Source: Fulvivirga marina
GTDB lineage: Bacteria; Bacteroidota; Bacteroidia; Cytophagales; Cyclobacteriaceae
Direction of reading: 5' to 3'
Assembly (NCBI RefSeq): GCF_016775155.1
Contig: NZ_JAEUGD010000023.1
Span: forward strand, 124,001 to 188,000
Length of the DNA stretch: 64,000 bases
The notes beneath the pieces were generated by a model that saw only the letters and a list, made by a program, of their open reading frames with translations, was not told the origin of the DNA and did not search any database. Of the stretch, positions 1-64,000 are shown one piece after another (the stretch's first letter is position 1; each line of letters starts with the position of its first letter). The position numbers were made by a program, and so were the translations under genes.

Positions 1-1
1 T

Positions 2-133
2 TCTAAAGTATTTCCAACTTTGGTTGGAGGAGGTGTTTTTGGTAATGATATGCCTTGGATAATAGACTCCATCGCGATGGCAATTTCGAAGTTTAGATAC
101 ACTCCGCTGGATGTAAAAATGAAGCTCAAATGA
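2..133 (+). CDS. C-terminal end of an unidentified protein (gene starts outside the window)
   Basis: An open frame runs from the window edge to a TGA at 131-133 and gives 43 residues. It contains a glycine-rich stretch (LVGGGVFGND) followed by a helix-like segment. The GGGVFGN motif loosely recalls the end of a macro-like (ADP-ribose-binding) fold, but too little is visible to assign a family. A DinB-like gene follows on the same strand after 76 bases. Confidence 0.5.
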   Translation, partial: SKVFPTLVGGGVFGNDMPWIIDSIAMAISKFRYTPLDVKMKLK

Positions 134-209
134 AATGGTAAGCAAATTGGTAGCAGAGCTAAGTAATAGGGATTAAAAACTTTAAATATAACTTTAAAAA
201 TACATTGTC

Positions 210-683
210 ATGATTAAAGAGCAAAGCGTGACTACTACACTCAATATATGGAAGACCAGTCGGAATCTATTTCTCAAGTATTTTCAAAATTATACACTGG
301 AACAACTCAACACTATTCCCGAAGGCTTTAGTAATAATCTGATTTGGAATATAGGACATGTTATAGTGGCTCAGCAAGGGTTAGTTTATAAATCTTCAGG
401 TCTTGATGCTTATGTTTCGGACGAGCTGTTTGATCTTTATAAACCAGGAACCAAGCCAACAGGTAACACCTCCCATGAGGAAGTTGATGAACTGAAAGGC
501 TTGTTGATCTCAATGATAACAATAACAGAGACTGACCTTGCTACAGGAAGATTCAAAAACTATAATGAACGTATGACAGGTACTGGGTTTTTTCTTGCAT
601 CGCTGGAAGATGCTCTCCAATTTAATAATTATCATGAAGGACTGCATTTAGGCTTTATGATGAATATAGAAAAGTTTGTTTAG
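210..683 (+). CDS. DinB-like (DinB_2) four-helix putative metalloenzyme
   Basis: The 157-residue protein has the length and helical pattern of the DinB/YfiT superfamily. These are small four-helix proteins that usually bind a divalent metal through three histidines. Candidate ligands are the His of NIGHV near residue 50 and the two His of NYHEGLHLG near residues 141 and 145, which is the family spacing. Members include thiol transferases and uncharacterised stress proteins, so the substrate cannot be inferred. The ATG start lies within an AT-rich leader. It appears monocistronic, with more than 400 bases of non-coding DNA downstream. Confidence 0.75.
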   Translation: MIKEQSVTTTLNIWKTSRNLFLKYFQNYTLEQLNTIPEGFSNNLIWNIGHVIVAQQGLVYKSSGLDAYVSDELFDLYKPGTKPTGNTSHEEVDELKGLLISMITITETDLATGRFKNYNERMTGTGFFLASLEDALQFNNYHEGLHLGFMMNIEKFV

Positions 684-1111
684 CCAGCAACGCTATTCTC
701 ATCGATCAACATGTGTCAGGAATGAAACTTAGGGTGAGGAATTTACAAAGTTTGTTATTCTCGCACTGTACAAACTTAATATTACTATCTATGCTGATAG
801 ATAGTAATAATAGGATTGTTAAAAATACAACAATTTTAAGATAATGTGGTGCAAAAATAATTCATCAGGGTGTAAGTTTTTGTTAATCTCATTATTGTTT
901 ATCTGTATACTTATAAAAATGGCCTAAATACTTACGGGAGTTATACCAGGTATATTTTGTTGTTCAACTTTTTGTTGATGAAATATACGATTTTAGGAAT
1001 AAATTTCTTTGGCCATGCAAAAAGAGCTTACAGAAGTGCTTTAGACAGGTATTTGACGTGTTTTAAAAGCGATATTCAAATTATACTTGTACAAACTTAA
1101 AAACAATCGCT
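684..1111. other. Gene-poor interval with short direct repeats
   Basis: No convincing open frame is present. The 12-mer TGTACAAACTTA occurs at 768-779 and again at 1088-1099, just upstream of the small lipoprotein gene. A second near-identical pair (ATATACGATTTTAGGAAT at 983-1000, ATATACAATTTTAGGAAT at 1273-1290) brackets that gene. The pattern could mean a duplicated or decayed copy of the lipoprotein leader, or shared regulator sites; neither is proven. Confidence 0.4.
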
Positions 1112-1273
1112 ATGAAACTAAGAAATTTAATGATCGTACTAGGTATAATTTTCACTGTGTTGAGCTTTTCGGCCTGTACAGATGAATCTGAGAATATTGT
1201 ACCTCAACCAGTCAATGTTGAAGAGCCCGTGGCCACGGTTGGAAATGAAGGAGAAGATCATGAGCCAATGTAA
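1112..1273 (+). CDS. Small lipoprotein of the lipoprotein-TPR-XRE arrangement (copy A)
   Basis: This 53-residue gene has an ATG start. The N-terminus is a lipoprotein signal: MKLRN, a hydrophobic core, then a lipobox LSFSAC with Cys near residue 22. The mature peptide is only about 32 residues, acidic and proline-rich, ending EGEDHEPM. TATACTTG at 1082-1089 resembles the Bacteroidetes -7 box TAnnTTTG. A TPR gene follows on the same strand and a convergent XRE regulator follows that. A similar small lipoprotein (57270-57440) sits in the same relative place in a second copy. Function unknown. Confidence 0.65.
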   Translation: MKLRNLMIVLGIIFTVLSFSACTDESENIVPQPVNVEEPVATVGNEGEDHEPM

Positions 1274-1382
1274 TATACAATTTTAGGAATTAGTTAACCA
1301 TGTAAGGTATCGGTTATAAAGTATTTGTAAAGGTGCTTATTAAAGGTTCTATTTGGGTGATCATTTAAACCAACGCCTGAAA

Positions 1383-2720
1383 ATGAAGTATGTCTTTGCA
1401 TCAATAGTGACAGTATTGCTGTTTGTCTCTTGTAATTCTGAAATAGCCGAACCTTCTCACCAAAACTTCCCTCAAGATGTTGAACAATTAAAAGCATTGC
1501 TGGCCAGTGAACAAGATGATATAGTCAAGTTAGATATTTACTATGCCTTGTACAAAGCTCATCTTGAGATACCTAATATGACAGCGGCCTTCAAATATCT
1601 TAGCTTGCAAAGAGAACTGGCAATGGAAATCGAAGATCCCCTGAAGGCAGGTAGAGCCTGCTACAACATGGGGCTTATTAGAAAAAAACAATTTGATTAT
1701 ATTGGCGCTGTTAATCTTTATCTACAGGCAATTGACTTTTTTGAAACGGTTGGTGATCAAGAAAAAATTGCTCTGACATTAGATAACATAGGGGTGGTAT
1801 TTATGGAAACGGCCAATTATGAATACGCCAAAAAATTTTATCAAAAGACCAAATCGATTTATCGCACTTCAAAAAAGCCAAACCACTTGCTACTAGCAAA
1901 CCTGAATTTGGGGATTTGTCATTTGGCCGCTTCACCACCTAACTATGATTCAGCCCTGATGTATTTTCAATCTGCCTTGACATTGACAGAAGCTTTAACG
2001 GAAAACCAGTCGTATTATTTGAACCGCATACATACTCAGCTAGGAACGATGTATTACCGTGCTGATCAGTATCGGGAAGCTATAGATCATTACCAGACAT
2101 CACTCAGGTATATTAATGTAAATCAGTTAAAACAGCAAGCCATTGGTTTTGCTAATATTGGTGAAGTATATATGGAACAGGGCCTGTATAAGGAGGCCGA
2201 GGAATGGTTGAATAAAGCACTTGCCTTATCGGGTCAAATTGAAGACATTCAAAGCGTTGGTGGAGTGCTCAATATTTTAGGAAGATTACATCAATTACAA
2301 GGTGATTACGAAACGGGTGTTCAATATCTGGAACGTGCTATTAACGTAGCGAGCAAAGATGTGATCAATGAGCATTTACAAGAATCACTACGACTCATTC
2401 GCGAATCATATGTCGCACTTCGAAGAGCAAACAAGCCGGTGAACATTGAGCGATATGAAAAGGTGCTGATATTTGATGCCAGACAAGATCTACTGGAACA
2501 GGAGTTGGTAGATAAAACTAACTTTATGGCATTGCAAGCTGCACTGGGCTTATCCGTTGAACTTGATCATGAAAAGAAGCAGAAAAAAGCCGAAGTACAA
2601 TTAAACTCCTTATACAGTTATGCTGTAGTTGTGCTTTTGTTGCTAGTGATAATATCGGGAACCGTATTATTTATCACTGGTCGCAAAATATACCAGGTCA
2701 GACAGGTCCTAAAATGGTAA
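1383..2720 (+). CDS. TPR lipoprotein with one C-terminal membrane segment (copy A)
   Basis: An earlier in-frame ATG exists at 1353. The ATG at 1383 is preferred because it directly begins a lipoprotein signal (MKYVFAS to LLFVSC), giving 445 residues. The body is a chain of tetratricopeptide repeats, with motifs such as YNMGLIRKKQFDYIGA, LDNIGVVFMETANYEYA and FANIGEVYMEQGLYKEA. One membrane helix lies near residues 411-433 and a short basic tail, RKIYQVRQVLKW, follows. The layout resembles the sensor half of Bacteroidetes TPR histidine kinases, but no kinase or DNA-binding domain follows. The repeats should lie outside the cytoplasmic membrane with the tail inside. The convergent XRE gene begins 14 bases beyond the stop. 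Confidence 0.75.
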   Translation: MKYVFASIVTVLLFVSCNSEIAEPSHQNFPQDVEQLKALLASEQDDIVKLDIYYALYKAHLEIPNMTAAFKYLSLQRELAMEIEDPLKAGRACYNMGLIRKKQFDYIGAVNLYLQAIDFFETVGDQEKIALTLDNIGVVFMETANYEYAKKFYQKTKSIYRTSKKPNHLLLANLNLGICHLAASPPNYDSALMYFQSALTLTEALTENQSYYLNRIHTQLGTMYYRADQYREAIDHYQTSLRYINVNQLKQQAIGFANIGEVYMEQGLYKEAEEWLNKALALSGQIEDIQSVGGVLNILGRLHQLQGDYETGVQYLERAINVASKDVINEHLQESLRLIRESYVALRRANKPVNIERYEKVLIFDARQDLLEQELVDKTNFMALQAALGLSVELDHEKKQKKAEVQLNSLYSYAVVVLLLLVIISGTVLFITGRKIYQVRQVLKW

Positions 2721-2734
2721 GGGTGTTGGTGTTA

Positions 2735-3169
2735 TTACAACCTCGTAATCTCACGTACAGCTCTCAACTGGGCCTGAGCTTTTTCATAAGACCCCGAGAT
2801 GGCATTCATTTTTTTGAGCATTGCTGTACAGAGCTCTTCCATATGATGATAGGCTTCTTCTTTCTTCATTTGAGCAAAAAGCTCCTGTGCCTGCGCCAGG
2901 CCATCTTTAAACCTAATGAGATCAGCCGTCATGATATCTTCACTTTTCGGCTCGGGTTTATCGTAAAGGTCATCAACATTAACGCGCAAAATGGAAGCCA
3001 GCACACTAAGAATATCCATATCAGGAGCTGTTTTTCCATTTTCCCACGAAGATATGGTGCCTTGCCTAAATTTTTTACCTGTGTGCTTGTACACCTCTTC
3101 TCGGATATCGTCTTGGGTCAATCCGTTCTTTTTACGAAAGTAAGCTATCTTATTACCAGTATATGCCAA
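2735..3169 (-). CDS. XRE-family transcriptional regulator with helical C-terminal extension (copy A)
   Basis: The N-terminal 60 or so residues form an XRE/Cro-type helix-turn-helix: GNKIAYFRKKNGLTQDDI, then TISSWENGKTAPDMDIL. A roughly 70-residue helical, charged extension follows, probably for dimerisation or partner binding. The open frame extends to a TTG at 3193, but that codon lies inside a TATATTTG box (3191-3198). The next TTG at 3169 (MAYTGNKIAYF) fits the family N-terminus and sits 21 bases from the box, so it is preferred. The gene converges on the TPR gene. Its closest relative in the window is 55454-55939. It likely controls its neighbours (inference). Confidence 0.75.
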   Translation of the reverse strand: MAYTGNKIAYFRKKNGLTQDDIREEVYKHTGKKFRQGTISSWENGKTAPDMDILSVLASILRVNVDDLYDKPEPKSEDIMTADLIRFKDGLAQAQELFAQMKKEEAYHHMEELCTAMLKKMNAISGSYEKAQAQLRAVREITRL

Positions 3170-3190
3170 GGGAAAAACGTGTTTATGGGG

Positions 3191-3198
3191 CAAATATA
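3191..3198 (-). promoter_or_regulatory. Candidate -7 box (TATATTTG) of the XRE gene
   Basis: On the minus strand this reads TATATTTG, an exact match to the TAnnTTTG -7 element of Bacteroidetes primary sigma factor promoters. It lies 21 bases upstream of the TTG chosen as the XRE start. I see no clear -33 TTTG at the usual distance. Confidence 0.45.
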
Positions 3199-3782
3199 AT
3201 AATGATGAGTTGTATTAAAAGCCTTCTTAACACCTATTTTTAACTTGTTTCAATATCCCTATAATTATCTGTAGAAATATAATATCAAGTGTTTTGGTGA
3301 TAACAGGGCCTTTAGCAACTACTTTTTAAATATAAGAAAGAATGTAACTGTGAACCACAAGTTAAGACAAATTTATCTAACCGGTCTAAATGGTGTACCA
3401 AGGGTAGAATTATGCGATATAACGTGATTAGTTTTTCAAATCTTACATTGGTGAATTTTGACATAGTCCCCAGCAGGGCTAGCTATATATCGATAAACCT
3501 AAAATACTTGTGATAACAACATTAATTATTACATCATGTTGATTTTTTATTCTTTTTAGCGTTTGTTTGTATTCTATTAATCGAATAGATTATTTTGTTT
3601 TATTTAAGTTACCCACCAATTGGGTTTAGGTTGATTACCATCAATGGGAGGTGCTAGAGCACTTCCCGGAGATGTTTGCACATAACGCCCCTAAAACACG
3701 GTAATGACCCTGTTTACTTTTGCAGCAATTTTGTTAACTATATCATAGGTAAATATGCCATGATAATTAAGCGTTTTACATT
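3199..3782. other. Gene-free interval with a near-perfect palindrome
   Basis: No coding frame is supported. The main structure is the 22-base inverted repeat at 3646-3667 (GGGAGGTGCT / AGCACTTCCC, one G-T pair). Just before it, ACCCACCAATTGGGT at 3611-3625 is also partly self-complementary. There is no T-run behind the hairpin, so it does not look like a standard terminator. Confidence 0.4.
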
Positions 3783-4088
3783 ATGAATACTTCATGGGAA
3801 ACCTCCAAAAGAAAATATTGTGAGCTACTCAATGGGCTAGATAACCTAATAGCCAGTGCTGGAGACCTGATTGTGCACTATGAGCAGGATAATATGGAAT
3901 TTGCTCATCTCATTTATGAGAAAGAACTCCTTGAGCTAATGCGTAAAGCTGAATTTATGGATGACTATGAACGGGAGTTCATGCATATGTATTATTCTCT
4001 TCACGGGCAGATACAACGCCTGAAGCGCTACCGCGAAATTGTTAGTCTGATGGTACTGAAAGACCCTATTAATATTCCAAAGAATTGA
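3783..4088 (+). CDS. Unrecognised small soluble helical protein
   Basis: The protein has 101 residues, no signal peptide and no membrane segment. The sequence is rich in charged residues, Leu and Tyr with long heptad-like helices (HLIYEKELLELMRKAEF, YSLHGQIQRLKRYREIV). The family is unknown to me. It stands alone: the XRE regulator upstream is divergent and about 700 bases without a clear gene follow. The ATG start is the first in frame. Confidence 0.5.
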   Translation: MNTSWETSKRKYCELLNGLDNLIASAGDLIVHYEQDNMEFAHLIYEKELLELMRKAEFMDDYEREFMHMYYSLHGQIQRLKRYREIVSLMVLKDPINIPKN

Positions 4089-4384
4089 TATAGCATTTGA
4101 TTACAGTAATAGTAAGTGCATATCAATTCTAAACCAATATTGTATTAAGAACGGCTTAACGTGCATATACCAGTTTGCAGTTGTTTTAGCTATAGCACTT
4201 ATCAGGGTTGATGGGCCTGTTGTGTGCATATTTTGTTTATTAGTTAAGAGAAGTGCATGTCGTTGGTATTACTTATCCTTAGGATGATGATTCTTCTTTT
4301 TTCCCTGAGCTATTAATTCTCTCGTCAAAGCAAGTGATTAGGAATGTTTGGTCTAGGGGTTCATTGTATATATAAGCTGATTTA

Positions 4385-4531
4385 ATGTATGAATATGGTG
4401 AATCAAAAAGTATTCTTGGATTTGGATGTATTGCGGTTTTGGCAGGTTTACAGGATGTAGATATTAAAAAAGCAACTTTTTGGGGCTGTTTGTCTGGTGC
4501 AATGGATATCCCACCTATGCAAAATATTTAA
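4385..4531 (+). other. Short open frame, possibly a gene remnant
   Basis: An ATG at 4385 opens a 48-codon frame. It contains a glycine/alanine-rich stretch (SILGFGCIAVLAGLQDVD) followed by a helix (IKKATFWGCLSGAMDIP). The rhythm is reminiscent of the C-terminal part of a PfkB-type sugar kinase, but the match is too short to trust. The rest of 4089-4796 shows no coding frame. Confidence 0.2.
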
Positions 4532-4705
4532 TGTTTTTGCGTATGCTCTAATTTTTGTGTTTGAGTTGTCTCAAAAGGAAAGAATTGCTAAGTCAGCAAT
4601 TCAAATAAATGATATGGAACCTCTGGGTTAAACCAATTAAAGTTTAATGAGAGCTTTTGTGCTTGGATTAATTAAAAAAAATCACATAATTTATATGATA
4701 TAGAT

Positions 4706-4779
4706 TCAATCCGTTACGGGCGTTGTACGGTTTTTGAGCACATAACTCTAAAACAAACACTACGGATTGATTTTTTTTT
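4706..4779 (+). promoter_or_regulatory. Possible attenuator or terminator hairpin in the leader of the TonB receptor gene
   Basis: A perfect 9-base inverted repeat, TCAATCCGT (4706-4714) and ACGGATTGA (4762-4770), is followed at once by nine T residues (4771-4779). The TonB receptor ATG is 17 bases further on. The loop contains competing short pairings with the same bases (CCGTTACGG at 4711-4719, and ACGG at 4727-4730), as expected of alternative folds in a leader. The ligand or trigger is unknown. It could also be a chance terminator for upstream transcription. Confidence 0.4.
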
Positions 4780-4796
4780 AACTAAACTTCTTGATT

Positions 4797-6779
4797 ATGA
4801 AGCTAAAGTGCGTGATTTGTTTTTGTTTACTTTTCCTGATCACCCTCACAGGGCGATTATATTCCCAAGATGAGGAGTATTTTGAAATGACCTTGGAGGA
4901 GGTGATGAATATGGAAATTTCGGTTGCCTCCAAGGGTAGTGAATCGGTTATTAACTCCCCCTCTTCAGTATATGTTTTTACCTCTTCAGAGATTGAGCGT
5001 ATGGGAGTTACCTCGGTTGAAGAACTCCTTAACTTTGTGCCCGGCTATTTTACTGGATTAGATATTGAGCAGGGTAAGGCGTTCAGGATCGGTTCAAGAG
5101 GAAGAAGCACTGCACTCTCGGAATCAATTTTGTTTCTTGTCAACGGTCATCGTATCAATGACTTGTATACAGGAGGGGTTTCGATTATTAACAGGCTTAT
5201 CCCTGTAGAAAATATTAAACAGATAGAAGTAATACGTGGACCTGGTTCCTCATTATATGGTTCTAATGCTTTTCTCGGTGTGGTTAACATCGTCACCAAA
5301 GAAAATGCCAATGACATCACAGTTTCATACGGAAGTTTCCAGGGTATATCTGCGGCGGGTAATTTTTCTGCCAAAGTGCGCGATATTCAGGTAAGCGGAT
5401 TTATTAAAGGGTTTACCAATGAAGGGTATGAGTTTGATGACTTTGAAGACCTGTTGGGAGGTAGGGGTGACATGACGGACCCGGAACAGGGTGTTGACAT
5501 TATGGTTGGGATTAAATTAAAAGATCTAAAATTTGAGGCAAGACATTTTGAACGTGAGTTTAACGGATTTTATGGGCTTGGAGGTGTTTCTGACTTTAAT
5601 AACAATGAACGATCTTCTCAGTCGATGGCAAACCTCAGTTACAACCTGAAGGCCGGTGAGAATTTAAGTTTTAACATCAAAACGGGTTATCGTGTAGAAA
5701 ACTGGAAGACTAAAGCTGTAATACTTCCTACGGGTTTTGATGGCTTGACAGAAGATTTTTTTGCAGGTCCATATATGAAAAGCACGGCTTTTAACTTCAG
5801 TACCGATGCTAAGTACAATATCAGTGAAAAGAATGAATTATTGGCAGGCTTTTCTTATGAGCAGGCAGGAATAAGTAGGGCTGTTTCACTATCATCACAC
5901 GACTACCTGACATTTGAGTACTTTGGCGGTGTTCGTGAATACTATTTACCATTTAATAATACAGATGATAAGCGAAATATTTTGGGTGTTTTTGTTCAGG
6001 ATCGTCATATTATCAGCGATAACCTGCGGGTAACCTTTGGTGCGAGGCTGGATAGCTATAATGATTTTGGGTCAAGCATAAATCCAAGGGGAGCCATAGT
6101 TTATAGCACACCATTCAAATCTACAATTAAAGCTATGTATGGGCAAGCCTTCCGTGCCCCCAATTACCTGGAGCTTTATGATCAGTATAACCCTGTTGAT
6201 TATGGTAATACTGAGTTGGAGGCTGAAGAAATTCAAACTTTTGAGTTGGCCTATACTCAGAACTTATCTGTCTTTTCGGCTACTGTAACCTATTTTAACA
6301 ATACCATTAAAAACCTCATTTTTCTAAATCCGGTGGCGCTACCTGTAGATGCACCAAATAACCCTCTGCTTGTGCCTTCTTTTTATAATCTTGATGAAGA
6401 TGTGAATACCTCCGGAATAGAAGTAGCCGCCATTTTGAAGCCTGTAGAATCATTATCTCTTACGGCAACATATACACAATTAATGGATGACTATGCCTAT
6501 ATGCCTGAAAATATGGTTTCTGCACGACTGAATTACAGGTTTGGTCTTTTTAACCTTAATTTGAACGGTATCTATCATGGTAAGATAAGTGAGGTTTCAA
6601 ATCAAAGCAATTATACGGTAGTCAATGGAAAGTTAGGTATGACTATCGACAACCTTACTGTATTTGGCAGAGTAAGTAATATTACTGACGAACTCTACCG
6701 TACGCCTACTACGCTTTCTGATGCTGGTGTGGTAAATAGGGGAAGGATAGCAGCGTTGGGTTTGAAACTTACGTTTTGA
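4797..6779 (+). CDS. TonB-dependent outer-membrane receptor (CirA/BtuB-like, no CTLD domain)
   Basis: The protein has 660 residues from ATG 4797; an in-frame TTG at 4791 is less likely. A signal peptide (MKLKCVICFCLLFLITLTG) is followed by an acidic segment, then the plug domain. Plug motifs are SPSSVYVFTSSEIERMG, VEELLNFVPGY, LFLVNGHRIND and IEVIRGPGSSLYGSNAFLGVVNIVTK. A beta-barrel runs to the C-terminus, with AFRAPNYLELYD in the usual late position and a final Phe. Such receptors import iron chelates, cobalamin or other scarce ligands using energy from TonB. The substrate is not evident, although feoAB lies 2 kb away. A terminator hairpin follows. Confidence 0.85.
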   Translation: MKLKCVICFCLLFLITLTGRLYSQDEEYFEMTLEEVMNMEISVASKGSESVINSPSSVYVFTSSEIERMGVTSVEELLNFVPGYFTGLDIEQGKAFRIGSRGRSTALSESILFLVNGHRINDLYTGGVSIINRLIPVENIKQIEVIRGPGSSLYGSNAFLGVVNIVTKENANDITVSYGSFQGISAAGNFSAKVRDIQVSGFIKGFTNEGYEFDDFEDLLGGRGDMTDPEQGVDIMVGIKLKDLKFEARHFEREFNGFYGLGGVSDFNNNERSSQSMANLSYNLKAGENLSFNIKTGYRVENWKTKAVILPTGFDGLTEDFFAGPYMKSTAFNFSTDAKYNISEKNELLAGFSYEQAGISRAVSLSSHDYLTFEYFGGVREYYLPFNNTDDKRNILGVFVQDRHIISDNLRVTFGARLDSYNDFGSSINPRGAIVYSTPFKSTIKAMYGQAFRAPNYLELYDQYNPVDYGNTELEAEEIQTFELAYTQNLSVFSATVTYFNNTIKNLIFLNPVALPVDAPNNPLLVPSFYNLDEDVNTSGIEVAAILKPVESLSLTATYTQLMDDYAYMPENMVSARLNYRFGLFNLNLNGIYHGKISEVSNQSNYTVVNGKLGMTIDNLTVFGRVSNITDELYRTPTTLSDAGVVNRGRIAALGLKLTF

Positions 6780-6785
6780 TAATTA

Positions 6786-6826
6786 TTGAGCCGGCTGTAA
6801 AAGTTTAGCCGGCTCAAATTTTATTT
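6786..6826 (+). terminator. Rho-independent terminator after the TonB receptor gene
   Basis: The 11-base perfect stem TTGAGCCGGCT (6786-6796) pairs with AGCCGGCTCAA (6807-6817), followed by a T-rich stretch. It sits between convergent genes and may act for both. Confidence 0.7.
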
Positions 6827-6877
6827 GGGTAGAGTATAAATAATTTTCTACCAACGATAGCCTACCATTAACAGAGC

Positions 6878-8668
6878 TTACATCTTTATCCCAATCTTCT
6901 CCATCAACTTACTGGCATTGAAACTATGGCAAATACCTTCTTCCAGGGTATAATTAAAAATGATCTCATCGCCTTCCACAATGCTATTGAAGCTATAGTT
7001 TTTCAGGTTTGGTAGTTCATCCGTAAGCTGGCCAAGCTCGAGATCATGGGTAGATACAAAACCCATCGAGTTAGTATCAGATATTTGGCGAATCAAGGCG
7101 GCTGCACCGGCATGACGGTCTTTTGAGTTTGTGCCTTTTAATATCTCATCAAGCATATATAGCACCGGGACGTCGTCTTTTTCTAGCATATCAAGGAGCA
7201 TCCTTATTCTCCGTAGCTCGGCATAAAATGATGACACATGCTCCTCCAAATTGTCTTCTGTCCTCATACTGGTAAATACCTGCAGGCGAGATACCGTAAA
7301 GTTTTTGGCGCAGACTGGTCCACCAGCTAGTGCAATAGCAATATTAATCCCAACTGTGCGTAAGAATGTACTTTTACCTGACATGTTAGATCCCGTAATA
7401 ATATTAACGGTACCCTTACCTTGCATACTAATGGTATTGGATATTCTCTCTGTTTTAGGAATTAAAGGGTGACCCATTTCTGTTGTTTCAAAAACATAAT
7501 CAGTTTCACTGATGTCGGGCATAACATATTCCGGATTAGCGTATGCAAATCCGGCAAGACTGTTTATGGCTTCAAGTTCTCCGATATGATCAAACCACTG
7601 ATTGACATCAGCCTTTTGCTGCTCTTTCCATTTTTCTGCCTTAAATACCAGGTGAAGATCGAAAAGTAGCCCGAAATTGAAGAATAGGTAAAACATGTTT
7701 GATCTTGCCTGTAGGTAATCCAGAATCTTTTGTAGTTTCAGTATCGAATCGGAAGCATTATGGTCTTCATGGACAAATACACTTTGCAAGAACTTTAGCC
7801 GTTCACTTTTGAAGTCTGCTGTTTCAATTATTTTAATCATCCTTCCATAAGCTAGCAGAGTCTTTAAACTTTTAAAGGTCTTGTCGGTGATGTTTTCAAC
7901 ATACTCCGCAAATTTTTTCAGGATAATTCCATTGATTGCCAGTAAACCTATAGTGAAGTATATACTTAGCCCAACATAAATATTTAATATGATTAATGTT
8001 ATGGTTATTACAGGTAATATATAGGCTAATGCTTTGTAAAGCACCATGTCCAAAACGCGGTTGGGTTCATTGATCCACTGCAATAACGAGTGAAATTTGT
8101 TCTCTTCCTGTCCATGCTGCATGCCAGAGGCTTGAAATGCTTGTCGCCAGTCAAGCATTGGAATCATCTCCTTAACTGCTTCCTGCCTTAATACTATTTC
8201 CTGCTTGTGTGCTGGTTTGGAAAGCCATTCGGCCACTAACGATTGACCTGAAGGTGTAACGGCTCTACTGATAAGCTGATAAATGGAGTTATGACCAAAG
8301 ATGTCGAGATCATGAAGGTATGGATGCTTTTTGTTTTTGAACTGATTCCCTTGATCTAGTTCGGTCATGCGGTTCGCAAGCCGATCAGTTTCCTGCTGAT
8401 TTATCAAAGCTGAGAATCTAGCCAGGTCACGGTGCTCAGCAATTTTATTATGCTTTTTAACGATGAGGCCGAAGATAATAGGAAAGACTATGACAGTTAC
8501 ACCTATTCCCAGTCCATCACGGATATTAGCAAATACAACAATAAGCACTATGGCCATAATAAACAGCGTGATCCTGAGAGCAGCTATAGAGTTATATCTT
8601 CTATTTAACGCTATGAATGATTGTTCAAAAAGGGCTTTTCTTTCGTTGAATATATTGGTGGAGTCCAA
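6878..8668 (-). CDS. Membrane-anchored MutS-family ATPase
   Basis: The protein has 596 residues. Two hydrophobic segments near residues 28-70 (LRITLFIMAIVLIVVFA, IGVTVIVFPIIFGLIV) and another pair around 210-245 predict membrane attachment. The C-terminal half is a MutS domain V ATPase. It shows Walker A GSNMSGKST (426-434), the signature region TSMRTEDNLEEHVSSFYAE, Walker B LYMLDE (503-508) and STHDLEL. The mismatch-binding N-terminal domain of true MutS is absent, so classical mismatch repair is unlikely. Related MutS-like membrane proteins occur widely in Bacteroidetes without a settled role. The start appears to be TTG at 8668, since no ATG precedes the first membrane segment. It converges on the TonB receptor gene. 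Confidence 0.8.
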   Translation of the reverse strand: MDSTNIFNERKALFEQSFIALNRRYNSIAALRITLFIMAIVLIVVFANIRDGLGIGVTVIVFPIIFGLIVKKHNKIAEHRDLARFSALINQQETDRLANRMTELDQGNQFKNKKHPYLHDLDIFGHNSIYQLISRAVTPSGQSLVAEWLSKPAHKQEIVLRQEAVKEMIPMLDWRQAFQASGMQHGQEENKFHSLLQWINEPNRVLDMVLYKALAYILPVITITLIILNIYVGLSIYFTIGLLAINGIILKKFAEYVENITDKTFKSLKTLLAYGRMIKIIETADFKSERLKFLQSVFVHEDHNASDSILKLQKILDYLQARSNMFYLFFNFGLLFDLHLVFKAEKWKEQQKADVNQWFDHIGELEAINSLAGFAYANPEYVMPDISETDYVFETTEMGHPLIPKTERISNTISMQGKGTVNIITGSNMSGKSTFLRTVGINIAIALAGGPVCAKNFTVSRLQVFTSMRTEDNLEEHVSSFYAELRRIRMLLDMLEKDDVPVLYMLDEILKGTNSKDRHAGAAALIRQISDTNSMGFVSTHDLELGQLTDELPNLKNYSFNSIVEGDEIIFNYTLEEGICHSFNASKLMEKIGIKM

Positions 8669-8873
8669 ATTATCTTAATTTTTAATACAAATATACCTCT
8701 TAGAAGGTCGTAGTCTGAGAGTATTAGTGATTTAACTTTCTAAAAACTTACACTATTTTTGAAATTTCTGGGAAAGATTATTTAATCTACAGTTATTAGC
8801 GATCCCATTGATTAGCCCGCAAATTTATTGTCTTGATTGAAGTGGCCCTGTCAGTACTTTCCTGATGGTGTTT

Positions 8874-10988
8874 TTAAGACAAAGTCTGGTAAATTATTAA
8901 GGCGCTGACATAAGCAAGCCCTGTCATATAGAATAGTTGAAGCAATGGCCACTTCCACCCGTTGGTTTCGCGAAATACAATAGCCATAGTACTCATACAT
9001 TGCATGGCAAATGCATAAAAGACCAGTAAGGAGAGTCCTGTTGCAAAATCATAGCGCTTTTTGCCGGTTTCCGGATTTACTTCATTGCGCATTCTATTTT
9101 TTATCGTGCTTTCATCCTCTACATTGCCGATGCTGTATATAGTTGCCATAGTACCAACGAATACTTCCCTTGCCGCAAAAGACGTGATCAGAGCAATACC
9201 TATTTTCCAGTCGTATCCCAATGGCATGATCACCGGCTCTATGGCTTTGCCGAATATCCCAGCATATGAATTCTCGAGCTTAAAAGACTCAATTTTGTTT
9301 TTAAATTCCTCCTGAGAGAGGTTTTCTTGGCTATAAGTTTGAGCTATAATTTCTTCTGCATTTTCCAGCTTATTACCGGGTCCATATGATGCCAGCACCC
9401 AAAGTACGATTGAGATCGCCAGAATTATTTTACCAGCTTCAAAAACAAAGGTCTTGGATTTCTCATACATCGTTAAGCCTACATTTTTCCATCGAGGCAT
9501 CTTATATGTAGGTAGCTCCATTACCAAGAAGCTTCGTTCTTTGGTTTTTAATATCAGTCTCATGATCAGTGCAGACACAATTGCAGCAACAAACCCGAGT
9601 AGATACATGCCCATGAGTGCCAGACCTTGAAGGTTGAATATTCCCCCTATGGTTTTTTCCGGTATAATAAGTGCAATTAATATAGTGTAAACCGGCAGCC
9701 TTGCTGAGCAACTCATCAAAGGAGTTACAAATATGGTAATAAGACGTTCTTTCCAGTTTTCAATGGTACGTGTAGCCATGATGGCGGGAATAGCACATGC
9801 AACACCCGAAATAAGAGGAACTACGCTTTTACCGTTAAGGCCGAACTTTCTCATGATCTTATCCATAAGAAAAACCACACGCGACATATAGCCAGTCTCT
9901 TCAAGAATAGAAATAAAAGCAAATAGTATGGCGATTTGCGGTATGAAAATGACAATACCACCTATTCCAGGAATAATGCCCTCAGTTAAAAGCCCTGTAA
10001 GTGCACCCTCAGGCAATTGCGACTTCAGATAAACACTCAGTTCTGAGAAAGTAAGATCTATTAAATCCATCGGTACCGTTGCCCAGGCAAAGATGGATTG
10101 AAATATCATGAACAGAATAAATAAAAAGATCAGGTAGCCCCAAATCTTATGGGTAAAAACTCTATCCAGTTTTTGTGTCCAACGTTTGGGAAGCTGGGTA
10201 AAAGTTTCTTTAACAGCACCATCTATGAAATGGTTGATAGCTGCATATCTTTCAAGAGTTTCTTTTCTTCTTAACTCATCCCGGTTAAATTGATGTTTCT
10301 CGGTAATATCTATGATTAAATTCTTTTCATTTTCTGTTAGAAAAGAATTGATTCGGTATTGCTGTAGCATTTGGTAGGCCACATAGTCGTCGTTAACCGA
10401 AAAAGTTTTCTTTACAGCATCAATAGCATCGGGGGCAAGTTCATATGCATTAAATATCGGATGGAAATGCTGTTCCAAATTTTCAAGAAGGGCTCTTTTA
10501 AGAACATCAATACCTTTCCCCTGTCTTGCTTTCATAGGGATCACCGGGACGCCTAGTTCAGAGGAAAGCTTATCAGCATCTATAGCCAGGCCCGTTTTTT
10601 CCACGATGTCCATCATATTCAAAACAAGAATACATGGAATATTCAGGTCATGAATTTGTGTAAATAGTAGAAGGTTGCGTTTAAAATTAGAAGCATCTAC
10701 AATAACAACCACCACATCAGGATGTAATGGGTCTGCTTTGTTTCCTAATATGTCATAAACGATCTTTTCATCAGTAGAGTTGGGGTAGATACTATAAGTA
10801 CCAGGAAGGTCGATGATCTTAGCCCTAGTGTGGTCATCAAGTTTACAATACCCGGTTTTTTTATCAACAGTTACACCCGGGAAATTACCTATTTTTTGAT
10901 TTAGGCCTGTTAGGTGGTTGAAAAGGGATGATTTACCGGAATTGGGGTTCCCAACCAGCGCAATTTTTGGGGTATCACTATGAGACAT
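8874..10988 (-). CDS. feoB: Ferrous iron transporter FeoB
   Basis: The protein has 704 residues. The N-terminal GTPase domain shows G1 GNPNSGKS (13-20), G3 DLPG (60-63) and G4 NMMD (124-127). A helical regulatory linker follows, then a polytopic membrane domain with the conserved Gate motifs ETGYMSRVVFLMD and SGVACAIPAIMATR, and a second Gate region SCSARLPVY. It imports Fe(II) across the cytoplasmic membrane. FeoA lies directly upstream with no spacer: the FeoA stop is followed immediately by the FeoB ATG. Length and motifs are complete. Confidence 0.97.
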   Translation of the reverse strand: MSHSDTPKIALVGNPNSGKSSLFNHLTGLNQKIGNFPGVTVDKKTGYCKLDDHTRAKIIDLPGTYSIYPNSTDEKIVYDILGNKADPLHPDVVVVIVDASNFKRNLLLFTQIHDLNIPCILVLNMMDIVEKTGLAIDADKLSSELGVPVIPMKARQGKGIDVLKRALLENLEQHFHPIFNAYELAPDAIDAVKKTFSVNDDYVAYQMLQQYRINSFLTENEKNLIIDITEKHQFNRDELRRKETLERYAAINHFIDGAVKETFTQLPKRWTQKLDRVFTHKIWGYLIFLFILFMIFQSIFAWATVPMDLIDLTFSELSVYLKSQLPEGALTGLLTEGIIPGIGGIVIFIPQIAILFAFISILEETGYMSRVVFLMDKIMRKFGLNGKSVVPLISGVACAIPAIMATRTIENWKERLITIFVTPLMSCSARLPVYTILIALIIPEKTIGGIFNLQGLALMGMYLLGFVAAIVSALIMRLILKTKERSFLVMELPTYKMPRWKNVGLTMYEKSKTFVFEAGKIILAISIVLWVLASYGPGNKLENAEEIIAQTYSQENLSQEEFKNKIESFKLENSYAGIFGKAIEPVIMPLGYDWKIGIALITSFAAREVFVGTMATIYSIGNVEDESTIKNRMRNEVNPETGKKRYDFATGLSLLVFYAFAMQCMSTMAIVFRETNGWKWPLLQLFYMTGLAYVSALIIYQTLS

Positions 10989-11213
10989 TTATTGAATGGA
11001 AATAGTGATCGCCTCGTCCAGCCTTAAAGAAAGGTTATAACCTGCTACACTTACGCAGATAGGATCGCCCAATGGTGCTGCAAAATTGAATTTTATCGGT
11101 TGGCCTGGGAGGCAGCCCATTTCCAGAAGCTTTAAAGAAAGGGTGTCGTCCATGAATCCGTTGATTATACCACTTTCACCGGGCGTTAAATCTGCTACAC
11201 TTCTTAAATTCAC
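10989..11213 (-). CDS. feoA: Ferrous iron transport accessory protein FeoA
   Basis: This 74-residue single SH3-like FeoA domain carries the family motifs LKLLEMGCLPGQPI and VAGYNLSLRLDEA. It supports FeoB activity at the inner face of the membrane. The start reads GTG (11211-11213). The gene is directly abutted by feoB, so the two are co-transcribed. A promoter-like TTTG-N20-TATATTCG lies about 35 bases upstream. Confidence 0.93.
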   Translation of the reverse strand: MNLRSVADLTPGESGIINGFMDDTLSLKLLEMGCLPGQPIKFNFAAPLGDPICVSVAGYNLSLRLDEAITISIQ

Positions 11214-11246
11214 GTACTCTTTATTTAGATTAATTATAAACTATTG

Positions 11247-11278
11247 CGAATATATACTCTAATGACGTTATTGCCAAA
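11247..11278 (-). promoter_or_regulatory. Candidate feoAB promoter
   Basis: On the minus strand, TTTG (11275-11278) is separated by 20 bases from TATATTCG (11247-11254). This matches the Bacteroidetes -33 TTTG / -7 TAnnTTTG pattern with one mismatch. The feoA start codon is 33 bases further on. Confidence 0.45.
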
Positions 11279-11522
11279 GAATTGCTTCAAAAACAAATCA
11301 TTTCTTTAGCTGATTTTTGTCATAATTTTTGAGATATGTGTTATTAACAGCAGTTGATCTTAAGTTCAATTATAAGTACTGGTCAAGCTTTTTGGCTAGA
11401 GTAAAATTTTCCACATGTTTTAATTTATTCTCTTTTAGATAAAGAGAATAATGCAATTACTATTGCACAATAGTCTTGATTGTACTCTACAGAATTAAAA
11501 GTCAATATATTCAGATACTTGA

Positions 11523-12045
11523 TCCCTATTCCTTTGGGCCATAGAAAAACTCAACTCTCCCGGGCCATTTGATGAGTGTGATAAGGTCTTTAGAAAAATG
11601 AATGCTGAAGGAAGAAACAGCCAAGAGTTAACAGCACCTGAACATAACATTTTGAAATATAGCGACGAAATTAAAGATGGTGTCGGGGGATGGCTTCAGC
11701 TAGCATTGCGGAGGTGGTCCCAAATCAGTTTCTGCTTCAAATCATTTTTGCAAGTCAGGGAGAGAGCCATTATCAGCCAAAGATGCTCATGATCGAAATT
11801 ATAAAAATGCCTGGGTTGAATGTGTTGAGGAGTACGGAATCGGCGAATATCTGATTTACGAATTTGTGCCAGACAGTCTCCGAATTACCGAAATAATAAT
11901 TACAAATGGATATGTTAAAGAGCTTATCTGCGTGGAATACAAACTGAAGGATAAAGAAGTTGAGAGTTTAAGTATTCCGATATTGCTATCACGGAAGTTT
12001 ATTTTGACGGAATCGACGTCCATTGAACATTGTAATGCTTTATGA
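11523..12045 (+). pseudogene. Decayed gene for a protein with a NADase-type glycan-binding (discoidin-like) domain
   Basis: Two frames together read as one protein. The first (11523 to about 11690) gives LNSPGPFDECDKVFRKMNAEG and LTAPEHNILKY. The second (11704-12045) gives CGGGPKSVSAS, KDAHDRNYKNAWVECVEEYG, IGEYLIYEFVPDSLRITEI, ITNGYVKEL and a short tail. The AWVEG-x-GIGE and NGY.K motifs are typical of the NADase-type glycan-binding domain found in secreted Bacteroidetes proteins. Lesions visible are no start codon or signal peptide, a frameshift near 11685-11700, and a TAG at 11701-11703 where the family has an aromatic residue before the CGGGP motif. The family assignment is from memory of motifs. 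Confidence 0.55.
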
Positions 12046-12182
12046 GGTAGGTGGCTAATGGAATCTAAGCTCAAAGTGACCATCCTTGGGAAATATCTAA
12101 TAATCACTTCGACGAAAAAATTTCACCTTGCTGTAACAATCGTTAAACATTTGTATCCAAGGAAATAAAAAAATAGATACAT

Positions 12183-13016
12183 ATGAAAAAATTAATCTTT
12201 TTAGCTTCAGCGGTTTTATTAATCATCCATGCTTACGCACAGCAGTCGTTTGAGATTGACAAAAGTGGAAACGGAACACCGGTATTGCTTTTACCTGGGT
12301 TTACTTGTCCGGGAGAAATTTGGGATGAAACAGTTATGTCATTAGGTTCCAACTTCCAATATCATCAGGTTTCGTATGCAGGTTTTAACGGTATTGAACC
12401 TATAAATATGCCATGGTATGAAACTATTAAAGGCGATCTGAAAACCTATATTACTGAGCAAAATCTTGGTAAGGTGATTATAATAGGTCATAGTATGGGC
12501 GGTATGTTGGCCATGGATATTGCAGCTGAATCACCACAATTGGTAGAAAAACTGATTTTGGTGGATGCACTTCCCTGCCTCAGGCAACTAATGATGCCAC
12601 ATATGAAAGCTGAGGATATTACTTTTGACAATCCATATAATCAGCGTATGCTGACCATGAGTGACGAGGATTTTCACCAGAATGCCAAATATATGGCTAG
12701 TTCCATGACTAATCAGCCTGAAAAGGTGGAACAGCTGATTGCATGGATAGAGGAGGCAGATCGGAAAACTTATGCTTATGGGTATACCGAATTACTCAAG
12801 ATTGACCTGAGAGATGATATTAGCTCTATTAAGGCAGAGACATTGATTATAGCTGCCGATTTCCCTTCGAAAGAAATGGTCAGTAAGGGTTTAAATGATC
12901 AGTTTGAAAAGCTAAGCTCTAAAGAGATTAGAATCGCTGATAGAAGCAAGCATTTTATTATGTTTGACCAAAAAGACTGGTTCACTACACAGGTTAAAGA
13001 ATTTCTACAGCAGTAA
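12183..13016 (+). CDS. Secreted or periplasmic alpha/beta hydrolase
   Basis: The protein has 277 residues with a Sec signal peptide (MKKLIFLASAVLLIIHAYAQ). The alpha/beta hydrolase fold shows the oxyanion region LLPGFTCPGEIWD, the nucleophile elbow GHSMGG with Ser near 104, and a late His in SKHFIMFD. The acid is probably the Asp in IIAADFPSKE. Substrate unknown. Its stop overlaps the next ATG (TAATG), so it is translationally coupled to an ECF sigma factor gene. An enzyme as first gene of a sigma-factor operon is a notable arrangement. Confidence 0.85.
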   Translation: MKKLIFLASAVLLIIHAYAQQSFEIDKSGNGTPVLLLPGFTCPGEIWDETVMSLGSNFQYHQVSYAGFNGIEPINMPWYETIKGDLKTYITEQNLGKVIIIGHSMGGMLAMDIAAESPQLVEKLILVDALPCLRQLMMPHMKAEDITFDNPYNQRMLTMSDEDFHQNAKYMASSMTNQPEKVEQLIAWIEEADRKTYAYGYTELLKIDLRDDISSIKAETLIIAADFPSKEMVSKGLNDQFEKLSSKEIRIADRSKHFIMFDQKDWFTTQVKEFLQQ

Positions 13017-13510
13017 TGTCGCCCCAAGAACATCAGGAACAATTTCAAAGCTTTTATAATAACTATCAGGGCATGGTTTATACTTTGTGTCTGGGCTATA
13101 TGAAAGGGGAGAAAGATTTGGCTCAAGATCTAACCCAAGAAGTTTTTATTCAGGTATGGCGAGCACTTCCAAAGTTTAGGAATGAAGCCTCGCCAAAAAC
13201 CTGGATTTATAGAATCTGCGTTAATACCTGTTTGTTGCATATCAGAAACACAAAAAAGTTTAATATGCAACCTATTGATGAGCAGTATGACCGCCTGGTT
13301 CAACAGTCAGATGCAAACGATAAGTATGAAGAATTGTATTGGGCTATTGGCCGATTAAATGACGTTGACCGTATTATTATCATGTTGGTTCTCGATGAGA
13401 TGAAATACGATGAAATAGCAGAGGTGACGGGTATTAAGGAAGGCAACTTACGGGTGAAGGTTCACCGCATAAAACAAAAGTTAAACGAATTAATGAATAA
13501 CCATGGATAA
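13016..13510 (+). CDS. ECF-type RNA polymerase sigma factor
   Basis: The protein has 164 residues. Region 2 is AQDLTQEVFIQVWRALPKFR with the following TWIYRICVNTCLLHIR. Region 4 is IIMLVLDEMKYDEIAEVTG followed by EGNLRVKVHRIKQKL, a typical helix-turn-helix. It overlaps the upstream hydrolase by one base and the downstream membrane protein by eight. Regulation of the operon by its own product is likely but inferred. No long extension is present. Confidence 0.92.
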   Translation: MSPQEHQEQFQSFYNNYQGMVYTLCLGYMKGEKDLAQDLTQEVFIQVWRALPKFRNEASPKTWIYRICVNTCLLHIRNTKKFNMQPIDEQYDRLVQQSDANDKYEELYWAIGRLNDVDRIIIMLVLDEMKYDEIAEVTGIKEGNLRVKVHRIKQKLNELMNNHG

Positions 13511-14087
13511 TTTTGAATCACTACAATCGGCATGGAAAGATAGCAAACAAGATGCTCATGCGGGAATGACTGCTAAGGATATGCAGCACTTTGCCATGCA
13601 AAACCATAGTAAATCCAAGAAGTTTCATTTGGGCAATGTAGCTATATTGGCTTTGGTATGTATAGGAATTAGTCTATTCTTCTATTTTATAGCACCTATG
13701 CAGGAGGCTATAAGTCGGCTGGGAATTGTGTTGATGGTAGGAGGCTTGGTTGTAAGAATAGTCATAGAACTTGTTAGCCATAGAAAAGCAGATCAAATCG
13801 AATTCAATGTAGATACAAAAACAACAGCCCTTCAGGCATCTAAATTTTATAACTGGAGAAAACGTATACATGGACCTGTTACTGTCACTATTGTTTCACT
13901 TTACTCTTTGGGTTTTTATCTATTAACTCCTGAGTTTTTAGACTATATTCCGAAGTTTTGGGTTGTCATTATGGATATAGGCTATGTTATTATAGCGGTT
14001 ATTCTAACCATTGTTATTTATACAGGAATAAAAAAGGAGATGGCCGCTTTAAGGGAAATTAAGGATATAAGGTCTGAGTTAGAGTAA
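13503..14087 (+). CDS. Four-helix membrane protein, putative anti-sigma factor
   Basis: The protein has 194 residues. A 40-residue hydrophilic N-terminus (MDNFESLQSAWKDSKQDAH) precedes four predicted membrane helices in two pairs, near 47-67, 70-92, 127-145 and 150-173. A charged tail ends IKKEMAALREIKDIRSELE. No zinc-finger (HxxxCxxC) anti-sigma motif is visible. The anti-sigma role rests on position: it overlaps the sigma gene by eight bases and the N-terminus is cytoplasmic-like. A hairpin follows the stop. Confidence 0.6.
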   Translation: MDNFESLQSAWKDSKQDAHAGMTAKDMQHFAMQNHSKSKKFHLGNVAILALVCIGISLFFYFIAPMQEAISRLGIVLMVGGLVVRIVIELVSHRKADQIEFNVDTKTTALQASKFYNWRKRIHGPVTVTIVSLYSLGFYLLTPEFLDYIPKFWVVIMDIGYVIIAVILTIVIYTGIKKEMAALREIKDIRSELE

Positions 14088-14094
14088 CATAAAA

Positions 14095-14123
14095 GCCCCG
14101 TCGGTTTATAGAATGGACGGGGC
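14095..14123. terminator. Bidirectional terminator hairpin
   Basis: The 8-base GC-rich stem GCCCCGTC (14095-14102) pairs with GACGGGGC (14116-14123). On the minus strand it is followed by TTTTAT and on the plus strand by a weakly T-rich stretch. It lies between two convergent genes. Confidence 0.65.
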
Positions 14124-14149
14124 AAATGGTATTAGTCTTTTACTATTTT

Positions 14150-16279
14150 TTATTCCCGGACCCCTGCCAGATCAAGAATAAAAGCATAATCCAGAGCAAC
14201 TTCCTTAAACCTTTCGAACCTTCCTGAAGCACCTCCATGGCCCGTATCCATATTGGTTTTAAGCAGGAGTTTGTTATCATCTGTTTTCATTTCACGAAGC
14301 TTGGCAACCCATTTGGCGGGCTCCCAGTATTGTACTTGTGAATCATGCAACCCGGTAGTTACCAACATATTTGGGTAATTCTGCACTTTCACGTTGTCGT
14401 AAGGCGAATAAGAAAGCATGTATTCATATGACTCCAGTGTGTTAGGGTTTCCCCATTCATCATACTCACCGGTAGTCAAGGGGATACTCTCATCCAACAT
14501 GGTAGTCATTACATCTACAAACGGTACTGCAGCAACTACACCTTTCCACAAGTCGGGTCTTTGGTTAACTATTGCACCCATCAGTAAGCCTCCAGCACTA
14601 CCCCCCATGGCAAACAGATTGTCCTTGTCTGCATATTTTTCTTTTACCAGGTGTTCTGCACAGTCAATAAAATCATTGAAAGTGTTTTTCTTCTTAAACA
14701 TTTTTCCATCCTCATACCATTCGCGACCCAGCATCTGGCTACCCCTGATATGAGCTATCGCAAATACAAAACCTCTGTCCAGCAAACTCAAACGCGTAGA
14801 GCTAAAAGAAGGATCCATAGTAGCTCCATATGACCCATAACCATATAGAAGCATGGGATTGCCATCCATTTTCCTAAGTGCTTTTTTGTAAACTAATGAT
14901 ATAGGTACTTTCACTCCATCTCTTGCTTCAGCATACAACCTCTTGGTTTGGTATTCCTCCTTATTATACCCACCAACTATCTCTTGTTCTTTAAGTAAAG
15001 TCTTTTCACGGGTTTTCATGTTATAGTCAAAGGTAGAGTTCGGCGTGGTTAGAGAAGTGTATCCGTAACGCAACAGGCCGGAGCTAAATTCCGGGTTCAC
15101 AGAGATATAAGCCGTATAAGCCTCTTCCCCAAAGTCCAGGTAGTGCTCCTTTTTTGTCTTTTGGTCAATTATTCTCAGGTGAGAGAGACCTTTGGATCGC
15201 TCTTCTATAACCAGATAGTTTTCAAAAACTTCTATGTTTTCAAGATAGACTTCAGGGTCATGGGCAATGACCTCCTTCCAGTTTTCTTTAGAGGTCATTT
15301 CAACAGGTGTTTCCATCAGTCTGAAGTTCACCGCATCGAGATTTGTTACTATATAAAACCGGTCCTTGTAATGCTCTATAGAATACTCCAAACCCTTTTC
15401 GCGAGGAGAAAATTGTTTAAACTTTCCTTCTGGGTTATTGGCGTTTAATATTTTATAATCATTTGTCAAAGTGCTTCCGGACCAGATAATAAGGTATTGA
15501 TCTGACTTTGTTTTATAAATACCGGTGTAGAAGGTTTCATCTTCTTCCTCAAATATTAGTTCGTCTTCGGTTTTGGCTTCCAGACGATGTTTAAATATTT
15601 GGTTAGATCTTAATGTGTTTGGGTCTTTCTTGGCGTAGAAAAGTGTTTTATTATCATTGGCCCAAGTGCTACTCCCAGTAGTATTGTCAATTGACATTTC
15701 TAAAAGTTGTCCTGTACTAAGGTTCTTAACACGAATAATGTATTGTCTGCGGCTTACTGTATCTACACCAAATGCCAGTAAATTGTTATCGAGGCTAACA
15801 TTCAAGCCAGTAACATGGTAGTACTCATGTCCTTCGGCCATTACGTTGACGTTGAGCATTACTTCTTCCTCGTTGTCTAATGACTCCTTTTTGCGGCAGT
15901 AGATAGGATACTCCTTACCTTTCTCATAACGGGTGTAGTACCAGTAGCCATTTGACCTATAAGGCACTGACTCATCGGTTTGCTTGATTCGGCCTACGAT
16001 TTCGTTGTATAATTTCTCCTGAAAACCCTCGGTATGTTTCATCAGTGTATCTGTATAAGCATTTTCAGCTTTCAGATAGTCTATTACTTTTTGGTCTTCC
16101 CGGTCATTAAGCCAGTAATAATTATCAATTCGGGTTTGCCCGTGGGCAATTAGTCGTTTTTCAATTTTTTCTGCCTTTGGAGGTAGAGGTTTATTCATCG
16201 TTTCTTTCTCTTTTTTTACGCAACTTGTAAAAATACAGCTTATCAGCAGAGCGAGGGTGTATTGAAGTAATAAATTCAT
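14150..16279 (-). CDS. S9 family serine peptidase, oligopeptidase B-like lipoprotein
   Basis: The protein has 709 residues. The N-terminus is a lipoprotein signal with lipobox-like FTSC (Cys near 20) followed by a lysine-rich stretch. An N-terminal beta-propeller is followed by the C-terminal catalytic domain. The triad is visible: Ser in GGSAGG (561), Asp in GLHDSQV (646) and His in DTGHGG (681). Oligopeptidase B cleaves short peptides after basic residues. Here the enzyme appears exported and membrane-anchored, so it would act on peptides in the periplasm or at the cell surface. It is transcribed alone from the minus strand. Confidence 0.88.
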   Translation of the reverse strand: MNLLLQYTLALLISCIFTSCVKKEKETMNKPLPPKAEKIEKRLIAHGQTRIDNYYWLNDREDQKVIDYLKAENAYTDTLMKHTEGFQEKLYNEIVGRIKQTDESVPYRSNGYWYYTRYEKGKEYPIYCRKKESLDNEEEVMLNVNVMAEGHEYYHVTGLNVSLDNNLLAFGVDTVSRRQYIIRVKNLSTGQLLEMSIDNTTGSSTWANDNKTLFYAKKDPNTLRSNQIFKHRLEAKTEDELIFEEEDETFYTGIYKTKSDQYLIIWSGSTLTNDYKILNANNPEGKFKQFSPREKGLEYSIEHYKDRFYIVTNLDAVNFRLMETPVEMTSKENWKEVIAHDPEVYLENIEVFENYLVIEERSKGLSHLRIIDQKTKKEHYLDFGEEAYTAYISVNPEFSSGLLRYGYTSLTTPNSTFDYNMKTREKTLLKEQEIVGGYNKEEYQTKRLYAEARDGVKVPISLVYKKALRKMDGNPMLLYGYGSYGATMDPSFSSTRLSLLDRGFVFAIAHIRGSQMLGREWYEDGKMFKKKNTFNDFIDCAEHLVKEKYADKDNLFAMGGSAGGLLMGAIVNQRPDLWKGVVAAVPFVDVMTTMLDESIPLTTGEYDEWGNPNTLESYEYMLSYSPYDNVKVQNYPNMLVTTGLHDSQVQYWEPAKWVAKLREMKTDDNKLLLKTNMDTGHGGASGRFERFKEVALDYAFILDLAGVRE

Positions 16280-16450
16280 GTCTGGTTGGCGGTTTCGATT
16301 ACTATGTTTTGTTATTGTCCATTTAAGTCTACAATAGCAGTATAATTATTCAGTTTAACATAAACTGAATATCAGCAAAATGTGTTAAATGTGATACATG
16401 GTTTTTTACGGTGGTCATTATTGCCTTTAAATGGATAAAGATTTTGATAT

Positions 16451-16603
16451 ATGAGTGACAAACAGAAAAAGTTAAAGGAGAAAGAGGAAGCTAAGAAGAA
16501 AGAGCAGAAGGATGTGGAAGAAACCGAGTTGGACGAAGAGGAGGAGTATAGAGGGATTCTTCCCAATAGGGATTTGAAGAAAAACCTGGGTTGTGGAGGC
16601 TAA
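16451..16603 (+). CDS. Acidic/lysine-rich 50-residue protein ending in Cys-Gly-Gly
   Basis: The ATG at 16451 opens a 50-codon frame. Residues 1-36 are almost entirely Lys, Glu and Asp (MSDKQKKLKEKEEAKKKEQK, then TELDEEEEY). Residues 37-50 read RGILPNRDLKKNLGCGG. The sharp change to a motif-like tail and the clean frame argue for a real gene. I recall similar tails in other Cytophagia but cannot name a family. Its stop overlaps the stop of the convergent hydrolase gene by four bases. A terminal CGG invites a role in thiol chemistry or conjugation, but that is speculation. Confidence 0.6.
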   Translation: MSDKQKKLKEKEEAKKKEQKDVEETELDEEEEYRGILPNRDLKKNLGCGG

Positions 16604-17370
16604 ATACAGTATGCAGCAAAATCCTGAATTGCCTTTAGAGACTGTTGCTTTTTCTCAAACATTCCCATATGCCCAACATTGTCAAAGATGTGCACTATGG
16701 CTTTTTTGGGCATAAGCTCCTGTTCGTAAATAGCTTCTATAGGCACGGAAGTATCTTTATCTCCTGCTACAATCAAAACAGGTACATTTAGTGATTGTAA
16801 GACATCCGTTCGGTCGTTTCGGTCACGCATGGCTTTGGTATAACCGATCAGACTGGCTTCGGGTGTTTGAGCTGCCGTATTTACAACCCCTTCAATTTCA
16901 GGTTTAAGGGCGGTTCGGTTTTTTAGGTAGAATAACTGGGGCACAAATGAATGGGCAAATACCTCCACACCTCTTTCCCTTACAAAGTCTATGGTCCTGT
17001 TTCTGGAAGATTTCTTTTCATTAGAGTCAGCAAAGGCCGTTGAATGAAAAAGGCCTATACCTCTTAGTGTATCAGAATACTTTTTAGCATAAGCAAGTGT
17101 AATATACCCTCCTAATGAATGGCCTATCATAATTACTTTTTTTGCCCCCAACTCCTGGAGCCATTCATATATTATATCTGCTACATTGTCAATAGAGAAA
17201 TCACCCGCTGGCAGCGCACTACCACCGAATCCGGGAAGATCAGGGGTTATTACTCTATAATGGGCAGAGAGTGTATCAAGAAATGCCCCCCATATGTCTC
17301 TTGTTTCGCAAAAACCATGGATTAAAACAACAGGGAAGCCACTACCTTTTTCAGAAAAAGAAATTGCCAT
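16600..17370 (-). CDS. Alpha/beta-fold hydrolase
   Basis: The protein has 256 residues and no signal peptide. It has an HGF oxyanion motif (VVLIHGFCETRDIW), the nucleophile elbow GHSLGG with Ser85, an acid in VAGDKDTSVP and His in VGHMGMFE. Overall it resembles the haloperoxidase/esterase group; the substrate is unknown. It lies four bases downstream of dxs on the same strand, so it is probably co-transcribed with it. Confidence 0.88.
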   Translation of the reverse strand: MAISFSEKGSGFPVVLIHGFCETRDIWGAFLDTLSAHYRVITPDLPGFGGSALPAGDFSIDNVADIIYEWLQELGAKKVIMIGHSLGGYITLAYAKKYSDTLRGIGLFHSTAFADSNEKKSSRNRTIDFVRERGVEVFAHSFVPQLFYLKNRTALKPEIEGVVNTAAQTPEASLIGYTKAMRDRNDRTDVLQSLNVPVLIVAGDKDTSVPIEAIYEQELMPKKAIVHIFDNVGHMGMFEKKQQSLKAIQDFAAYCI

Positions 17371-17373
17371 AGA

Positions 17374-19299
17374 TCAACTTTTTGCCATTGCAGGTTCTGT
17401 AAGCGCAATTACAGCTTTTTCTATGCCTTCAGGGTCAAACCCACATTCTTTCTGAAGCTCTATTTGTTCGCCATGCTCTATAATGGCATCAGGTATACCA
17501 AGTCTTTTTACCTGCGCGGAGTAGTTGTTTTCTGCCATAAATTCTAAGACTGCACTACCGAAACCTCCCATTAGACATCCGTCTTCTATGGTTATAACTT
17601 TTTTATAGTTAGCGAAAACTTCATGGAGCATTTCTTCATCCAAAGGTTTCACAAAGCGCATATCATAGTGTGCCGGATTAAGATCTTTTTTAGCTAATTT
17701 CTCACAAGCTTCAACGGCGTAGTTTCCAATGTGTCCGATGGTAAGTATTGCAATATCTTCACCGTCTTTGATTTTTCTACCAGTACCTATCTTTACTTCT
17801 TCCATTGGAGTTCGCCATTCAGGCATAACACCTTGTCCGCGTGGATAACGAATAGTAAAGGCCTGCCCTTTGCGGGGTAGCTGGGAAGTATACATTAGGT
17901 TTCTGAGCTCCGCTTCATTCATAGGAGCGGCCACGATCATGTTTGGAATGCAACGCATGTACCCTATGTCATAGGCACCGTGGTGGGTAGGGCCATCGGC
18001 TCCGGCAAACCCAGCTCTGTCTAGAAAAAAGTTAACGGCCAGGTCCTGAATACATACATCATGGATTACCTGATCGTAGGCTCTTTGCATAAAAGAGCTG
18101 TAAATATTACAGAAAGGAATTAAGCCCTGTGTAGCGAGCCCTGCTGAAAATGTAACCGCATGTTGTTCTGCTATGCCAACATCAAATGCACGGTCAGGCA
18201 TAGCTTTCATCATGATGTTCATCGAAGAGCCGGAGGGCATAGCGGGGGTAATCCCCATTATTTTTTGATTGTTTTCAGCCAGCTCTACCAGTGTGTGACC
18301 AAATACATCCTGGTACTTGGGAGGCTGAGGGGTATCATGCACTTTTTTACGTATCTCGCCTGTTAGCTTATCAAATTTACCAGGTGCATGCCACGTAGTT
18401 TGGTTACCATTTTCCGAGGGACCATACCCTTTTCCTTTACGGGTAATACAGTGAAGAATTTTTGGTCCTTTAATGTCTTTCAGGTCATCGAGTATGCTTA
18501 CCAGGTGGTTAACATCATGACCATCTACAGGGCCAAAGTACCTTAGGTTAAGAGACTCAAACATATTGCTTTGGCTAAGCAAAAATGATTTGATACTATT
18601 TTCTACTTTGGAAATAATTTCACGGGCATTTGGCCCGAATTTGCTGATCTTACCCAGTACATTCCAGACCTCATCCTTCATCTTATTGTAGGTATGTGAT
18701 GTGGTAATATCAGTGAGATAATCCTTTAATGCTCCGACATTCGGGTCAATGGACATGCAGTTGTCATTGAGAATGATCAAAAGGTTAGAGTTAGAAACCC
18801 CAGCGTGGTTCATACCTTCAAAAGCAAGACCTCCGGTCATGGCACCATCACCGATAACAGCAATGTGCTGCTTTTCTTCGTCACCTTTGTATTTGGATGC
18901 AACAGCCATTCCTAAAGCTGCTGAAATGGAAGTAGATGAGTGCCCCACGCCAAAGGCATCATACTCACTTTCCTTCATTTTAGGAAATCCCGACATGCCT
19001 TTGTACATTCGGTTGCTGTGGAATATGTCTCTTCTACCAGTAAGTATTTTATGTCCATAAGCCTGGTGGCCTACATCCCAGACAAGCTGGTCTTTTGGGG
19101 TGTTAAATATATAGTGGAGTGCTACTGTAAGCTCTACCACCCCCAAGCTCGCCCCAAAATGGCCTCCATATACAGACACATTGTCGATAATAAAATTTCG
19201 CAGTTCTTCGCATAACTGCACCAACTGTGTCTGATCTAGTTTTTTTAAATCGTCAGGGTTGTTTACAGTGGCTAAAAGTTTTCCGGGTTCAATCAGCAT
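17374..19299 (-). CDS. dxs: 1-deoxy-D-xylulose-5-phosphate synthase
   Basis: The protein has 641 residues, the usual length. The thiamine diphosphate-binding region is GDGAMTGGLAFEGMNHAG with the downstream LNDNCMSIDPNVG. The transketolase-like signature and pyrimidine domain are present (DVGIAEQHAVTFSAGLA, DRAGFAGADGPTHHGAYD). It condenses pyruvate and glyceraldehyde 3-phosphate, the first step of the MEP isoprenoid pathway. The polyprenyl synthase at 53.7 kb uses the end products. The start is ATG and a hydrolase gene follows after three bases. Confidence 0.97.
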   Translation of the reverse strand: MLIEPGKLLATVNNPDDLKKLDQTQLVQLCEELRNFIIDNVSVYGGHFGASLGVVELTVALHYIFNTPKDQLVWDVGHQAYGHKILTGRRDIFHSNRMYKGMSGFPKMKESEYDAFGVGHSSTSISAALGMAVASKYKGDEEKQHIAVIGDGAMTGGLAFEGMNHAGVSNSNLLIILNDNCMSIDPNVGALKDYLTDITTSHTYNKMKDEVWNVLGKISKFGPNAREIISKVENSIKSFLLSQSNMFESLNLRYFGPVDGHDVNHLVSILDDLKDIKGPKILHCITRKGKGYGPSENGNQTTWHAPGKFDKLTGEIRKKVHDTPQPPKYQDVFGHTLVELAENNQKIMGITPAMPSGSSMNIMMKAMPDRAFDVGIAEQHAVTFSAGLATQGLIPFCNIYSSFMQRAYDQVIHDVCIQDLAVNFFLDRAGFAGADGPTHHGAYDIGYMRCIPNMIVAAPMNEAELRNLMYTSQLPRKGQAFTIRYPRGQGVMPEWRTPMEEVKIGTGRKIKDGEDIAILTIGHIGNYAVEACEKLAKKDLNPAHYDMRFVKPLDEEMLHEVFANYKKVITIEDGCLMGGFGSAVLEFMAENNYSAQVKRLGIPDAIIEHGEQIELQKECGFDPEGIEKAVIALTEPAMAKS

Positions 19300-19487
19300 T
19301 GTATAGAAAAATCGATGATGTATCTGTTAAACAATAACTTAAGTTAAGTGTTTTATTTACCTATTGCAAACGGCTATTTCTTCTTATAAAGTTCAAAATT
19401 ACATTTTTTTTAACAACCGGATATTATTTAAGGGTATAAGTAATATCTTTGAAGTTCTGCAAGAAAAATTTAAAGCAATTATTTGTT

Positions 19488-20237
19488 TTGAGCTTTGAAA
19501 TAAAATTACCGCTTTTTGAAGGCCCTTTTGATCTTCTGCTCTTTTTTATCGAAAGAGACGAGCTCGACATACATGATATTCCCATATCAAACATCACCAG
19601 TGATTTTCTTGACTATCTGCACAGGCTTGAAGAAATGAATATTGAAGTGGCCAGTGAATTCATTCTTGTAGCGGCTACACTTATGCGCATCAAATCCAAG
19701 ATGCTATTGCCCAGACCTCAACTCGATGAAGAGGGGAATGAGATAGACCCTAGGGAGGAGCTTGTAAGGCACTTACTTGAGTATAAAAAATACAAGTCAG
19801 TGCTAGAGCAGCTCCAGCAAATGGAGGAGGCTGAAATCGATAAAGAAAAACGGGGTAACCTGATGAAGGAGGTAAAATCACTTTCTGAAACAGTTAATGT
19901 GGAATCTGAACTTCAGGATATGGACCTTTACAAGCTCTTAAAGGTTTACCTCAAAGTGATGGAGCGTTATGAAGTAGAAAAAAACAAGCCAAAGCATGAA
20001 GTAGTGCAATACCCATACACAATTTCCGGGCAGCGAGACTATGTAATGAATGCGCTTATTGAAACTCCTAGACTTCCTTTTGAAAAAATAATTGCTCACG
20101 ACCCAAATAAGATAGCCGTAATATTTAACTTTCTGGCAATACTTGAACTGCTTCAGATGAACCTTATCACCATGCACCTTGGGGAGGGGTTCAATAACTT
20201 CTGGATCGAAAAACTGGAGCAAGTGGCAGCCGAGTAG
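19488..20237 (+). CDS. scpA: Segregation and condensation protein A
   Basis: The protein has 249 residues from TTG 19488. The sequence EIKLPLFEGPFDLLLFFIER matches the family N-terminus. The open frame reaches a TTG at 19449, but the extra 13 residues are unlike the family. No ATG is available near the start. The N-terminal kleisin domain contacts the SMC neck, and the C-terminal winged helix (ALIETPRLPFEKIIA, IAVIFNFLAILELLQM) contacts the SMC head. It works with SMC and ScpB in chromosome condensation. The downstream membrane gene begins at the base after the stop. Confidence 0.9.
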   Translation: MSFEIKLPLFEGPFDLLLFFIERDELDIHDIPISNITSDFLDYLHRLEEMNIEVASEFILVAATLMRIKSKMLLPRPQLDEEGNEIDPREELVRHLLEYKKYKSVLEQLQQMEEAEIDKEKRGNLMKEVKSLSETVNVESELQDMDLYKLLKVYLKVMERYEVEKNKPKHEVVQYPYTISGQRDYVMNALIETPRLPFEKIIAHDPNKIAVIFNFLAILELLQMNLITMHLGEGFNNFWIEKLEQVAAE

Positions 20238-21293
20238 ATGAACCTGGATACACAAAAAATACTGAAGACGCTGAATCCTAACAAGATCTGGTTGCCAGTG
20301 GCCATCAGTGTCGGGTTTGTTGCATTTTTAGTTATCTCTGATGATAGCTTTACTCCTCAAAAAATCAATCTTGTTTTTCAAGCAGATCTTTTTCCGATAG
20401 TCCTGGCCTTTGTTGTTCTTGCTATTAAGGAACTCGCATATATCTACCGTATCCGGACACTGACAAACGAGGATTTGAGTTGGTCTAGTAGTGTTTATGT
20501 AATCTTGCTTTGGGAGTTTGCTTCAGCTGTTACTCCTTCAGTTGTGGGAGGAACGGCAGTAGCCGTTTTTATTTTGCTTAAGGAAGGGATTAACCTAGGA
20601 AAATCAATCGCATATACTATGCTGACAGCTATATTGGATAACCTTTTCTTTGTGGTTTTTGCTCCTATAGCTCTCCTACTTATTGACCCCAATCATTTTC
20701 CAGATTTTGAAGGTACGTTGAAAGGCTTATTCATTTCAAGTTACTCACTTATTGCAATCTATACTTTCGTTATGATCTTTGCCTTATTTTTTAGGCCGCG
20801 GTTATTTAAGTGGGTACTTATCAAGATTACATCTATTAAATTCTTAAGAAAGTGGAGGTATGCTGCTTACCAGCACGGAAATGAAGTGATGTGGGCTTCT
20901 TCATTAATAAAGGATAAGAAAAAGAGATACTGGGGAAAAATAATATTAGCTACCATTGCGGCTTGGGTGGCTCGTTATACTATTCTTAATTGTTTGATAG
21001 CCGCTTATGCTAATGATCTTGTTTTGACAGATCACCTTTTACTGCTAGGTAAACACTTGATACTTTGGGTAGTGATGCTGATATCGCCTACCCCAGGAGG
21101 CTCGGGTTTGGCAGAGAACTTTTTTATTGAATTCTTTACGGTATACCTTAATGAGTTTACACTGGGGGTTACCCTGTTCTGGAGGCTCGTTACGTACTAT
21201 CCTTATTTGATAATAGGTGCACTTATTTTGCCCAGGTGGATCAAAAAGGTTTTTTTTATAGCCAAAAAGAAAGATGCATACGTTAAGTCCTAA
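20238..21293 (+). CDS. Lysylphosphatidylglycerol synthase TM-region / UPF0104 family membrane protein
   Basis: The protein has 351 residues with about eight membrane helices. It carries family motifs of the flippase-like AglD/MprF membrane domain: AVTPSVVGGTAVAVFILLKEG and the later ISPTPGGSGLAENFF, followed by FWRLVTYYPYLIIGALILP. The soluble aminoacyl-transferase domain of MprF is absent, so a lipid-flippase-like role is the best inference. It abuts scpA with no gap, suggesting co-transcription. Confidence 0.85.
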   Translation: MNLDTQKILKTLNPNKIWLPVAISVGFVAFLVISDDSFTPQKINLVFQADLFPIVLAFVVLAIKELAYIYRIRTLTNEDLSWSSSVYVILLWEFASAVTPSVVGGTAVAVFILLKEGINLGKSIAYTMLTAILDNLFFVVFAPIALLLIDPNHFPDFEGTLKGLFISSYSLIAIYTFVMIFALFFRPRLFKWVLIKITSIKFLRKWRYAAYQHGNEVMWASSLIKDKKKRYWGKIILATIAAWVARYTILNCLIAAYANDLVLTDHLLLLGKHLILWVVMLISPTPGGSGLAENFFIEFFTVYLNEFTLGVTLFWRLVTYYPYLIIGALILPRWIKKVFFIAKKKDAYVKS

Positions 21294-21624
21294 GGTATGT
21301 AAGGCATTGAGTATAGTCCAATGTTAAGCCATTATTACCACAAACTATTCTTTGGTATTATAAGTGCCATCCACTTAAAATTTGGTGTTTTTATAAAGTA
21401 AAATATCAGCTTTTCGACCTTTTGCTTACTTGCAAAATTTTAAGTCCTGCCGATTTACTAGTTAAGGGGGACTGAAGTAAAACAGGCATAACAACCAGTC
21501 CAAAAAGAGGCTTTCTGGTAACGAATACTTAAGAATGCCTTGAAGCTCTCATAAACACTTAATCCACTTTTCGTGTCGACATTTGCAATGTCAGTAAAAA
21601 ATTAAACTCAAAATTAAAACAAAC
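21294..21624. other. Intergenic interval, nothing recognised
   Basis: This is AT-rich DNA between the flippase-like gene and a secreted protein gene. I see no coding frame, no clear terminator hairpin and no convincing promoter pair. Confidence 0.4.
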
Positions 21625-22233
21625 ATGAAAACAAGAAATGCAATTTTAGCTATGCTTTTTACAGTATTAAGCTTAGCTGCACATGCCACGGATGGTGAAA
21701 AAGGAAATAGCAAAGCGGCTCCAAAAGTAGAAGTAAGTACTGAAGAGAGCAACATCTACCGTGTATTGTTCATGGGTAATAGTGATGACAAAACCACCAT
21801 CAATATCAGAAATGCTGAAAACAGGTTGGTGTTTACTGAAACCATTAAAAAAGTCAGTGCATTTGTAAGGCCCTACAATTTCAGCCAACTGCCCGATGGT
21901 GTGTATACTTTAGAAGTAATTGAAGGAAATACTGTAAGTAAAAAGACCATTTATCATGGGTCAGTTGTTCTAAGCATAGAGCCTACTGTAGACTTGAATA
22001 TCGTGAGGCTATCCCCCATAGCTGAAAAGGAAGGTGTTTATAAGCTTACGATAATCAATTCAGGAGGAGCAAAAGCCGCAATAAGAATTTTGGATGAGGA
22101 TCAAAATGTGGTGTATAGCTCCGAAGAATCTTTTGAAAGGGTTTTTTGCAAGCTTTACAATTTTAAAAGTATGAGTGAAAATACTACAATAGAAGTAAAG
22201 GTCAACGGTGAAGTAAAGAAGTATGAGCTATAA
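21625..22233 (+). CDS. Secreted protein with two tandem beta-sandwich-like repeats
   Basis: The protein has 202 residues with a Sec signal peptide (MKTRNAILAMLFTVLSLAAHA). The mature part divides into two similar halves. Residues 45-115 hold NIYRVLFMGNSDDKTTINIR, an AENRLVF strand and YNFSQLPDGVYTLEV. Residues 125-202 hold GVYKLTIINSGGAKAAIRIL, DQNVVYSS and LYNFKSMSENTTIEV. Each resembles the C-terminal sorting-domain type of beta-sandwich without a recognised secretion signal. It probably acts in the periplasm or envelope. Function unknown. A strong terminator follows. Confidence 0.65.
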   Translation: MKTRNAILAMLFTVLSLAAHATDGEKGNSKAAPKVEVSTEESNIYRVLFMGNSDDKTTINIRNAENRLVFTETIKKVSAFVRPYNFSQLPDGVYTLEVIEGNTVSKKTIYHGSVVLSIEPTVDLNIVRLSPIAEKEGVYKLTIINSGGAKAAIRILDEDQNVVYSSEESFERVFCKLYNFKSMSENTTIEVKVNGEVKKYEL

Positions 22234-22276
22234 AGTATAGTCTCATACTTTAGACTTACACATTAACATGGCATTT

Positions 22277-22306
22277 GGCTGTATTGAAAAATACAGCCTT
22301 ATTTTT
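22277..22306 (+). terminator. Rho-independent terminator
   Basis: A 9-base stem GGCTGTATT (22277-22285) and AATACAGCC (22290-22298) with a GAAA tetraloop is followed by TTATTTTTT. It serves the secreted-protein gene ending at 22233. Confidence 0.85.
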
Positions 22307-22362
22307 TAGGTTAAGCCCAACAGTTTCGGGATGTTTTATTCTGACCAGTGTGGATAGAGCCA

Positions 22363-22965
22363 TTACCTAAAGTGTGAAATCACTTCATGTAATTGCAGTA
22401 TCTGAGGGATCAACATATGTTGTCCGTCATTGAAAATGATATAATTAGCACGTTGTTGCCTTTCAGTTTCGGTCATTTGTTTTGCAATAATAGACTCTAT
22501 TTCTTTCTCATTTCGAAAAGGGTCTCGTTGCAATACACGTTTGACCCGAAGTTCTTCCGGTGCTGATACGTTTATTACTTTATGCAATCTTTTATAAGAG
22601 CCTGCTTCAAAGATCAAAGCAGCTTCTTTTATGACATATGTATAAAAATTATGATCTGCCACCCATTGATCATAATCCTTGCCAACAGCGGGGTGTATTA
22701 TACCATTAAGAGCTTTCAATTGGTTAGGGTCGCTGAACACCTTGCCAGCTATATAATCTCTGTCTAGGCCTTTATCTGTATATGCTGAGGCTCCAAATTT
22801 TTTTATTATTTTTCTTCTAACCTCATCATTAAAGGAGGTGAGCCATTTTGCCCTGTTGTCCGCATTGTAAATAGGGATACCTAGCAGGGAAAAAATTTTG
22901 CAAACAAGGCTCTTCCCGGACCCTATACCTCCGGTTACCCCTATTTCAAGAGGTTTATTTTTCAT
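22363..22965 (-). CDS. coaE: Dephospho-CoA kinase
   Basis: The protein has 200 residues. The P-loop is TGGIGSGKS (11-19). The usual DADxxx equivalent is YNADNRAKW and the lid region is RVLQRDPFRNEKE. It catalyses the last step of coenzyme A synthesis, phosphorylating dephospho-CoA. Its start overlaps the end of the upstream YbbR-like gene by 11 bases. It forms the end of the minus-strand group yajC-ybbR-coaE. Confidence 0.94.
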   Translation of the reverse strand: MKNKPLEIGVTGGIGSGKSLVCKIFSLLGIPIYNADNRAKWLTSFNDEVRRKIIKKFGASAYTDKGLDRDYIAGKVFSDPNQLKALNGIIHPAVGKDYDQWVADHNFYTYVIKEAALIFEAGSYKRLHKVINVSAPEELRVKRVLQRDPFRNEKEIESIIAKQMTETERQQRANYIIFNDGQHMLIPQILQLHEVISHFR

Positions 22966-23917
22966 TGAAGTGAACTTTGATTTTAGCTGTGTCTAATGAA
23001 ACTTCTTGAATAAATCCCGGATGTTTGGCAAGTTTTGGAGTAAGGGTAGAATCTGTCATGTCCATGTCTTTATAGTCAGCTATCACTTCAAAGTCGTCAG
23101 GTTTCACGAGGTCTCTTTTTGATTGGCTAACAAAGAAATGGACACTAATCGTATTTTTTTCTATATATGCTTTTCCATTTTCAGGAAAGCCCATTGTTTT
23201 TAAAGGCGTACTTTCAGATACTTCTGTAAACTCCTCTACACCAAATGCAATGTTCAGGGTAGGTGGATTTCGTTTAATTAAGTTGTTATTAGGTGTGTTG
23301 ACAGGAACGTCTTCTTTAAAATTTTCATCAACCTCTTTTTGTGGTATACTTACTAGAAGTGTGTCTGGCATTCCGGTGAGTATACCCTCTGGCCCTTCCA
23401 GGGTAACAGAGTCAGGGTTGAATCTAATGGAACTTATAAGCCTGTACCCAGAAGAGAGAGAAATTCCAGCACTGTCGATTTTTATGGGAAATTTTCTGCT
23501 TGCTTTTCTGTCGATGTTGATATGTAGCGTATCGGTAAGCACATAGTTTAGCTCTACCTCACTGATTTGATCTGATATTAATGCGGGAAGAGTTCCTCCG
23601 GTAATTTTTTTGAGTTCAGGAGGTGATTCCAATACTATTCTCAAAGGAGTGACCTTAATGCCCAGGCTATTTCGAAATAAATTCCAGCCTAATCCGCTGA
23701 CGTTTACCTGAATATTTTCAGGCAGGTCATCCACTGCAATATATTTTTCTTTGTCATAGACAAAGTGCAAGGGGTATTTTAATGTAGTGGAATAATTTTC
23801 ATTCAGTGCATTTAAAAACCAGAAAGTAGTGGCGGCAAACACACATAAAATGATGACCCGAAGACGGTTCGTCTTATCGGGTCTTAAGGGTTTCAATATG
23901 TCATGTAGTTTACTCAA
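22955..23917 (-). CDS. YbbR-domain (CdaR-like) membrane-anchored protein
   Basis: The protein has 320 residues. A single N-terminal membrane helix (RVIILCVFAATTFWFLNAL) is followed by extracytoplasmic YbbR-like repeats, for example KYIAVDDLPENIQVNVSGLG and SIRFNPDSVTLEGPEGIL. In Firmicutes YbbR/CdaR modulates the diadenylate cyclase CdaA; whether that applies here is unknown because no cyclase is in view. The start reads TTG at 23917, overlapping yajC by eight bases; no usable ATG lies before the helix. Confidence 0.8.
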   Translation of the reverse strand: MSKLHDILKPLRPDKTNRLRVIILCVFAATTFWFLNALNENYSTTLKYPLHFVYDKEKYIAVDDLPENIQVNVSGLGWNLFRNSLGIKVTPLRIVLESPPELKKITGGTLPALISDQISEVELNYVLTDTLHINIDRKASRKFPIKIDSAGISLSSGYRLISSIRFNPDSVTLEGPEGILTGMPDTLLVSIPQKEVDENFKEDVPVNTPNNNLIKRNPPTLNIAFGVEEFTEVSESTPLKTMGFPENGKAYIEKNTISVHFFVSQSKRDLVKPDDFEVIADYKDMDMTDSTLTPKLAKHPGFIQEVSLDTAKIKVHFNEK

Positions 23918-24236
23918 CTTTTTTTTGATCCTTAGCCGGAGCTGGTTTAGTGGCGTCCAGGGATATTGAACTTTTTTGGAAAGTCATTTTTACACCCTTG
24001 TCTACCTCAAGAACAACAGTTGTTTCATCCGTGCTCATTACTTTGCCATGGATACCACCAATGGTAACGACCTGATCACCTCTTTTGATCTCTTCAATAA
24101 ATTTCTTTTGCTCTTTTTGCTTCTTCTGTTGCGGCCTGATCATAAAAAAGTAGAAAACGAGAGCGACACCCCCAAATAAAATAAGTGAGGATAAGCCTCC
24201 GCCATCTCCAGCCTGCAATAATATAGTCTTGATCAT
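23910..24236 (-). CDS. yajC: Preprotein translocase subunit YajC
   Basis: The protein has 108 residues. It has an N-terminal membrane helix (LSSLILFGGVALVFYFFMI), then RPQQKKQKEQKKF and the conserved small domain GDQVVTIGGIHGKVMSTDE. It associates with SecDF at the Sec translocon. It overlaps the ybbR-like gene and is preceded by a terminator that separates it from the DUF1573 gene. Confidence 0.94.
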   Translation of the reverse strand: MIKTILLQAGDGGGLSSLILFGGVALVFYFFMIRPQQKKQKEQKKFIEEIKRGDQVVTIGGIHGKVMSTDETTVVLEVDKGVKMTFQKSSISLDATKPAPAKDQKKVE

Positions 24237-24277
24237 AATCGTGTTAAGTCGTTAAAATTTTTGCTAAAATACGCTAA

Positions 24278-24316
24278 TAAAAAAAACATCCCAACTCCTT
24301 TGCAGGGGCTGGGATG
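24278..24316 (-). terminator. Rho-independent terminator after the DUF1573 gene
   Basis: On the minus strand, CATCCCA (24310-24316) pairs with TGGGATG (24287-24293), and a run of eight or nine T residues follows. It ends the transcript from the nusB-ytxH-DUF1573 side before yajC. Confidence 0.75.
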
Positions 24317-24341
24317 AAAAGTTTAAGTTCTTTAATCTGGC

Positions 24342-24881
24342 TTATTTTTTCACCGGACCTTCTGTAGGAGTTTCTCCTCCAGCTGCAGGGGTTACCTCAG
24401 CTTTAATTCTTAGCCTTGTTTGCTTTGGCCATGTGTTAGCTGTAATTGTAACGGTTTTGTTTTGAACGTTTGGCTTGCCTTTACTATTAAACTCAGCAAC
24501 GACTTCGCCGGTTCCTCCGACTGGAATTGGCTCTTTAGGCCATGTAGGTACTGTACAACCACAAGAACCCTGTGCATTTTGAATGATCAATGGGGCTTCT
24601 CCGGTATTTGTGAATTTAAAAGTGTGCTTTACAACATCACCTTCATTTATAGTACCGAAATCATGGAAATCTTCTTCAAACTTAAATTCAGGAAGAGGAC
24701 CTTCTGGTTTTTCCTCTGGTTTGGTAGCTTCGGGAGTAGTTGGTGTTTTATTTCCCTCTACTTCTGCCAACCTGTTTTCCAATTCGGCTATTTTCTTCTC
24801 AGCCTCTTTGTTGTTTCCGCACGCGGCAAAAACCATTGCGAAAACAGCCACTAACAATGATAACTTGATTCCTTTGTTCAT
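24342..24881 (-). CDS. DUF1573 lipoprotein
   Basis: The protein has 179 residues. The lipoprotein signal ends at VFAACG (Cys near 21). A short coiled coil (EAEKKIAELENRLAEVE) and a Pro/Glu-rich linker lead into a DUF1573 domain (Ig-like ASH/HYDIN group). Its motifs are FHDFGTINEGD, FTNTGEAPLII and SCGCTVPTWP. The domain usually binds other envelope proteins. Role unknown. A decayed relative lies at 59459-59926. Confidence 0.88.
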   Translation of the reverse strand: MNKGIKLSLLVAVFAMVFAACGNNKEAEKKIAELENRLAEVEGNKTPTTPEATKPEEKPEGPLPEFKFEEDFHDFGTINEGDVVKHTFKFTNTGEAPLIIQNAQGSCGCTVPTWPKEPIPVGGTGEVVAEFNSKGKPNVQNKTVTITANTWPKQTRLRIKAEVTPAAGGETPTEGPVKK

Positions 24882-24961
24882 ATTAATTAACTAATTTAAA
24901 TTGAGCTTTGCTCTTATTATTATAACAATTGGTAAAACAAAAATTTATAAAAATCGTTCGA

Positions 24962-25279
24962 TTATCCTTTTTCGTTTTTTTCCCCGCTTTTAATATGTGA
25001 GATCAATTGATCTACATCTTCCAGCAGTCTTTCGGCTTTTTCTTTGGCATCGTTCACTACTCGCTGTCCATGACTTTTGGCTTCGCTAAGGTTTGAGTTT
25101 TTCTCTGACATTAGATCTTCTACCAGTTCTTCAAGCATTTGCTTATACTTATCTAGCCTATAGGTTAATTTGTCTCTGGTATTTGATCCTTTATCAGGGG
25201 CATACAAAACACCTAATGCTGCGCCTGTTGCCGCTCCCAATAAAAAAGCAAAAAAAGAATTTCCTGATTTACTGCTCAT
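24962..25279 (-). CDS. YtxH-domain membrane protein
   Basis: The protein has 105 residues. The N-terminal glycine/alanine-rich helix FFAFLLGAATGAALGVLYAP followed by DKGSNTRDKL is the YtxH signature. The rest is a charged helical coiled coil. Family members are linked to stress in Firmicutes, and their function is not settled. It sits 13 bases downstream of nusB on the same strand. Confidence 0.88.
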   Translation of the reverse strand: MSSKSGNSFFAFLLGAATGAALGVLYAPDKGSNTRDKLTYRLDKYKQMLEELVEDLMSEKNSNLSEAKSHGQRVVNDAKEKAERLLEDVDQLISHIKSGEKNEKG

Positions 25280-25291
25280 AATTAATGCATT

Positions 25292-26434
25292 TTATTTGTT
25301 GTCGATTAATCCACGTCCGCTTTTTCGAATAGCACCAGAGTCAGTAAGCTCAGAAGCTATCACATCAAGCACTCCATTTATAAAGGTTTTACTCTTCGGA
25401 GTACTGTACCTTTTTGCGACCTCAATATATTCATTAATTGTCACTTTTACAGGGATGCTAGGGAAATTAATCATTTCACAAATTGCCATTTCCAATATGA
25501 TTTTATCCGTAGTGGCAATGCGTTCAATGTCCCAGTTTTTTGTCTTTTTGGCAATTAAATCCTCGTATTCCCCTTCCACCTTTATGGTATCTTCAAACAG
25601 CCTTATAAAGAACGCCTTATCATCTTCCCAGTTATAGGACAACTCTTGTAATTCAAAATCGTCACCGAAGTCTTCAGTGATTGATTTTATAGTTTTGGTA
25701 GTCAGACTTTTAATTATTGGTCTGTCCTCATTCCAGTTGAGGTCTTTTTCTTCCATGAATTTGTCAATCAGGTCATTCTTAAAAAGAATGTTTTTTACAA
25801 TGTGATTGACAATATCTTTGTCTTGTTCAAATGAAGGGTTATCCAGTTTTCTGTAACTGATATAAGCTTCATCTGTCTTGATTAATTCCTTGAACCATTG
25901 CCTGACCTCCCCTTCAAAACTATCCCAACTGATATTTCTCCTCAAGCTAATATTTTCCAGAGACTTGTTAAATTTTAATGCTTTTATTAACAAATTTTTA
26001 ACAAAGTTGCTGTGATCTTGCTTTGCGTCGCTTTCAGCCAGATTGCCCAATTCAATAAGCAGGTTCAAGATAGATATATAGCGATCTAGTACTTTTTCGG
26101 CTTCGATCACCATATTTTTTTTAAAGAACTTGAAATCCTTATCAATTTGTTGATAATAATCACGAATAGCTTCATTCACTACCTCGTTAACTTTATTAAC
26201 GGAGCCTTTGGAGCTGGTAAAGTTTTGTGATTTATAATTTTCTTCAAAAATCTGTAGAGCCTCTTGCTTTTGCTTGTTAAGTAATTCTTTGTCCTGCACC
26301 TCCATTGAGTTGAGGTCAGGAGCAAAACTTTCCTTGATAAATTCCTGTGCCAGACCATAGTTAGCCCCTTTGCTTTGCTGAAAAGCAAATATGGTCTGCA
26401 TCCCTTTAATTCTTAATGTTCGTCTATTAAGCAT
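25292..26434 (-). CDS. nusB: Transcription antitermination factor NusB (long Bacteroidetes form)
   Basis: The protein has 380 residues, more than twice the usual NusB length, as is normal in this phylum. The opening RRTLRIKGMQTIFAFQQSKG resembles the NusB N-terminus. The C-terminal part has the conserved RIATTDKIILEMAICEMINF and VTINEYIEVAKRYSTPKSKT, then FINGVLD. It binds boxA RNA with NusE to support antitermination on rRNA operons. It heads the group nusB-ytxH-DUF1573. Confidence 0.92.
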   Translation of the reverse strand: MLNRRTLRIKGMQTIFAFQQSKGANYGLAQEFIKESFAPDLNSMEVQDKELLNKQKQEALQIFEENYKSQNFTSSKGSVNKVNEVVNEAIRDYYQQIDKDFKFFKKNMVIEAEKVLDRYISILNLLIELGNLAESDAKQDHSNFVKNLLIKALKFNKSLENISLRRNISWDSFEGEVRQWFKELIKTDEAYISYRKLDNPSFEQDKDIVNHIVKNILFKNDLIDKFMEEKDLNWNEDRPIIKSLTTKTIKSITEDFGDDFELQELSYNWEDDKAFFIRLFEDTIKVEGEYEDLIAKKTKNWDIERIATTDKIILEMAICEMINFPSIPVKVTINEYIEVAKRYSTPKSKTFINGVLDVIASELTDSGAIRKSGRGLIDNK

Positions 26435-26462
26435 TTACAATAATTGAAAGAACTGACTTTCT

Positions 26463-26521
26463 AAAAAATAAAAAAATGAGGCTGTTTCAAAAGCCAGTTA
26501 TTTTAACTTCTGAAACAGCCT
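26463..26521 (-). terminator. Rho-independent terminator of the leucine dehydrogenase gene
   Basis: A perfect 11-base stem, AGGCTGTTTCA (26479-26489) and TGAAACAGCCT (26511-26521), is followed on the minus strand by a T-rich tract (26463-26478). It separates the dehydrogenase gene from nusB. Confidence 0.85.
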
Positions 26522-26544
26522 TGCAAAATTAGTTAAATATTTAT

Positions 26545-27648
26545 TTATCGTGGTAATTTAACTCTACCTATATCTGCAATTCGTTTTTCTGCTAACTCTA
26601 TTGCAGCCTCTTGTGAAGAGATACCTTTATTTTGTGCAACATTTAAAATATTAAGACAGGTGTCATATATTTTTTCAGCTGTGTTGTAAGCCCTGTCACG
26701 GTTATATGACCCCAGGTGCTCTTCGTATACATTGATTAGACCCCCAGCATTAATTAGAAAGTCCGGAGCATAGGTTATACCTTTATCTATTAGCATGTAG
26801 CCATGTTTATGCTCGTCTTCAAGCTGGTTATTGGCGGCACCGGCTACTACCTGGCATTTCAACCTGCCAATAGTGTTATCATTCAAAGTGGCTCCCAGAG
26901 CACATGGAGAATAAATATCCATATCTATGTCATAGATTTCGTCCATGCCAACCACCTTAGCACCATACTCGGATGACACTTGCTTAAGCTTATCCTGATT
27001 GATATCAGTTATGTATACCTCTGCATTTTCTTTCGTCAGATATTCGACCAGATACATACCAACCTGGCCAACTCCCTGAACACCAATTTTTTTTCCTGTG
27101 AGACTGTCGCTACCAAATACTTTTTTAGTGGTAGCTTTCATGCCGAGATAAGTTCCGTAAGCGGTTACTGGAGATGGGTCTCCACCGCCCCCCATGCTTT
27201 CTGGTAGTCCAGTTACATGGGAAGTTTCCATGCCAATGTACTCCATATCACGGGTTTTCATGTTAACATCTTCAGCAGTGATGTATTTACCATTCAAGCT
27301 TTCTACAAACTTGCCAAATCTTCTGAGAAACGCTTCGGTTTTCATAGTGGTTGCATCGCCAATAATTACGGCTTTCCCACCACCTAGGTTGAGACCTGTA
27401 ATGGCCGCTTTGTAGGTCATTCCTCTTGACAGTCGAAGTACGTCTGTCAGTGCTTCTTTTTCTGAAGCATAGTTCCACATTCTTGTGCCTCCAAGAGCAG
27501 GACCCAAAACTGTGTTATGGATTCCTATGATTGCCTTTAGGCCCGTAGCTTGATCATGGCAGAAGACAACCTGCTCATGATTGAGTTTAGCGAGACCGCC
27601 AAAGACAGTATCTTCACCTACTCTTTCCACTTCATTTATTTCCATCAT
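26545..27648 (-). CDS. Leucine dehydrogenase-type amino acid dehydrogenase
   Basis: The protein has 367 residues; two adjacent ATGs are possible starts. The Glu/Leu/Phe/Val dehydrogenase motifs are clear: LGPALGGTRMW, the catalytic region MTYKAAITGLNLGGGKAV with Lys80 and Lys92, and the NAD-binding GVQGVGQVG. The length fits leucine or branched-chain amino acid dehydrogenases, which reversibly deaminate Leu, Ile and Val to keto acids. It is transcribed alone, with its own terminator. Confidence 0.88.
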   Translation of the reverse strand: MMEINEVERVGEDTVFGGLAKLNHEQVVFCHDQATGLKAIIGIHNTVLGPALGGTRMWNYASEKEALTDVLRLSRGMTYKAAITGLNLGGGKAVIIGDATTMKTEAFLRRFGKFVESLNGKYITAEDVNMKTRDMEYIGMETSHVTGLPESMGGGGDPSPVTAYGTYLGMKATTKKVFGSDSLTGKKIGVQGVGQVGMYLVEYLTKENAEVYITDINQDKLKQVSSEYGAKVVGMDEIYDIDMDIYSPCALGATLNDNTIGRLKCQVVAGAANNQLEDEHKHGYMLIDKGITYAPDFLINAGGLINVYEEHLGSYNRDRAYNTAEKIYDTCLNILNVAQNKGISSQEAAIELAEKRIADIGRVKLPR

Positions 27649-27872
27649 ATAATAATGTTAAATAATTAGTTTATTGTAGTTTTGAACCTTGATAAAAGAG
27701 GAATGCTCTAGAAAAAAGGTCGGTCAAAATTAAGGCTTTTTTGTTATTTTTTCAATTCCGGTAACGTTTGCGAAAAACCTGAAACGTCTCCGGCCGTTTT
27801 AGAGATTAACCCATATAAAATTTGGTTAATGGACTTTAACGGAGCATTTTATCTTGACAGGACTCTCGCTGA

Positions 27873-29663
27873 ATGAAGGAACTTAGCTATCTCAACAAAT
27901 ATCTCTGGAAATATAAATATCACCTTGTTCTCGGCACGATATTTATCATCATTTCGAACATCTTTCAAATTGTTCCTGCACCGATGGTGCGGTATGCGAT
28001 GAACCTTGTGAGTGAGAACATCAGTGTGTACCGGGCCTTCGAAGGCGTTGATTTACAAAATAACATTTATGACATTTTTGCAGGAAGCATTTTAATCTAT
28101 GCGGTTCTGATCCTTGTTATGGCCCTGCTTCGTGGTGTATTCCTTTTTATGGTGCGTCAGACCATTATAGTAATGTCAAGGCTGATAGAGTTTGATTTGA
28201 AAAACGAAATTTATGCGCATTACCAATCGTTGCCTTTAAGTTTCTACAGAAGAAATAATACCGGAGATCTGATGAACAGAATCTCTGAAGATGTAAGCAA
28301 GGTGCGTATGTATCTTGGCCCCTCAATAATGTATGGACTCAGCATGATCACCCTTTTTTCCATGCTGATACCTTATATGCTTTCTATCAACCTTACACTA
28401 ACGTTATATGCCCTAGTTCCTCTTCCGGTTCTATCAGTGAGTATATATTATGTTAACAATATAATCAACAAGAGGTCAGAAGAGATACAGGAGAGTCAGT
28501 CATCATTATCCACCTTTGTACAAGAGGCGTTTTCCGGTATTCGGGTTCTGAAGTCTTTCACCAGGGAAAATGATTCTATTGGGAAGTTTAGCAGTGAGAG
28601 TAATGAATATAGGGACCGGTCTCTTAAATTGACGAAGGTGCAGTCTTTATTTTTCCCCTTGATTCTCGGGCTCATTGGTCTTAGCACCATATTAACCGTA
28701 TATGCTGGTAGCGCGGAGGTAATAAAAGGTACTTTGACTTTTGGTAATATTGCTGAATTTATCATTTACGTGAATCTTCTAACATGGCCAGTAACCTCTC
28801 TTGGGTGGATAAGCAGTATTATTCAGCGTGCTGCTGCTTCGCAGAAAAGACTAAACGAGTTTTTGAAAGTAGAAAATGACATTGTTAGTACAGAAAACCT
28901 GGTAGAGGAGCTTAGAGGCGAAATCGAATTTGATCATGTCGACTTTGTATATCCTGATTCAGGTATCCAGGCTCTAAAGGACGTTTCCTTCAAAGTACAG
29001 CCAGGTCAGTCATTGGCGATTATAGGAACCACTGGTTCTGGAAAAAGCACCATTGCCAACCTTATTTCGAGAATGTATGATACCTCCAGCGGGCAAATAA
29101 GAATAGATGGGCGTGAGGTTGAAAAGTATAATCTGATAAGCTTGAGGAGTCAAATTGGTTACGTGCCTCAGGATGTATTTCTTTTTAGTGATACCATTTA
29201 TAACAATATTGCCTTTGGCGCCACTGACGCTACAGAGGAGAGAATTCTTGATGCAGCTCGTGAAGCCGATGTTTACAATAATATTATAGAATTCCCCGAT
29301 GGTTTTAATACCCGTGTTGGGGAGCGTGGCATTACATTGAGTGGGGGTCAGAAGCAAAGGGTTTCAATTGCCAGAGCGATATCTCGGGACCCTAAGATAT
29401 TAATGCTGGATGATGCTCTTTCTGCCGTAGATACAAAGACTGAAAACACTATCTTGAATAGTATGAAACGTATCATGAAAGGGAGGACTTCGCTGATTAT
29501 CTCGCACCGTGTATCTTCTGCCAAACTTGCAGACAAAATTATAGTGCTGGATGATGGTTATGTGCTTGAGGAGGGAACACATGATGAACTCATGAAAATC
29601 AATGGTATGTATAAAGAGTTGTTTGAAAAACAAACGCTCACTGAAGAGACACTTGAGGAATAG
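27873..29663 (+). CDS. ABC exporter half-transporter (MsbA/LmrA type)
   Basis: The protein has 596 residues. Six membrane helices lie in the first 320 residues. The nucleotide-binding domain has Walker A GTTGSGKST, Q-loop YVPQDVFLFSD, signature LSGGQKQR, Walker B ILMLDDALSAVD and the H-loop IISHR. The Walker B Asp-Asp pair (LDDALS, where a Glu normally follows the Asp) lacks the usual catalytic Glu, as in degenerate sites of heterodimeric exporters. The gene stands alone; the other half-transporter at 31792-33564 is a possible partner but is on the opposite strand. Confidence 0.9.
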   Translation: MKELSYLNKYLWKYKYHLVLGTIFIIISNIFQIVPAPMVRYAMNLVSENISVYRAFEGVDLQNNIYDIFAGSILIYAVLILVMALLRGVFLFMVRQTIIVMSRLIEFDLKNEIYAHYQSLPLSFYRRNNTGDLMNRISEDVSKVRMYLGPSIMYGLSMITLFSMLIPYMLSINLTLTLYALVPLPVLSVSIYYVNNIINKRSEEIQESQSSLSTFVQEAFSGIRVLKSFTRENDSIGKFSSESNEYRDRSLKLTKVQSLFFPLILGLIGLSTILTVYAGSAEVIKGTLTFGNIAEFIIYVNLLTWPVTSLGWISSIIQRAAASQKRLNEFLKVENDIVSTENLVEELRGEIEFDHVDFVYPDSGIQALKDVSFKVQPGQSLAIIGTTGSGKSTIANLISRMYDTSSGQIRIDGREVEKYNLISLRSQIGYVPQDVFLFSDTIYNNIAFGATDATEERILDAAREADVYNNIIEFPDGFNTRVGERGITLSGGQKQRVSIARAISRDPKILMLDDALSAVDTKTENTILNSMKRIMKGRTSLIISHRVSSAKLADKIIVLDDGYVLEEGTHDELMKINGMYKELFEKQTLTEETLEE

Positions 29664-29724
29664 TTTACATAAAAAAGACCAGACACAATGTCGGATTTCT
29701 TCACATTAGGAAATTTATATCTTA

Positions 29725-29865
29725 CTATTTAACTATTAACATCTTTGTGGTGTACTGGGAGTTTCCCTGCAGGCTCACGAAGTTGATTCCTTTTGGGAAT
29801 GAAGAAACATTAACCATTAACGATTCTCTCTCAGACTGAATTTGTTGTGAGTAAACAGGTATCCT
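29725..29865 (-). pseudogene. Remnant of a type IX secretion C-terminal sorting domain
   Basis: On the minus strand 46 codons ending in TAG read VYSQQIQSERESLMVNVSSF followed by PKGINFVSL and TKMLIVK. This is the layout of a T9SS type A sorting domain: a short hydrophilic turn, PxG, a beta strand, then a basic end. A TAA immediately upstream closes the frame. A further possible fragment of the same protein (DTKDSMRDAFLKP) lies near 29900-29940 in another frame. The large secreted protein that once carried it is gone. The region 29664-30063 otherwise shows no gene. Confidence 0.55.
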
Positions 29866-30063
29866 TTATTATATACTATTGGAGGAAATGTTGTGGTTTT
29901 GGCTTCAAAAAAGCATCTCGCATTGAATCTTTGGTATCAAGACAAGAAGTGCTTAAACAATGTTCTTGAGTAGTTTTTTGTGATTTCCTGCCTGCTTAGT
30001 GTAAAGCTGGCACTAAATGGAAATATGAGGTTTTCGCTTCTGAAGCAGGAGATACTCATGGTT

Positions 30064-30585
30064 TTACTTTTTTAGAGGAAAACTAACTATAAGCTCTCGG
30101 TCTGAGGTGTAAGTCTCCCACGTTATAGTGTCAATTTCTACTCCTTTTTCCAGTGCAAACTTCAAAGCTCCTTTTTTTACATCTTCAGGTGATGGCATTA
30201 CAAAGTTGTGTGAGTTGATTAATGCAAATATTATTTGCTGTCTCGGGATTCGCTTTACCTCTATATTTTTTATGATAGTATCAGGCTTTTGGGGCCTGCC
30301 TGCACCGATGAATTGTTTGATAATCTTACCATTCTCTTTTGAGGGGTAATTTATAATGGTGAGATTAGCGTTTCCATCTCTCTCGGCTCTTGATTTTGCA
30401 TCGAAAAAGAGCTGTTCCGCTTCAGGGTCATTGTATCTCCCCTCGAAGTATTTTCCAACTATATAAAATTCTGGACTAGTCTCCAGCTTGTATTCCAACG
30501 GTTGATTTCCGCCCAGCTTGTAATAAAATATGAAGGCTACAATTGAAAGCAATGCAGTTAGCCCGATCAAAATCCTTTTTAACAT
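30064..30585 (-). CDS. Membrane-anchored protein with possible GyrI-like effector domain
   Basis: The protein has 173 residues from ATG 30585; the longer frame to 30636 adds 17 residues unlike a signal. One N-terminal membrane helix (LIGLTALLSIVAFIFYY) is followed by a soluble alpha/beta domain with FYIVGKYFEGRYNDPEAEQL and RIPRQQIIFALINSHNFVM, ending ELIVSFPLKK. The duplicated strand-helix pattern is reminiscent of GyrI/SOUL-type ligand-binding domains, but the assignment is weak. No co-transcribed partner is evident. Confidence 0.6.
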   Translation of the reverse strand: MLKRILIGLTALLSIVAFIFYYKLGGNQPLEYKLETSPEFYIVGKYFEGRYNDPEAEQLFFDAKSRAERDGNANLTIINYPSKENGKIIKQFIGAGRPQKPDTIIKNIEVKRIPRQQIIFALINSHNFVMPSPEDVKKGALKFALEKGVEIDTITWETYTSDRELIVSFPLKK

Positions 30586-30914
30586 ATTATAGCAAATTAT
30601 GAGACGTATCCTACACCTGACGCGGCAAAGAAACAAAATCTAAACGGTTTATCAATTATTTCTCATAGAAGGCTTACTTGGCAGAATCACCCGGATAGTC
30701 TTTTAAATCTTATATTCCACTCTCAAAATGCCCTCCGGTTAAGGTTTACATTTGTTTTTGTATGGGAGCTTGAGTGCTAGGTGTATGCGACCTTTGAGAG
30801 TCGTAGCCGTTCGCCTAAACTTCAATAGTCAACATTCGAAAGGAAGGTATTATGCAAAGCACATCTGTTCTATAAGGTGAGGAAGACGTTAAGTGATACG
30901 TAACGTTCTAAATT

Positions 30915-31637
30915 CTAAAAAACATAGCGGATACCAACTCCGCCTTGAAACCTTATCCATCCCGGATCTTCTACCATGTCCGAGAACATTTCTATTTCGA
31001 GGAAAGCAGAAACGGGCAGTTCGAAATAAGCGTATTCAAGACCAAGGGCACCTGTTGGACCCATTGTAAACCTATTAACGTCAAACTTGCCGAGTTCATT
31101 TTCATTGCTATTGATTTCTAAAAAATACTCATACTCTATATTGAGCTGTCGTAGCTGCCAGCCAGCACCTATATACCACTGGAGGCCACTTAGCAGTTTT
31201 GAAGCATCATGATGATAAAGTAGTTTACCTTCTGATACCCATTCTGATTTAACTTTATGCCCTAAATAACTTATGGATTCACTACCAAGTACGGAATCAG
31301 TTGCTGAATAATTGATAAAATTGTCTCGGTGATATTTATTATAAAGTCCGCTAGCAGCAGAGCCAAAATCTATGGCAACAGCAAAATTTTTGGTAGCATA
31401 AAATTTGTAGGTAACAGCAAACGGATCTCCCAGTTTAACGCCAATACCCTGGTATGGATATTTACTATGCTCAAATATTGGGCATACCACTTTGGCCTTT
31501 GCTTTTGAAACTTTAACAGATTTGTATCTGCCTTTGTAGAAGGATTTGCTTTTGTTTCTTTTTTGAGCATGGCTATGCCCCGCAATAAAAATGCAAAAAA
31601 GAAAAAAGATAATATACCTGAAAAGTGCAAAGGGCAT
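30915..31637 (-). CDS. Putative outer-membrane beta-barrel protein
   Basis: The protein has 240 residues. It has a signal peptide (MPFALFRYIIFFLFCIFIAG to SHA), a basic segment rich in Lys and Ser (KRNKSKSFYKGRYKSVKVSK), then alternating amphipathic strands such as GIGVKLGDPFAVTYKFYAT and LLSGLQWYIGAGWQLRQL. The protein ends GGVGIRYVF, the terminal aromatic typical of outer-membrane barrels. Family and substrate are unknown. Its neighbours appear unrelated. Confidence 0.65.
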   Translation of the reverse strand: MPFALFRYIIFFLFCIFIAGHSHAQKRNKSKSFYKGRYKSVKVSKAKAKVVCPIFEHSKYPYQGIGVKLGDPFAVTYKFYATKNFAVAIDFGSAASGLYNKYHRDNFINYSATDSVLGSESISYLGHKVKSEWVSEGKLLYHHDASKLLSGLQWYIGAGWQLRQLNIEYEYFLEINSNENELGKFDVNRFTMGPTGALGLEYAYFELPVSAFLEIEMFSDMVEDPGWIRFQGGVGIRYVF

Positions 31638-31791
31638 TGACCGTAAATATAGACTAATTAAATATTAACCTAAAAAAATTATACATCGCTACCATTGCCA
31701 AACAAACCAATATTTGCATAGTAAGGAGCTCTTAATCTGATGTATATGTTTTAAAAATGTACGCGAAGATGCATATGTTCCTGCAAAATAG

Positions 31792-33564
31792 TTAAATAAT
31801 TTCTTTGTACTGCATTTTATGGAGTTGAGTGTAGTAGCCATTTTTAGAAAGCAACTCCTCGTGGTTTCCGATCTCTTTAATTTCACCCTTATCAAGCACG
31901 ATAATTTTGTCAGCCTTTTGAATGGTGGATAGCCGATGGGCAATGACAATTGATGTTCTGCCCTTCATCATTTTATCAATCGCCTGTTGTATAAGCTCTT
32001 CTGTTTCCGTGTCCACAGATGAGGTTGCTTCATCAAGCACCAATATTTTTGGATTGTATACCATGGCTCTTACAAACGATATAAGCTGTCGTTGTCCGAC
32101 GGAAAGGGTGGAACCTCTTTCCATCACATTATAGTCCAGTCCTCCAGGAAGACGCTCAATAAACTTTCTAGCGCCAACAAGGTCAGCAGCATGAAGAACC
32201 TGATCTTGGCTTATATTTTCATTATCCAGTGTGATGTTCTTGAGAATAGTATCACTAAAAAGAAAAACATCTTGAAGTACAACGCCAATTTTTGATCTTA
32301 GTGAGCCTAGTTCATAATTGCTTATGCTCTCTCCATCAACTTTTATTGTTCCACGATTGATATCATAAAAGCGGTTGAGCAGGTTAATAATGGATGATTT
32401 TCCTGCTCCTGTGGCCCCAACCAGGGCCAATGTTTCGCCAGGCTTTACTGTAAAGGAGATGTTTTTTAACACATGATCGCCTTCGTTATAGGCAAACCAG
32501 ACTTTGTCAAACTCAACGGAGCCATCAATATGATCAGGTGTGTGGCTGCCATTGTTTGGAATATGCTCGTCATTATCCAGAAGCTTCAATATTCTTGAAG
32601 AACTTACTATTCCTAACTGTAAAGTGTTGAAGCGGTCTGCGATCATTCTAATAGGGCGAAAGAACATTTGAATGTACATGATGAAAGCGATGAGCTTTCC
32701 CATGGTTATTCCTGTTACAGTCTCATGCAGTACTCCCTTAGCACCATACCATACTAACAGGCCTATCCCAGCAGCACTTATGATCTCGGCTACAGGAAAA
32801 TAAACTGAATAGTATAGCACTGACTTAAGGTTGGCCTTTTTATGCCCCTGATTGATTTCCTTAAACTTCTCGTATTCCCGGTGCTCGCTACCAAAGATCT
32901 GGACTACGCTCATTCCAGTAATGTGCTCTTGCACAAATGAATTTAGGTTTGAAACCGCGTTTCTTACTTCATTGAAAGCGACCTTAATTTTTTCTTTGAA
33001 AATGTAAGTACTTAACAATAGAATAGGTAAAGTTGACAAGCTTATAAGGGCAAGCCTCCAATCGCTGTAAAACATTACTGCAAGTATGAATAGTAGCTGG
33101 AGAAGGTCACCCATCATGGCCGCCAAGCCTTGACTGAATACGTCTGCAAGAGTTTCTACATCTGAGATTGTTCTTGTAACAAGACGACCGATGGGAGTAT
33201 TGTCAAAAAATTTAAGCCTTAGATTAACCAGGTGCTTATAAAGTTGAATACGGATGTCGCGGATTACATATTGTCCAAGCCAACCAGATAAGTAAGTGTG
33301 AAGATATTGGACGATAGCTTGCAGAATTAGTAGGCCTGTTAAGATTGCTATCATCATAAGCATACCATGATAATCACCCAAGGCCACAAAATAATCCAAG
33401 GTTATCTGTATAAGAAGTGGCCTGGCAGGTGCTAGTATACCTAGGGCTACCGTAAGAAATATAAGAAAATAGAACTTGCCTTTGTAAGGACTTATGAACT
33501 TCATAAGCCTCTTCAGCACCTGCATGTCTACAATATTGCCGCTGTTAATTTTTTCTTTTTCCAA
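31792..33564 (-). CDS. ABC exporter half-transporter (MsbA type)
   Basis: The protein has 590 residues. Six membrane helices are followed by a nucleotide-binding domain with Walker A GATGAGKSS, Q-loop VVLQDVFLFSD, signature LSVGQRQL, Walker B ILVLDEATSSVD including the catalytic Glu, and the H-loop VIAHR. The start may be TTG 33564 or ATG 33525. It lies eight bases downstream of truA on the same strand and is probably the last gene of a four-gene operon. Unlike the exporter at 27873, its catalytic site is complete. Confidence 0.9.
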   Translation of the reverse strand: MEKEKINSGNIVDMQVLKRLMKFISPYKGKFYFLIFLTVALGILAPARPLLIQITLDYFVALGDYHGMLMMIAILTGLLILQAIVQYLHTYLSGWLGQYVIRDIRIQLYKHLVNLRLKFFDNTPIGRLVTRTISDVETLADVFSQGLAAMMGDLLQLLFILAVMFYSDWRLALISLSTLPILLLSTYIFKEKIKVAFNEVRNAVSNLNSFVQEHITGMSVVQIFGSEHREYEKFKEINQGHKKANLKSVLYYSVYFPVAEIISAAGIGLLVWYGAKGVLHETVTGITMGKLIAFIMYIQMFFRPIRMIADRFNTLQLGIVSSSRILKLLDNDEHIPNNGSHTPDHIDGSVEFDKVWFAYNEGDHVLKNISFTVKPGETLALVGATGAGKSSIINLLNRFYDINRGTIKVDGESISNYELGSLRSKIGVVLQDVFLFSDTILKNITLDNENISQDQVLHAADLVGARKFIERLPGGLDYNVMERGSTLSVGQRQLISFVRAMVYNPKILVLDEATSSVDTETEELIQQAIDKMMKGRTSIVIAHRLSTIQKADKIIVLDKGEIKEIGNHEELLSKNGYYTQLHKMQYKEII

Positions 33565-33572
33565 ATTACTTG

Positions 33573-34316
33573 TCAGGGAAAAATCTCCCGGGGATATTTT
33601 ACTGCTGTCAAAAATAAACCTGCTGCCGGAGCTGCGGCTCCAGCTTCTTTTCGGTCTTTACTTTCTATGATTTTTTTAAAATCTTCTTTACGAAGTTTTC
33701 CTTTTCCTACCATTAATAGGGTGCCTACTATAGCCCGCACCATACCACGCAGAAACCTGTTTGCTGTGATATGGAATATTAAAAGATCCCCCTTTTCAAC
33801 CCACTGAGCTTCAGTTATATCACACACAAAGTTATTAACATCAGTCTTAACTTTGCTAAAAGATTCAAAATCCTGCTTCCCGACTAATAACGAAGCCGCT
33901 TCATTCATAGTTGTGATATCCAGGGATTTTGGATAGAAATAACTCATATTTTGAAGAAAGGGATCTTTGCATTGGGTGATTCTATACTCGTAGCTTCGTG
34001 AAAGTGCTGTAAACCTAGCATGAGCATCATCAGTAACCTTACAGATAGAATTGATGCTGATATCGGGAGGCAGAAAACTGTTAAGCTTGTACCGTAAATT
34101 ACTAATAGCTGCATTTTCGGGCAGATCTGCATGAAAATATTGTTGAGAACAATGTACACCAGTATCCGTTCGACCGCTACCCATTATAGGTATTTTTGTT
34201 CTTAGTATTACACTAAGGGCTTCCTCTATCAACTGCTGAATAGTGGTTGCATTTTGTTGTATCTGCCAGCCATGATAGTTAGTACCATTATATGCTACTT
34301 CAAAAAAGTACCTCAT
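33573..34316 (-). CDS. truA: tRNA pseudouridine(38-40) synthase
   Basis: The protein has 247 residues. The catalytic motif GSGRTDTGVHC includes Asp51. The other conserved regions are the N-terminal YFFEVAYNGTNYHGWQIQQN and ANRFLRGMVRAIVGTLLMVG. It converts uridines 38-40 in the anticodon arm to pseudouridine. Its start overlaps the stop of the upstream acetyltransferase gene by four bases. Confidence 0.95.
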   Translation of the reverse strand: MRYFFEVAYNGTNYHGWQIQQNATTIQQLIEEALSVILRTKIPIMGSGRTDTGVHCSQQYFHADLPENAAISNLRYKLNSFLPPDISINSICKVTDDAHARFTALSRSYEYRITQCKDPFLQNMSYFYPKSLDITTMNEAASLLVGKQDFESFSKVKTDVNNFVCDITEAQWVEKGDLLIFHITANRFLRGMVRAIVGTLLMVGKGKLRKEDFKKIIESKDRKEAGAAAPAAGLFLTAVKYPREIFP

Positions 34317-34942
34317 AGTGTTTCGTTCATCAGATTCTGAAACAAATCTATATACAGCCCTACATGATAGCCATCCAAAAGTGCATGATTAACATGGATA
34401 GAAACCGGCATTAATTTTATAGTATCCTTTTGATACATTTTTCCGAAACTGATTTTTGGAATAGAATCAGACATGTCGTAATGCCGCGCATGAGATAAAG
34501 AGGTAAATTTGATCCACGGTAGTGCAGAGTAGTGAATAACGTTTTCATTACTTGTAGCAGGAACTAGCTTGCTGTCACTGCTTACGCGATCCATTTCTTT
34601 GAGAGCAGCAGGATAGAAGTCATTGAAGGCAGGTTGGTATTCCATATAAGAAAAACCAAAGGTCCCATTGGACCTTGGCACAGTTGGGGATGCATTAACA
34701 GTTTCGTATACAGCAACTTTTTCACCCTCTATTCTGTACTTGAAGGCTTCTATCTGATTTGCAGCGGCTAATGACTTATGCAAATAGTATAAAAAGAATG
34801 AAACCTTTCTTTTTTTAGCTTCGGCATAGGCTATTGTACAATCAGCCTCAACCGTAACGCCAAAAAAGGGCTCGTTAAAGCCCTTAAAAAAGGAAAAGTG
34901 ATCCTTTCGGTCCCATTTATCTATATCCAGGTATGTTTTCAA
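34313..34942 (-). CDS. Chloramphenicol acetyltransferase-like protein (CatA family)
   Basis: The protein has 209 residues, the normal CatA size. The active-site motif HVNHALLDG carries His186 and Asp190, matching HxxxDG of CatA enzymes. The substrate-site region NASPTVPRSNGTFGFSYMEY is also present. Such proteins acetylate chloramphenicol with acetyl-CoA, though many chromosomal relatives have unknown substrates. It is embedded between a thiolase and truA with no mobile DNA nearby, so it looks intrinsic. The start appears to be TTG at 34942. Confidence 0.82.
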   Translation of the reverse strand: MKTYLDIDKWDRKDHFSFFKGFNEPFFGVTVEADCTIAYAEAKKRKVSFFLYYLHKSLAAANQIEAFKYRIEGEKVAVYETVNASPTVPRSNGTFGFSYMEYQPAFNDFYPAALKEMDRVSSDSKLVPATSNENVIHYSALPWIKFTSLSHARHYDMSDSIPKISFGKMYQKDTIKLMPVSIHVNHALLDGYHVGLYIDLFQNLMNETL

Positions 34943-34957
34943 TACTTCTTTCTGCTA

Positions 34958-36157
34958 TTACAGTTTTTCATAGATGATAGCGGCACCCTGACCAACTCCG
35001 ACACACATGGTAGCAAGTCCGTACCTAACCTGCTCTCTTTTTTGCATTTCGTGGATCAGTGTGGCGCTTATTCTTGTACCACTTGCTCCTAGAGGGTGAC
35101 CAATTGCAATTGAACCTCCGTTAACATTTACCTTAGCAGGATCCAGATCTAAATCACGTATACATGCTATAGACTGTGAAGCAAACGCTTCATTGAGTTC
35201 AATTAAGTCGAGGTCCTTTACTTGTAGGCCTGCTCTTTTGAGTGCTTTTTGAGTAGCGGGTACCGGCCCTATACCCATACAGTCGGGACTAACACCTGCA
35301 ATGGCCATAGAAACTACCCGAGCTATTGGTTTAAGGTTAAATTTCGTTAGTAAGTCTTCATCAACTATTAGTGATGCTGCTGCTCCATCGTTAATCCCGG
35401 ACGAATTTCCCGCTGTTACGGTCCCCCCATCTTTGAAGGCAGGTTTAAGAGCAGCCAGTTTTTCCAGTGGTGAAAAGCGAGGGTGTTCATCAACGTCAAA
35501 TTGAATAGGATCAGCTTTCCGTTGTGGTATTTCTACAGGAGTTATTTCATTTTTGAATTTATCAGCCTCAAAAGCCGTCTTATACTTTAATTGCGAGTTG
35601 TATGCAAATTCATCTTGTTCTTCTCTGGAAATATTCCATTTTTCGGCTACATTCTCAGCGGTTTCACCCATGGCATATGGGTAGTGTAGTTTTGAAAGCT
35701 TTGGATTAGGAAACCTCCAGCCGATGGTGGTATCGTATGTTTCTACTGCTCGACCATAAGGGGTCTCTGATTTGGCGGTTACAAAGGGGGCTCTTGTCAT
35801 GCTTTCCGTACCTCCGGCAATATAGGCCTGCCCTTCTCCCAACATCAAAGCACGAGATGCGTCCATAATGGATTGGAGGCCGGACGCGCACAAGCGATTT
35901 ACCGTAACCCCACCGGTTTCAACAGGTAGTCCCGCTATTAATAGTGCCATGCGCGCTACGTTTCGATTGTCTTCACCGGCCTGATTGGCCGCTCCCAAAA
36001 TTACATCCTCAATCAGTTTTGCATCCAGGTTAGAGTTTCTGCTGATCAAAGATTTAATAACATGTGCTGCAAGATCATCGGGCCTTACCGAAGAGAGTGT
36101 GCCACCAAATTTGCCTATGGGTGTCCTTAATATATCTACAATGTATGCTGTTTTCAT
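34958..36157 (-). CDS. Acetyl-CoA acyltransferase (thiolase), PcaF/PaaJ-like
   Basis: The protein has 399 residues from ATG 36157; the frame continues to 36226 but adds an unlikely leader. The active-site residues are Cys90 in NRLCASG, His354 in GHPLGASG and Cys385 in MCVGVGQG. The stretches GAANQAGEDNRNVARMALL and TTIGWRFPNP resemble 3-oxoadipyl-CoA thiolases of aromatic degradation. No other such pathway gene is nearby, so general beta-ketothiolase activity is equally possible. It is first of the operon thiolase-CAT-truA-ABC, with 15 bases to the CAT gene. Confidence 0.88.
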   Translation of the reverse strand: MKTAYIVDILRTPIGKFGGTLSSVRPDDLAAHVIKSLISRNSNLDAKLIEDVILGAANQAGEDNRNVARMALLIAGLPVETGGVTVNRLCASGLQSIMDASRALMLGEGQAYIAGGTESMTRAPFVTAKSETPYGRAVETYDTTIGWRFPNPKLSKLHYPYAMGETAENVAEKWNISREEQDEFAYNSQLKYKTAFEADKFKNEITPVEIPQRKADPIQFDVDEHPRFSPLEKLAALKPAFKDGGTVTAGNSSGINDGAAASLIVDEDLLTKFNLKPIARVVSMAIAGVSPDCMGIGPVPATQKALKRAGLQVKDLDLIELNEAFASQSIACIRDLDLDPAKVNVNGGSIAIGHPLGASGTRISATLIHEMQKREQVRYGLATMCVGVGQGAAIIYEKL

Positions 36158-36168
36158 TTCAATTACAG

Positions 36169-36200
36169 TTTGTAAACCGGGGCGGTTTGATTTAAATTTG
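36169..36200 (+). promoter_or_regulatory. Candidate promoter of the DUF4293 gene
   Basis: TTTG (36169-36172), a 20-base spacer and TAAATTTG (36193-36200) match the Bacteroidetes -33/-7 consensus exactly. The ATG of the DUF4293 gene is 26 bases downstream. The divergent thiolase starts at 36157, so this short gap must serve both directions. Confidence 0.6.
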
Positions 36201-36226
36201 CAGTCGCAATTTAAGCCAATAGCCAT

Positions 36227-36709
36227 ATGTTACAAAGGATTCAAACTGTATTTCTGTTACTCGTAGTAGTGTTAATGCTCCTGATGTTATTATTCCCTTT
36301 ATGGACATATCAGGCCGAAGACGGTAGTCTTACCTATATCTTGACCTCATTCTATCTTGATGCTCAGGAAGGCACCGGAGCCGTAACAACAAAGGTTTAT
36401 TCACCTTATGTTTTTGTAGCAGTATTGGCCATATCAGCAGCTCTTGTTGGTATAGTTGAAATCTCAAGCTTTAAAAACCGTTTGCTCCAAATGAAGTTAG
36501 GTGCTCTTAACTCATTATTTATGGCGGGAGCTATGGGTTTAAGCCTATATTTTGCCAGCAACCTGATGGATGAAAAGCAACTTCAATATGGTTGGAGTTA
36601 TGGAATGGCTATCTTTTTTCCTGCAGCAGCCATGATCTGTAATGTTATAGCCAACCGCTTCATCCGTAAAGATGAACGCCTGGTTCGCTCTGTTGATCGA
36701 ATCAGGTAA
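36227..36709 (+). CDS. DUF4293 family membrane protein
   Basis: The protein has 160 residues. The opening MLQRIQTVFLLLVVVLMLLM and four membrane helices with a FPLW motif after the first are characteristic of DUF4293, a family confined largely to Bacteroidetes. It ends with ANRFIRKDERLVRSVDRIR, the usual basic tail. Function unknown. It is followed by a terminator. Confidence 0.9.
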   Translation: MLQRIQTVFLLLVVVLMLLMLLFPLWTYQAEDGSLTYILTSFYLDAQEGTGAVTTKVYSPYVFVAVLAISAALVGIVEISSFKNRLLQMKLGALNSLFMAGAMGLSLYFASNLMDEKQLQYGWSYGMAIFFPAAAMICNVIANRFIRKDERLVRSVDRIR

Positions 36710-36742
36710 GATAAGCTGTCAACTGAATAGAGATGATTTAGT

Positions 36743-36772
36743 AGCACCATTTTTAGCGAAGGTGCTTTTTTA
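36743..36772 (+). terminator. Rho-independent terminator
   Basis: AGCACC (36743-36748) pairs with GGTGCT (36761-36766) and is followed by TTTTTTA. It lies 34 bases beyond the DUF4293 stop. Confidence 0.7.
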
Positions 36773-36982
36773 TTCCATTCTACATTCAAAATCTTTACCA
36801 TACCTCACCTCCTGCGACCTAAATAGTTTTGCTCTTTTGCCGATCTTTTTTACTACTTAGCTGAAGTAAAGGATGGCGGGTTACATCAACCCTGTCATTA
36901 TGTCACTTTTTGTCGGCTGGAATGGTATTTGGAAATGCAGTAGGGTAAATATGAAAAATAGACTATAAAATAAAGGATAAAA

Positions 36983-38875
36983 ATGGCTGAAAAAGGTACT
37001 ATTTCGATTCACACGGAAAATATTTTTCCGATTATCAAAAAGTTTCTGTACTCTGATCACGAGATTTTCTTAAGAGAATTGGTTTCTAATGCTGTTGATG
37101 CGACCCAAAAACTGAAAAGGCTGTCATCTCTCGGCGAACTCAAGGAAGATATCGGTGATACCACTGTAGAGGTAAGCTTTGATAAAGAGAAGAAAACAAT
37201 AACGGTCTCCGATAGAGGTATCGGTATGACTGCTGACGAAATTAAAAAGTACATTAACCAAATAGCTTTTTCGGGTGCTACCGAGTTTGTGGAGAAGTTT
37301 AAAGACAAGGGAGACGCGAAAGACATCATTGGTAAATTTGGTCTTGGCTTCTACTCGGCGTTTATGGTAGCCAAAAAGGTAGAGTTGGTTTCCAAGTCAT
37401 ACCAAGAGGGCACAGAGGCTGCCAAATGGACATGTGATGGTTCTACAGAATTCGAAATTTCTGAAGCAGATAAGAAAGAAAGAGGTACAGATGTAATTCT
37501 TCATGTTGCGGATGACTCGGAGGAGTTTTTAGATGAGTGGAGGCTTAAGTCTATTCTTGAAAAATATTGCAGGTTCCTGCCCGTACAAGTGAAATTTGGT
37601 ACAGAGGACAAGCAAGTAGAAGATGGCAAAGATGAGGAGGATAAGCCTAAGTATAAGACGGTAACGGAGGACCGTATTATCAATGATACTGAGCCTTTAT
37701 GGACAAAAACTCCTGCAGACCTTAAAGATGAGGATTATCTGAAATTCTACAGAGACCTTTATCCAATGTCTGAAGACCCACTTTTTTGGATTCACTTGAA
37801 TGTTGACTATCCCTTTAACCTAACAGGTATCTTGTATTTTCCTAAGGCGAAAAATGACTTCGAAGTACAGAAAAACAAGATCCAATTATATTCAAGGCAG
37901 GTATTTATCACCGATGAGGTGAAAGACGTAGTGCCTGAATTCCTGATGTTGCTGCATGGTGTCATTGATTCCCCTGATATTCCTCTGAACGTATCAAGAA
38001 GTTATTTGCAGTCGGACAGTAGCGTTAAGAAAATCAATAACCACATCACAAAGAAGGTAGCGGATAAGCTAAGTGAACTGTTTAAAAACGATAGAAAGTC
38101 TTATGAAGACAAGTGGGATGATATAGGTGTTTTTGTTAAATATGGTATGCTTAGCGAAGACAAATTCTATGAAAAGGCTAAAGACTTTGCTTTGTTGAAA
38201 AATACTGAAGGTGCTTTTGCAACGCTTGATGAGTACAAAGAAAAAGTAAAGACAACCCAAGAAGATAAGGACGGAAATCTTGTCTATCTGTACACTACTG
38301 ATGCTGCAAAGCAGGACACCTACATACAAGCAGCAAAGGCAAAGTCTTATGACATCCTTTTAATGGATGGAATTATAGATAGTCACTTTGTTAATTTCCT
38401 GGAACAAAAGCTTGAAAAAACACAACTTAAACGGGTAGATGCGGAAACCGTTGACAAGCTGATTGACAAGGATGAGAAAATTGATAGTGTACTGAGCAAG
38501 GAAGAGGAAGAAAAGGTAAAAGAGATCTTTGAAAAAGCGGTTAACAACAAGAGTATGAATATCTCTGTTGAATCGCTTTCCCCTGATGAGATGCCGGTTA
38601 CCATTACGATGTCAGAGTTTATGAGAAGAATGAAAGACATGGCCAAAATGGGCGGTGGCGGATATGCTATGATGGGTAATATGCCGGATCAATTTAATTT
38701 AACCGTTAATGGTAATCATGCGATAATAGGAAAAATTTTAAGAGCAAAAAAAGAGGAGAAAAAAGAGTTGCTAGCCAAGCAAGCTTATGATTTGGCGATG
38801 CTGTCTCAAAATATGCTTTCCGGCTCAGATCTTACTAATTTTATTAGGCGAAGTATAGAGCTGGCGGGTGAATAG
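36983..38875 (+). CDS. htpG: Molecular chaperone HtpG (Hsp90)
   Basis: The protein has 630 residues. The N-terminal GHKL ATPase motifs are FLRELVSNAVDATQKL, VSDRGIGMTADEI and IGKFGLGFYSAFMVA. The middle domain has YFPKAKNDFE and LNVSRSYLQSD. The C-terminal dimerisation domain is present, with an acidic insertion near residue 210 (VEDGKDEEDKPKYK) common in this phylum. It is an ATP-dependent general chaperone. It is monocistronic with a strong terminator. Confidence 0.97.
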   Translation: MAEKGTISIHTENIFPIIKKFLYSDHEIFLRELVSNAVDATQKLKRLSSLGELKEDIGDTTVEVSFDKEKKTITVSDRGIGMTADEIKKYINQIAFSGATEFVEKFKDKGDAKDIIGKFGLGFYSAFMVAKKVELVSKSYQEGTEAAKWTCDGSTEFEISEADKKERGTDVILHVADDSEEFLDEWRLKSILEKYCRFLPVQVKFGTEDKQVEDGKDEEDKPKYKTVTEDRIINDTEPLWTKTPADLKDEDYLKFYRDLYPMSEDPLFWIHLNVDYPFNLTGILYFPKAKNDFEVQKNKIQLYSRQVFITDEVKDVVPEFLMLLHGVIDSPDIPLNVSRSYLQSDSSVKKINNHITKKVADKLSELFKNDRKSYEDKWDDIGVFVKYGMLSEDKFYEKAKDFALLKNTEGAFATLDEYKEKVKTTQEDKDGNLVYLYTTDAAKQDTYIQAAKAKSYDILLMDGIIDSHFVNFLEQKLEKTQLKRVDAETVDKLIDKDEKIDSVLSKEEEEKVKEIFEKAVNNKSMNISVESLSPDEMPVTITMSEFMRRMKDMAKMGGGGYAMMGNMPDQFNLTVNGNHAIIGKILRAKKEEKKELLAKQAYDLAMLSQNMLSGSDLTNFIRRSIELAGE

Positions 38876-38896
38876 CCTACAAAGTTTATCAAACAG

Positions 38897-38928
38897 AGCC
38901 ACCTGGAACTTTTCAGGTGGCTTTTTTA
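38897..38928 (+). terminator. Rho-independent terminator of htpG
   Basis: A perfect 9-base stem, AGCCACCTG (38897-38905) and CAGGTGGCT (38914-38922), is followed by TTTTTATTTTT. Confidence 0.92.
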
Positions 38929-38985
38929 TTTTTGAGATGAAAATAAAAAATGGTTATTTACGTTGCCAAATAATAAAATAGGTCA

Positions 38986-39804
38986 ATGTTTCTTAAATCT
39001 ATAGTTTCACTATCCGTTACGTTATTGTTAGTCGCCCATCTGTATGCTCAGGAATCTGACCCTGAAAGTACGGATAAAATGTTCACGATCAACACACCTA
39101 TAACCTTAGACCTTGAAAGCGATGAGAAGGAGGAGGACTATGTGGAGCCTAAAAAGAAGAAGCCTAAAAAAAATGTGTTTTATGGGCTCAAAACTAAAAA
39201 ACGTTATACTCAAAAAGGGAGTGGTGATAGAAAGACCTATGAGCTTTTTTATGTGTTGAAGGAATATGAAGAGCCAGATCCTTATGTAAGAGATATATAC
39301 TGGATTGATTATCGTCGAGGAAAGATCAGAAGCGAGGGCAAGGTAGATAAGGAGTATGGAGCGATATTGCATGGACCTTACAAAAAAATGCAAGGAGATC
39401 AGGTGTTGGAAGAGGGAATATTCTACAAAGGAATGAAGCATGGCCGGTGGGTAAGGTATGACAAGAATGATCTACTTGTTGATAAAGAAAAATACTACAA
39501 AGGCTGGCCTAAGGAGTCACTAGTGAGTTATTATGATCAGAAAAGGGAGAAAATGAAGGAAATTATCCCTATTGAGTACGGAGAGAAAGAAGGCTACTAT
39601 TATTATTTTCACAAGAGTGGAAAGGTAGCCGTAAAGGGAGAATACAAATGGGATTATAAAGTGGGAGACTGGGTAGAGTATTACTCGAGTGGACGCAGAA
39701 AAAAAATAATCAGGTATTCAAAAGACCCTTTTGATAAGCAAAGCAGCCCCTACATTTTTAAAGAGTGGAACAGGCGAGGAAAGCTCGTCTATCAAAGAAG
39801 ATAG
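38986..39804 (+). CDS. Secreted MORN-repeat protein
   Basis: The protein has 272 residues with a signal peptide (MFLKSIVSLSVTLLLVAHLYA). A charged linker of Lys, Glu and Pro (DLESDEKEEDYVEPKKKKPK) precedes MORN/YwqK-like repeats: HGPYKKMQGDQVLEEGIFY, KGMKHGRWVRYD and KVGDWVEYYSSGRRKKIIRY. Such repeats occur in envelope and phospholipid-linked proteins; the Bacteroidetes ones have no firm role. Single gene. Confidence 0.75.
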   Translation: MFLKSIVSLSVTLLLVAHLYAQESDPESTDKMFTINTPITLDLESDEKEEDYVEPKKKKPKKNVFYGLKTKKRYTQKGSGDRKTYELFYVLKEYEEPDPYVRDIYWIDYRRGKIRSEGKVDKEYGAILHGPYKKMQGDQVLEEGIFYKGMKHGRWVRYDKNDLLVDKEKYYKGWPKESLVSYYDQKREKMKEIIPIEYGEKEGYYYYFHKSGKVAVKGEYKWDYKVGDWVEYYSSGRRKKIIRYSKDPFDKQSSPYIFKEWNRRGKLVYQRR

Positions 39805-40039
39805 CCTTTAAGCCGTATTTCATTAATGATTTTAAAATATTACAAATGTAATAATTTTAATTCTACACCAATTATTTGTTTTGTCTTATCTAAAATTAAT
39901 TTTATTTTATAAGTTGCCTCTCTGGCTACAATTTTGCCTGTATTATCTTACATGTGCCAATTTTATGTATTTCCAAAAGTGAGAACATTTTACTAGATTA
40001 CTTTATCACTAGTTTTCTGGAACGGGCAATAATAGTACC

Positions 40040-42577
40040 ATGATGAAAAATATTAGGAGGCATTTTTTCATTAGTTGTATCCCATTATCATTTTTGGTAT
40101 TCAGTACAGTGGCTAATACTACACCAAATGAAATACCAACAACATGCCATGTTTCTTATGAATCAAATGATGTAGTAGCAGTTCAGCCCGGGTTTATAGC
40201 CGGGCTTTTTAGCGTAGAAAACTGGCCAGCCAGGTGGAATTGCGGAATATGGACCCCATTTCATGGGTGGCTATATATTGTTTCTGATTTCCTGATCTGG
40301 TTCGCATATTTTCTGATCCCTATGATCTTGGGGTATTATTTGTATAAGAAAGAAAATGAGGTTCCCTTCAAGTCCATATTTTTGCTTTTTATTGCTTTCA
40401 TTCTTTTCTGCGGACTTACACATTTTGTAGATGCAGTTATATTCTGGTGGCCGGTATATAGGCTTAGTGCTTTGATAAGGTTTATTACTGCAATGGTTTC
40501 CCTGGGAGCAGTATTTGCTTTGGTGAGGCTTACGCCTGAGGTACTGAAATATAAAAGTCCCGAGGAGTTAGAAAAGCTGGTTTCTGAGTTAACCGCACTC
40601 AACAGGAGGCTAAAGGATGAGATTCTACAGCGACAAAGGGCAGAGGGCGAATTAAAACGGCTTAATGAAGATCTGGAGAGAAAAGTGGATGAACGTACCC
40701 AAGACCTTAAAGCATCTAATAGTATTCTAAAAAGAACTAATGAGCTTTTTCGATCGGCTCAAGAAGCTGGTAAAATTGGGGTTTGGCAGATGAATGTAGA
40801 TGAAAGTTCAATATACTGTTCAGAAGAAGTCTATCGTATTCTTGAACTCAAAAGCATAACCGATTTCAATTTTGAAAAGGCCCTTGGCTTTGTTCATAAA
40901 GACTACCGCAATAAGTTGAAGCAGGTGATTGCTCATGCCGAGAAGACTTGCGAGAGTTATGACATAGAAGTCAAAATGGTAACGGCTGAAAAAAACAGTA
41001 TTTGGGTCAGAGTTGTTGGTTTACCCGTGGTTAAATATGGAAAAATGGAGTCACTAAGGGGGCTGCTAATGAATATAGACCAGGCCAAAGCTTCTCAGGA
41101 AAAAATGGAAGCCGGTAAAAAGGTGCTTTCATTGGCACTTGAAGCCGGTGAAATTGGAGCTTGGAATTGGAATATTAAAACAGGCTCCCTCCAATGGGAT
41201 GATTATATGCACAAGTTAATGGATCATCCTAAAAAAAACTTTCGGGGCATCATACAGGACTTCACTGAACGCATCCATCCAGATGATTCTGATTTGGTGA
41301 GTCGGGCTATAGGAGACACTATTCGAAAAGATATTAAATATGATATTATCTATAGGATAATCACTATGGAAGGAGAAATCAGAATACTTCATTCAAGGGG
41401 AGAAGTTAATAAAGATGAATATGGAGAGCCCATAGGTATGATTGGCATCTGTATGAATATCACGGATCAAAAACTTTATGAGAAAAACCTTAAGGAAAGT
41501 GAGCAAAGGCTTAAAGCTACAATTGATTATAGTCCCATAGGAGTAGCACTCTTAGGAACGGACGGCAAGTTACTGAAAGTAAATAAGGCGTTGACAGAAA
41601 TGCTGGGTTATGTTGAGGCAAGCCTTATTAAACTTGGACTTCATAAAATTACTAATCCGGATGATCGAAACCTTGATCAGAAATACCTTCGAAAATTGCA
41701 ACAAGGTAATGTACATACATACCAGTTGGACAAGCGGTATTTAAATGCAAAGGGAGAAGTTATATGGGTTCAGCAGAATGTTTCAGCGGTACGGAGTACC
41801 AAGGGTAATATTAAATACTTTATTACCCAAATTATGGATATCACTGAGCGAAAAATGGCAGAAAGGCGTATTCATGAAGTGGTCAGACAAAGAACAGCCC
41901 AACTTGAGGCAACCAATCAGGAGCTAGAGGCCTTTAGCTATTCCGTTTCTCATGATTTACGATCACCGCTTAGAAGTATTCACGGATTTAGCCAAGCACT
42001 GATGGAGGATTATTCAGAGCAGCTAGATGGCACTGGTAAGGACTATTTGAATAGGGTGTCGTCCGCCAGCGTGAGAATGGGTAGGCTGATAGATGACCTT
42101 CTTGGCCTGTCAAGAATATCCAGACAAGAGATAAATTTTCAACCTGTTGATGTCACCCTTCTTGCGATTCATATAGTAGAAGATCTAGTCAACGATCAGT
42201 ATAGCAAAACAGAGTTTGTTATAGCACATGGCTTAAATGCTCAGGCAGATAAAGGTCTACTTAATGTGGCGCTGGAAAATTTGATTGAAAATGCAGCAAA
42301 ATATTCAAGGAAATCGAGTGCTCCAAAAGTGGAAATTGGTGAAGAGATCATTAATCACAAGCAAGTATTTTATATTAAAGATAATGGGGTGGGGTTTGAT
42401 ATGAATTATGCCGATAAACTTTTTGGAGCGTTTCAAAGGCTGCATGGAGACCGTGAATTTGAAGGTACTGGGATAGGCCTGGCCACGGTTAAGCGTATAA
42501 TTCACCGTCATGGAGGAGAGATATGGGCTAGAAGTGCCATAGGCAAAGGGTCGACATTTTACTTTACACTAAACTAA
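40040..42577 (+). CDS. Histidine kinase with ethylene-receptor-like membrane domain and PAS domains
   Basis: The protein has 845 residues. After a signal-like N-terminus, three membrane helices follow near residues 76-101, 108-131 and 142-163. The first reads SDFLIWFAYFLIP and the second FILFCGLTH. These align with the ethylene-binding domain of plant ETR1 (SDFFIAIAYFSIP and FIVLCGATH). The key residues are kept: Asp83, Tyr90, Ile93, Pro94, Ile121, Cys124 and His128. In ETR1 the Cys and His hold a copper ion. A coiled coil, three PAS-like domains (about 235-345, 360-480, 485-610), HisKA with SHDLRSPL (His638) and an HATPase with DNGVGFD and GTGIGLATVK follow. It heads a signalling island; an Rcp1-like regulator starts 11 bases after its stop. 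Confidence 0.85.
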   Translation: MMKNIRRHFFISCIPLSFLVFSTVANTTPNEIPTTCHVSYESNDVVAVQPGFIAGLFSVENWPARWNCGIWTPFHGWLYIVSDFLIWFAYFLIPMILGYYLYKKENEVPFKSIFLLFIAFILFCGLTHFVDAVIFWWPVYRLSALIRFITAMVSLGAVFALVRLTPEVLKYKSPEELEKLVSELTALNRRLKDEILQRQRAEGELKRLNEDLERKVDERTQDLKASNSILKRTNELFRSAQEAGKIGVWQMNVDESSIYCSEEVYRILELKSITDFNFEKALGFVHKDYRNKLKQVIAHAEKTCESYDIEVKMVTAEKNSIWVRVVGLPVVKYGKMESLRGLLMNIDQAKASQEKMEAGKKVLSLALEAGEIGAWNWNIKTGSLQWDDYMHKLMDHPKKNFRGIIQDFTERIHPDDSDLVSRAIGDTIRKDIKYDIIYRIITMEGEIRILHSRGEVNKDEYGEPIGMIGICMNITDQKLYEKNLKESEQRLKATIDYSPIGVALLGTDGKLLKVNKALTEMLGYVEASLIKLGLHKITNPDDRNLDQKYLRKLQQGNVHTYQLDKRYLNAKGEVIWVQQNVSAVRSTKGNIKYFITQIMDITERKMAERRIHEVVRQRTAQLEATNQELEAFSYSVSHDLRSPLRSIHGFSQALMEDYSEQLDGTGKDYLNRVSSASVRMGRLIDDLLGLSRISRQEINFQPVDVTLLAIHIVEDLVNDQYSKTEFVIAHGLNAQADKGLLNVALENLIENAAKYSRKSSAPKVEIGEEIINHKQVFYIKDNGVGFDMNYADKLFGAFQRLHGDREFEGTGIGLATVKRIIHRHGGEIWARSAIGKGSTFYFTLN

Positions 42578-42588
42578 AATAACCCATA

Positions 42589-43020
42589 ATGTCTGGAAAA
42601 ATATTACTAGTTGAGGATAATGAAGATGATATAACCCTGACTCTGCGTGCTTTAAAAAAGAAAAATATAGCCAACGATGTCATTATTGCGCGTGATGGGG
42701 TTGAAGCGTTGGACCTTCTTTTCGGGCGTAATGGTAAAGGTGTTTTTAGGCCGGCTTTGATTCTTCTTGATTTGAAGCTTCCGAAGCGAGATGGGTTGGA
42801 GGTATTAAAAGAAATAAGAAAGTACGAAAGTACAAAAGGGCTATCTGTGGTAGTGCTAACCACATCTAATCAGGAAGAAGATATTATTAAAAGCTATTCT
42901 TTAGGGGCGAATAGCTATATAAGAAAGCCAGTGGATTTTGTTCAGTTCACCGAGGCTATTGGTCAACTGGGTCTTTATTGGCTTGTGTTAAACGAACCTA
43001 ATCCACAGATCAATGAGTAA
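42589..43020 (+). CDS. Single-domain response regulator (Rcp1-like)
   Basis: The protein has 143 residues forming one receiver domain. The acidic pair is ED (10-11), the phosphoacceptor is Asp61 in ILLDLKLPKRDGLEVL, the Thr is in VVLTTSNQEEDI and the Lys in YIRKPVDF. The insert before the phospho-Asp (LLFGRNGKGVFRP) is typical of Rcp1, partner of cyanobacterial phytochromes. No output domain is present, so it probably passes phosphate on or acts by protein contact. It lies 11 bases after the ethylene-receptor-like kinase and overlaps the next gene by eight. Confidence 0.92.
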   Translation: MSGKILLVEDNEDDITLTLRALKKKNIANDVIIARDGVEALDLLFGRNGKGVFRPALILLDLKLPKRDGLEVLKEIRKYESTKGLSVVVLTTSNQEEDIIKSYSLGANSYIRKPVDFVQFTEAIGQLGLYWLVLNEPNPQINE

Positions 43021-43537
43021 TATATTAAAAATACTGGTAATAGAGGATTCGGAAGATGATTACGAGCTGCTGCTAAGAGAAATCAGGAAAGGTGGATCCA
43101 TGACAGAGGCAGAGCGTGTGGAGACGGTTGAAGATTTAGAAAAGTCTTTAACTGAACGGTGGGATCTTGTTATAAGTGACAACAGATTGCCTCGCTTAAA
43201 TGCTCCTACTGCACTTAGTGTAACGCGATCAAGAAATGAAAATGTTCCATTTTTTATTGTGTCAGGGACTATTGGTGAAGAAGCAGCGGTAGAAGCCATG
43301 CGTGCTGGAGCTAATGATTATATTTTAAAGGGTAATCTTAAACGCTTAATACCAGCTATAGAGCGGGAATTAAAAGAGGCTCACAATCGGTTAAGGCGAC
43401 GGGCTATAGAGCAGAAACTGGCTAAAAGCCAGAAAATGTATCAATTTTTATCGGGAAGCATTGAAGATGCTTTCATAGCGCTTAATAAAGACCTTAAGAT
43501 TATTCATTGGAATGGTGCCGTCAAAAAGGGAATTTAA
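43013..43537 (+). CDS. Receiver domain plus truncated PAS start (remains of a hybrid kinase)
   Basis: The protein has 174 residues. A complete receiver domain (ED at 11-12, phosphoacceptor Asp56 in LVISDNRLP, VSGTIGEEAAVEAMRAGAND) is followed by a coiled linker and the first 25 residues of a PAS domain (LSGSIEDAFIALNKDLKIIH), then a stop. The receiver closely resembles that of the next gene (43757), which continues into PAS, HisKA and HATPase domains. Just downstream a kinase C-terminus fragment survives (43585-43767). The gene looks like a duplicate that lost its middle. The receiver itself could still work. Confidence 0.75.
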   Translation: MSNILKILVIEDSEDDYELLLREIRKGGSMTEAERVETVEDLEKSLTERWDLVISDNRLPRLNAPTALSVTRSRNENVPFFIVSGTIGEEAAVEAMRAGANDYILKGNLKRLIPAIERELKEAHNRLRRRAIEQKLAKSQKMYQFLSGSIEDAFIALNKDLKIIHWNGAVKKGI

Positions 43538-43584
43538 TATCAACGATAGAAATATTTTAGAAGCTACAGGATAAAGTTTTTGAT

Positions 43585-43767
43585 ATGTTTTACAGGGCGC
43601 ATGAGTTCTCGTTAGGGTCTGGACTTGGCTTGTATATCGTTAAAAATGCAATTGAAAAGGTCAATGGCTCGATTATGCTTGAAAGCAAGAAAGATGGAGG
43701 GTTTAAATTTGATGTTATAGTTCCCGACTGGAAACAGCCACCGGAAACAGATTACGATGAAAATTAA
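43585..43767 (+). pseudogene. Orphan HATPase C-terminus of the deleted hybrid kinase
   Basis: Upstream codons LQDKVFD and then MFYRAHEFSLGSGLGLYIV, NGSIMLESKKDGG and FDVIVPD are the last 60 residues of a histidine-kinase ATPase domain (F-box and G2 box). No HisKA or N-box precedes them. A TAG closes the frame just before. It fits the missing 3-prime end of the gene starting at 43013. Its end overlaps the next intact kinase gene by 11 bases, so it may still be translated as a coupling leader. Confidence 0.7.
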
Positions 43768-46126
43768 AGAAAAACAGGAGTTTGCTAAAACGCAAGTTAA
43801 CAGATGGAAACCTATTAATGTAGTGATCATTGAGGATTCCGAGGACGACTATGAGCTTATAAAAAGAAGAGTTCGGCATGAAGGATATCAGATAAATGCC
43901 ATACGGGTGGAAACTGCTGATGAATATGAGGCAGCACTTGATAAAGAGGAGTGGGATGTGATCATTAGCGATAATTCATTACCGCATTTTAATGCCAAGT
44001 CGGCTTTAGAGATCACCAGAAAAAAATATCCTCATATGCCTTTTATCATTGTGTCCGGAACCATTGGAGAAGAGGCTGCTGTAGAGGCCATGAGGTTGGG
44101 TGCTAACGATTATTTGTTGAAGAACGATATGGCCAGGTTAATGCCTGTTATTGAGCGAGAGATTAGGGATGCCGAATTGATCAAAGCTAAGAGTTTGGCA
44201 GATATGGCTTTAGAGGAAAGTCAGGAGCGTTATAGGCTACTAGCAGAGAACATTCAGGACCTTGTTTGCCTACATAGTTCGGATTCAACATACCTTTGGG
44301 TGGGCCCTTCTACGGATCGTATATTAGGGTACCACGCAGAGGAATTAATAGGTAAAAAACACCTGGATTTAATTCACCCGCAAGACCTTAAGGAAAAAAA
44401 CATTAGCCCTTTTGATCAAAAAGCAGAGGGTGAATGTAAACCCATTTCATATCGAATGAGGCGCAAAGATGGTGTATACATTTACGTTGAAACCATGGTT
44501 CAACACGTCTATGAGGAAGATCGGTTGATTAGAATTGTCAGTACTTCCCGAGACATTACAGAGCAAAAGCTTGCGCATAACCTGCTCATAGAGAGTGAGG
44601 CCAAGTATCAGGGAGTTATAGAGTCTATTGCTGAGGGACTTGTATTGTATGATGATAAAGGTCGTATTGTGACATTCAATAAGAGTGCATCGAAAATATT
44701 AAGGTCAAAAACTACCAACGCTCGTAAATTTGAGGAGGAACTTACCGACAGGTACCGCTTCTTTAAACCAAACATGGAAGTTTTTCCTTCGGATAATTTT
44801 CCCTCTAAAGTTACCCTACGAACGGGTAAACCCTGCTCGCAGATAATTATGGGAGCCAAAGACAGGGGGGACTTGATTTGGCTGTCCATCAATTCAGAGC
44901 CGTTTTTACAGCCTAATGGTCGCCTGGGTGTTGTAGTCTCATTTTCTGATATCACCGAACAAAAGTTATATGAAGATCGCGTTACGTCTGTTGCCAGAGA
45001 GTTGACAACACTTATTGATACAGCCAACGCTCCGATTTTTGGTATTGACTGGAACGGGCGTATCAATGAATGGAATCAGGTAAGTGCAAAGCTTACCGGG
45101 TATTCTAAAACGGAGGTGCTAGGTAAGAAACTGATCGATGAGTTTATTCTTGATGGATACAAAGTTGCTGTTACTGATCTGCTTAAAAATGCTCTGAGAG
45201 GTAAAGAGGTGACAAACTATGAGCTACCTATTTATACCAGAACAGGAAAAGTAGTGACAATACTATTTAATGCTGCTCCTCGAAGAAACCTCAGTTCTGA
45301 AATAATCGGAGTTATTGGTGTAGGGCAGAATATAACAGAGCTTATCGAATATCGTGAAAGATTGGAAATGAAGGTTGCTGAGCGCACCAAGGAGCTTAAC
45401 GAGGCTTTGCTAAAAGAAAAGGAACTGGTAGCACTTAAGTCAAAGTTTGTTTCCATGGCCTCTCATGAGTTTAGAACTCCCTTGTCGACCATAACCTTTG
45501 CCACCAATTTCATTAAAAGATACAAAGCAAAGCTTAGCATTGACGAAATGGAACGCAAGCTGGATAAGATTGAGGAGCAGGTGGGTCATATGACTTATCT
45601 ATTAGATGATGTCCTGCTGATAGGTAAAAGCGAATCCGGGAAAATAAGGCTGCACCGAATAGTGGTTAACATTAAAGATTTCTGTAAAAAAATTATAGAA
45701 GAGGTTACGCATAGTACCAAGAAGACACACAAGATTTTGTTTTCGATAGCTACCGAGGAAAGAGATATTGCCATAGATGAAAAACTTTTAAGGAATATAT
45801 TGATTAATCTTTTAACCAATGCCATTAAATTTTCTCCAGGAAAGGATAGAGTTCTTTTGGATGTTATATGTGCGCATGGAATGTTGAATATGCAGGTCAA
45901 GGATTGGGGAATGGGTATTGAAAGAGAGGATCAGGAAAAAATATTTGAGCCTTTTCACAGAACTAATAGTGCTGGTGCTATTCAGGGTACAGGGCTGGGG
46001 CTTTCTATTGTTAAGAAGGCTGTGGAGTTGCAAAAAGGCTCAGTGGAGATTGATAGTGAGGTTGGAAAAGGGACCAAAATAAAGATTCAGATTCCATTAG
46101 TCGATGAAAAAGATATTAGTTATTGA
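43757..46126 (+). CDS. Hybrid histidine kinase with N-terminal receiver and three PAS domains
   Basis: The protein has 789 residues and no membrane segment. The receiver domain spans about 20-140, with phosphoacceptor Asp72 in IISDNSLP. Three PAS domains follow (about 150-270, 270-395, 400-525), then HisKA with ASHEFRTPL (His570) and HATPase with LLTNAIKFSPG, DWGMGIE and GTGLGLSIVKKAV. A receiver at the N-terminus suggests it is itself driven by an upstream kinase, such as the product of 40040 or 47954. It overlaps the following receiver gene by 23 bases. Confidence 0.92.
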   Translation: MKIKEKQEFAKTQVNRWKPINVVIIEDSEDDYELIKRRVRHEGYQINAIRVETADEYEAALDKEEWDVIISDNSLPHFNAKSALEITRKKYPHMPFIIVSGTIGEEAAVEAMRLGANDYLLKNDMARLMPVIEREIRDAELIKAKSLADMALEESQERYRLLAENIQDLVCLHSSDSTYLWVGPSTDRILGYHAEELIGKKHLDLIHPQDLKEKNISPFDQKAEGECKPISYRMRRKDGVYIYVETMVQHVYEEDRLIRIVSTSRDITEQKLAHNLLIESEAKYQGVIESIAEGLVLYDDKGRIVTFNKSASKILRSKTTNARKFEEELTDRYRFFKPNMEVFPSDNFPSKVTLRTGKPCSQIIMGAKDRGDLIWLSINSEPFLQPNGRLGVVVSFSDITEQKLYEDRVTSVARELTTLIDTANAPIFGIDWNGRINEWNQVSAKLTGYSKTEVLGKKLIDEFILDGYKVAVTDLLKNALRGKEVTNYELPIYTRTGKVVTILFNAAPRRNLSSEIIGVIGVGQNITELIEYRERLEMKVAERTKELNEALLKEKELVALKSKFVSMASHEFRTPLSTITFATNFIKRYKAKLSIDEMERKLDKIEEQVGHMTYLLDDVLLIGKSESGKIRLHRIVVNIKDFCKKIIEEVTHSTKKTHKILFSIATEERDIAIDEKLLRNILINLLTNAIKFSPGKDRVLLDVICAHGMLNMQVKDWGMGIEREDQEKIFEPFHRTNSAGAIQGTGLGLSIVKKAVELQKGSVEIDSEVGKGTKIKIQIPLVDEKDISY

Positions 46127-46466
46127 TGACACGCTACACCTTCTGGAAGAAATAAGTGATTTGCTGCAAATGGAAGGATATGAGGTGATTACTGCATATG
46201 ATGCTTTTGAAGGTATGCGTAAAATTAGTACTATGAATCCTGATTTGATTATTACAGACTTATTGATGCCAGAAATGAATGGCTTTGAGTTAATTTCTAA
46301 AATAAGGTCTATAAACAAACATCAGCTTACCCCAATTATTGTACTTTCTGCTCAGGCAACTAAGGAGACAGAACAAAAGACCAAGGAATACAATGCCGAT
46401 GCTTACATAAGGAAACCCTGTACTGCAGATCAACTTATTTCGTCTATAGAAAAACTGCTTAAATAA
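46104..46466 (+). CDS. Single-domain response regulator (CheY-like)
   Basis: The protein has 120 residues. Receiver motifs are DD (8-9), Asp52 in IITDLLMPEMNG, Ser-Ala in IVLSAQA and Lys in YIRKPCT. No output domain. It overlaps the end of the hybrid kinase gene by 23 bases and precedes the NarL-type regulator by seven, so it is probably a phosphotransfer or allosteric partner within the same operon. Confidence 0.92.
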   Translation: MKKILVIDDTLHLLEEISDLLQMEGYEVITAYDAFEGMRKISTMNPDLIITDLLMPEMNGFELISKIRSINKHQLTPIIVLSAQATKETEQKTKEYNADAYIRKPCTADQLISSIEKLLK

Positions 46467-46473
46467 AATTAAA

Positions 46474-47130
46474 ATGAAACATATCCGCGTACTTTTAGTA
46501 GATGACCATGCCCTAATGAGAGAAGGTATAGCATCTATGTTAAAAAATGTAGAGTTCATTGAGGTGGTGGGCAAGGTTGAAAGTGGGGAGGAAGCCATAA
46601 ATGCCGCCCAGGAGCTATACCCTGATGTAATACTCATGGATATAATGATGAAAGGAATGACAGGTATAGAAGCTACGCGCTGGATCAAGGAGCAAAATAA
46701 TAATGTAAAGATTATACTTCTATCTGGAGAAGTGAATCAGGATTATATATCTCTAAGCGCAAAGGTTGGAGTGAATGGCTACTTGCCCAAGGATGTAAGC
46801 AGAGAGGCTTTGATAGATGCGATAAGGAAGGTTTATGGTGGAGAAAAGTATTTTAGTCCTTCCATTATGAATATTGTATTTGAACAGTTCTATAATCAAG
46901 AGGCTGATGAAAAGAAACCAGCTCAGAAAAGTAAGGAACTTACTACCAGAGAGTTTGAGGTGCTTGAGCAGGTGGCTATGGGAAAGTCTAATCAGGAAGT
47001 GGCTGATGCATTATTTATTAGTATTAAAACCGTTGAAACTCACAAAACAAACATACTTTCCAAGCTAGGACTAAAAAATACTGCTGAACTTGTAAAATAT
47101 GCCATTAAGAATAATATCATCGAACTTTAG
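46474..47130 (+). CDS. NarL/FixJ-type response regulator with LuxR helix-turn-helix
   Basis: The protein has 218 residues. The receiver has DDH (10-12) and Asp56 in ILMDIMMKGMTG. The C-terminal LuxR-type DNA-binding domain is LTTREFEVLEQVAMGKSNQE followed by ADALFISIKTVETHKTNILS. It is the only member of the 40-48.7 kb island with a DNA-binding output, so it is the likely transcriptional endpoint (inference). Confidence 0.95.
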   Translation: MKHIRVLLVDDHALMREGIASMLKNVEFIEVVGKVESGEEAINAAQELYPDVILMDIMMKGMTGIEATRWIKEQNNNVKIILLSGEVNQDYISLSAKVGVNGYLPKDVSREALIDAIRKVYGGEKYFSPSIMNIVFEQFYNQEADEKKPAQKSKELTTREFEVLEQVAMGKSNQEVADALFISIKTVETHKTNILSKLGLKNTAELVKYAIKNNIIEL

Positions 47131-47153
47131 ATTTGGCTCTAAAGTTTCAGGGT

Positions 47154-47378
47154 TTACCCTGATATACTCATTAGTGTTTTAACTACTTCCCTTAAAGTTA
47201 CCCTAGCATAGTTCAGGTTGTCTAGGCTCAAAACATTCAGCACATTGTCAAAAACTCTTTATTCCAGCTTTTCTGCCATATTGTATAAGGATACTTCTGA
47301 TTTTTCCTTTTCAGGAATTCTCTCATAAAAGCAGCCATGGTTATTGCCAAATTTGTAATACAAGATTTCGATAGCCAT
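47154..47378 (-). other. Possible small gene or remnant on the minus strand
   Basis: An ATG at 47378 opens 39 codons (MAIEILYYKFGNNHGCFYER, then IPEKEKSEVSLYNMAEKLE). After one TAA the same frame stays open for 35 further codons (RVFDNVLNVLSLDNLNYARV, then TLREVVKTLMSISG). The two together look like one helical 74-residue protein with an in-frame stop. No family recognised. Confidence 0.25.
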
Positions 47379-47910
47379 GACATTGTTTTATACATCTGTT
47401 AAATATTTTTTTAGAGCGTCGGCCTTTTTTTGTGTGATGGCTTTCCCATTTTTTAAGTCCAGCGCTCAATATCAACCTGAAGGCATAGCAGAAGAAGACA
47501 ACTCCCTTTTTAGCCTTAAAGGTATTGAAGGTTCGTGTGACACATTGGTAAATGATGTGCTAGAGCGGGAGGCTCTCGATATTTTTGAGGATGGAGGGGG
47601 TGCTGCCTTCATTTTTGGCAGCACCTATATGCTAACTGAATTAAGTAATCAAAATATTAAATTTTATAGCCCTTCTATAGATTTGGCTGAACGGGAAGGT
47701 AATGAAAAACCTCTCGTAGAGAGCCATTTCTCAGTAGGGTTAATGCCACTAATTATTATCCTGTACATCGTGGTTATATACTGGGTTCAGGAGGAAAAAG
47801 ACTTCGTTCAATTTTTTATTGAGACAAAGGCTGGGCTCCAATTGGGGTGCTGGCAAATAGTAAAAGTCTCGAAAGTACCAGCATTGAAGGTGTTAGTGCT
47901 GTTAATTTGA
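47377..47910 (+). CDS. Unrecognised protein with signal peptide and one C-terminal-half membrane helix
   Basis: The protein has 177 residues. It has a signal-like N-terminus (VKYFFRASAFFCVMAFPFF to SSAQ), then a roughly 100-residue acidic region without recognised domain, a membrane helix near 123-139 (LMPLIIILYIVVIYWV) and a short tail. The arrangement is that of the extracytoplasmic sensor half of a kinase. The next gene, 44 bases on, is a kinase that lacks any sensor region, so the two may be a split receptor or cooperate. Odd composition of the last 40 residues hints at a frameshift. Confidence 0.5.
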   Translation: MTLFYTSVKYFFRASAFFCVMAFPFFKSSAQYQPEGIAEEDNSLFSLKGIEGSCDTLVNDVLEREALDIFEDGGGAAFIFGSTYMLTELSNQNIKFYSPSIDLAEREGNEKPLVESHFSVGLMPLIIILYIVVIYWVQEEKDFVQFFIETKAGLQLGCWQIVKVSKVPALKVLVLLI

Positions 47911-47953
47911 GAGTGAGATCTGATCGAAGAAATTAACCTAAACTAAAATCAAG

Positions 47954-48685
47954 ATGGGAACAACACTAAAAATTAAGGAAATGAATCACATGCTTAACCA
48001 AGAGTTATCAGAAGCAAATTCAGTATTGGATAAATTTGTTTATAGTTGTTCTCATGATCTCAAAGGGCCTCTTGCCTCCATCAAAGGTTTGATCCGCTTG
48101 GCTGAAAAATCTACCAGAGATGATGTAACAGAAGAGTGCCTGCACCTGATCAATGAGAGTGTATTGCGTATGGATAACTTTCTAAAGTCATTAGAGTCTT
48201 ATGTTGGTAATGCCCGTAGTCCCTTTGAAAGATCGGCAATCTATTTTAATGAAACTATTGCAAAGGTATTGGACCACTACCTGGAATATGTACGTTCAAA
48301 TAAAATTAGATTTCGTGTACGTGTGAAGCAGGATCAAAAATTTGTGTCAGATCAGCTGCGCATATCCCTCATTCTTGAGCATCTCATTAAAAATGCTGTG
48401 GTGTTTCAGGATTTAAAAAAGACAGAAAAGTTTGTGGATATAGATGTGAAGGTAACTCCCAAGTATGCGACCATTGAAGTCTGTGATAATGGGGAAGGGA
48501 TTTCAAAAGAAAATATCGATGATATTTTTCAAATGTTTTACAGGTCATCTGAGTCTTCCAAGGGCTCAGGCTTGGGGCTGTATATAGTGCAAGAAGCTGT
48601 CAATAAACTTGAAGGGGAGATTTCTGTGGCTTCCTCCAAAGGTGTAGGAAGCAATTTTATAGTAAAAATACCAAACAGTTTATAA
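47954..48685 (+). CDS. Cytoplasmic histidine kinase without sensor domain
   Basis: The protein has 243 residues. A short coiled coil is followed by HisKA with SCSHDLKGPLASIKGL (His34) and HATPase with LIKNAVVF, DNGEGIS and GSGLGLYIVQEAV. No membrane helix or PAS domain is present, so input must come from another protein, perhaps the membrane protein encoded just upstream. Its stop directly abuts the start of a decayed lipoprotein gene. Confidence 0.88.
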   Translation: MGTTLKIKEMNHMLNQELSEANSVLDKFVYSCSHDLKGPLASIKGLIRLAEKSTRDDVTEECLHLINESVLRMDNFLKSLESYVGNARSPFERSAIYFNETIAKVLDHYLEYVRSNKIRFRVRVKQDQKFVSDQLRISLILEHLIKNAVVFQDLKKTEKFVDIDVKVTPKYATIEVCDNGEGISKENIDDIFQMFYRSSESSKGSGLGLYIVQEAVNKLEGEISVASSKGVGSNFIVKIPNSL

Positions 48686-49212
48686 ATGGTTTTTTGATAG
48701 CAAACACAATATTACTATTTGGGCTGTCCTTATTTTTTGCAGCCTGCAACACTCAATAGATCCCCTCTTTGAGGGCGATGTTGAAAAATTGTATAATTAA
48801 GCAAAGTGAACATGAGTCAAACAGCACCATTAAATCATTCAAAGATGATTTATTAAGCTTTCAGGCGAAGTTTGATGAGTCCGCCATTTATAAAACAAAA
48901 AAAGAAGAAAATCAGGCTGATATCAATAAGCTTCTGGGTTTTTCAAACTGCGGCAGATCATCATAAGAATAGCACACGGTTTGGTTCGAGGTGGTACAAT
49001 GAGCAATTGGAAGTAGAATAATAAATATATAACTTTATCTGACCTGAATAAATTGATTACCAGGCAGATGTGTTTGTTGTAAATCGAACATTTCGCGTGA
49101 AAGTCAATAAAAACCCGAATTGCTTGAGGATGTAAACCATATACTATTTCCTTATTTTGGAGGTGATGAGACCGCGCCCCATGATATTTGTGTGGCCGTG
49201 TATACCGATTAG
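48686..49212 (+). pseudogene. Multiply broken lipoprotein gene
   Basis: Fragments in several frames together read as one secreted lipoprotein of about 170 residues. They are a signal with lipobox LFFAACN (48694-48756), FDESAIYKTKKEENQADINK, LLGFSNCG, then NSTRFGSRWYNEQLEVE, then LFPYFGGDETAPHDICV at the end. Lesions include a probable lost T in the T6 run after the ATG at 48686, in-frame stops and at least two frameshifts. The FGGDxxAPHDI ending recalls a family of short Bacteroidetes lipoproteins that I cannot name. It follows the kinase gene without a gap. A 65-codon open piece (48769-48966) is part of it. Confidence 0.6.
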
Positions 49213-49556
49213 TAGAAGGCATCTTCAAAATGAACAATTTCCAGGGTAGAGTAATCTATGGAGATCACATCAAACTGAACATCATGACACCAATTTTTTT
49301 CATGAATGTATTGATCAGCTCCTTCAATCACTTTTTTAATCTTGATGCCATTGACTGCATCTTCAGGGTATCCAAAAGAACTATAGCTTCTGGTTTTTAC
49401 TTCCACAAAAACCAAAAGCTGTTCTTTTTTTGCGATAATATCTATTTCGGATCGTTTATAACGATAGTTCCTTTCCACTACTTCGTACCCTTTGGCCGCA
49501 AGATATTCGGAGGCCATCTGTTCTCCGTCTTTCCCCGTTTGCACTTTATTGTTCAT
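49209..49556 (-). CDS. YraN family protein (UPF0102, endonuclease-like fold)
   Basis: The protein has 115 residues from ATG 49556; the frame extends to 49616 but the added 20 residues are not family-like. The conserved core is GKDGEQMASEYLAAKGYEVV, RSEIDIIAK and VFVEVKTRS, the Holliday-junction-resolvase-like fold with Asp and Glu-x-Lys. The molecular role of the family is still unclear. It is divergent from lipB with only 50 bases between start codons. Confidence 0.93.
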   Translation of the reverse strand: MNNKVQTGKDGEQMASEYLAAKGYEVVERNYRYKRSEIDIIAKKEQLLVFVEVKTRSYSSFGYPEDAVNGIKIKKVIEGADQYIHEKNWCHDVQFDVISIDYSTLEIVHFEDAFY

Positions 49557-49606
49557 AATTTCATTACCTTTACGCGATTCAAATATAAGAGTGTTTTGAT
49601 TCGGCA

Positions 49607-50329
49607 GTGAACTCAACCATCAATAAAAAAGTACAATTCATCGATCTGGGTAGTATCGACTATAAAGAGGCCTGGGATTATCAGACAAAACTGTTTGATG
49701 AAATTGTTAGTTTAAAAATCAGCAACAGGAAACTTCCCATAGAGAAACAAGAAATAACACCAAACTACCTGATATTTTGTGAACATCCACATGTTTACAC
49801 GTTAGGAAAAAGTGGTTCTGAAGAGAACTTATTGATTGATGCCGAAGGCCTAAAAGCTAAACAAGCAACATATTACAAGATTAACCGTGGAGGGGACATT
49901 ACCTACCATGGCCCAGGGCAAATAGTCGGGTATCCTATACTTGATCTTGACAACTTCTTTACAGACATCCACAAATATCTAAGACTGTTGGAGGAAGGTA
50001 TAATTGAAACACTTGCTGAGTATGGTATCAAATCAGGTAGGATTGAAGGGTTAACAGGGGTATGGCTGGACCACGAAGAACAGGTGAACCCGCGTAAAAT
50101 ATGTGCAATGGGTGTTAAGTCAAGTCGATGGGTGACCATGCATGGGTTTGCGTTTAATATTAATACTGACCTGGATTACTTTGGCAATATAGTGCCATGT
50201 GGAATCGATGACAAAGCAGTAACTTCATTAGAAAATGAATTGGGTAGAAAGTTGGATATCAATGAGGTAAAAGCCATATTGAAGACCAAATTGGCAGGTC
50301 TGTTTGAAATGAACCTGTTTTTAGAATGA
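49607..50329 (+). CDS. lipB: Octanoyl-[acyl-carrier-protein]:protein octanoyltransferase
   Basis: The protein has 240 residues with a GTG start. Motifs are the substrate region RGGDITYHGPGQ, GVKSSRWVTMHG with Lys171 and the catalytic Cys198 in IVPCGI. It transfers octanoyl groups from ACP to lipoyl domains, the first step of lipoate synthesis. It overlaps the next gene by four bases. Confidence 0.95.
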   Translation: MNSTINKKVQFIDLGSIDYKEAWDYQTKLFDEIVSLKISNRKLPIEKQEITPNYLIFCEHPHVYTLGKSGSEENLLIDAEGLKAKQATYYKINRGGDITYHGPGQIVGYPILDLDNFFTDIHKYLRLLEEGIIETLAEYGIKSGRIEGLTGVWLDHEEQVNPRKICAMGVKSSRWVTMHGFAFNINTDLDYFGNIVPCGIDDKAVTSLENELGRKLDINEVKAILKTKLAGLFEMNLFLE

Positions 50330-50730
50330 GAAAAGATATTAAAGTACCTGAAGTTAAGAATGTAACACTAGCTGTTACCCGAGAAGTCAATAAGCTTAAT
50401 CAGGCAGAGTGGAATGTTCATCTTATCAATAGAAACGAGCATGATATAGAAAACACCTTAGTGGCTTCAACAGGCTATGGAAAGGTAGGTGATGAGCATC
50501 AAAAAACGTCAACCCTAAGGCATTTTTTAGAAACCGTACCAGCTAAAAGCACGGCATTAATAGAGCCCATAAACTCTGACATTTTCCATCTCAATAATGA
50601 GTTTTGGGTGAGCTATTATATTGATGGTAAGATATATGACAAGAAGTTTATTTTTCTTCCCGATACCATCAAAGAAGATAACCTTATTTATATAAAAGAG
50701 TTAGATATGGAAGGAGTTCTTCATTCGTAA
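50326..50730 (+). CDS. Conserved hypothetical protein, function unknown
   Basis: The protein has 134 residues, soluble, mostly beta-strand (VTLAVTREVNKLNQAEWNVH, FWVSYYIDGKIYDKKFIFLP). Related Bacteroidetes proteins are often labelled as phenylalanyl-tRNA synthetase subunit, which the sequence does not support because no synthetase motifs are present. It overlaps lipB by four bases and the exonuclease gene starts one base after its stop, so it is a firm member of this operon. Confidence 0.7.
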   Translation: MRKDIKVPEVKNVTLAVTREVNKLNQAEWNVHLINRNEHDIENTLVASTGYGKVGDEHQKTSTLRHFLETVPAKSTALIEPINSDIFHLNNEFWVSYYIDGKIYDKKFIFLPDTIKEDNLIYIKELDMEGVLHS

Positions 50731-50731
50731 T

Positions 50732-51448
50732 ATGAAAGAACTGAAGGATATTTTATTTCTTGATATAGAAACAGTCAGCATATCAGAGACCTTTGAGGAG
50801 CTGAGTGAGCGGATGAAAACGCTGTGGAGCCGTAAGGCTTCATTTCTGAAAAGAGAAGAGGGGCTTACAGAGGATGAATTTTATTTTCAGCGCGCTGGTA
50901 TCTATGCTGAGTTTGGTAAAGTAGTAAGCATCGGTATTGGTTTTTTCCACGCTGAAGAAGAGAGGCTGGAGTTGAGGCTCAAGGGGCTCTATAATGAAGA
51001 TGAAAAAGCACTTTTGGAGCATTTTAATGTTGTTTTAGGTAAAATGAGGTCTGACAACCTGAAGTTGTGCGCGCATAACGGAAGGGAGTTCGACTTTCCC
51101 TATTTAAGTAGGAGGATGCTCATTAATGGTATTTCACTGCCGTCGGTTTTGGACCTTGCTGGTAAGAAGCCCTGGGAAATAAATCATATTGATACCATGG
51201 ATATGTGGAAGTTTGGTGATTGGAAACACTATACATCTCTTGATCTTTTGGCAGCAATATTTAATATTGAGTCCAGTAAAACTGATATGAATGGCAGCGA
51301 TGTAAATCGTGTTTATTATAAAGATCGAAAACTGGAAAAGATAGCTGATTATTGCCTGCAAGATGTGGCCGTAACAGCGCAATTATATTTAAAACTAAAG
51401 AATATCGCCGCAGTACCGTTTGAGGTTACCATCACGCCAGCCAATTAG
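50732..51448 (+). CDS. DEDDy-type 3-prime to 5-prime exonuclease
   Basis: The protein has 238 residues. RNase H-like exonuclease motifs are all visible: Exo I FLDIET with Asp11 and Glu13, Exo II AHNGREFDFPYLSRR with Asp121, and Exo III YCLQD with Tyr207 and Asp211. It resembles the proofreading-type exonuclease of family B polymerases, without a polymerase. It probably degrades DNA or RNA ends. Third gene of the operon with lipB. Confidence 0.88.
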   Translation: MKELKDILFLDIETVSISETFEELSERMKTLWSRKASFLKREEGLTEDEFYFQRAGIYAEFGKVVSIGIGFFHAEEERLELRLKGLYNEDEKALLEHFNVVLGKMRSDNLKLCAHNGREFDFPYLSRRMLINGISLPSVLDLAGKKPWEINHIDTMDMWKFGDWKHYTSLDLLAAIFNIESSKTDMNGSDVNRVYYKDRKLEKIADYCLQDVAVTAQLYLKLKNIAAVPFEVTITPAN

Positions 51449-51567
51449 TCTAAAAGGCTAACTAAGAGCCCTTAATCTTGTTTTAATTTTAAACATTTAG
51501 TATTGCTAGGGCGTAATAAGCATTAATTTTAATCGCATCTTTGTTTAGATGCATGACACAATAATTT

Positions 51568-53730
51568 ATGAGTCAAAAGAAAGGAAAAAAGAAGAAGTCT
51601 GGAAAATCCGGAAGCATTAAAGAAAAACTAAAGGCCCGGATACTTTCTCTTCTTAACAATAATTATAACAAAGTATATACGGCAAGTCAGGTAGCCAAAA
51701 AGCTCGGCTACCGCAGAAAAGATTATAACAGAGAGATACCCTACGTGCTCTCTGAATTACAGAAGTATGGCAAGATTATTCAGCTGACTAACGGAAGCTA
51801 CAAAAGTGTTAGTGAAGCTGAGTTCCTTATAGGTAAATTGGATCATGTCAATCCCCGTTTCGCCTACCTTTTAACGCCAGATGACAAAGAGGATGTATAC
51901 ATCAAATCTCAGGACATTAATTTTGCCATGGATGGCGATACCGTTAAAGTACAGCTCAAGGGTTCAGGGGTAGGCCGTAAGCCTGAAGGTAAGGTTGTAG
52001 AGATCATTGAGCGTGCGAGGGAACAGTTTGTTGGAAGGGTTGAGTTTTCTCCAAGATTTGCTTTTGTAATTGCGGATAACAAAAAGATACATCAGGACAT
52101 ATTTGTCAGGCTTGATGCAACAAGTGGAGCCAAACATAATGACAAGGTAATAGTAAAGATCACTCAATGGCCGGGGCGAGATAAAAGCCCTGAAGGTGAA
52201 ATAGTAAATGTACTTGGTCCTGCCGGAGATAACGAAGCGGAGATACACTCTATAATGGCAGAGTTTGACCTGCCTTTTGAGTTTCCTGAGCATATTGAAA
52301 AAGAGGCAGAAGGTATCGTTGATAGGATTACAAAAAAAGAAATTGAGAAAAGAAGGGATTTTAGACAAGTACTTACTTTTACCATAGACCCTGAAGATGC
52401 CAAGGACTTTGATGATGCACTTTCTTTCAGAGTTTTGGACAACGGCAACTATGAGGTAGGTATCCATATCGCAGATGTAACTCATTATGTTCAGCCCAAC
52501 ACTGTGCTTGAGAAGGAGGCTTTTGACAGAGCTACTTCCGTATACCTTGTTGATCGTACCGTTCCTATGCTACCAGAGAGGCTTTCAAACGGCCTTTGCT
52601 CATTAAGGCCCAGAGAAGATAAGCTGACCTTTGCTGCTATTTTTGAAATGGATGATAAAGCCAATGTACAAAAGGAATGGTTTGGAAGAACTGTGATACA
52701 TTCAGATAGGAGATTTACCTATGAGGAGGCTCAGGCGTGTATTGAAACCGGAGTAGGCGATTTAGTACAAGAACTTCAAAAACTTAACGATTTTGCAAAG
52801 AAGCTTAGAAAGGAAAGGTTTAATAAGGGAGCTGTTAATTTCGAGACTACGGAGGTTAAGTTTAAACTGGATGCAAAAGGGAAGCCTTTGGGAATTATCC
52901 CTAAAGTGAGGAAAGATGCACATAAACTCATTGAAGAGTTTATGCTTTTGGCCAATAGGAAGGTGGCTGCATTTGTGTATGAAATGAAGAAAGGTGAGGA
53001 TAAGAATACTTTTGTATACAGGACTCATGACTATCCGGACCCTGAAAAAGTTGATTCATTTGCCCAGTTTGCAAAAAAATTTGGACACCAGCTCAGGACA
53101 GACCAAGGATCTATTTCTCAGTCTCTCAATAGCCTGATGACAACCATTGAGGGAAAACCTGAAGAGAACGTATTACAGCAGTTGGCCATCAGGTCAATGG
53201 CAAAAGCCAAATATACTACTGAAGCCATGGGTCATTTCGGGCTGGCTTTTAAACATTATACACATTTTACATCACCCATCAGGAGATATCCAGATATGAT
53301 GGTACACAGACTTTTGCAACACTATCTAGAAAAAGGCAAATCTGTTAATAAAAATGATTACGAAGAAAAGTGTATCCATTCTTCCGAACGGGAGAAGAGG
53401 GCTGCGGATGCTGAACGGGCTTCTATCAAATATAAGCAGGTAGAATTTATGCAAAGTGTGGAAGACCGGGTTTTTGAAGGTATTATATCAGGAGTTACTG
53501 AGTGGGGGATTTTCGTTGAAATCGTAGAAACAAAATGTGAGGGTATGGTGCGAATGGTAGATATGAAAGATGACTACTATGAGTTTGATGAGAAAAACTA
53601 TCGTGTTTTTGGCCGCAGAAATAAGAAGATGTACACTCTTGGTGATGAGGTAAATGTTACTGTGAAGAGTACTGATATAGATCGAAGAACCATCGACCTT
53701 GAATTTGTTGATAAGAAGGATATGGTTTAG
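51568..53730 (+). CDS. rnr: Ribonuclease R
   Basis: The protein has 720 residues. A basic N-terminus (MSQKKGKKKKSGKSGSIKE) and winged-helix segment precede cold-shock domains. The RNB catalytic domain begins TIDPEDAKDFDDAL near residue 272, with the Asp cluster that holds magnesium. A C-terminal S1 domain is GIISGVTEWGIFVEIVETKC. It is a processive 3-prime to 5-prime exoribonuclease that can unwind structured RNA. The usual length and order are kept. Confidence 0.95.
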   Translation: MSQKKGKKKKSGKSGSIKEKLKARILSLLNNNYNKVYTASQVAKKLGYRRKDYNREIPYVLSELQKYGKIIQLTNGSYKSVSEAEFLIGKLDHVNPRFAYLLTPDDKEDVYIKSQDINFAMDGDTVKVQLKGSGVGRKPEGKVVEIIERAREQFVGRVEFSPRFAFVIADNKKIHQDIFVRLDATSGAKHNDKVIVKITQWPGRDKSPEGEIVNVLGPAGDNEAEIHSIMAEFDLPFEFPEHIEKEAEGIVDRITKKEIEKRRDFRQVLTFTIDPEDAKDFDDALSFRVLDNGNYEVGIHIADVTHYVQPNTVLEKEAFDRATSVYLVDRTVPMLPERLSNGLCSLRPREDKLTFAAIFEMDDKANVQKEWFGRTVIHSDRRFTYEEAQACIETGVGDLVQELQKLNDFAKKLRKERFNKGAVNFETTEVKFKLDAKGKPLGIIPKVRKDAHKLIEEFMLLANRKVAAFVYEMKKGEDKNTFVYRTHDYPDPEKVDSFAQFAKKFGHQLRTDQGSISQSLNSLMTTIEGKPEENVLQQLAIRSMAKAKYTTEAMGHFGLAFKHYTHFTSPIRRYPDMMVHRLLQHYLEKGKSVNKNDYEEKCIHSSEREKRAADAERASIKYKQVEFMQSVEDRVFEGIISGVTEWGIFVEIVETKCEGMVRMVDMKDDYYEFDEKNYRVFGRRNKKMYTLGDEVNVTVKSTDIDRRTIDLEFVDKKDMV

Positions 53731-53749
53731 TTTCGCCACTACATAACCC

Positions 53750-54724
53750 ATGAATAACATAAAGCAACTGCAGGCTTTAATTTCAAAAGAAATTGAGCGA
53801 ACTGAATACGGGCAGGCTCCGAGGGAGCTTTATGAGCCCATTGAATATATCATGTCATTAGGAGGCAAAAGGCTAAGGCCTTTGCTAACCTTACTGGCGT
53901 ATTCACTTTACAAGGATGACGTGGAGTCAGTTTTGAGGCAGGCAATTGCCGTGGAGGTGTTTCATAACTTTACCTTAATGCATGATGACATCATGGATGA
54001 AGCGCCACTCAGAAGGGGTAAAAATACTGTACATGAGGAATGGAACCACAATACGGCCATACTTTCGGGCGATGTAATGCTGGTAAAAGCTTATGAGATG
54101 CTTATTACGGATCAGGCATCACTTACAGTGGAGGTATTACAGACATTTAACCAATGTGCACGAGAGGTTTGTGAGGGGCAACAACTGGATATGCTTTTTG
54201 AGAGCCGCAGGGAAGTTGCTGAAGAGGAGTACCTTAATATGATCAGGCAGAAGACAGCCGTATTGCTTGGGTTTAGCCTTGAGCTTGGAGGACTCCTCGC
54301 TGGTGCTGAAAAGCAAAACTGTGAAGCATTACAGAAGTATGGTATTAATATCGGCATTGGTTTTCAGCTGATGGATGACTTGTTAGATGTTTATGCAGAC
54401 AAAGAGAAATTTGGAAAGCAGGTTGGTGGAGACATCTTGTCAAACAAAAAAACATTTCTGCTCATAAAGGCATTGGATAATGCAAAAGGTGAGCAAAAGA
54501 AGGAGCTTGAAGGCTGGCTAGAAAAAAAGCAGTTTGATCCGGAGGAAAAAGTAAAGGCCGTAACGAAGATTTATAACGACCTAGGCATAAAAGAGCTTAC
54601 TGAGAATACTATGAATGAGTATTTTGAGCAAGGATTTAATTTTTTAAGGCGAATCGATGCACCCTTACATCGCAAGAGTGTTTTGAGAAAATTTACTGAA
54701 AGTCTAGCTGCCCGTGAAAAGTAG
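53750..54724 (+). CDS. All-trans polyprenyl diphosphate synthase
   Basis: The protein has 324 residues. The first Asp-rich motif is DDIMD (79-83), the second DDLLD (209-213), with GGKRLRP near 38-44. The family makes farnesyl to nonaprenyl diphosphates from isopentenyl diphosphate; the medium size suggests a chain for menaquinone. It starts 19 bases after rnr and is likely co-transcribed with it. Confidence 0.93.
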   Translation: MNNIKQLQALISKEIERTEYGQAPRELYEPIEYIMSLGGKRLRPLLTLLAYSLYKDDVESVLRQAIAVEVFHNFTLMHDDIMDEAPLRRGKNTVHEEWNHNTAILSGDVMLVKAYEMLITDQASLTVEVLQTFNQCAREVCEGQQLDMLFESRREVAEEEYLNMIRQKTAVLLGFSLELGGLLAGAEKQNCEALQKYGINIGIGFQLMDDLLDVYADKEKFGKQVGGDILSNKKTFLLIKALDNAKGEQKKELEGWLEKKQFDPEEKVKAVTKIYNDLGIKELTENTMNEYFEQGFNFLRRIDAPLHRKSVLRKFTESLAAREK

Positions 54725-54738
54725 TGGCGTGTAGATTG

Positions 54739-54796
54739 ATGCATCTATGTTAAGTGCTAATGCCTGTTTAATTGACACTTAAACAATGAGATGCAT
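54739..54796. terminator. Imperfect inverted repeat, possible bidirectional terminator
   Basis: The outer arms ATGCATCT (54739-54746) and AGATGCAT (54789-54796) and inner arms TTAAGTG (54750-54756) and CACTTAA (54776-54782) form a long interrupted hairpin between convergent genes. There is no strong T-run, so termination is only suggested. Confidence 0.35.
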
Positions 54797-54843
54797 ACAG
54801 CTCTAGCACCAAAATGGGGACCTGGGCTTATGGAGTTTGTTGG

Positions 54844-55068
54844 TCAATCCATCTCAGTGGCATTGCCGTTCATGAACTTATAGCTTTGAATTGACCGATC
54901 ATATATAATAGATTGATCAGATTCATTCTTCAATGCTATGATGTAGTTCAACAATTGTCTCTTAGACACCCCCAAAGTTTCTGCGAGGTCTTCCGGGCTA
55001 CCGGTGCTTTCCTGTTCTATTAGCTCCTGAAGCCTGTTAAATCTTGATAATATTTCTTGTAGTCCCAT
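54844..55068 (-). CDS. Small helix-turn-helix (HTH_11/DeoR-like) protein
   Basis: The protein has 74 residues. A single winged-helix-type motif LQELIEQESTGSPEDLAETL then GVSKRQLLNYIIALKN matches the HTH seen at the start of DeoR/WYL-type regulators. A short basic wing and acidic tail follow, without an effector domain. It starts three bases after an 85-residue protein gene on the same strand. It could regulate that operon or the divergent XRE gene. Confidence 0.75.
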   Translation of the reverse strand: MGLQEILSRFNRLQELIEQESTGSPEDLAETLGVSKRQLLNYIIALKNESDQSIIYDRSIQSYKFMNGNATEMD

Positions 55069-55071
55069 CCA

Positions 55072-55329
55072 TTAAAGTGGTATATACCTGATCTGTGCTA
55101 TATTACTTTTGCTCTTTTTTTCTAATATCTCAATCATATTGCCGTTACGTCTGTACTTGAGCTCTTTGTTAATCACACGATTTGGGTATTTATGCTCAAG
55201 CTCCTCTTCAGCAAGCCAGCACAGTGAAAACTCTTTAATCTCATCAAAAAAAAGCTGTATAGTAAAATCATGTTTACTATTCCGATCAAATTCCAGCCTC
55301 GGATAAATGTCTCTTTCGGTAAGTATCAT
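55072..55329 (-). CDS. Unrecognised 85-residue soluble protein
   Basis: The protein begins MILTERDIYPRLEFDRNSKH and then IQLFFDEIKEFSLCWLAEEE, ending IEILEKKSKSNIAQIRYIPL. It has no signal peptide or membrane helix. It forms a two-gene operon with the small HTH protein, three bases apart, divergent from the XRE regulator at 55454. The small size and pairing with a DNA-binding protein resemble a toxin-antitoxin layout, but no toxin family is recognisable. Confidence 0.55.
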   Translation of the reverse strand: MILTERDIYPRLEFDRNSKHDFTIQLFFDEIKEFSLCWLAEEELEHKYPNRVINKELKYRRNGNMIEILEKKSKSNIAQIRYIPL

Positions 55330-55425
55330 AAGTTTTTAGGTTTATGGAGCGCAATGTTAGTGCGTTCATTTTGTTAAATTTCGTATCTTAACAGACATAA
55401 CACTATTATTATTTACTAATTATCG

Positions 55426-55433
55426 TAAATTTG
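55426..55433 (+). promoter_or_regulatory. Candidate -7 box (TAAATTTG) of the second XRE gene
   Basis: An exact TAnnTTTG match lies 20 bases upstream of the TTG start of the XRE gene at 55454. The spacing is the same (within one base) as for the XRE gene at 3169. Confidence 0.45.
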
Positions 55434-55453
55434 ATTAAATATATACGGTTATC

Positions 55454-55939
55454 TTGAATAATAAAATTCTACTAGGCAATAAAATTGCTTTTTATCGCAA
55501 AAAACTTAAGATGACGCAATCTGAATTCATTGAGAAGGTAAATCAGGTTGCGGGTATTTCTTTTAGAAACGCTACACTTTCCTCATGGGAGAATGGACAA
55601 TCATCCCCTACCAGTGATTTATTGCCTGTAATTGCCCAAATACTGGAAACGTCAGTCACCTATTTGTTTACCCCAGGTGAAGGTAATGACTTGGCAAACC
55701 CAACTGATACTTCTAACACCGAAGAGCCTGGTTTGTTCGATGCAGCTAAGGCAAAAACAGAGCTTTACCGCAAGTTATTTGAAGATAATCCTAAGGAGGC
55801 TTTTACGAATCTGTTGCAAGAGTATGAAGCCCTGGTTAATGTTAATGAACGCCTGAAAGAGGAAAAGCAAAAACTTGAAGGCAAACTATCTGCTTCGAGT
55901 GATTTTCTCACCCAGTTGATAAACATGAAGGGCAACTGA
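55454..55939 (+). CDS. XRE-family transcriptional regulator with coiled C-terminal extension (copy B)
   Basis: The protein has 161 residues. The HTH has GNKIAFYRKKLKMTQSEFIE and TLSSWENGQSSPTSDLLPVI, clearly parallel to copy A. After a Thr/Asn-rich linker, a coiled coil follows (NVNERLKEEKQKLEGKL). An in-frame TAA at 55436-55438 leaves TTG 55454 as the only start that keeps the motif. It converges on the TPR gene with 15 bases between stops. Probably a regulator of this module. Confidence 0.8.
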   Translation: MNNKILLGNKIAFYRKKLKMTQSEFIEKVNQVAGISFRNATLSSWENGQSSPTSDLLPVIAQILETSVTYLFTPGEGNDLANPTDTSNTEEPGLFDAAKAKTELYRKLFEDNPKEAFTNLLQEYEALVNVNERLKEEKQKLEGKLSASSDFLTQLINMKGN

Positions 55940-55954
55940 ACAGCCCTGTAAGTC

Positions 55955-57175
55955 TTAAGAGTGAATGACCTTGTAAATTTTTCTGGCCGTGTCTTGAGCA
56001 AATTGTATCTTGCGGTTTTTGCGATATAGTATAATTAGTAAAGTAATCAAAATAACCGCTAGAACTGCCAATGCCCACTTAATGTACTGATCAATTTTTA
56101 ACTGTTTGGCTAAGGCTCTGGCCTTTTCTTCACTGGCGAATTTATAGGTTGCGGCCTCTACCTGGTACTGGTTGTACATATCGTTGAGGTTTATCCTAAG
56201 CTCAAGCAAATCAGTGGTTAGTTGGTCTATGTTGTCGCTATATTTTAAGGCTTCCTGAAGGTTACCGTTTGCACGGTTGATTTCTTTTAGCTTTCTACAT
56301 ACCTCGAAGTACTCTTCGCTCATGGTTATTTGATGATCCTTGAAAAAGGAAAAACTCTTTTCAAAGAAAAGTTGTGTAGAATCCGAGTTTCTTTTTTCAT
56401 ATATGTATGCCAGGTTGGTATAAGCCGTGCCTATAAACATATGGTCGGAGAGCATATTGAGGGACTCTTTAAGGTATTTGTAAGCGGCCAGGGTGTCGTT
56501 AAATGTAAGGTATAGGTACCCAAGGTTATTATAAACTTCTCCTATGTCGTTTTTGTTTATGGCAGCTTCCATGGACTTTTCATAAGCGGCCCTGGCCTTT
56601 GGAAAATCATGTAGTGACCTATATATGCGACCAATGTTGTTATTTATCCAATATACCCTGTGTTTATCATTGGTAATTTGAGCCATATTGAGCGTTTCTG
56701 AGTATAAAGCCAAAGCCTCATCATAGCGCCCCATCTCCTGCAGTTGTAAGCCAGTGGCAGAGTTTACTTTTATCAGCCCAGCTGTGTCAGCAAGGGAAGT
56801 TCTAATTCTGATCACATCGTAGTAATATTCAAGAGCTTTGTCATGAAAGCCAGTGGCATTGTAAATATTGGCAATGTTCTCTGTAACATTAGCTACCTGC
56901 TTTATGTCTCCAAGAGTACGGTAAGCTGATAGAGCATTAAAATAATTGGAAACTGCCTCGTAGAACTTTTCATCTTTTTTCTGTAAATAAGCCATTAAGA
57001 AATAGGAGTTTGCCAAAAGCTTCTTTTCGTGTGACTCATTGGCCAAGTGATTTACTTTTTGGGCAAGATTGAGATTGGAGTTATGTCGAGCAGAATCATA
57101 GAGGTTCTGTAAATCTGATTGCGCAAAACACAACGAGCAGACCAGCAAAAAGGGGATAAAAACAAGTTTACTCAT
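55955..57175 (-). CDS. TPR protein with signal peptide and one C-terminal membrane segment (copy B)
   Basis: The protein has 406 residues from ATG 57175, which begins a signal peptide (MSKLVFIPFLLVCSLCFAQS); the frame to 57295 adds 40 unlikely residues. Tetratricopeptide repeats cover most of it, for example VTENIANIYNATGFHDKALE, NNIGRIYRSLHDFPKARAAY and YNNLGYLYLTFNDTLAAYKY. A coiled region and a membrane helix near 365-384 lead to a basic tail ending TARKIYKVIHS. Copy A also has RKIYxV in its tail. No kinase or DNA-binding output follows. Confidence 0.75.
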   Translation of the reverse strand: MSKLVFIPFLLVCSLCFAQSDLQNLYDSARHNSNLNLAQKVNHLANESHEKKLLANSYFLMAYLQKKDEKFYEAVSNYFNALSAYRTLGDIKQVANVTENIANIYNATGFHDKALEYYYDVIRIRTSLADTAGLIKVNSATGLQLQEMGRYDEALALYSETLNMAQITNDKHRVYWINNNIGRIYRSLHDFPKARAAYEKSMEAAINKNDIGEVYNNLGYLYLTFNDTLAAYKYLKESLNMLSDHMFIGTAYTNLAYIYEKRNSDSTQLFFEKSFSFFKDHQITMSEEYFEVCRKLKEINRANGNLQEALKYSDNIDQLTTDLLELRINLNDMYNQYQVEAATYKFASEEKARALAKQLKIDQYIKWALAVLAVILITLLIILYRKNRKIQFAQDTARKIYKVIHS

Positions 57176-57210
57176 AAATATAATTTTTCCTACACCAAAA
57201 TGTAAATTAA

Positions 57211-57239
57211 ACAAAAAAGCCCGAATTTTATTCGAGCCT
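57211..57239 (-). terminator. Rho-independent terminator between the small lipoprotein and TPR genes
   Basis: On the minus strand AGGCTCGAAT (57230-57239) pairs with ATTCGGGCT (57218-57226) with two G-T pairs and a short loop, followed by TTTTTTGTTT. It ends or limits the small-lipoprotein transcript before the TPR gene. Confidence 0.75.
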
Positions 57240-57269
57240 TTCTTTGAAAAACTTACATGTATAATTTTC

Positions 57270-57440
57270 TTAATGAGCAGGGGGGGGATTGTCATCAGTG
57301 TCTGGGCTTTTATCTCCTACGGTTGAAGTTGTGGGATCCGGTTTCTTCAAATCATACAATTCATCAGCGGCAGGATCACTGCAGGAAACAGCAATTAATA
57401 ATAGTCCTAAGAAGGAGAGAAAAATTAAAGTCTTTTTCAT
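57270..57440 (-). CDS. Small lipoprotein of the lipoprotein-TPR-XRE arrangement (copy B)
   Basis: The gene encodes 56 residues from ATG 57440. A lipoprotein signal (MKKTLIFLSFLGLLLIAVSC, lipobox IAVSC) is followed by a 36-residue acidic, Asp/Pro-rich mature peptide ending DTDDNPPPAH. It mirrors the small lipoprotein at 1112-1273 in size, charge and position. A terminator follows, so it can be made in excess of the TPR protein. Function unknown. Confidence 0.7.
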   Translation of the reverse strand: MKKTLIFLSFLGLLLIAVSCSDPAADELYDLKKPDPTTSTVGDKSPDTDDNPPPAH

Positions 57441-57771
57441 ATTTTAACCATTTAATTTGTTAGTATTCACTATTATATGGTAAATCTATGAAACATTAAC
57501 TTGGCAAAATAAGCGTTCTTTTCCGTTTTTGGACACTTGACAGAGATATGCCTAAGTTGAGTATAAACTGGTGTATAAACTTTTAACACTGAGAGACAAA
57601 GGTTCGCGAAATCCACTAAAAATGCACTTTGAATATTACTCTCCTTTCGGAGAGCTATTAGAGATGCCAAATAGCGTCATGGAACTGGTGTAACCTTTTA
57701 GCTGCTACTTGAAATCGGAAGGTTGAAAAGTATCCTTTCTACTAAAAAACTATCATCGGCTGTTCAGGGCA
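57441..57771. other. Intergenic interval, little recognised
   Basis: No coding frame. A short hairpin CTCTCC (57639-57644) and GGAGAG (57649-57654) with loop TTTC is the only structure noticed. Confidence 0.35.
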
Positions 57772-58650
57772 CTATTGCTTTTTGTAAAAATATAATACTG
57801 CTTCTATGCCATCCCGTTCTTCACTTAAAGTAAAGAAGCCAGTTTTGTCTTTCTTCCATGCTATGGCCTCCCCTTGAGGTTCGGGCATATATGGAATTGA
57901 TAGCGGCTCTTGTTGCATGGCCTCAAAAACATCAGAAGCGTCTGTTCGCTGCCAATACAAGATCTCATCATAAGTTTTTACTATGATGTCACCACCATCA
58001 GAAGAAATATCCCCACCAACAATATTGTGATATGGTATGGTTCCCAGTTTTTCTAAAATGATAACCTCTTCTGTAGACTGTGGATACGGAGCACGGTAGA
58101 TACCTACATTATCCTCTCTTTTTGATACTATGTATAAGTCCTTGGTAAGAGGATCAATCATTAGGCACTCTGCATCTCTTTTGCCGTCAGGGTATTGAAA
58201 GGTAATGGTTTCGATGTTTTCAATAACACCAGACTCGCCGGCAATGGGTTCCTTGAAGCGATAAATATATTTGAACTCATGTACAGCATTATTATCACCC
58301 ATTTCTGCAACATAGAGATAGTTTTGGCCAGCTTCTGGTCCTGGCCCGGTAGAAATATCTTCCCAATCACGGTTATGCACACCTTTTAGTTCATACGTGC
58401 CTTGGTCTTTGCCATATTCATCGATTAGAAATATAAATGGATCATTGCCGCTATCGTTATGGGTCCATAGCATGTCAGGGTTGTTAAGGCTTTCTGCTAG
58501 GCCTGATGCTTCATTGATCAATGGGTTTTCAACTTCGCCGCGTGATTCGGCGCTGTTAAAATAAATATCATTTATAGATTCTTTGTTATCGCTGTTGGCA
58601 CTACAGGCAACAACAGCAAAAATCATCCAGAGATAACTATTTTTTTTCAT
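57772..58650 (-). CDS. Lipoprotein with beta-propeller-like fold
   Basis: The protein has 292 residues with a lipoprotein signal (MKKNSYLWMIFAVVACS, Cys near 16). Motifs include EASGLAESLNNPDMLWTHND, RDWEDISTGPGP, YLYVAEMGDNN, RDAECLMIDPLTKDLYIVSK and PQGEAIAW. These phrases suggest a six-bladed or phytase-like propeller with Asp/Asn-rich turns that may bind calcium. No catalytic assignment is safe. Its start overlaps the end of the pyrophosphatase gene by 14 bases, so the two are translationally coupled, suggesting a shared phosphate-related substrate. Confidence 0.65.
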   Translation of the reverse strand: MKKNSYLWMIFAVVACSANSDNKESINDIYFNSAESRGEVENPLINEASGLAESLNNPDMLWTHNDSGNDPFIFLIDEYGKDQGTYELKGVHNRDWEDISTGPGPEAGQNYLYVAEMGDNNAVHEFKYIYRFKEPIAGESGVIENIETITFQYPDGKRDAECLMIDPLTKDLYIVSKREDNVGIYRAPYPQSTEEVIILEKLGTIPYHNIVGGDISSDGGDIIVKTYDEILYWQRTDASDVFEAMQQEPLSIPYMPEPQGEAIAWKKDKTGFFTLSEERDGIEAVLYFYKKQ

Positions 58651-59260
58651 CAGAAATTGACCATTTTTTTATTTCACTTAGAGCCTCATTTTCATTTGCC
58701 CATCCAAGAAACTCCATTTTTTCAACCCCTTTATAGCTGCTAAACCAGTCTTGTATAATGGATAGTGCTTTTGGAGATTGTTCTTGAAGGCAATTTAAAG
58801 TGGTGCAGTCAATAACCCGTAATGATTTGTCTGCCGGAACGGCAATTATCTTATCATCAGTTTCTCCACGATCCGATAATTGCAATACAGCAATAGGGAT
58901 AGTCTCTATAATGGTTCCCTGGGGCAATGATTCGGAGATAATCAAGATGTCAAGGGCATCACCATCCCCACCTTTTGATTTGTCCATTAATGTAGAAGGG
59001 ACAAATCCATAATTTCCAGGATAAGGAAGAAAGTTTACCCGCCGCTTATTACCATCTATTATTTCAACATCAAACTGCTTTGTTTTAGGGCTAAACTCAT
59101 ACTTGAGGTTGGTTCCGGCTGGTATTTCAACCACTACATTGACAAAGCCGCTTTGAGAAATTGCCGAATACTCGTAGGGAGACGTGCTGCATGCCACCAG
59201 TACGATCCCAAAGGAAAGCATCAATAAAATAGCACCGGATCTGGCGAGATTAGATGACAT
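58637..59260 (-). CDS. Lipoprotein family I inorganic pyrophosphatase
   Basis: The protein has 207 residues from ATG 59260; the frame to 59293 adds 11 residues. A lipoprotein signal (GAILLMLSFGIVLVACS) precedes a soluble-type pyrophosphatase domain: VVVEIPAGTNLKYEF, YPGNYGFVPSTLMD and the metal site GGDGDALDILI, then KIIAVPADK. Family I enzymes are normally cytoplasmic and hydrolyse PPi; here the export signal places it outside the cytoplasmic membrane. It is coupled by overlap to the propeller lipoprotein. Confidence 0.82.
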   Translation of the reverse strand: MSSNLARSGAILLMLSFGIVLVACSTSPYEYSAISQSGFVNVVVEIPAGTNLKYEFSPKTKQFDVEIIDGNKRRVNFLPYPGNYGFVPSTLMDKSKGGDGDALDILIISESLPQGTIIETIPIAVLQLSDRGETDDKIIAVPADKSLRVIDCTTLNCLQEQSPKALSIIQDWFSSYKGVEKMEFLGWANENEALSEIKKWSISDEKK

Positions 59261-59458
59261 TGCGTTACGAGTTAGGTTTAAATAAGTCACCACTTATTGA
59301 AACAAGAGGGCAAATTTAACAAATACCTTAATAAACCACACCACATTTTTATCTTAAGTGAATATTAAATCTAAAAAATATTACAGATGTTGATGTAATA
59401 GAGGTTCAGCTTCAAAGACTTTGATCAATAGTTATGTTGGGAATCAAAGAGTGTTCTA

Positions 59459-59926
59459 CTAACTTATATAGCAACACTCTCTTGCTTTGCCCTTAAGGTA
59501 TGGGACAACTACATTGTCTCGGGCATTGGGGGTAACAGTAACACTTTTGAGAAATGAGCCATTCTTTTTGGCATGATATGAAGCTGTTATTTCTCCAGAT
59601 TCACAAGGTATAATGGGATCTTTGGAATATGCGGAAACTGTACAGCCACAAGAGGATTTAGCGATGGAAATGATCAAAGGCATATCTCCTGTATTTGTAA
59701 ATCAGAAATAATTACTTACTCCTTCGTTTTTAGTAATCTTTCCAAAGTCGTAAGTCTGAGGTTCTTCCCAATGGAAACCAGTGTTGTCGGAAGTACTTAT
59801 CAGGCCTTGTGCATACGAAATGGCTGTAAACAAAATGGACGTTATTAAGAAAAAAGCCTTTTTCTTATAACAAGTATTTAAGCGATGGTAATTTGTTAAA
59901 CTGCATAAGAGGGTACTAACGCTCAA
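59459..59926 (-). pseudogene. DUF1573 gene interrupted by an in-frame TGA
   Basis: Upstream half: signal-like FFLITSILFTAISYAQG, then WEEPQTYDFGKITKNEGVSN and YF, then TGA (59702-59704). Same frame downstream: FTNTGDMPLIISIAKSSCGC, ESGEITASYHAK and VTVTPNARD. In the intact relative at 24342 the stop position corresponds to a Lys (HTFKFTNTG). The start is also poor: no ATG lies before the signal. This points to a pseudogene; a readthrough or sequencing error cannot be excluded. Confidence 0.7.
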
Positions 59927-60029
59927 ATTGTGAAGAACTTAAGAATCATTTTGTTAGGAGATTTGTAATAATTGTTAATGAGATGTTAAAGAGTGGCTGT
60001 TCCATCTCCCTTTTTATTATTTTCAAGTA

Positions 60030-61298
60030 ATGAAGCGCAACACCATAAGGTTAATAGTAGTATTAGCGGTTCTTAGCATAGCTGGAATTGTCATTACCCA
60101 AGTGTATTGGTTTAAACAGGCATTTAACACGGAAGCAGATCAGTTTAACCGAGACGTGAGTACCGCTCTTTACAATGTGGCTAGTCAGTTTTTTCAAATT
60201 TCCAATACTGCCGAACCTGCCAACAACCCTATCCGGCAGCTCTCAACAAACTATTATGTAGTAATGATAAATAATGAAATAGATGCTAACCTGTTGGAGC
60301 ATTTATTAAAAACAGAGTTTGAAAAACGTAACATAACTGCTGATTTTGAGTATGGAATTTATGACTGTACCAATGAAAAGATGGTATACGGTAGCTACGT
60401 GGCTATGGATGAACAAATAGCTCATGCCAGTACTACAGGTATACTTCCTAAATGGGAAAACCAGAATTACTATTTCGGAGTACAGTTCCCAAATAAAGCA
60501 TCTATAATTACAAACCGGATGGGAGTCTGGATGTTTTCTTCCTCAGTTTTACTGGTAGTCATTATCTTTTTTGCTTATGCACTCTTTGTAATTCTTAAGC
60601 AGAAGAGACTCTCCGAAGTGCAAAAGGATTTTGTTAATAACATGACCCATGAATTCAAAACACCAATTTCCACCATTGCTTTGTCGGCAGAGGTTCTGAA
60701 AGACCCGCAAATCATCAGGCAACCTGAACGTTTGCTTAACTATGCCGCTATAATCCAAAATGAAAATCAGAGACTGAAGAAACAGGTAGAGCGTGTATTG
60801 CAAATGGCTAGCCTTGATGAGGAAGAGATCACGCTTAAAAATGGAAGAATTAATATTCATGAAATTATAGCAGAAGCCCTGAAAGGTGTTGCCTTAAATC
60901 TGGAGGAGAGGTCTGGAAATGTGGAGATCTTTATGGAGGCAGCAAACCCATATATAAATGGAGATAAACTACACATTGTTAATGTGTTTTACAATTTGCT
61001 GGATAACGCCATTAAATACACCCAAAAACCTCCTGAGATAAAAATTCGAACGCACAATAAGAATGGTAAATTATGCATTGAAGTTGAGGATAATGGTATT
61101 GGCATTAGTAGTGAAGAACGTAAAAGGGTTTTTAATAAATTCTATCGCGTGCCTACAGGCAATGTTCATGATGTTAAAGGTTTTGGCTTAGGCCTTAACT
61201 ATGTAAATTTGATTATTACTGCACATAAGGGAACATTAAAGCTTGAAAGCGAACTGCAACAAGGAAGCACCTTTAAACTATATCTTAACAATGACTGA
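60030..61298 (+). CDS. Sensor histidine kinase (RprX-like)
   Basis: The protein has 422 residues. Two membrane helices (about 7-27 and 168-189) bracket a periplasmic sensor region of about 140 residues. The cytoplasmic kinase has FVNNMTHEFKTPISTI (His207), LLDNAIKYTQ, DNGIGIS and GFGLGLNYVNLI. The layout matches RprX of Bacteroides. It overlaps the response regulator gene by eight bases. Confidence 0.92.
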   Translation: MKRNTIRLIVVLAVLSIAGIVITQVYWFKQAFNTEADQFNRDVSTALYNVASQFFQISNTAEPANNPIRQLSTNYYVVMINNEIDANLLEHLLKTEFEKRNITADFEYGIYDCTNEKMVYGSYVAMDEQIAHASTTGILPKWENQNYYFGVQFPNKASIITNRMGVWMFSSSVLLVVIIFFAYALFVILKQKRLSEVQKDFVNNMTHEFKTPISTIALSAEVLKDPQIIRQPERLLNYAAIIQNENQRLKKQVERVLQMASLDEEEITLKNGRINIHEIIAEALKGVALNLEERSGNVEIFMEAANPYINGDKLHIVNVFYNLLDNAIKYTQKPPEIKIRTHNKNGKLCIEVEDNGIGISSEERKRVFNKFYRVPTGNVHDVKGFGLGLNYVNLIITAHKGTLKLESELQQGSTFKLYLNND

Positions 61299-62001
61299 GA
61301 AAAGGATACTATTAGTTGAAGATGATAAAAACCTTGGTTTTGTTGTTCAGGATAACTTGGCGTTGAAGGGGTATAATGTAGTCAGGTGCTTTGATGGAGA
61401 AGAGGGCTTGCTGGAGTACAGGCAGGGAGCGTTTGACCTATGCATTCTTGATGTTATGCTGCCAAAAAAAGATGGTTTTACTCTTGCCAGGCAGATACGC
61501 CACAATAATAATGAGATTCCCATACTGTTTCTTACAGCCAAATCTATGCAGGGTGACAAGCTAGAGGGATTCAAAACAGGAGCTGACGATTATATTGTTA
61601 AGCCTTTTAGCATGGAGGAATTGGTTTGCCGTATAGAAGTATTCCTTAAAAGGAGTCGTTGTTTGTCTGAGGACACTGAAACTGTTAGAGAGAAGCCGAA
61701 GCACACTTTTGAGTTGGGTAAGTATATCTTTGATTATAATAACCTTACCTTAATTAATGGAGATACAGGGAAAGTACTGACTCAGAAGGAAGCAGATGTG
61801 TTGCACTGTTTCTGTAATAACCTGGGCGTTGTTATACGGCGAGAGGATATTCTTAAAGAAGTGTGGGGTGATGATGACTACTTTTTGGGGCGTAGCATGG
61901 ACGTCTTTATATCTAAGCTAAGAAAATACCTTTCTGAAGATCCTTCCATTGAAATCGTAAATTATCATGGTATAGGCTTTAAGCTTAATTTAAATGCCTA
62001 A
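61291..62001 (+). CDS. OmpR-type response regulator (RprY-like)
   Basis: The protein has 236 residues from ATG 61291; the frame starts at 61243 but the first 16 residues read through the kinase end. The receiver has EDD (10-12) and Asp54 in LCILDVMLPKKDG, with Lys in YIVKPFS. The C-terminal winged helix has LTQKEADVLHCF, EDILKEVWGDDDYFLGRSMD and SKLRKYL. It pairs with the upstream RprX-like kinase. Targets unknown. Confidence 0.95.
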   Translation: MTEKRILLVEDDKNLGFVVQDNLALKGYNVVRCFDGEEGLLEYRQGAFDLCILDVMLPKKDGFTLARQIRHNNNEIPILFLTAKSMQGDKLEGFKTGADDYIVKPFSMEELVCRIEVFLKRSRCLSEDTETVREKPKHTFELGKYIFDYNNLTLINGDTGKVLTQKEADVLHCFCNNLGVVIRREDILKEVWGDDDYFLGRSMDVFISKLRKYLSEDPSIEIVNYHGIGFKLNLNA

Positions 62002-62033
62002 GAAATCATATTTGGTAAAATATTTTTGAATGA

Positions 62034-62045
62034 TCGTTATAACGA
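62034..62045. promoter_or_regulatory. Perfect 12-base palindrome before the Oar-like receptor gene
   Basis: TCGTTATAACGA lies between the response regulator stop (62001) and the TonB receptor ATG (62119). The symmetry suits a dimeric DNA-binding protein. A link to the adjacent RprY-like regulator is speculation. Confidence 0.35.
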
Positions 62046-62118
62046 GTTATCTTGACTAGATTGGCTAATAACACTTATTCATTAACCCTTAAACAATATA
62101 AAACCTAACCAAAAAACC

Positions 62119-64000
62119 ATGATTAGAAAACTATTATTACTATCACTACCATTGATGTTCATTGGAGTAGTCTTCTCTTTTGCGCAGGGTGTTACGACTG
62201 CTGCCATAAGGGGAGAAGTAACTGATGCTGCTGGCGATGGTTTGCCAGGAGCAACCGTTATAGCATTCCATGAGCCCACAGGAACTCAATATGGCACATC
62301 AACAAGACCCGATGGCAAGTATAATTTACCTAACCTCCGTGTCGGCGGCCCCTATACCGTCACGGTAACATATATAGGATATTCGGCTCAGGAGCTTACA
62401 GATGTTCAGCTTCTGCTTGGACAGGTGTTGGAACTTAATTTTAATCTTGACGAGGACGTTCAAACCTTGGGGGAGGTCATTATTACAGGTAATAATGAAA
62501 CCTTTAATAGTGACCGTACCGGGGCATCGGAATCATTCAGTAATGAGGAAATACGCAAACTACCGACTATTACACGTTCTGCAAGTGATATATACAGACT
62601 GACGCCGTCCTCTGATGGCAATTCGTTTGGAGGTAGAAATGACCAGTACAATAATTTTTCCCTTGACGGGTCTATCTTTAATAACCCTTTTGGTCTGGAT
62701 GCTGCCACACCAGGTGGTCAGACAGATGCGCAACCTATTTCACTAGATGCTATTGATCAAATACAGGTTGCCGTTGCTCCATATGATGTAACCCAATCTG
62801 GGTTTACAGGAGCTTCTATCAACGCTGTTACTAAGAGTGGAACAAATACATTTTCAGGAACTGTATTTGGTTTTTATAGATCCGACGCCCTAACAGGTAA
62901 GAAAGTAGAGGGAGAAGAGATTTTTGTTCCGGATCTTACTCAGATTCAAACAGGCTTTAGTGTAGGGGGCCCTATCATAAAAGACAAGCTATTCTTTTTT
63001 GCGAATATGGAGGTTGAGAGAAGAGAGGATCTTGGCTCAAGCTTCGTAGCTAAAAACGGTCCTCAGGATGGAGCAAATGAGTCAAGAGTAGAGGAGTCTG
63101 ATCTCATAGCGGTACAAAATGCTTTGAGAAGCATAGGTTATGAAACAGGTCCATATCAGGGCTATAAGCATGATACCGATAATGAAAAAGGTATCATCAA
63201 GATTGATTACAATATTAGCGATAAACATACCGTTACCGCAACTTACAATTTTTTGAATGCGACTAAACAAAAGCCGGCTCACCCATCAGCTATTGGGCGT
63301 AGGGGGCCTGATGCCACCACGCTACAGTTCAGGAACTCAGGTTACGCGATTAATAACAAAATACACTCTGGTTTGCTCGAATTCAAATCGCGATTTACGA
63401 ACAAGACAGCCAATAAATTTCAAATTGGTATAACTAAGTTTGAGGATAGTCGTGACCCTTTTAGTAGTCCATTCCCTGTAGTTAACATTAATAAAGACGG
63501 AATACGCTACATTGTTGCAGGACACGAACCATTTTCTATAAACAATAAGCTAGATCAGCAGGTACTGCAGATTACGGATAATTTTGATATTTATTTCGGG
63601 GCTCATTCTGTGACAGTTGGAGGCTCTTTTGAAAAGTTCTCATTTGACAACTCATTTAATCTTGGTGTATATGAGCGTTTTGGTTATCCATATCCAGGGG
63701 GAACTTTCGGTCCTGGTTTTAATAGCGTTCAGGACTTTCTTGACTACGTAGCAGCTGATTCATTGAATTTTGTGAGAGATCATGCGATCAACACATTCAA
63801 TAACAATAATGCTAATGATAGCTGGGCTTTGGCAGAAACCAATGTTGGTCAGTTCGCTCTGTACGCACAGGACAGGTGGGATATATCAGGTAACTTTACC
63901 CTGACTTATGGTCTGAGGATGGATTTGCCACTGTATTTTGATACAGAAGATAAAATTAAAGAAAATATAGCAAGAAAGGGAGGAACGATTAGTGAGGGCG
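62119..64000 (+). CDS. Oar-like TonB-dependent outer-membrane protein (incomplete at window end)
   Basis: The frame is open from ATG 62119 to the window end (627 codons seen). The signal peptide is MIRKLLLLSLPLMFIGVVFS. A carboxypeptidase-regulatory-like domain follows (IRGEVTDAAGDGLPGATVIA to TVTYIGYS). The plug shows LGEVIITGNN, LPTITRSASDIYRLTP and FSLDGSIFNNPFGLDAATPG, then QIQVAVAPYDVTQSGFTGAS and INAVTKSGTN. Barrel strands follow. This matches Oar and related large receptors, which transport or help secrete proteins in myxobacteria and Bacteroidetes. The substrate is unknown. It is preceded by the RprXY-like pair. Confidence 0.9.
   Translation, partial: MIRKLLLLSLPLMFIGVVFSFAQGVTTAAIRGEVTDAAGDGLPGATVIAFHEPTGTQYGTSTRPDGKYNLPNLRVGGPYTVTVTYIGYSAQELTDVQLLLGQVLELNFNLDEDVQTLGEVIITGNNETFNSDRTGASESFSNEEIRKLPTITRSASDIYRLTPSSDGNSFGGRNDQYNNFSLDGSIFNNPFGLDAATPGGQTDAQPISLDAIDQIQVAVAPYDVTQSGFTGASINAVTKSGTNTFSGTVFGFYRSDALTGKKVEGEEIFVPDLTQIQTGFSVGGPIIKDKLFFFANMEVERREDLGSSFVAKNGPQDGANESRVEESDLIAVQNALRSIGYETGPYQGYKHDTDNEKGIIKIDYNISDKHTVTATYNFLNATKQKPAHPSAIGRRGPDATTLQFRNSGYAINNKIHSGLLEFKSRFTNKTANKFQIGITKFEDSRDPFSSPFPVVNINKDGIRYIVAGHEPFSINNKLDQQVLQITDNFDIYFGAHSVTVGGSFEKFSFDNSFNLGVYERFGYPYPGGTFGPGFNSVQDFLDYVAADSLNFVRDHAINTFNNNNANDSWALAETNVGQFALYAQDRWDISGNFTLTYGLRMDLPLYFDTEDKIKENIARKGGTISEG

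Follow-up and report, generated by a model that had tools for sequence, protein, structure and literature searches.

The Fulvivirga marina genome carries many scattered gene sets, each made up of a tiny exported lipoprotein, a peptide-receptor-like membrane protein built on TPRs and, usually, a DNA-binding protein; these sets may act as private signalling lines. The lipoprotein and the TPR protein are the core of the set. Two sets, copies A and B, lie in the window, the whole 64,000-nucleotide stretch of DNA analysed here, with copy A at 1112-3193 and copy B, its mirror image, at 55454-57440. Our best explanation, held tentatively and at somewhat less than even confidence, is that copy B belongs to a large group of transmembrane sensor modules acting in parallel. 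A sensor role for the TPR protein is quite probable; that the lipoprotein is its cognate ligand or regulator is mildly favoured, as is, to a similar degree, the XRE protein as output. The two loci comprise the following features:

1112..1273, + strand: copy A small lipoprotein, 53 aa
1383..2720, + strand: copy A TPR protein, with lipobox, C-terminal TM segment and 13-aa tail
2735..3193, - strand: copy A XRE regulator, 152 aa
3783..4088, + strand: 101-aa protein of the WEES104 family, divergent from XRE A and seen again beside other sets
54844..55068, - strand: HTH81, a 74-aa small HTH protein after f85, HTH_11-like but below the Pfam cut-off
55072..55329, - strand: f85, an 85-aa protein divergent from XRE B and kept with XRE in several relatives
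55411..55430, no strand: AT-rich palindrome ATTTAC-N8-GTAAAT between f85 and XRE, identical in G014 and G002
55454..55939, + strand: copy B XRE regulator, 161 aa, TTG start, with HTH_3, disordered linker (76-95) and C-terminal coiled coil
55955..57175, - strand: copy B TPR protein, 406 aa, with signal peptide, TPR array, ~100-residue helix and 23-aa C-terminal tail
57270..57440, - strand: copy B small lipoprotein, 56 aa, with a lipobox, then CSDPAADELYD..., acidic, ending in DDNPPPAH

The start ATG of the copy B TPR gene, at 57175, was picked from orthologues. Hydropathy places one TM segment at residues 365-383, within the ~100-residue helix, and the AlphaFold2 model has a pLDDT of 90. TPR_12 matches both TPR proteins (E 1.4e-35 for B, 1.6e-26 for A), and HTH_3 exceeds its Pfam cut-off of 23 bits in both XRE proteins (B 30.6, A 38.6). 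A fold search with the XRE model returned nothing at E ≤ 0.001; its best matches were mostly HTH proteins. In G014, a closed genome, the orthologues of lipoprotein, TPR, XRE, f85 and HTH81 are 77-86% identical and have the same genes as neighbours. The lipoprotein itself is 77% identical there and 44-45% identical in F. kasyanovii and F. imtechensis. Across 38 genomes and 24 genera, own genome included, TPR B is matched at E ≤ 1e-20 in seven genomes of one genus and XRE B at E ≤ 1e-6 in ten genomes of two. The F. imtechensis locus (C3:64375-76911, L171) has the XRE–f85–HTH81 block ~11 kb from the lipoprotein–TPR pair, and this split arrangement is a rearrangement; the genes in between are presumably rnr-like and polyprenyl-synthase-like. 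The palindrome at 55411-55430 is a candidate XRE operator, although conservation around it is equally high over about 60 bp and does not single it out. The XRE–f85 region was searched together with the lipoprotein–TPR promoter for a site common to both, and nothing rose above shuffles.

The first-pass annotation had described copy B as a second copy of the same module. Order and orientation are indeed the same (lipoprotein, TPR, convergent XRE; TPR–XRE gaps of 14 and 15 bp), and the XRE proteins are alike, with 46% identity over 69 aa in the HTH (E 3e-20). Direct TPR similarity amounts to only 22% (E 6e-5), which two TPR arrays can give. The direct lipoprotein match is marginal (E 0.002, 18%), so homology between these two rests on the profile of the whole lipoprotein set and not on direct comparison. 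G014, F. kasyanovii and F. imtechensis C3 all keep the RKIYxV tail, said to be shared, in their orthologues of B, but it is missing from A's closest paralogues, C6, C25 and C40, so the match between the A and B tails is probably chance.

Grouping of the two XRE proteins had been proposed as a test, and in the XRE tree the B class does have A and C6 as its neighbours (89/92). The TPR tree contradicts sister copies: A falls with C6/C25/C40 (97/93) and B with the B genes of other species. A joint group of A, C6 and six B-class TPR genes, picked after inspection of the tree, is rejected (p-AU 3e-60). Recent duplication from A to B is ruled out by the TPR tree. G014 holds both a copy B orthologue and, ~58 kb from it, an A-like lipoprotein–TPR pair (2072896). 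'Second copy' is too narrow a description, as A and B are distant paralogues among many sets. The module also extends further around B than first listed, to f85 and HTH81, the two divergent small genes. That the genes belong together is strongly supported, but the three are not equally tied.

The suggested search for further copies found many more than two sets. In the window's own genome (6.78 Mb, 69 contigs), searches with the A and B proteins gave 21-22 XRE and 66-77 TPR matches at E ≤ 10, and clustering of the ORFs around them returned TPR, XRE, small lipoproteins and several small XRE-divergent proteins as recurring families. We tabulated 24 lipoprotein–TPR–partner sets, 17 from this genome and seven from relatives. 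Two of the relatives analysed are F. kasyanovii JCM 16186 (G001) and F. imtechensis AK7 (G002). Loci that were cut, partial, split or ambiguous were omitted (C11, with its TPR in two pieces, C22, C43 and C52; F. kasyanovii C509 and C411; G012 C113/C247 and C179). In all 24 sets the lipoprotein gene lies 72-151 bp upstream of the TPR gene. The partner gene is adjacent and convergent in 22, with a gap of -10 to 100 bp; the exceptions are the F. imtechensis locus with its distant XRE block and one locus with intervening TPR genes.

Partners are exchanged. Among the 17 own-genome sets, 14 have XRE, one has HTH158 and two, at C49:81115-83325 and C45:2987-5240, have a BLUF photoreceptor (Pfam PF04940, 4e-30) in its place, so that XRE is replaced in three. 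Pfam recognises neither HTH158 nor a 156-aa protein that occupies a similar position in G012, and a 29% identical relative of HTH158 in G021 is an HTH_3 protein. XRE was labelled in only one of eight lipoprotein–TPR stretches from two related species. A control TPR–TM protein of 412 aa (C34:236498-237736) has no such lipoprotein labelled beside its gene, so the lipoprotein link is not general to TPR proteins.

Many module copies or fragments, lone XREs among them, also sit on tiny contigs or at contig ends (C18, C22, C43, C45, C52, C56, C67), so the true copy number may be higher. Divergent from XRE genes are operon-like groups of small proteins, VKDYQ94, HTH81, WEES104 and HRLKG79 (window 3783-4088; L025, L026, L027, L031, L032, L036, L127), which in several loci point towards very large genes. 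These carry weak RHS-repeat matches below the cut-off (C63, with fn3; C25), an SpvB domain (C34) or fn3 with weak TIG (C32), and in G009 f85–HTH81 runs into a TPR–CHAT protein. The small-protein groups and large genes may be regulated cargo. A PADLOC scan of seven proteins gave matches at the level of HTH or TPR, plus a single weak hit of TPR A to Cas11 (E 0.0026).

Co-inheritance within the sets is unequal. Across the 14 own-genome XRE sets, Mantel correlations were 0.82 for TPR–XRE, 0.91 for TPR–lipoprotein and 0.75 for XRE–lipoprotein (all p 5e-5). Without recent duplicates, TPR–XRE dropped to 0.52 with 12 sets (p 0.002) and to 0.35 with 10 (p 0.02), and TPR–lipoprotein stood at 0.85 (12 sets) and 0.74 (10 sets). 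Once the TPR distances are taken into account, no relation is left between XRE and mature lipoprotein (-0.09). Lipoprotein and TPR thus descend together and XRE is looser. The signal peptide alone also tracks the TPR protein (0.73, 12 sets), so the correlation shows co-inheritance and not contact. C25 and C40 join A and C6 by their TPRs but not by their XREs; XRE swapping among A-class sets is suggestive only (p-AU 0.134). dN/dS was left unused because dS was high or undefined in most comparisons.

The lipoproteins, whose lipobox-type signal was recognised by eye and by pattern, are 49-63 aa long in all 24 sets (that of G002C84 measured on an out-of-frame reading). In their mature parts, of ~30-40 aa, the Cys and acidic residues are followed by a motif resembling EE[IV]xP or DELYD, then by a variable stretch and an end specific to the class. 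All 24 are acid-rich after the Cys, with two to five acidic residues at +2 to +8; here and in the Mantel comparisons the G002C84 lipoprotein was taken in its corrected reading frame. In other Bacteroidetes the surface-export signal is described as SDDDD/SDDFE (PMC5080379); that of Fulvivirga may differ.

A profile built from 19 lipoproteins matched 29 of the 38 genomes, own included, at E ≤ 0.01, many of the matches being N-termini of long lipoproteins. At E ≤ 1e-5 it matched 10 of 291 genomes of the order, own included and several through long lipoproteins only, so the system looks centred on the genus and family. Short matches occurred in 45 of 63 stretches searched and represent 50 distinct lipoprotein genes; the 18 stretches in which no ORF of 100 aa or shorter reached E ≤ 1e-3 were left uncounted. 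Forty-one of the 50 genes lie at most 300 bp from a TPR gene, and five more belong to tandem arrays that do; one lies at 620 bp and three have no TPR gene in view, in one case because the stretch ends. The profile's own members account for 16 of the 50, and 25 of the other 34 are within 300 bp of a TPR gene.

The same lipoproteins accompany TPR histidine kinases. At C34:284062-286525 of the own genome, close to a gene that looks like typA, a lipoprotein gene and the gene of a 703-aa TPR–HisKA–HATPase kinase are divergently arranged. The arrangement recurs in G006 with four tandem lipoproteins (HisKA just below the cut-off) and in G010 with three; the HisKA/HATPase domain was found in three lipoprotein-linked histidine kinases. 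In G011, G013, G014, G017 and G258, the last two being other genera of the family, the lipoprotein-adjacent TPR gene is most similar to these kinases and is incomplete in the stretches covered. Single or tandem, the lipoproteins lie divergent from or beside the kinases or their close relatives (L254, L259, L234, L269), and their C-terminus is often F or W. G006, G010 and G013 have three or four tandem lipoprotein genes with identical or near-identical mature C-termini; those of G007 are more diverged. In G006 the C-termini of copies 1 and 4 are identical at 44 of 45 bases with no synonymous change, and the CxEEEVxP motif of the tandem lipoproteins has four synonymous changes. The C-terminal identity fits gene conversion as well as selection.

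TPR receptors span 406-484 aa across the 24 sets, and some diverge unevenly. Identity to B in the TPR domain against coil plus tail is 80% versus 93% in G014, 55% versus 97% in F. kasyanovii and 38% versus 64% in F. imtechensis C3. The TPR domain also diverges faster in G009 and G012; in the other 7 of 12 comparisons there was no significant difference, including G002C116 and G002C84, which the tree places closer to B than G009. This is how a receptor would look whose outside changes while its inside stays constant, though the pattern extends to part of the class only. The XRE HTH is 91% identical to those of G014 and F. imtechensis, and the XRE linker 19-24%.

Under the sensor reading, the copy B TPR protein would be an inner-membrane protein whose TPR superhelix lies in the periplasm and whose single long helix relays a signal across the membrane to the short cytoplasmic tail. 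The small acidic, probably disordered lipoprotein would be the dedicated partner of the adjacent TPR domain, binding it most likely as an extended-peptide ligand or inhibitor, which might stay anchored in the membrane or be released as a fragment. Output in the cytoplasm would come from the convergent XRE protein: the TPR tail would hold or release the C-terminal coil of XRE, and XRE would control f85 and HTH81 as well as its own, divergent promoter. The TPR protein would most likely be a FimS-like sensor without the kinase, with XRE giving the output in trans.

Three other readings compete with this one. Rather unlikely, though the nearest competitor, is that the lipoprotein, instead of serving as a ligand, tethers or inhibits the TPR sensor or reports envelope stress to it; it would stay anchored, and its mislocalisation or withdrawal would alter the state of the sensor. 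RcsF and NlpE, small lipoproteins of the outer membrane, are models for this, and both partner an inner-membrane signalling protein; here the lipoproteins are 49-63 aa, with many paralogues each beside its own TPR gene. The short, acidic mature part suits this reading, as does the resemblance of the acidic residues to the surface-export signal of other Bacteroidetes (PMC5080379). Class-specific C-termini and the three or four near-identical tandem genes of G006, G010 and G013 would, however, be unusual for one structural tether.

It is improbable that no transmembrane signal exists and that TPR protein and lipoprotein are pilotin-like envelope assembly factors, with XRE a self-regulating repressor in a dispersed element. 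Such an element would agree with the sub-threshold DicA/RstR-type repressor matches of XRE, the lone XRE copies, the near-identical recent duplicates and the several copies on very small contigs. Sensing fits better with the pairing to TPR histidine kinases, the conserved tail in B's nearest orthologues and the position of B between the same genes in G014. Least credible, at a very low probability, is that hitchhiking or common ancestry alone explains the neighbourhood and that each gene has a role of its own. The correlation owes much to co-inheritance, and the fall of the TPR–XRE correlation without recent duplicates leans that way, but the TPR–lipoprotein correlation persists and the adjacency spans genera and receptor types.

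Among known systems, the TPR sensor histidine kinases of Bacteroidetes represented by FimS, of the Porphyromonas gingivalis FimS/FimR pair, have a periplasmic TPR sensor domain with TM segments; FimS is the best-studied relative seen here, and its signal is described as still unknown (PMC11053733). The copy B TPR protein matches the NCBIfam FimS model (E 7e-13) and has a predicted TPR ectodomain plus TM segment. Nevertheless, it lies far below the cut-off (47.6 of 600 bits), has 406 aa and ends 23 residues after the TM segment; a small lipoprotein lies beside its gene and the output is in a separate gene. A HisKA/HATPase kinase domain was found in neither TPR A nor TPR B, and the copy B protein is not a FimS kinase. 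The XRE proteins resemble DicA/RstR-like repressors, their best NCBIfam matches, in having HTH_3 with an extra helix, but those matches are sub-threshold and XRE here has a class-specific C-terminal coil and a convergent TPR partner.

A small exported polypeptide next to a 250-500-aa TPR protein recalls the RRNPP systems (Rap–Phr, NprR–NprX, PlcR–PapR), as do the XRE HTH (PF01381) and a TPR superhelix close to those of NprR and Rap. The sets agree outright with RRNPP on four of the five RRNPP_detector criteria (PMC10075063): propeptide of 10-100 aa (49-63), receptor of 250-500 aa (406-484), TPRs and gene adjacency (72-151 bp). On the fifth, Sec export, they agree only if the lipoprotein signal is accepted, which the tool does at its 'relaxed' level only. 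The RRNPP receptor is cytosolic, whereas here it is exported, with a TM segment and a signal-like N-terminus or lipobox; the HTH is on a separate gene, the propeptide is a lipoprotein and the host is Gram-negative. Being exported and membrane-bound, the receptor does not make an RRNPP system, though it may work like one. Enterococcal lipoprotein-derived pheromones may be a further likeness, in that a peptide could come from a signal peptide or a lipoprotein; in the present sets the class-specific segments belong to the mature part.

Literature searches, mostly with narrow term combinations, did not find this gene set. A bolder idea, which we regard as doubtful, is that these sets are a Gram-negative periplasmic counterpart of RRNPP, in which a single cell has many TPR receptors working in parallel, each addressed privately by peptides derived from lipoproteins, and in which XRE, other small regulators, BLUF proteins and histidine kinases replace one another as outputs. 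Pheromones would then be encoded by the tandem lipoprotein genes whose mature C-termini are nearly identical. Should the sensor reading be right, every one of the many TPR sensors would have a genetically linked candidate ligand that is directly testable, and RRNPP-like parts would have been rearranged across a Gram-negative envelope, in many parallel paralogues.
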